Shown here in pieces: positions 1 to 11,532 of a stretch of 11,532 bases of DNA. The notes under the pieces are model-generated. The model saw nothing but the letters and a program-made list of their open reading frames with translations, had not been told where the DNA came from and did no database searches. Each line of letters starts with the position of its first letter. The first letter of the stretch is position 1. The position numbers and the translations under genes are program-made. The DNA comes from Thermococcales archaeon 44_46 (GTDB lineage: Archaea > Methanobacteriota_B > Thermococci > Thermococcales > Thermococcaceae), in NCBI GenBank assembly GCA_001507935.1, contig LGET01000035.1, positions 1 to 11,532 of the forward strand, written 5' to 3'.

Positions 1-800
1 TGCTCCTCTATTGGGAAACCACAGTACTCACTCGGATCAAAGATGTAGATTATCAGCTTACCGAGATGCTTCAACGCCAAAATTGCCTGCTTCTCTATTT
101 CATTTCTCTCGCTCAATGGTCTGTCCAAGAGACCGGGAGTGTCTATAACCTGATACTTCATCCAGTGCTCCTCGAACTGCCCAACGTTTATACCCTTCGT
201 CGTGAAAGGATAACTCGCCACTTCAGGCTTGGCGTTTGTGAGTTTTCTAAGCAGTGTTGACTTTCCAACGTTTGGATGACCTGCTATCACTATCGTGGGA
301 AGGCTGAGGTCAATTACGGGCATATCTTTGAGAACGTCCCTGGCTTTGTTTAGGTATTCGAGGTTTTCGGCTATGTCCTTTATAACGCTTGCAACCCTGC
401 CGTAAAATTCCCTTCTCAGCTGTGCAATCTCCTTTGGATCCCTAGAATACCTAATCTTTTCTACGTATCTCTCTTCAAGTGTCCTTATGGTCTTTATCGC
501 CCAGTTTATTGAAGCAAGAGCCTTATGGAAGGTTCTCTTATCAACCAGCGTGTCAAGAAGCTCCTGATAAAAAGGAGGTAGCGTTGAAACTCCCGGAGTC
601 CTGTCAAGGACTTTCTTTAGGTTATCCCTAATAACGTTTGAGATGGTTCTTATTCTAAGCTCCTCCCTCTGCCTAGCTTTACTAACTACACTCCCCCTTG
701 GATTAAAGGCAGAGGCAGCTTTCTCAGCTCGCCTAAAAGCCTTGTCAATGATCTCATCCGCAAGAAGTATTGTTGGCATCTTTTCAAATGGATTTTTCAT
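1..800 (-). CDS. nog1: NOG1-family GTP-binding protein, C-terminal end outside window
   Basis: The first 266 residues of a GTPase run off the left edge of the window. The first ~160 residues are a charged, helical region typical of the NOG1 N-terminal bundle. The G domain then begins with the P-loop GHPNVGKST (about residues 173-181), followed by the G3 motif DTPGLLD (about 220-226). The G4 N/TKxD motif must lie beyond the edge. NOG1 proteins act in maturation of the large ribosomal subunit; the archaeal role is inferred from the eukaryotic one. The ATG at 798-800 is preceded by a good GGTGA ribosome binding site about 6 nt upstream. The start overlaps the end of a small upstream ORF (784-948) by 17 nt, suggesting coupled translation. 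Family assignment is confident; the symbol is by homology. Confidence 0.9.
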   Translation of the reverse strand, partial: MKNPFEKMPTILLADEIIDKAFRRAEKAASAFNPRGSVVSKARQREELRIRTISNVIRDNLKKVLDRTPGVSTLPPFYQELLDTLVDKRTFHKALASINWAIKTIRTLEERYVEKIRYSRDPKEIAQLRREFYGRVASVIKDIAENLEYLNKARDVLKDMPVIDLSLPTIVIAGHPNVGKSTLLRKLTNAKPEVASYPFTTKGINVGQFEEHWMKYQVIDTPGLLDRPLSERNEIEKQAILALKHLGKLIIYIFDPSEYCGFPIEE

Positions 801-948
801 GATCTCTCACCTTTCCTATTTTTCTCGCCGTTAGTGACTTTCTCAATAGGTTTTTAAAGATGTTGATTAAACCTTGCGGAACTGTGCCGTAGTATCTCAT
901 AACAGAAGAGATCACGAGAGAAAGGAAAGCAACAGCAGTAAAGAACAC
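784..948 (-). CDS. 54-residue putative membrane microprotein between radical SAM gene and nog1
   Basis: A GTG-started frame of 54 codons fills the space between the radical SAM stop (954-956) and nog1. It begins only 5 nt after that stop and ends at TGA 784-786, inside the nog1 start region. The first ~17 residues (MFFTAVAFLSLVISSVM) form one hydrophobic helix. The rest is basic (KNLLRKSLTARKIGKVR), as expected of a single-pass protein with a cytoplasmic tail. The tight spacing on both sides fits an operon gene, although the ribosome binding site before the GTG is weak. An internal ATG at residue 17 would remove the hydrophobic helix. I do not recognise a family. It could be a chance open frame; the composition and packing argue moderately for a real gene. 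Confidence 0.45.
   Translation of the reverse strand: MFFTAVAFLSLVISSVMRYYGTVPQGLINIFKNLLRKSLTARKIGKVRDHEKSI
851..860 (-). promoter_or_regulatory. Possible TATA box for nog1
   Basis: On the minus strand this reads TCTTTAAAAA. A start about 25 nt downstream (near 830) would give a ~30-nt leader containing the GGTGA site of nog1. It lies inside the small ORF 784-948, so nog1 could have both operon-borne and separate transcription. No clear BRE is seen. Confidence 0.3.
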
Positions 949-953
949 CAGCC

Positions 954-2018
954 TTACAGCTTCTCAAGTATTTTTGGGATCTCTTGAGGCTCTAGGGCCG
1001 TCTCTACAATGTAGCCCTTTTCCACTAAGATTTTGTTGAAAAGTTCTTCTCTCTTCCAACCATCTAAAGTGAAATCTCCATAAAACATGACCTCTGGGAG
1101 GAAAATTACTCCCAAATCCACCTCTGGCAGTTTTTCAACTTCCCTAAGAACGTCATGAGCCGTTAGTAATCCAGCAGTACCTATGTTTCCTCCGAAGAAG
1201 TCATTCTTGACCATGACAACCTTGATTTTTGGAAAGAGGCGCTTGATTTCTGGATAAGCGAGCTCTCCGGTGAGAATGTAAGTTGTTAAAGATGGCTCGA
1301 TATCAAAGGGCTCCAGTGAAGTTTTGAACTCCCCGAGCAGAGCCTGGAATATAGGTGGGATGATTATCTTCAGGCTCAGCTCTTTCTGCTTCTCAAGGGC
1401 GACGTTTTTAACAAAAAGAAGCTCCTCCCTTGTTAAAGCTCTAGTCCTCGAGTACTTCGTAACCCCAATTGGGAAGAGCCTAACTTCATGGACACCAAAT
1501 CTATCCAAATCCTCCAGAATCTCACCTATATCGGAGACGTTGTAGCCGGGGGTTAAGATTATGTCCGCTATGACCCTAAAGTTCTCCACGACCTTTGGTA
1601 AAAGGTCAATGACTTTTCCGGCGTTTCTGTTCTTCATGAGATTAATCCTAACGTCCTTCTTTGTTGTGTGGAGGGATATCTGGATTTCATCAAGCCCAGC
1701 TGAGTAGAGGCTTTCAATCCTCTTTTCGTCAAAGCGGACGTTTGCACTTGTATCTGTAACCCTTATCCACAAATCGTAGTGCTTTCTTGCATAGGCTATT
1801 CTATCTTCAAGCTCTGGATCATTAAGGGTATCGTGTTTGGAAACTCTGTATATCATTTGCGGAGGATTTTGCATAAGGTAGCAGAAAACGCAATCATTGC
1901 CGCATGGACCGGCCTTAGAAGATGGGGGAATTATGAGTAGGTCGTCTCTCTCATCTACCATGTCGAGTTCGTATTTGGTAATCTTTCTAAGCTTGTAATC
2001 CTCCGTCAGCTCATACAT
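954..2018 (-). CDS. Radical SAM protein with DUF512-like C-terminal domain
   Basis: A 354-residue protein with a radical SAM cluster motif CGNDCVFC (C39, C43, C46; CxxxCxxC), which binds a 4Fe-4S cluster and S-adenosylmethionine. The following residues (about 80-190) fit the radical SAM barrel. The C-terminal part resembles DUF512: [12 protein letters not shown] at 182-193, [15 protein letters not shown] at 272-286, LPEVMF at 307-312 and LDG at 318-320. Bacterial and cyanobacterial DUF512 proteins usually begin with a PDZ-like domain. Here the cysteine motif lies only 39 residues from the start, so that domain is absent. The substrate is unknown. No ribosome binding site precedes the ATG, but a TATA element sits about 27 nt upstream, which fits a leaderless mRNA. 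It lies 51 nt downstream of tldE on the same strand. Confidence 0.82.
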
Positions 2019-2039
2019 GTGGGGAAAATCAAAAAGAGA

Positions 2040-2050
2040 GTTTAAAAAGG
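2040..2050 (-). promoter_or_regulatory. TATA box of the radical SAM gene, predicted leaderless
   Basis: The minus strand reads CCTTTTTAAAC, centred about 27 nt before the ATG at 2018. Archaeal transcription starts about 25 nt from the TATA centre, so the mRNA would begin at or within a few bases of the start codon. This agrees with the absence of a Shine-Dalgarno sequence there. The same TTTTTAAAC core occurs in the promoter at 11115-11131. Confidence 0.5.
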
Positions 2051-2069
2051 ATTAGGTGGATAAATTATC

Positions 2070-3389
2070 CTACTTTCCCGCTATTCTAACGTTATCGAAG
2101 GCCATTGATGGCACAACCATGCTGCCTCCGAAGGGCAATACCTTTTGCTCCCTGCTTACCGCGTAGAGGTTCGGCAACAGCTCGTAAACGTTGCCGCTCA
2201 TCATGAACACTGCAGAGCCTTTTACCTCCCCGTTTTCAATCAGGAAAGCCGGATTAGCCACAACTGCGAAGTTTCCATTGTCCGGGTTGCTTGAGTGAGC
2301 CCCCTGGAAACCGCTCACAAGGTAGCCGTGCTCTATCTCTCCGATAATCTCCTCAAGGCTCTTCTTACCCCCTTCGATTACAACGTTGTGGAACCCTATG
2401 CTTATGCCCCCGGTAGAAAGGTTCCGCTTTCCATTTCCTGTGCTTTCAACCCCGTGGATTTTTGCCCAGTAGTTGTCCCATACAAAGCCTTTGAAAACTC
2501 CTTTCTCCACTATTACATTTCTCCTTGTTGGAACACCTTCATCGTCCGCTATAACCGGGTTTATGCTGAGCTCATGGAGGGGATCGTCGCATATCGTGAG
2601 TAGCTCGTTTGAGATGCTTTCCCCTATTTTGTTGGCCAGAGGTGTTGTGCCCTTAACAAGTCTCTCTCCGCTGAATGCCGGGAAGAGCGCATAGGATAAG
2701 AGGCTCGAAACTGCCCATGGTTCAATTACTACTTTCGCCTCCTCTGTCTTGCTTTTTTCGGTTTTAAATGCCCACTTAACTTTTTGCAGGGCGTTTTTAA
2801 CAACGCTTTCTACATCAAGCTTGAGGGAAAGCTTTGCATCGAAGTCAAAAATGCCGGGGGTTACTTTTCCTTCCTTCATCCCAACGAGCTCGATGTAGAA
2901 GAACGCTCCTCCTCCTTCCTGAGATACGTTAACGCCGTGAGAATTCACTATCAGGCTTTCTCCCCACTCTGCTCCTCCACCGCCACCTGCAACGATAATT
3001 CCCTCTTCCGATGCCATTCCAATGCCTTCTCTCGCGAGCTCTACGAAGTAGTCTGGAGAAACTTCTTTAAGTTCTTTATCAACTTTTCTCGGCTCTCTGT
3101 ATTTTCCGGGCTCGGGAAATGAGACCCACTTCTCATCGGGCTTGTTGAGCTTTGCAAGCTTGTATGCCCTCTCTATGGCTTCTTTGATTTTCTCTTTATC
3201 TCCGCTATCGACTATTGCAACTCCAAGTCTCTTGTCCTTAACACCCCTAACAACGGTAACAACTCTCTCCCTTAGAGCGGAGGTAGAAACTTCGTTGAGC
3301 TCAATGTTAACGCTCGCATCTCTGCTCTTGTAAGTGGCAATTTCGAGCTCGTCAAAGAATTTTTCCCCAAAACGGATAAGCTCTTCCAT
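2070..3389 (-). CDS. pmbA: TldD/PmbA family protein, TldE-like subunit
   Basis: About 439 residues, the usual length for PmbA (TldE). In E. coli this is the non-metal partner of TldD in a complex that trims modified or unfolded peptides. The sequence lacks the HExxxH metal motif present in the neighbouring gene, as expected for the TldE subunit. It ends with the family's glycine-rich segment (LPFGGSMVVPSMAFDNVRIAGK). The ATG at 3387-3389 is chosen because GGTGAT (3394-3399) lies directly upstream at normal spacing. A GTG at 3396-3398, overlapping the tldD stop, would add three residues. It directly follows tldD, so the two subunits are surely co-expressed. Substrates in archaea are unknown. 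Confidence 0.93.
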   Translation of the reverse strand: MEELIRFGEKFFDELEIATYKSRDASVNIELNEVSTSALRERVVTVVRGVKDKRLGVAIVDSGDKEKIKEAIERAYKLAKLNKPDEKWVSFPEPGKYREPRKVDKELKEVSPDYFVELAREGIGMASEEGIIVAGGGGGAEWGESLIVNSHGVNVSQEGGGAFFYIELVGMKEGKVTPGIFDFDAKLSLKLDVESVVKNALQKVKWAFKTEKSKTEEAKVVIEPWAVSSLLSYALFPAFSGERLVKGTTPLANKIGESISNELLTICDDPLHELSINPVIADDEGVPTRRNVIVEKGVFKGFVWDNYWAKIHGVESTGNGKRNLSTGGISIGFHNVVIEGGKKSLEEIIGEIEHGYLVSGFQGAHSSNPDNGNFAVVANPAFLIENGEVKGSAVFMMSGNVYELLPNLYAVSREQKVLPFGGSMVVPSMAFDNVRIAGK

Positions 3390-3394
3390 CTTTA

Positions 3395-4765
3395 TCACCC
3401 GATTATTATTCCTCCGTCAAAGCGCATGTGCGGACCACCAGAGCTAACAAAAGCAGTTTGCCCTTTTCCACATCTCCCCATTTCGAGACCAAAGTCATTT
3501 CCTACGGCACTTATCTTCTTCAAGGCTTCGATGGCAATTCCACTTATGGAAGTGTCTCTTATGGGCTTCGTTATTTCACCGTTCTCTATCATGTACCCTT
3601 CTTGAACTCCCACCTGGAAAGCTGAGTTGAGCTGTGCCTGACCTCCTCTGAAATCAACTACATAATAGCCAAACTTGATGTCCTCTATCATCTCCTCGAA
3701 ATTCCAATCTCCCGGCTCAAAGATTGTGTTGCGCATTCTTATTATCGGTGGATAGGTGTAGTTTTCAGCCCTCGCGTGGCCGTTTGGCTCCATGTTCCAC
3801 TTGTGGGCATATTCCCTGTTGAGCATTATCTCCTTCAAGACTCCGTTTTCAATTATGTGAATGTCTTTGACTGGAACGCCTTCGTCGTCATAGCGGTCGT
3901 TTCCAAAACCGCCCTCCACTATGCGCTCGCTCATTGTAACGTATTCGGGAGCAATCTGTTTTCCAATCAAATCTTTGAAGGGCGAGTTTATCGTCAAATC
4001 CGCCTCCGCAAGGTGTCCGAGGGCTTCGTGAGCTATAAGTCCCACCACTATCGGGCCAGCAACTATTGGGAACTCTCCACGCTTTGGTGCAACACCCTCC
4101 AGCTGGGCATGAACTTTTCTGATAACTCTCTTTGCTACTTCCTCGTTTGGCTCCTTCTCCTTAAACAGCTCCCAGCCATAGTCAACTGCCCCAACCTCAT
4201 CTCTTGCAGCGGCAAGCTTTTCCCCTTCTTTGCCAGTTGCCCAGACGTACTGCCATACGTAGTTCAAATCCCACTTTATTTTTGTGCCCTCGTTTGTTAT
4301 GAGAATCTTTTCCCCGCTTGCATCTTCGTAGCGAAGCCACGTTGACTTTATAGCCCCGTCCTCTTTGAGAAGAGACTCCAGATCCATTAATCTCTCAACC
4401 TTTTCCTCTATTGGAACTTCTTTGGGCTTTATTTTCATCTTGCTTTTCACGAAGTCCTGATATGTCTTTATCTCCGCAAGCTGGATTTTCTCCTTTTTAG
4501 CCTTTGCCGTTGCCTTTGCAAGTCTGTATGCACTTTCTATGGCTTTTTCAAGGTTTTCAAGTCTGTTTGTTGAGGAAAATCCCCAAGCTCCATCTGCAAG
4601 AACCCTGATGGCAACTCCCATCTGCCCCTTGTCCGCAAAAGTCGTAAAAGTTCCATCCTTGAGCTCCAGAGTGTTCTTGCTGATGTTTTCATAGCGAATC
4701 TCTATGTAGTCCGCTTTGAAGTTTTCAAGGGCCCAGTTAAGGGCTTTTTCTAATCTATCTTCCAT
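3395..4765 (-). CDS. tldD: TldD metalloprotease subunit
   Basis: 456 residues, full length for TldD. The zinc motif HEALGH is at residues 246-251, inside the conserved IAHEALGHLAEAD. A late cysteine (C432, in GRCGKGQ) matches the third metal-site residue known in E. coli TldD. With TldE it forms a cytoplasmic peptidase that in bacteria matures microcin B17 and degrades CcdA; the archaeal substrate is not known. The ATG at 4763-4765 follows GGTGAT (4771-4776) with 5-nt spacing. A competing out-of-frame ATG at 4768-4770 leads nowhere. A TATA element lies at 4821-4830. It is the first gene of the minus-strand block and diverges from the broken carboxymuconolactone decarboxylase gene. Confidence 0.95.
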   Translation of the reverse strand: MEDRLEKALNWALENFKADYIEIRYENISKNTLELKDGTFTTFADKGQMGVAIRVLADGAWGFSSTNRLENLEKAIESAYRLAKATAKAKKEKIQLAEIKTYQDFVKSKMKIKPKEVPIEEKVERLMDLESLLKEDGAIKSTWLRYEDASGEKILITNEGTKIKWDLNYVWQYVWATGKEGEKLAAARDEVGAVDYGWELFKEKEPNEEVAKRVIRKVHAQLEGVAPKRGEFPIVAGPIVVGLIAHEALGHLAEADLTINSPFKDLIGKQIAPEYVTMSERIVEGGFGNDRYDDEGVPVKDIHIIENGVLKEIMLNREYAHKWNMEPNGHARAENYTYPPIIRMRNTIFEPGDWNFEEMIEDIKFGYYVVDFRGGQAQLNSAFQVGVQEGYMIENGEITKPIRDTSISGIAIEALKKISAVGNDFGLEMGRCGKGQTAFVSSGGPHMRFDGGIIIG

Positions 4766-4819
4766 TGCATATCACCCACAATCTAAAGGCTTAGACAGTC
4801 ATCTAAATTAATGTTACCA

Positions 4820-4831
4820 TCGTATAAAAGC
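4820..4831 (-). promoter_or_regulatory. TATA box of the tldD operon
   Basis: The minus strand reads GCTTTTATACGA. A start near 4800 would leave a ~35-nt leader carrying the GGTGAT ribosome binding site of tldD. Confidence 0.5.
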
Positions 4832-4872
4832 ATTATCTTGAGTCAGAGTGTACATATGTGGGCACGGATGAA

Positions 4873-4888
4873 GCAAAATTTAAATATT
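4873..4888 (+). promoter_or_regulatory. Strong BRE/TATA promoter of the carboxymuconolactone decarboxylase gene
   Basis: GCAAAATTTAAATATT is close to the archaeal consensus. Transcription would start near 4907-4910, giving a ~12-nt leader that contains GGTGGT (4910-4915) five bases before the GTG start. The promoter looks intact although the gene it serves is frameshifted. Confidence 0.65.
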
Positions 4889-4920
4889 ACAAAAATTGTA
4901 AATACTGATGGTGGTAACTC

Positions 4921-5267
4921 GTGGCTGCTGAGAAAAATTGGAAATCGACTTTGGAAAACGTAAAAAGAAAGACTGGCGAACTCGTCGAATCTGCTCCAGA
5001 ACTCTCCAAGTTTATTGAATACGTCCACACTGCCGAGAGCCCAAATGCTCTCGACACAAAAACAAAAGAACTCATTTCTTTAGCTATAGCGGTTGTCATA
5101 CGCTGTGAGCCTGTATTCTCTGGCACTGTGAAGCCGCTATCAATGCTGGGGCAACTAAAGAAGAAATTCTCGACACACTGAAAGTTGCTGTAGTAATGGG
5201 TGGGGGACCTGCCTTAATGTACGCTGTAAAGGCATATGAAATAGCAAAAGAATTCCTCAAGGAATGA
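4921..5267 (+). pseudogene. Carboxymuconolactone decarboxylase (AhpD-like) protein, one-base frameshift
   Basis: Two overlapping frames together give a 115-residue carboxymuconolactone decarboxylase family protein, the normal length. Frame one (4921-5112) gives the N-terminal helices and ends in ...VVIRCEP. Continuing in that frame yields unrelated sequence and a stop at 5181. From 5115 the shifted frame reads ILWHCEAAINAGATKEEILD and then VAVVMGGGPALMYAVKAYE, the conserved C-terminal half, ending at TGA 5265-5267. One missing T at 5112/5113 restores CEPCILWH, the family's CxxC-x-x-H active-site pattern. So the lesion falls exactly at the second catalytic cysteine. The GTG start is supported by GGTGGT 5 nt upstream. 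Relatives act as thiol peroxidase partners or decarboxylases; the function here is unknown. It is either a recent pseudogene, a sequencing error or, less likely, recoding. Confidence 0.85.
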
Positions 5268-5397
5268 ACTCCTCAAATAAGTTCAAAAAATCTTTTCGCG
5301 CCTCTTGTTCTCCATTTTCCCTTCTGGGTGGCGTGGGGAAGTATTGTGAACTCAGACTGGCATTTCATATTGTTATCACAACTTCTATGAAAAAAAG

Positions 5398-5414
5398 AAA
5401 AAGGTATAAATTTT
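5398..5414 (+). promoter_or_regulatory. BRE/TATA promoter of the PfkB kinase gene
   Basis: AAAAAGGTATAAATTTT has its TATA centre about 53 nt before the ATG at 5460. A start near 5432 gives a ~28-nt leader containing GGAGGTG. The rest of the 5268-5435 spacer is A/T-rich and shows no convincing terminator or further gene. Confidence 0.6.
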
Positions 5415-5459
5415 GCGAAATAAAGTGAAAGTACAATGAAGAGAATTGGAGGTGGGAAA

Positions 5460-6338
5460 ATGTTTGACGTAGTTGCAATAGGCAACCTCAACTACGATAT
5501 AACTCTCCTTTTAGATAGGTTTCCCGAGTTTCATGAGAAGATAATCGCCAAGAGTGCCCACTTTGGATTGGGTGGTGCTGCAGGCAATACCGCTTCTTGG
5601 TTAGCCCATATGGGAGTTAAGGTGGGCTTCATCGGCGCAGTCGGTAACGATGAGATTGGAGAGGCACACATAAACTACTTTAAGAAAATCGGTGTGGATG
5701 TAGGAGGTATTAAAGTTGTCAATGAGCACTCTGGAATAGCCATATCTCTGATAAAAGGAGAAGACAAGAGGATAGTAAAGCACCTCGGCGCTAACGCATA
5801 CAGAGATGTCGATTTTGAGTACCTTTCAAAAGCCCGACACATCCACATGTCATCAAATCCAAAAGAGCTCATTGAAAAGACTGCTAACTTTGCCTTCGAG
5901 AAAGGAATTTCCATTTCGCTGGACATAGGTGAGGCAGAAGTTCCAGAATCTGTCGAGGACAAAATAACCTACCTGCTGATGAACGAGGACGAGTTCAAAC
6001 GAAAATATGGAAGCCTGGATAGGGTTCATGATGTCAAAGCCAAAAACGTTATCATAACATTAAACGGCGGTGGAGCAATGATTAGAGACGAGAATGGAGA
6101 TGTCTTTGAAGTTAGAGGCTTAAGTGCCGAGGTAGTAGATTCTACCGGAGCCGGGGATGCCTTTGATGCTGGATTCGTCTATGGAGTTCTCAAAGGGTGG
6201 AAACTTGAAGATGCAGCAAAGCTCGGAACTTTACTTGCATATCTAACGGTGCAGAAAGTTGGCGCTAGAAGCGCAATTATCCCATTGGAGGAAATTAAAA
6301 AAATATCAAAAGAGCTGAACCTAGGACTGCCCTTTTAG
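5460..6338 (+). CDS. PfkB/ribokinase family carbohydrate or nucleoside kinase
   Basis: 292 residues from the ATG at 5460, chosen because GGAGGTG (5448-5454) lies 5 nt upstream; an in-frame ATG at 5436 has no such site. PfkB signature 1 is [17 protein letters not shown] (36-52). Signature 2 is [13 protein letters not shown] (227-239), where DTGAGD-type D233 is the catalytic base and the glycines form the anion hole. NGGG at 202-205 is in the nucleotide-binding loop. The enzyme phosphorylates a hydroxyl of a sugar, nucleoside or similar compound. In Thermococcales this family includes the ADP-dependent ribose-1-phosphate kinase of the pentose bisphosphate pathway, cytidine kinase and myo-inositol kinase; I cannot assign the substrate. 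Its stop overlaps the convergent permease stop by 4 nt. Confidence 0.9.
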
Positions 6339-7156
6339 TAGCTCTTCAAGCCAACTGTTCTTGCCTGCTTTTCACTCCATTTGTATCCCAAATATCCCAA
6401 AATGGCATAGATTAAAGAGAGACCCACAAGATAGGAAATCTCTCCCACGGCTTTTTCGTAGCCGTAGGCAACAACTTTTCTTACGGCTTCACTGGTTGGG
6501 GCATAGGGGAGGATTTTCGCCATTATCTGGAGTCCCTTGGGCAGGATTGAAATTGGATACATAGCACCGCTTAACGCAAAGACCAGCATTTCAAGAATCG
6601 TTATGAACGGGCCCGGGTCTTTTAAATAAAGAACAATGCCCGCGGCAGCCATTCCCATCCCTATCATTCCTACCGTACCCACAAACAACACTGGAAGGGC
6701 TTTAATGAAATTAAAGGGGTTGAATTGAATGTCAAATAGCACTACAAAAAGGGGAACGTATATAGCCATGTAGATTAGTGACAAGAAAATTCTGGTAAGA
6801 ACGTTGCCCAGGAAAAACGTCAGCCTCCTTATTGGGGCCGCAAAGGAGTACTCGAGAGTGCCGGCGTAGAGCTCATCAACAACGCTCCACACAAAGCCGC
6901 TTAGAAAAGTCAAGCCAAAGCCCAGTACCATAAATCCCAAGACTGCAAAAGTTACGTAGTCTGAGTATCCAGTAAGCTGCTGAAGTGCAGGGGAATTTCT
7001 CTCGCCCGTGAGGCCCATTCCTATCAGCAAAGCCTGACCAACAAAGAAGAATCCAAACATGACATCGCTGATAAACCACACCCTGTAACTCAAAAAGATT
7101 CTCCAGCTCTTAACTGCAACACCATAAAGCGCTCTGAGCTCGTTAGTAACCCCCAT
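6335..7156 (-). CDS. ABC-2 type transporter permease (second)
   Basis: About 273 residues with six predicted membrane helices (roughly 20-50, 65-90, 108-135, 150-175, 180-200 and 243-262), the ABC-2 layout. [11 protein letters not shown], after the second helix, resembles the coupling segment that contacts the ATPase. The ATG at 7154-7156 is supported by GGTGGT five bases upstream; a TTG two codons earlier is less likely. It overlaps the upstream permease by 14 nt. It is paralogous to that permease: both have matching helix order and end in a similar KW-S/A-EK-x2-R-x-VG segment. With it and the ATPase it would form a heteromeric exporter; the substrate is unknown. Confidence 0.9.
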
Positions 7157-7946
7157 AGCCAACCACCCGGGTTATCTTTTCCGCCCATTTGAAAATTAGA
7201 TATCCAGCTGCCCAGTAAAGGGGAATTAAAAAGAGAAGCCACACTATTTCCCCCTGTATTTCTGCGTAGGTTTTTCCAACGAAGATTGCCCTAACAGCGG
7301 AGGCAGCATGGGTAAGTGGAAACAACTTAGAGAAGGAAACCAGCCATTTGGGCATCACACTAAGGGGAAAGAAGACGCCGGAGAAAAAGAGCATTCCGAA
7401 CTCAAATATCTGAGCAAAAGGCCCTATGTTCTTTAGAAGCATCACAAGTCCGGCAAAGATAAACCCAAATCCTAAAAAAGCTAAGAGAGATGCCAGAATA
7501 ATTGGAATAGACTTCAGAATTATCGTGAACGTTAGGGGGATATCAAATATCAGGGCGCCAATTAGGAAGACGATTCCCATGAGGGCAGAATCCATTAAAA
7601 GCCAGCTAACAGCCAATCCGGAGAGGAGCTCTAAAATCCTAGCCGGAGAAAGAACATTCATCTCAAAGGTTCCCCTCTGGAGCTCCCTCCTCACCCCCCA
7701 TACATAAGCTTCCATCGGCGAAACTGAAACCCACCACAAGACGTAGCCTATCAAAGCGTATGTTGGATAATCCCCCATGCCCGTAGAACTCGCCAAAAGC
7801 TGTGAATACCTCCCCCCAAGAACCGCCTGTCCGAAGAAGACGAACTGAAGAAGAAAAACTAAACCAACGAGAATAGAGCTTATTACCCTCAAAGGATACC
7901 TGAAAAACATCCTAAATTCCTTCTCTATTACAGCAGGCAATATCAA
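7143..7946 (-). CDS. ABC-2 type transporter permease (first)
   Basis: About 267 residues with six predicted helices, starting at ILPAVIEKEFRMFFRYP. The frame is open up to 8045, but that extension (MARKERGEDNKRR...) is an antisense-looking basic stretch overlapping the ATPase gene by 103 nt, so I reject it. The TTG at 7944-7946 overlaps the ATPase stop as TTGA, with a GGGGGT site 7 nt upstream. A second TTG at 7938-7940 with GAGGG upstream is the alternative. LQRGTFEMNVLSPARI resembles the segment preceding the third helix in ABC-2 permeases. Overlapping starts and stops through all three genes mean strict co-translation. Confidence 0.88.
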   Translation of the reverse strand: MILPAVIEKEFRMFFRYPLRVISSILVGLVFLLQFVFFGQAVLGGRYSQLLASSTGMGDYPTYALIGYVLWWVSVSPMEAYVWGVRRELQRGTFEMNVLSPARILELLSGLAVSWLLMDSALMGIVFLIGALIFDIPLTFTIILKSIPIILASLLAFLGFGFIFAGLVMLLKNIGPFAQIFEFGMLFFSGVFFPLSVMPKWLVSFSKLFPLTHAASAVRAIFVGKTYAEIQGEIVWLLFLIPLYWAAGYLIFKWAEKITRVVGYGGY

Positions 7947-8911
7947 TCCCTCAACCCCCTGCCAGTGAGCTTTATAAAAACGTCTTCCAGAGTTGGCTCC
8001 TTCTGCTCTACGCTTATTATCTTCGCCCCGTTCTTTACGAGCCATTCGACCACCTTGGGAAGCTCTTCTTCATCCACCTGGCCTCTTAAGGTTATAATTC
8101 CCCTTTCGGAATCCTCATCCACAACTGCCATTCTCCAAGGTAAGCTATCAAAAGCGCCCTCCCATTTGAGGCGTATCTCCACGACATCTTCGTCTTTAAC
8201 AAGCTTTTTAAGCCCATCTGGAGTATCAAGGGCTATAATCTTACCGTGGTCTATTATGGCTATCCTGTCGCAGAGCTGCTCCGCCTCGACCATGTAGTGG
8301 GTCGTTAGGAGGACGGTTTTTCCTTTCTCGTCAACAAGCTTCCTTATAAATTCCCTAACAAATATGGAGCTCTGGACATCTAAACCAAGGGTGGGCTCGT
8401 CCAGAAAAAGGACTTCCGGGTCGTTTATCAAAGCCTTTGCTATGGCCAGCCTCTGCTTCATCCCCCTAGAGTAGTTCATGACCAGATCATCTTTCCTCTC
8501 CCACAGTCCAACCAGTTTGAGAAGCCTTTCAATTCTTTCTTTTTCCTCCTTCTTGGGCACATAATAAATTCTTGCAAAGTATTTCAGGTTCTCGTATGCA
8601 CTCAAACGCCAGTACAGAGTTCTCTCACCCTCTGCCACAAGGTTTATCCTCTTTCTAATCTCCCTTGCGTCTTTCTTTATATCATATCCCAAAATTTTCG
8701 CCTCTCCCCCGGTAGGCTCAAGCAATGTGGTCAGCATCTTTATTGTAGTTGTCTTTCCTGCTCCATTGGGTCCAAGAATGCCAAATAGTTCGCCCTTTTT
8801 GACCTTAAAGCTGATACCCTTAACTGCATCCACCCATTCTACCTTTCTAAACGGGAGGGGAATCTTTTTAGGGTACCTCTTTTTCAAATCAAAGACTTCA
8901 ACGGCATACAT
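7943..8911 (-). CDS. ABC transporter ATP-binding protein, DrrA-like
   Basis: 322 residues. Walker A GPNGAGKT at 47-54, signature YSRGMKQ at 147-153, Walker B VLFLDEP at 167-173, D-loop LGLD at 175-178 and switch histidine H205. The Q-loop position reads VAEGER (92-97), so a glutamate replaces the usual glutamine, a known variation in this subfamily. Residues ~240-322 form a C-terminal regulatory extension ending in EPTLEDVFIKLTGR, typical of DrrA/NatA-type exporters of drugs, lipids or ions. The ATG at 8909-8911 follows AGGGGA by 6 nt. It is first in a three-gene operon with the two permeases. The ATPase would power export of an unknown substrate. Confidence 0.94.
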   Translation of the reverse strand: MYAVEVFDLKKRYPKKIPLPFRKVEWVDAVKGISFKVKKGELFGILGPNGAGKTTTIKMLTTLLEPTGGEAKILGYDIKKDAREIRKRINLVAEGERTLYWRLSAYENLKYFARIYYVPKKEEKERIERLLKLVGLWERKDDLVMNYSRGMKQRLAIAKALINDPEVLFLDEPTLGLDVQSSIFVREFIRKLVDEKGKTVLLTTHYMVEAEQLCDRIAIIDHGKIIALDTPDGLKKLVKDEDVVEIRLKWEGAFDSLPWRMAVVDEDSERGIITLRGQVDEEELPKVVEWLVKNGAKIISVEQKEPTLEDVFIKLTGRGLRD

Positions 8912-8948
8912 AACTGTTCCCCTAAGATACCTAATACGGAAAGGAATA

Positions 8949-8962
8949 CATAAATATAGTGG
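8949..8962 (-). promoter_or_regulatory. TATA box of the ABC exporter operon
   Basis: The minus strand reads CACTATATTTATGT. A start near 8930 would leave a ~20-nt leader with the AGGGGA site. Confidence 0.5.
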
Positions 8963-8974
8963 TTTTTAACATGC

Positions 8975-9030
8975 AAAGGCTTAAAAATGGTAACAAAGAT
9001 AAACCATAAAAAAGACTACAAAAGGCTTAA
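8975..9030 (+). promoter_or_regulatory. Candidate promoter of the 9060 gene with a repeated AAAGGCTTAA element
   Basis: The 10-mer AAAGGCTTAA occurs at 8975-8984 and 9021-9030, 46 nt apart. The first copy continues as TTAAAAATGG and is a plausible BRE/TATA, giving a start near 9010 and a ~50-nt leader. The second is a weaker TATA at about the right distance for a start near 9055. Either could be used; neither is strong. Confidence 0.3.
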
Positions 9031-9059
9031 GGGGCAACTGTATCATGGAGGTGACTTCA

Positions 9060-9341
9060 TTGGAAATAACAATTGAGAAATTCAAGCCGAAAGTTACCCG
9101 ACCCTTCAAGAGAAAAAACGAATACTGGGTGAAGCTCATAGATGAGAGTGGCGAGTATATAATGAAGTTCAAAACGCCACTGGAGGCTGAAGATGCGGTA
9201 TACGGGCTTCTGGATCTTCAGGTTTATGGGGGCAAAGTTAAGTTAAAGCTTAGAGAGGGAAACGTAATAGAAGACATCCAAATTCTTGAGCTATACAAAC
9301 CCTCTGCAAAGGAGCTTGTAGATGAATATTTTAGCGAATAA
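9060..9341 (+). CDS. Conserved-looking hypothetical protein, 93 residues
   Basis: I do not recognise this protein. A TTG start at 9060 is chosen because a perfect GGAGGTGA (9047-9054) lies 5 nt upstream. An in-frame ATG at 9045 sits immediately before that site and would have no ribosome binding site of its own. The first ~75 residues alternate hydrophobic and charged positions ([34 protein letters not shown]), suggesting a small beta-rich fold. The tail ([14 protein letters not shown]) should be a short helix. There are no cysteines, membrane helices or signal peptide. It is cytoplasmic by appearance. It diverges from the ABC operon and is followed by two T-runs before tfe, so it is probably transcribed alone. 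Confidence 0.78.
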
Positions 9342-9350
9342 CTAAAGTGC

Positions 9351-9376
9351 TTTTTTGTACATTAGGCTTCTTTTTT
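9351..9376 (+). terminator. Oligo-T terminator after the 9060 gene
   Basis: Two T6 runs (9351-9356 and 9371-9376) lie just after the stop at 9341 and before the tfe promoter. Archaeal RNA polymerase terminates at such coding-strand T tracts without needing a hairpin. Confidence 0.55.
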
Positions 9377-9382
9377 CAACAA

Positions 9383-9395
9383 AAACCTATATATA
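9383..9395 (+). promoter_or_regulatory. TATA box of tfe
   Basis: AAACCTATATATA gives a predicted start near 9415 and an unusually long ~90-nt leader before the ATG at 9506. A second A/T-rich candidate, AAATATAT, lies at 9407-9414. Confidence 0.5.
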
Positions 9396-9505
9396 CTATG
9401 GAGCCCAAATATATTATTGGTAAAGACCGTATTGATAAAAAAACTGTGCAACATTTCACGAATCAATTTCTTAAAATAAAATCCAAAAACCCGGAGGTCT
9501 TACTT

Positions 9506-10021
9506 ATGGCCAAAAGAAAAAACCAAGAGCTCCTGAAATTCGCAGAGGAAATAGGTGGGGAAGAAGCGATTGAAGTAATCAAGGCTCTCGAAAAGAAAAA
9601 GGAGGCAACCGATGAAGAGATAGCGGAGATGACTGGAATTAGGGTAAATACTGTCCGGAAAATCTTATACGCTCTCTATGACAATCAGCTCGCAGAGTTC
9701 AGGAGGGTTAGGGACAAAGATACAGGATGGTACTACTATTACTGGCGCCTCGAAACAAAGAGACTACCAGAACTCATTAGAGCCAGAAAAATGCAGGAAC
9801 TCAAAAAGCTAAAAGAAATGCTCGAGGAAGAAACTAAAGAAATCTACTATCACTGCGGAACTCCCGGCCATCCAAGACTGACTTTTGATGAAGCGATGGA
9901 ATATGAGTTCAGATGCCCCCTGTGCGGTGAAATGCTTATGCAGTATGACAACAACGAGATAGTAAAAGAACTTCAAGAAAAAATTAAGAAGCTTGAAAAA
10001 GAACTTGGAATAAAGGCTTAA
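9506..10021 (+). CDS. tfe: Transcription factor E, alpha subunit (TFIIE-alpha homologue)
   Basis: 171 residues. Residues ~1-88 form the extended winged helix ([20 protein letters not shown], then [10 protein letters not shown]), which binds RNA polymerase and the upstream fork. Residues ~88-112 are a charged linker. A zinc ribbon follows (about 114-145) and a coiled coil of K and E closes the protein. TFE helps open promoter DNA with TBP and TFB. The second zinc half-site is normal (C137, C140). The first has C117 followed by H122 instead of CxxC. The ATG is set by GGAGGT (9493-9498) 7 nt upstream. The frame stays open to 9347, including an in-frame ATG at 9398 that would add 36 residues, but nothing supports that start. 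DUF2110 follows 33 nt downstream. Confidence 0.95.
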
Positions 10022-10033
10022 GTTTAAAATTTA
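10021..10033 (+). promoter_or_regulatory. Possible internal TATA box before the DUF2110 gene
   Basis: AAGTTTAAAATTT starts at the last base of the tfe stop and is centred about 28 nt before the ATG at 10055. It could drive a near-leaderless DUF2110 transcript in addition to read-through from tfe. A/T-rich spacers of this kind are common, so this may be chance. Confidence 0.35.
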
Positions 10034-10054
10034 GTGAACTGCGGGGATGATAAG

Positions 10055-10786
10055 ATGGAGATTGTTATTCTCGAGAAGATATATGGAGATAGAAGCGGTT
10101 TTGAAAAGCTCGATAAAAAGCTCAAGTCTCTTATAGGAGACTTAGAAGTTTCATGGAAGATAGGAATTACTCAAAAACAGTGGGTCAAAATAACCTTAGA
10201 AGGAGAAGATGAAGAGGTTTCTGCAAACCTCATACGAGAGGAGTTCGGAGAGGTTCCCTATAAGCTAAGCAGCGTAAAAGAAGGAGAACTATACAGGGGA
10301 AGGTTCATTGACCTCGGAAAAGTAGGTTATGGAGTCTACGTTGACATCGGAATATTCTCGCCGGCTCCAAAGGATGTGTTGGTTCCCCTTTATTACCTCA
10401 AGTCCCTCTTTGGAGATAAGCCGGCTAGACAGCTCATAAGGGAGTTCGGCTGGATAGATCACCTGCCTGTTGAGCTGGAAATCACAAAAGTGGAATTTGG
10501 GGCAAGGGAGATAGAAGGAAAATTCAGTGAAAAACAGCTGAGGCAAATAAAACAGTGGACAACCGATGGATATGACAAGATATTCGTTGCCGGCACAATA
10601 AGTGAAAAGGTCGAAGAAGCACTAATAAAAACAGGACATTCAAGAGATGTAAAAAGACTCGAAGAGCTTGGACTTATGGAAACTCTTTTGGTTCTTAAGA
10701 AGGGCACACAAGCCCCCGGAATTATTAAAGAGATAGGACCCCATCTAAAAGCCGCGGTGTTTGGGGCAATTAAGTTTGAGGACTGA
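10055..10786 (+). CDS. DUF2110 family archaeal protein
   Basis: 243 residues from the ATG at 10055. GGGGATGAT, a near match to GGAGGTGAT, lies just upstream; a GTG at 10034 has no site. The sequence matches my recollection of DUF2110, an archaeal family of unknown function often encoded next to tfe. Residues ~77-112 (GELYRGRFIDLGKVGYGVYV, DIG) have the glycine and valine spacing of an S1/OB-type beta strand pair, which would suggest RNA or nucleic acid contact. This is inference from pattern only. There are no cysteine clusters or membrane helices. Co-transcription with tfe points to a role around transcription or RNA. The structured non-coding block begins right after its stop. Confidence 0.8.
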   Translation: MEIVILEKIYGDRSGFEKLDKKLKSLIGDLEVSWKIGITQKQWVKITLEGEDEEVSANLIREEFGEVPYKLSSVKEGELYRGRFIDLGKVGYGVYVDIGIFSPAPKDVLVPLYYLKSLFGDKPARQLIREFGWIDHLPVELEITKVEFGAREIEGKFSEKQLRQIKQWTTDGYDKIFVAGTISEKVEEALIKTGHSRDVKRLEELGLMETLLVLKKGTQAPGIIKEIGPHLKAAVFGAIKFED

Positions 10787-10826
10787 CCTCCCCCCTGCCG
10801 TGAAGAGTGAGGGTTCCAACGAGTTA

Positions 10827-10898
10827 ACCCCTCGCCAAGGGCGGGAAGGTTTGAGGGGTCTCATCAAAACCCACTAATAATGGGTTTCTCAACCCCTC
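10827..10898. repeat. Structured module 1
   Basis: CCT (10830-10832), GC stem CGCC/GGCG (10833-10836/10840-10843), the core GCGGGAAGG (10841-10849), then the hairpin AAACCCA/TGGGTTT (10867-10873/10881-10887). An outer ACCCCTC/GAGGGGT pair (10827-10833/10853-10859) encloses the first part. Confidence 0.65.
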
Positions 10899-10919
10899 TG
10901 GCCGGGTCTTCGGCCAGTT

Positions 10920-10982
10920 ACCCCTACCTCCCGCAAGAGCGGGAAGGCTCAGGGTTATCGCTCAAACCCCATCCCGGGGTTT
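10920..10982. repeat. Structured module 2
   Basis: CCT (10927-10929), GC stem CCCGC/GCGGG (10930-10934/10939-10943) with an AAGA loop, the core GCGGGAAGG (10939-10947), then the hairpin AAACCCC/GGGGTTT (10964-10970/10976-10982). An outer ACCC/GGGT pair (10920-10923/10952-10955) corresponds to the outer stem of module 1. The core starts exactly 98 nt after that of module 1. Confidence 0.7.
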
Positions 10983-11026
10983 CCAATTATTCAGGAGGGT
11001 TTTTAGAGGACGCTTAACAGCGTCAT

Positions 11027-11074
11027 CCTCCCGATGGCGGAAGGACACGTTTGAAACCCTCTTCTCATCGGGTT
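11027..11074. repeat. Structured module 3, most diverged
   Basis: CCT (11027-11029), short stem CCG/CGG (11031-11033/11038-11040), the core GCGGAAGG (11037-11044) with one G fewer, then AACCC/GGGTT (11055-11059/11070-11074). The core again starts 98 nt after the previous one. An alternative long-range stem CCCGATG/CATCGGG (11030-11036/11066-11072) competes with the short ones. Confidence 0.5.
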
Positions 11075-11114
11075 GTTTTTGAGTAGCCTTCTCAAGGCTT
11101 TATTACGCTTTTGA

Positions 11115-11131
11115 GTTTAAAAAGATTTCGG
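11115..11131 (-). promoter_or_regulatory. Strong BRE/TATA promoter facing the hairpin region
   Basis: The minus strand reads CCGAAATCTTTTTAAAC: a BRE-like CGAAA joined to a TTTTTAAA TATA box, the form expected of strong archaeal promoters, including those of stable RNAs. The predicted start is near 11093. No protein-coding gene lies downstream on this strand within the spacer. Confidence 0.55.
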
Positions 11132-11190
11132 TCATTTAATGGTAAGGTTTTCAGGTTTTGCACCCCCTACCTACCTAAAGGGCGAAGCTT

Positions 11191-11532
11191 TCAAGAAAAA
11201 AACGTAAGCTCACATATCAGTCTAACTACAAGAGCCGATGATACGTATTGAACCATTGGGAAGAGCTGAGGAGAGTAGGCCAACAATGGAACGAAGACAA
11301 TCAGAAGCCAGAAGAACAAGGCCTTCCCCCCTCTCATATTTAACAGAGATCTTCTGAAGTTAAACAGTAGATAAAGTATTAAAATCAGCTGGAGGATTCC
11401 TTCCTTCAAGAATGCAAAAAGAGCGCTCGGATTGAATGAGAAAGATACAGTTGGAATGGAAAAAACAGTTATACCCAAAACGAAGAAAGCAAAACTTAAG
11501 CCGACGTACATTAAGTTTCTTATGGACTTTGT
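11191..11532 (-). CDS. C-terminal part of a multi-spanning membrane protein, N-terminus outside window
   Basis: 113 codons are visible and the frame is open to the right edge, so the start lies outside. The ATG at 11509-11511 has no ribosome binding site and is probably internal. About four hydrophobic segments are seen: MYVGLSFAFFVLGITVFSI, ILQLILILYLLF, ALFFWLLIVFVPLLAY and a final YVSSALVVRLICELTFF. A basic loop (NFRRSLLNMRGGK) follows the second, probably cytoplasmic. I do not recognise the family. The last codons are written by a T7 run (minus strand, 11202-11196), which may also act as terminator. The protein ends abruptly, right after its last helix, next to the palindrome-rich block, so its C-terminus may have been altered by an insertion; this is not certain. 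Confidence 0.6.
   Translation of the reverse strand, partial: TKSIRNLMYVGLSFAFFVLGITVFSIPTVSFSFNPSALFAFLKEGILQLILILYLLFNFRRSLLNMRGGKALFFWLLIVFVPLLAYSPQLFPMVQYVSSALVVRLICELTFFS

Follow-up and report, generated by a model that had tools for sequence, protein, structure and literature searches.

The window, i.e. the whole 11,532-nt stretch analysed here (contig LGET01000035.1 of Thermococcales archaeon 44_46), carries a DUF2110 gene and a convergent neighbour gene, and between the two lies an element positioned 3' of the tetranucleotide TTAC, inside which both gene stops now fall (Table 1). Directly upstream of the DUF2110 gene is a gene for TFIIE alpha (transcription factor E; 9395–10021). A preliminary description of the window had singled out 10827–11074 as a tandem set of three RNA-like modules spaced 98 nt apart; that region lies inside the element, while the feature itself is larger, comprising the entire element plus the flanking TTAC and guide.

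Table 1. Coordinates of the element, its parts and its surroundings in the window
Feature	Positions	Strand	Basis or remark
Whole element, 421 bp	10783–11203	-	Left end 11203, right end 10783; homology to copies of approximately 420–450 bp
TTAC, host bases abutting the left end on its 5' side; insertion motif and putative TAM	11204–11207	-	
Start of left-end palindrome, GAAAGCTTCGCCCTTT...	11177–11192	-	Same motif in other copies; window copy decayed farther along
BRE/TATA-like box CGAAATCTTTTTAAA, presumed promoter	11116–11130	-	Kept in the consensus
Expected RNA start	near 11093–11100	-	Position of the BRE/TATA-like box
5' structured RNA domain, approximately 150 nt	10956–11106	-	Model R1, 110.3 bits (window copy among the training sequences); covariation in 46 sequences
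3' domain, omega-RNA scaffold/right end	10783–10960	-	Homology to tnpB elements of the same genome
tnpB remnant within the 3' domain	10827–10958	-	tblastn to the 435-aa C123 TnpB
Right-end terminus GGAGGTCAG, scaffold end/guide start	10783–10791	-	Invariant alignment end
Predicted guide, antisense to the 3' end of the DUF2110 gene	10763–10782	-	Adjoins the right end; putative function
DUF2110 gene, TGA stop (10784–10786) within the right end of the element	10055–10786	+	Pfam DUF2110 N, central and C domains
Convergent neighbour gene, stop within the left end of the element	11191–11532	-	ORF list; no match in Pfam scan
First GCGG(G)AAGG core	10841–10849	unassigned	Other two cores at 10939–10947 and 11037–11044

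Borders and insertion site of the element

Joining the two flanks without the element gives AAGTTTGAGGA followed directly by GTAAGC, a clean in-frame junction, so that the DUF2110 gene without the insertion would end ...KFEE-TAA; the corresponding genes of two relatives end in KFEE-TGA (L015) and KFE-TAA (L009). The element was not found at 20 DUF2110 loci of named relatives, 17 of which extend 142–4000 nt past the gene, as judged by reading, by the 5'-domain model and by blastn (stray matches elsewhere only, of 17 and 24 nt). Among 92 copies of the element, TTAC preceded 32 of the 45 left ends recognised with a strict pattern, compared to 3 of 90 control slots; a looser pattern gave 38 of 62 ends, several of which it misread. 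These counts, together with the frame restored at the window site, are as for an IS200/IS605 insertion 3' of a fixed short motif without target duplication. The subterminal palindromes of IS200/IS605 elements are present at both ends in the consensus of 83 copies and are imperfect at both ends of the window copy. The BRE/TATA-like box was recovered from 69 of the 92 copies by a loose pattern and from none of the controls; in T. kodakarensis, the TATA box is reported at a median of 23 bp before the transcription start site (PMC4247193). At the other end, an alignment of copies selected for GGTCAG terminates invariantly in GGAGGTCAG.

Several smaller arrangements of the same ends were observed. 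Fragments of approximately 50 bp at L007 (C115:11421–11503), L041 (C221) and L042 (C190) consist of a left-end hairpin followed immediately by GGAGGTCAG, resembling fused element ends, and at L005 (C202:4516–4635) GGTCAG ends face outward on both sides, i.e. right ends in inverted arrangement. Contig C115 (L038) holds a whole tnpB-less copy (approximately 9244–9685) in addition to the short fragment (11421–11503), with approximately 1.7 kb between them. Antisense frames of at least 60 codons ending in the right-end TGA were found in 19 of 81 copies compared to 14 of 162 other frames (p = 0.0025, the copies not being independent), an excess from which the mobile element perhaps tends to land at gene ends.

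The insertion is shared with one genome of the same genus (G077), with 1 difference across the 421 bp of the element, and the first 23 bases past the right end, guide included, are identical. The flank is identical over 329 bp on one side; since near identity continues into the flank, the similarity reflects recent sharing and not constraint. This bears on a reading in which the host has adopted the element as a regulatory RNA, either acting antisense on the DUF2110 mRNA or guiding TnpB to bind without cutting, as domesticated TnpB-like repressors bind rather than cut. Such a role would suit a guide that is antisense to the 3' end of the DUF2110 gene and an element common to both genomes, but the near identity extends beyond the element, it was not found at the 20 DUF2110 loci of relatives, and the guides differ among most of the 83 copies, as expected of a mobile element. 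We consider host adoption very improbable.

Farther into the flank, 19 differences separate the window from G077 in 10567–10759, compared to a single one over the 773 bp that begin at 10760. TnpB of S. islandicus is described as cutting 15–28 nt from the TAM (PMC10640517), and the switch in divergence, which falls near the expected TnpB cut and the distal end of the guide, could be a footprint of homing. Little weight is placed on it, as the two genomes are mosaic over the whole window: between the window and its G077 counterpart (L250), long stretches of near identity are interspersed with divergent ones (up to approximately 10%).

The right half and its relation to tnpB

The right half of the element (10783–10960) shares 77–78% identity with the 3' ends of tnpB elements from three contigs of the same genome (C123, C179 and C48). 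Contig C123 encodes two TnpBs, both with OrfB_IS605 and TNB domains in Pfam, the C48 tnpB has an internal stop and that on C179 is cut off at the contig end. Within this half, the tnpB remnant corresponds to residues 392–435 of the 435-aa C123 TnpB (61% identity, E = 1.6e-9, tblastn), that is, to the last 44 codons, past the TNB domain (residues 319–385). The omega-RNA (reRNA) of TnpB in IS200/IS605 elements (ISDra2 and others) is described as deriving from the right end, with a scaffold that ends at the terminus, flanking DNA as the guide and a short motif at the left end (PMC8612924). As in such an RNA, the scaffold of the window element is homologous to the right end of a tnpB element and the predicted guide follows it; overlap with the 3' end of a whole tnpB in cis is lacking in the window element. 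There is no PF07282 match on its contig, and all eight PF07282 places in the genome are on other contigs. Taken with the borders, the assignment of the region as a non-autonomous mobile element of IS200/IS605 type, with an omega-RNA domain and lacking a working tnpB, is well supported.

Rfam searches of the minus strand gave a match to the full sot0042 model over the 3' domain (24.5 bits) and a match to HgcC (23.7 bits), for which the whole 130-nt model aligns to the 3' domain and the first bases beyond, GGAGGTCAG included. Both scores lie below the cut-offs for membership (sot0042, RF02656, 88; HgcC, RF00062, gathering cut-off 50). The former family is reportedly a sense overlapping transcript. 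At E 0.001, there were 14 HgcC-like matches elsewhere in the same genome (best, 45.9 bits; several at contig ends), and among the eight that were read, some lie after the zinc-finger end of tnpB genes. The best HgcC score among nine loci tested was 38.2 bits, and relatives with and without a linked tnpB also give sub-threshold matches to sot0042 and HgcC. For the 5' domain, no Rfam family matched up to E 10. The earlier statement that no named archaeal RNA matches the region is half right: it stands for the 5' domain, and the 3' half resembles two families below their cut-offs. A readable scaffold ending in GGTCAG was present at 9 of the 20 tnpB loci fetched for comparison (L191–L194, L196–L198, L200 and L203). 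At L079:2651–2706, sub-threshold matches to the archaeal C/D box sRNA families sR14 and snoPyro_CD were observed.

RNA structure and the three cores

Compared to dinucleotide shuffles, folding energies gave z = −2.6 for the plus strand, −4.8 for the minus strand and −5.2 for an RNA-sized piece of the minus strand. An RNA on the plus strand, the one implied by the preliminary description, was set aside on its weaker folding and the lack of a plus-strand Rfam match; the homologous RNA with its promoter-like box is on the minus strand. No tRNA was found in the region, and a coding function for the 5' domain is unlikely by eye, as the alignment contains many small indels.

Alignments were built from the 83 copies with GGTCAG, reduced to 69 by dropping five short ones and near-duplicates; set A1 comprises 53 of the 69 and set A2 46 of the 53. 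RNAalifold on 53 sequences returned 49 pairs, 21 of them with at least one both-side change, and in a mutual-information scan canonical pairs were among the top column pairs (228–237, 106–111, 229–236 and 260–270), with several non-canonical column pairs also high. For the 5' domain (46 sequences), 68 both-side cells were counted compared to 28.7 ± 5.1 in shuffles and 13–32 in slid structures, controls that ignore ancestry, and 90.0% of cells pair, a share that does not exceed 53% in slid structures. Of the 31 pairs, 14 show a both-side change, not far above the 7–12 of slid structures, and 1 of 500 shuffles was as high; the covariation score was reached by 0 of 500 shuffles. The fit of a different 5' hairpin is about as good, leaving the first helix of the domain unsettled. 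The window copy forms 22 of the 31 consensus pairs, with helix 5 mostly broken, and is partly decayed.

Part of what had first been noted at the three cores was reproduced. The motif GCGG(G)AAGG occurs exactly three times on the plus strand of the window, starting at 10841, 10939 and 11037, 98 nt apart twice, its hairpins are real, and folds of the region are more stable than those of dinucleotide shuffles. The hairpins, though, are successive and different parts of one minus-strand RNA and not three copies of one module. A repeat search over 10500–11532 (at least 14 nt) returned two-copy families only (10836–10849/10934–10947 and 10921–10941/11164–11184) and no three-copy repeat. In the 53 aligned sequences (window included), scored on the letters CCTTCC, by which the window itself has spacings of 97 and 98, the two spacings range over 88–107 and 86–98 and coincide in 0 of 53, so that a 98-nt period does not characterise the family. 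The commonest letters at the second and third core positions of this alignment are mostly unlike those of the window. Homologous units at a constant period, as in a tandem repeat or CRISPR-like array, were not found. The exact double spacing of the cores notwithstanding, a new repeat class of tandem structured RNA modules has next to no credibility, given the missing three-copy repeat, the variable spacing and the hairpins being parts of a single RNA. Since the modules are not homologous, comparing one with another is not covariation; covariation does occur between whole copies of the element in this and other genomes, and it is on these that the earlier suggestion of a structured RNA under selection for base pairing holds.

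The element family, its partners and known systems

Homologous structured copies in related genomes, which the preliminary description had called for, are numerous. With the left half of a sister copy as query, at least 105 matches were found in 37 of 94 Thermococcaceae genomes, of which 92 were used further and 13 weaker ones left out; GGTCAG follows 100–330 nt past the 5' domain in 83 of the 92. The 5'-domain covariance model (46 sequences, 31 pairs) extended this to at least 200 matches in 52 of the 94 genomes, with 0 matches in the other 21 of the 115 genomes of the phylum that were examined. A search of plasmid and phage collections with the L077 element (431 bases) gave no match.

The copies are largely devoid of tnpB. 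A TnpB search of the 92 element segments found nothing in 87, while the same probe finds TnpB in 54 of 55 tnpB loci, and the remaining five (the window, L140, L141, L143 and L153) have only residues 388–435 of 435; a tnpB gene occurs in the flank of 1 of 91 copies (L154). The 3' halves of L140, L141, L143 and L153 are 78–99% identical to that of the window and those of the other 78 copies at most 69%. The five stub-bearing copies share the middle scaffold of tnpB-linked elements, and the commoner tnpB-less middle scaffold is unlike the tnpB-linked ones that were read. On these likenesses, the subfamily to which the window belongs is read as having probably had its right end swapped in from a tnpB element. 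A separate search with the commoner scaffold yielded 30 loci, with TnpB in 0 by probes that included four extra open frames (putative TnpB) and the 5' domain in 28; the two loci without it (L219 and L224) lie at contig ends. Conversely, the 5'-domain model had no match at E ≤ 0.1 in 25 tnpB loci (weak ones, E ≥ 0.15), and the only 5'-domain-like blastn matches in 55 tnpB loci were one of 33 nt at L165 and those of 21 nt at the C123 tnpB promoter (L046 and L063). The match of 33 nt (L165:1175–1205; 88%, E = 3e-5) is at a locus with a different TnpB.

These observations weigh on the possibility that the element is a dead relic of internal deletion, MITE-like, mobilised through its ends by TnpA only and with a passive omega-RNA part. 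The IS605-like ends, the degenerate window copy, the retained tnpB stub and the fused-end fragments of the same genome would all be at home in such a relic. Passive filler would not, however, keep pairing as the 5' domain does (68 both-side cells compared to 28.7 in shuffles) or keep a promoter-like box, nor would a remnant of tnpB elements be expected to hold a 5' domain that those 25 loci lack, and we regard a relic as unlikely.

Potential protein partners are widespread. Matches to PF07282 occurred in 91 of the 94 genomes (80 over cut-off) and close relatives of the C123 TnpB in 59. Of the 52 genomes with the 5' domain, 41 contain such a relative, compared to 18 of the 42 without the domain (Fisher p = 5e-4; Spearman 0.57), a comparison that ignores ancestry and general IS load. 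Within the largest genus, the 5' domain occurs in 24 genomes with the C123-type TnpB and 4 without, and the numbers for genomes lacking the 5' domain are 13 and 20. No close C123-type TnpB was found at E 1e-100 in 11 of the 52 genomes with the 5' domain, among them G082, G083 and G007, with at least 7, at least 6 and at least 4 matches in assemblies that are 82%, 77% and 98% complete. Loading by a C123-type TnpB is not certain, as in 78 of 82 other copies identity to the 3' half of the window copy is no higher than 69% and the middle scaffold is a different one. TnpA (PF01797) was not found in the window's own genome (79% complete) and is present in 25 of the 94 genomes; some TnpA genes directly adjoin a C123-type TnpB, e.g. 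in G077, which means that complete elements exist.

The best explanation, to which we assign a probability of roughly 0.7, is a non-autonomous guide-RNA element whose RNA is used in trans by a resident TnpB. From its own promoter, the element would give a minus-strand RNA of approximately 330 nt, with the 5' structured domain first, then the omega-RNA (reRNA) scaffold ending at the right end, and finally flanking DNA as the guide; the last 44 tnpB codons would serve as part of the scaffold and encode no working protein. A TnpB supplied from another locus of the genome would bind this scaffold and cleave guide-matching DNA next to TTAC, which is the same site without the element, and repair after the cut would copy the element back, or into an empty allele. 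The borders of the element, the homology of its 3' half to tnpB right ends, the missing catalytic part of TnpB, the wide distribution and the conserved structure were observed directly. Transcription at this locus, loading of TnpB in trans, cutting, homing and the role of the 5' domain are what we infer, and function in trans would be the most likely mechanism.

A broader proposal, offered tentatively and at slightly less than even odds, is that dedicated trans-acting guide RNAs form a family scattered through the Thermococcaceae. Its members would have lost tnpB, acquired a promoter and a novel 5' RNA domain, and live as parasites of resident TnpB, homing into empty alleles with a guide that specifies their own insertion site. 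The 5' domain would allow production or loading of the RNA in the absence of a tnpB transcript, and the subfamily of the window would have taken its right end and stub from a tnpB element. TnpB itself is reported to obtain its guide by processing its own mRNA (PMC10278001). A large natural guide-RNA family apart from a nuclease gene would illustrate how the two can become separated, as must have happened at some point in the history of CRISPR-Cas12, and tnpB-less elements would supply thermophilic trans-acting scaffolds for study.

There may also be a connection to RNAs already described. The genome G024, which we take to be T. kodakarensis KOD1, has a 5'-truncated copy of the element within an apparently interrupted hypothetical gene, and this copy is perhaps, on our assumption, HgcC4 in TK1679. 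A dRNA-seq study of T. kodakarensis from 2014 reports five HgcC RNAs, three in transposase genes and two outside (PMC4247193), and tnpB-less elements could explain those outside. The same study is the reference given in Karvelis 2021 for non-coding RNAs from tnpB transposons. Within the literature searched, which took in subscription papers and preprints on TnpB to a small extent, no paper covered both HgcC and TnpB.

Compared to HgcC (RF00062; Pyrococcus and Thermococcus), the 3' domain of the element aligns over the whole model, but it scores below the cut-off, and the 5' domain is not covered by HgcC. Similarly, the 3' domain matches the full sot0042 model (RF02656), but far below its cut-off (24.5 compared to 88). 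MITE-like non-autonomous IS605 derivatives keep their ends, have no working protein gene and need TnpA in trans. The element likewise keeps its ends without a working protein gene and would depend on TnpA from elsewhere; unlike these derivatives, it also keeps a structured RNA, a promoter-like box, a guide and a 5' domain not found in the 25 tnpB loci. The likeness to the TnpB omega-RNA lies in an element RNA from the right end, with the scaffold running to the terminus, a guide from the flank and a left-end motif. The differences are that tnpB is gone save for a 44-codon stub (in the window and four copies), that the element has its own promoter-like box and that an extra 5' domain of approximately 150 nt replaces the rest of tnpB.
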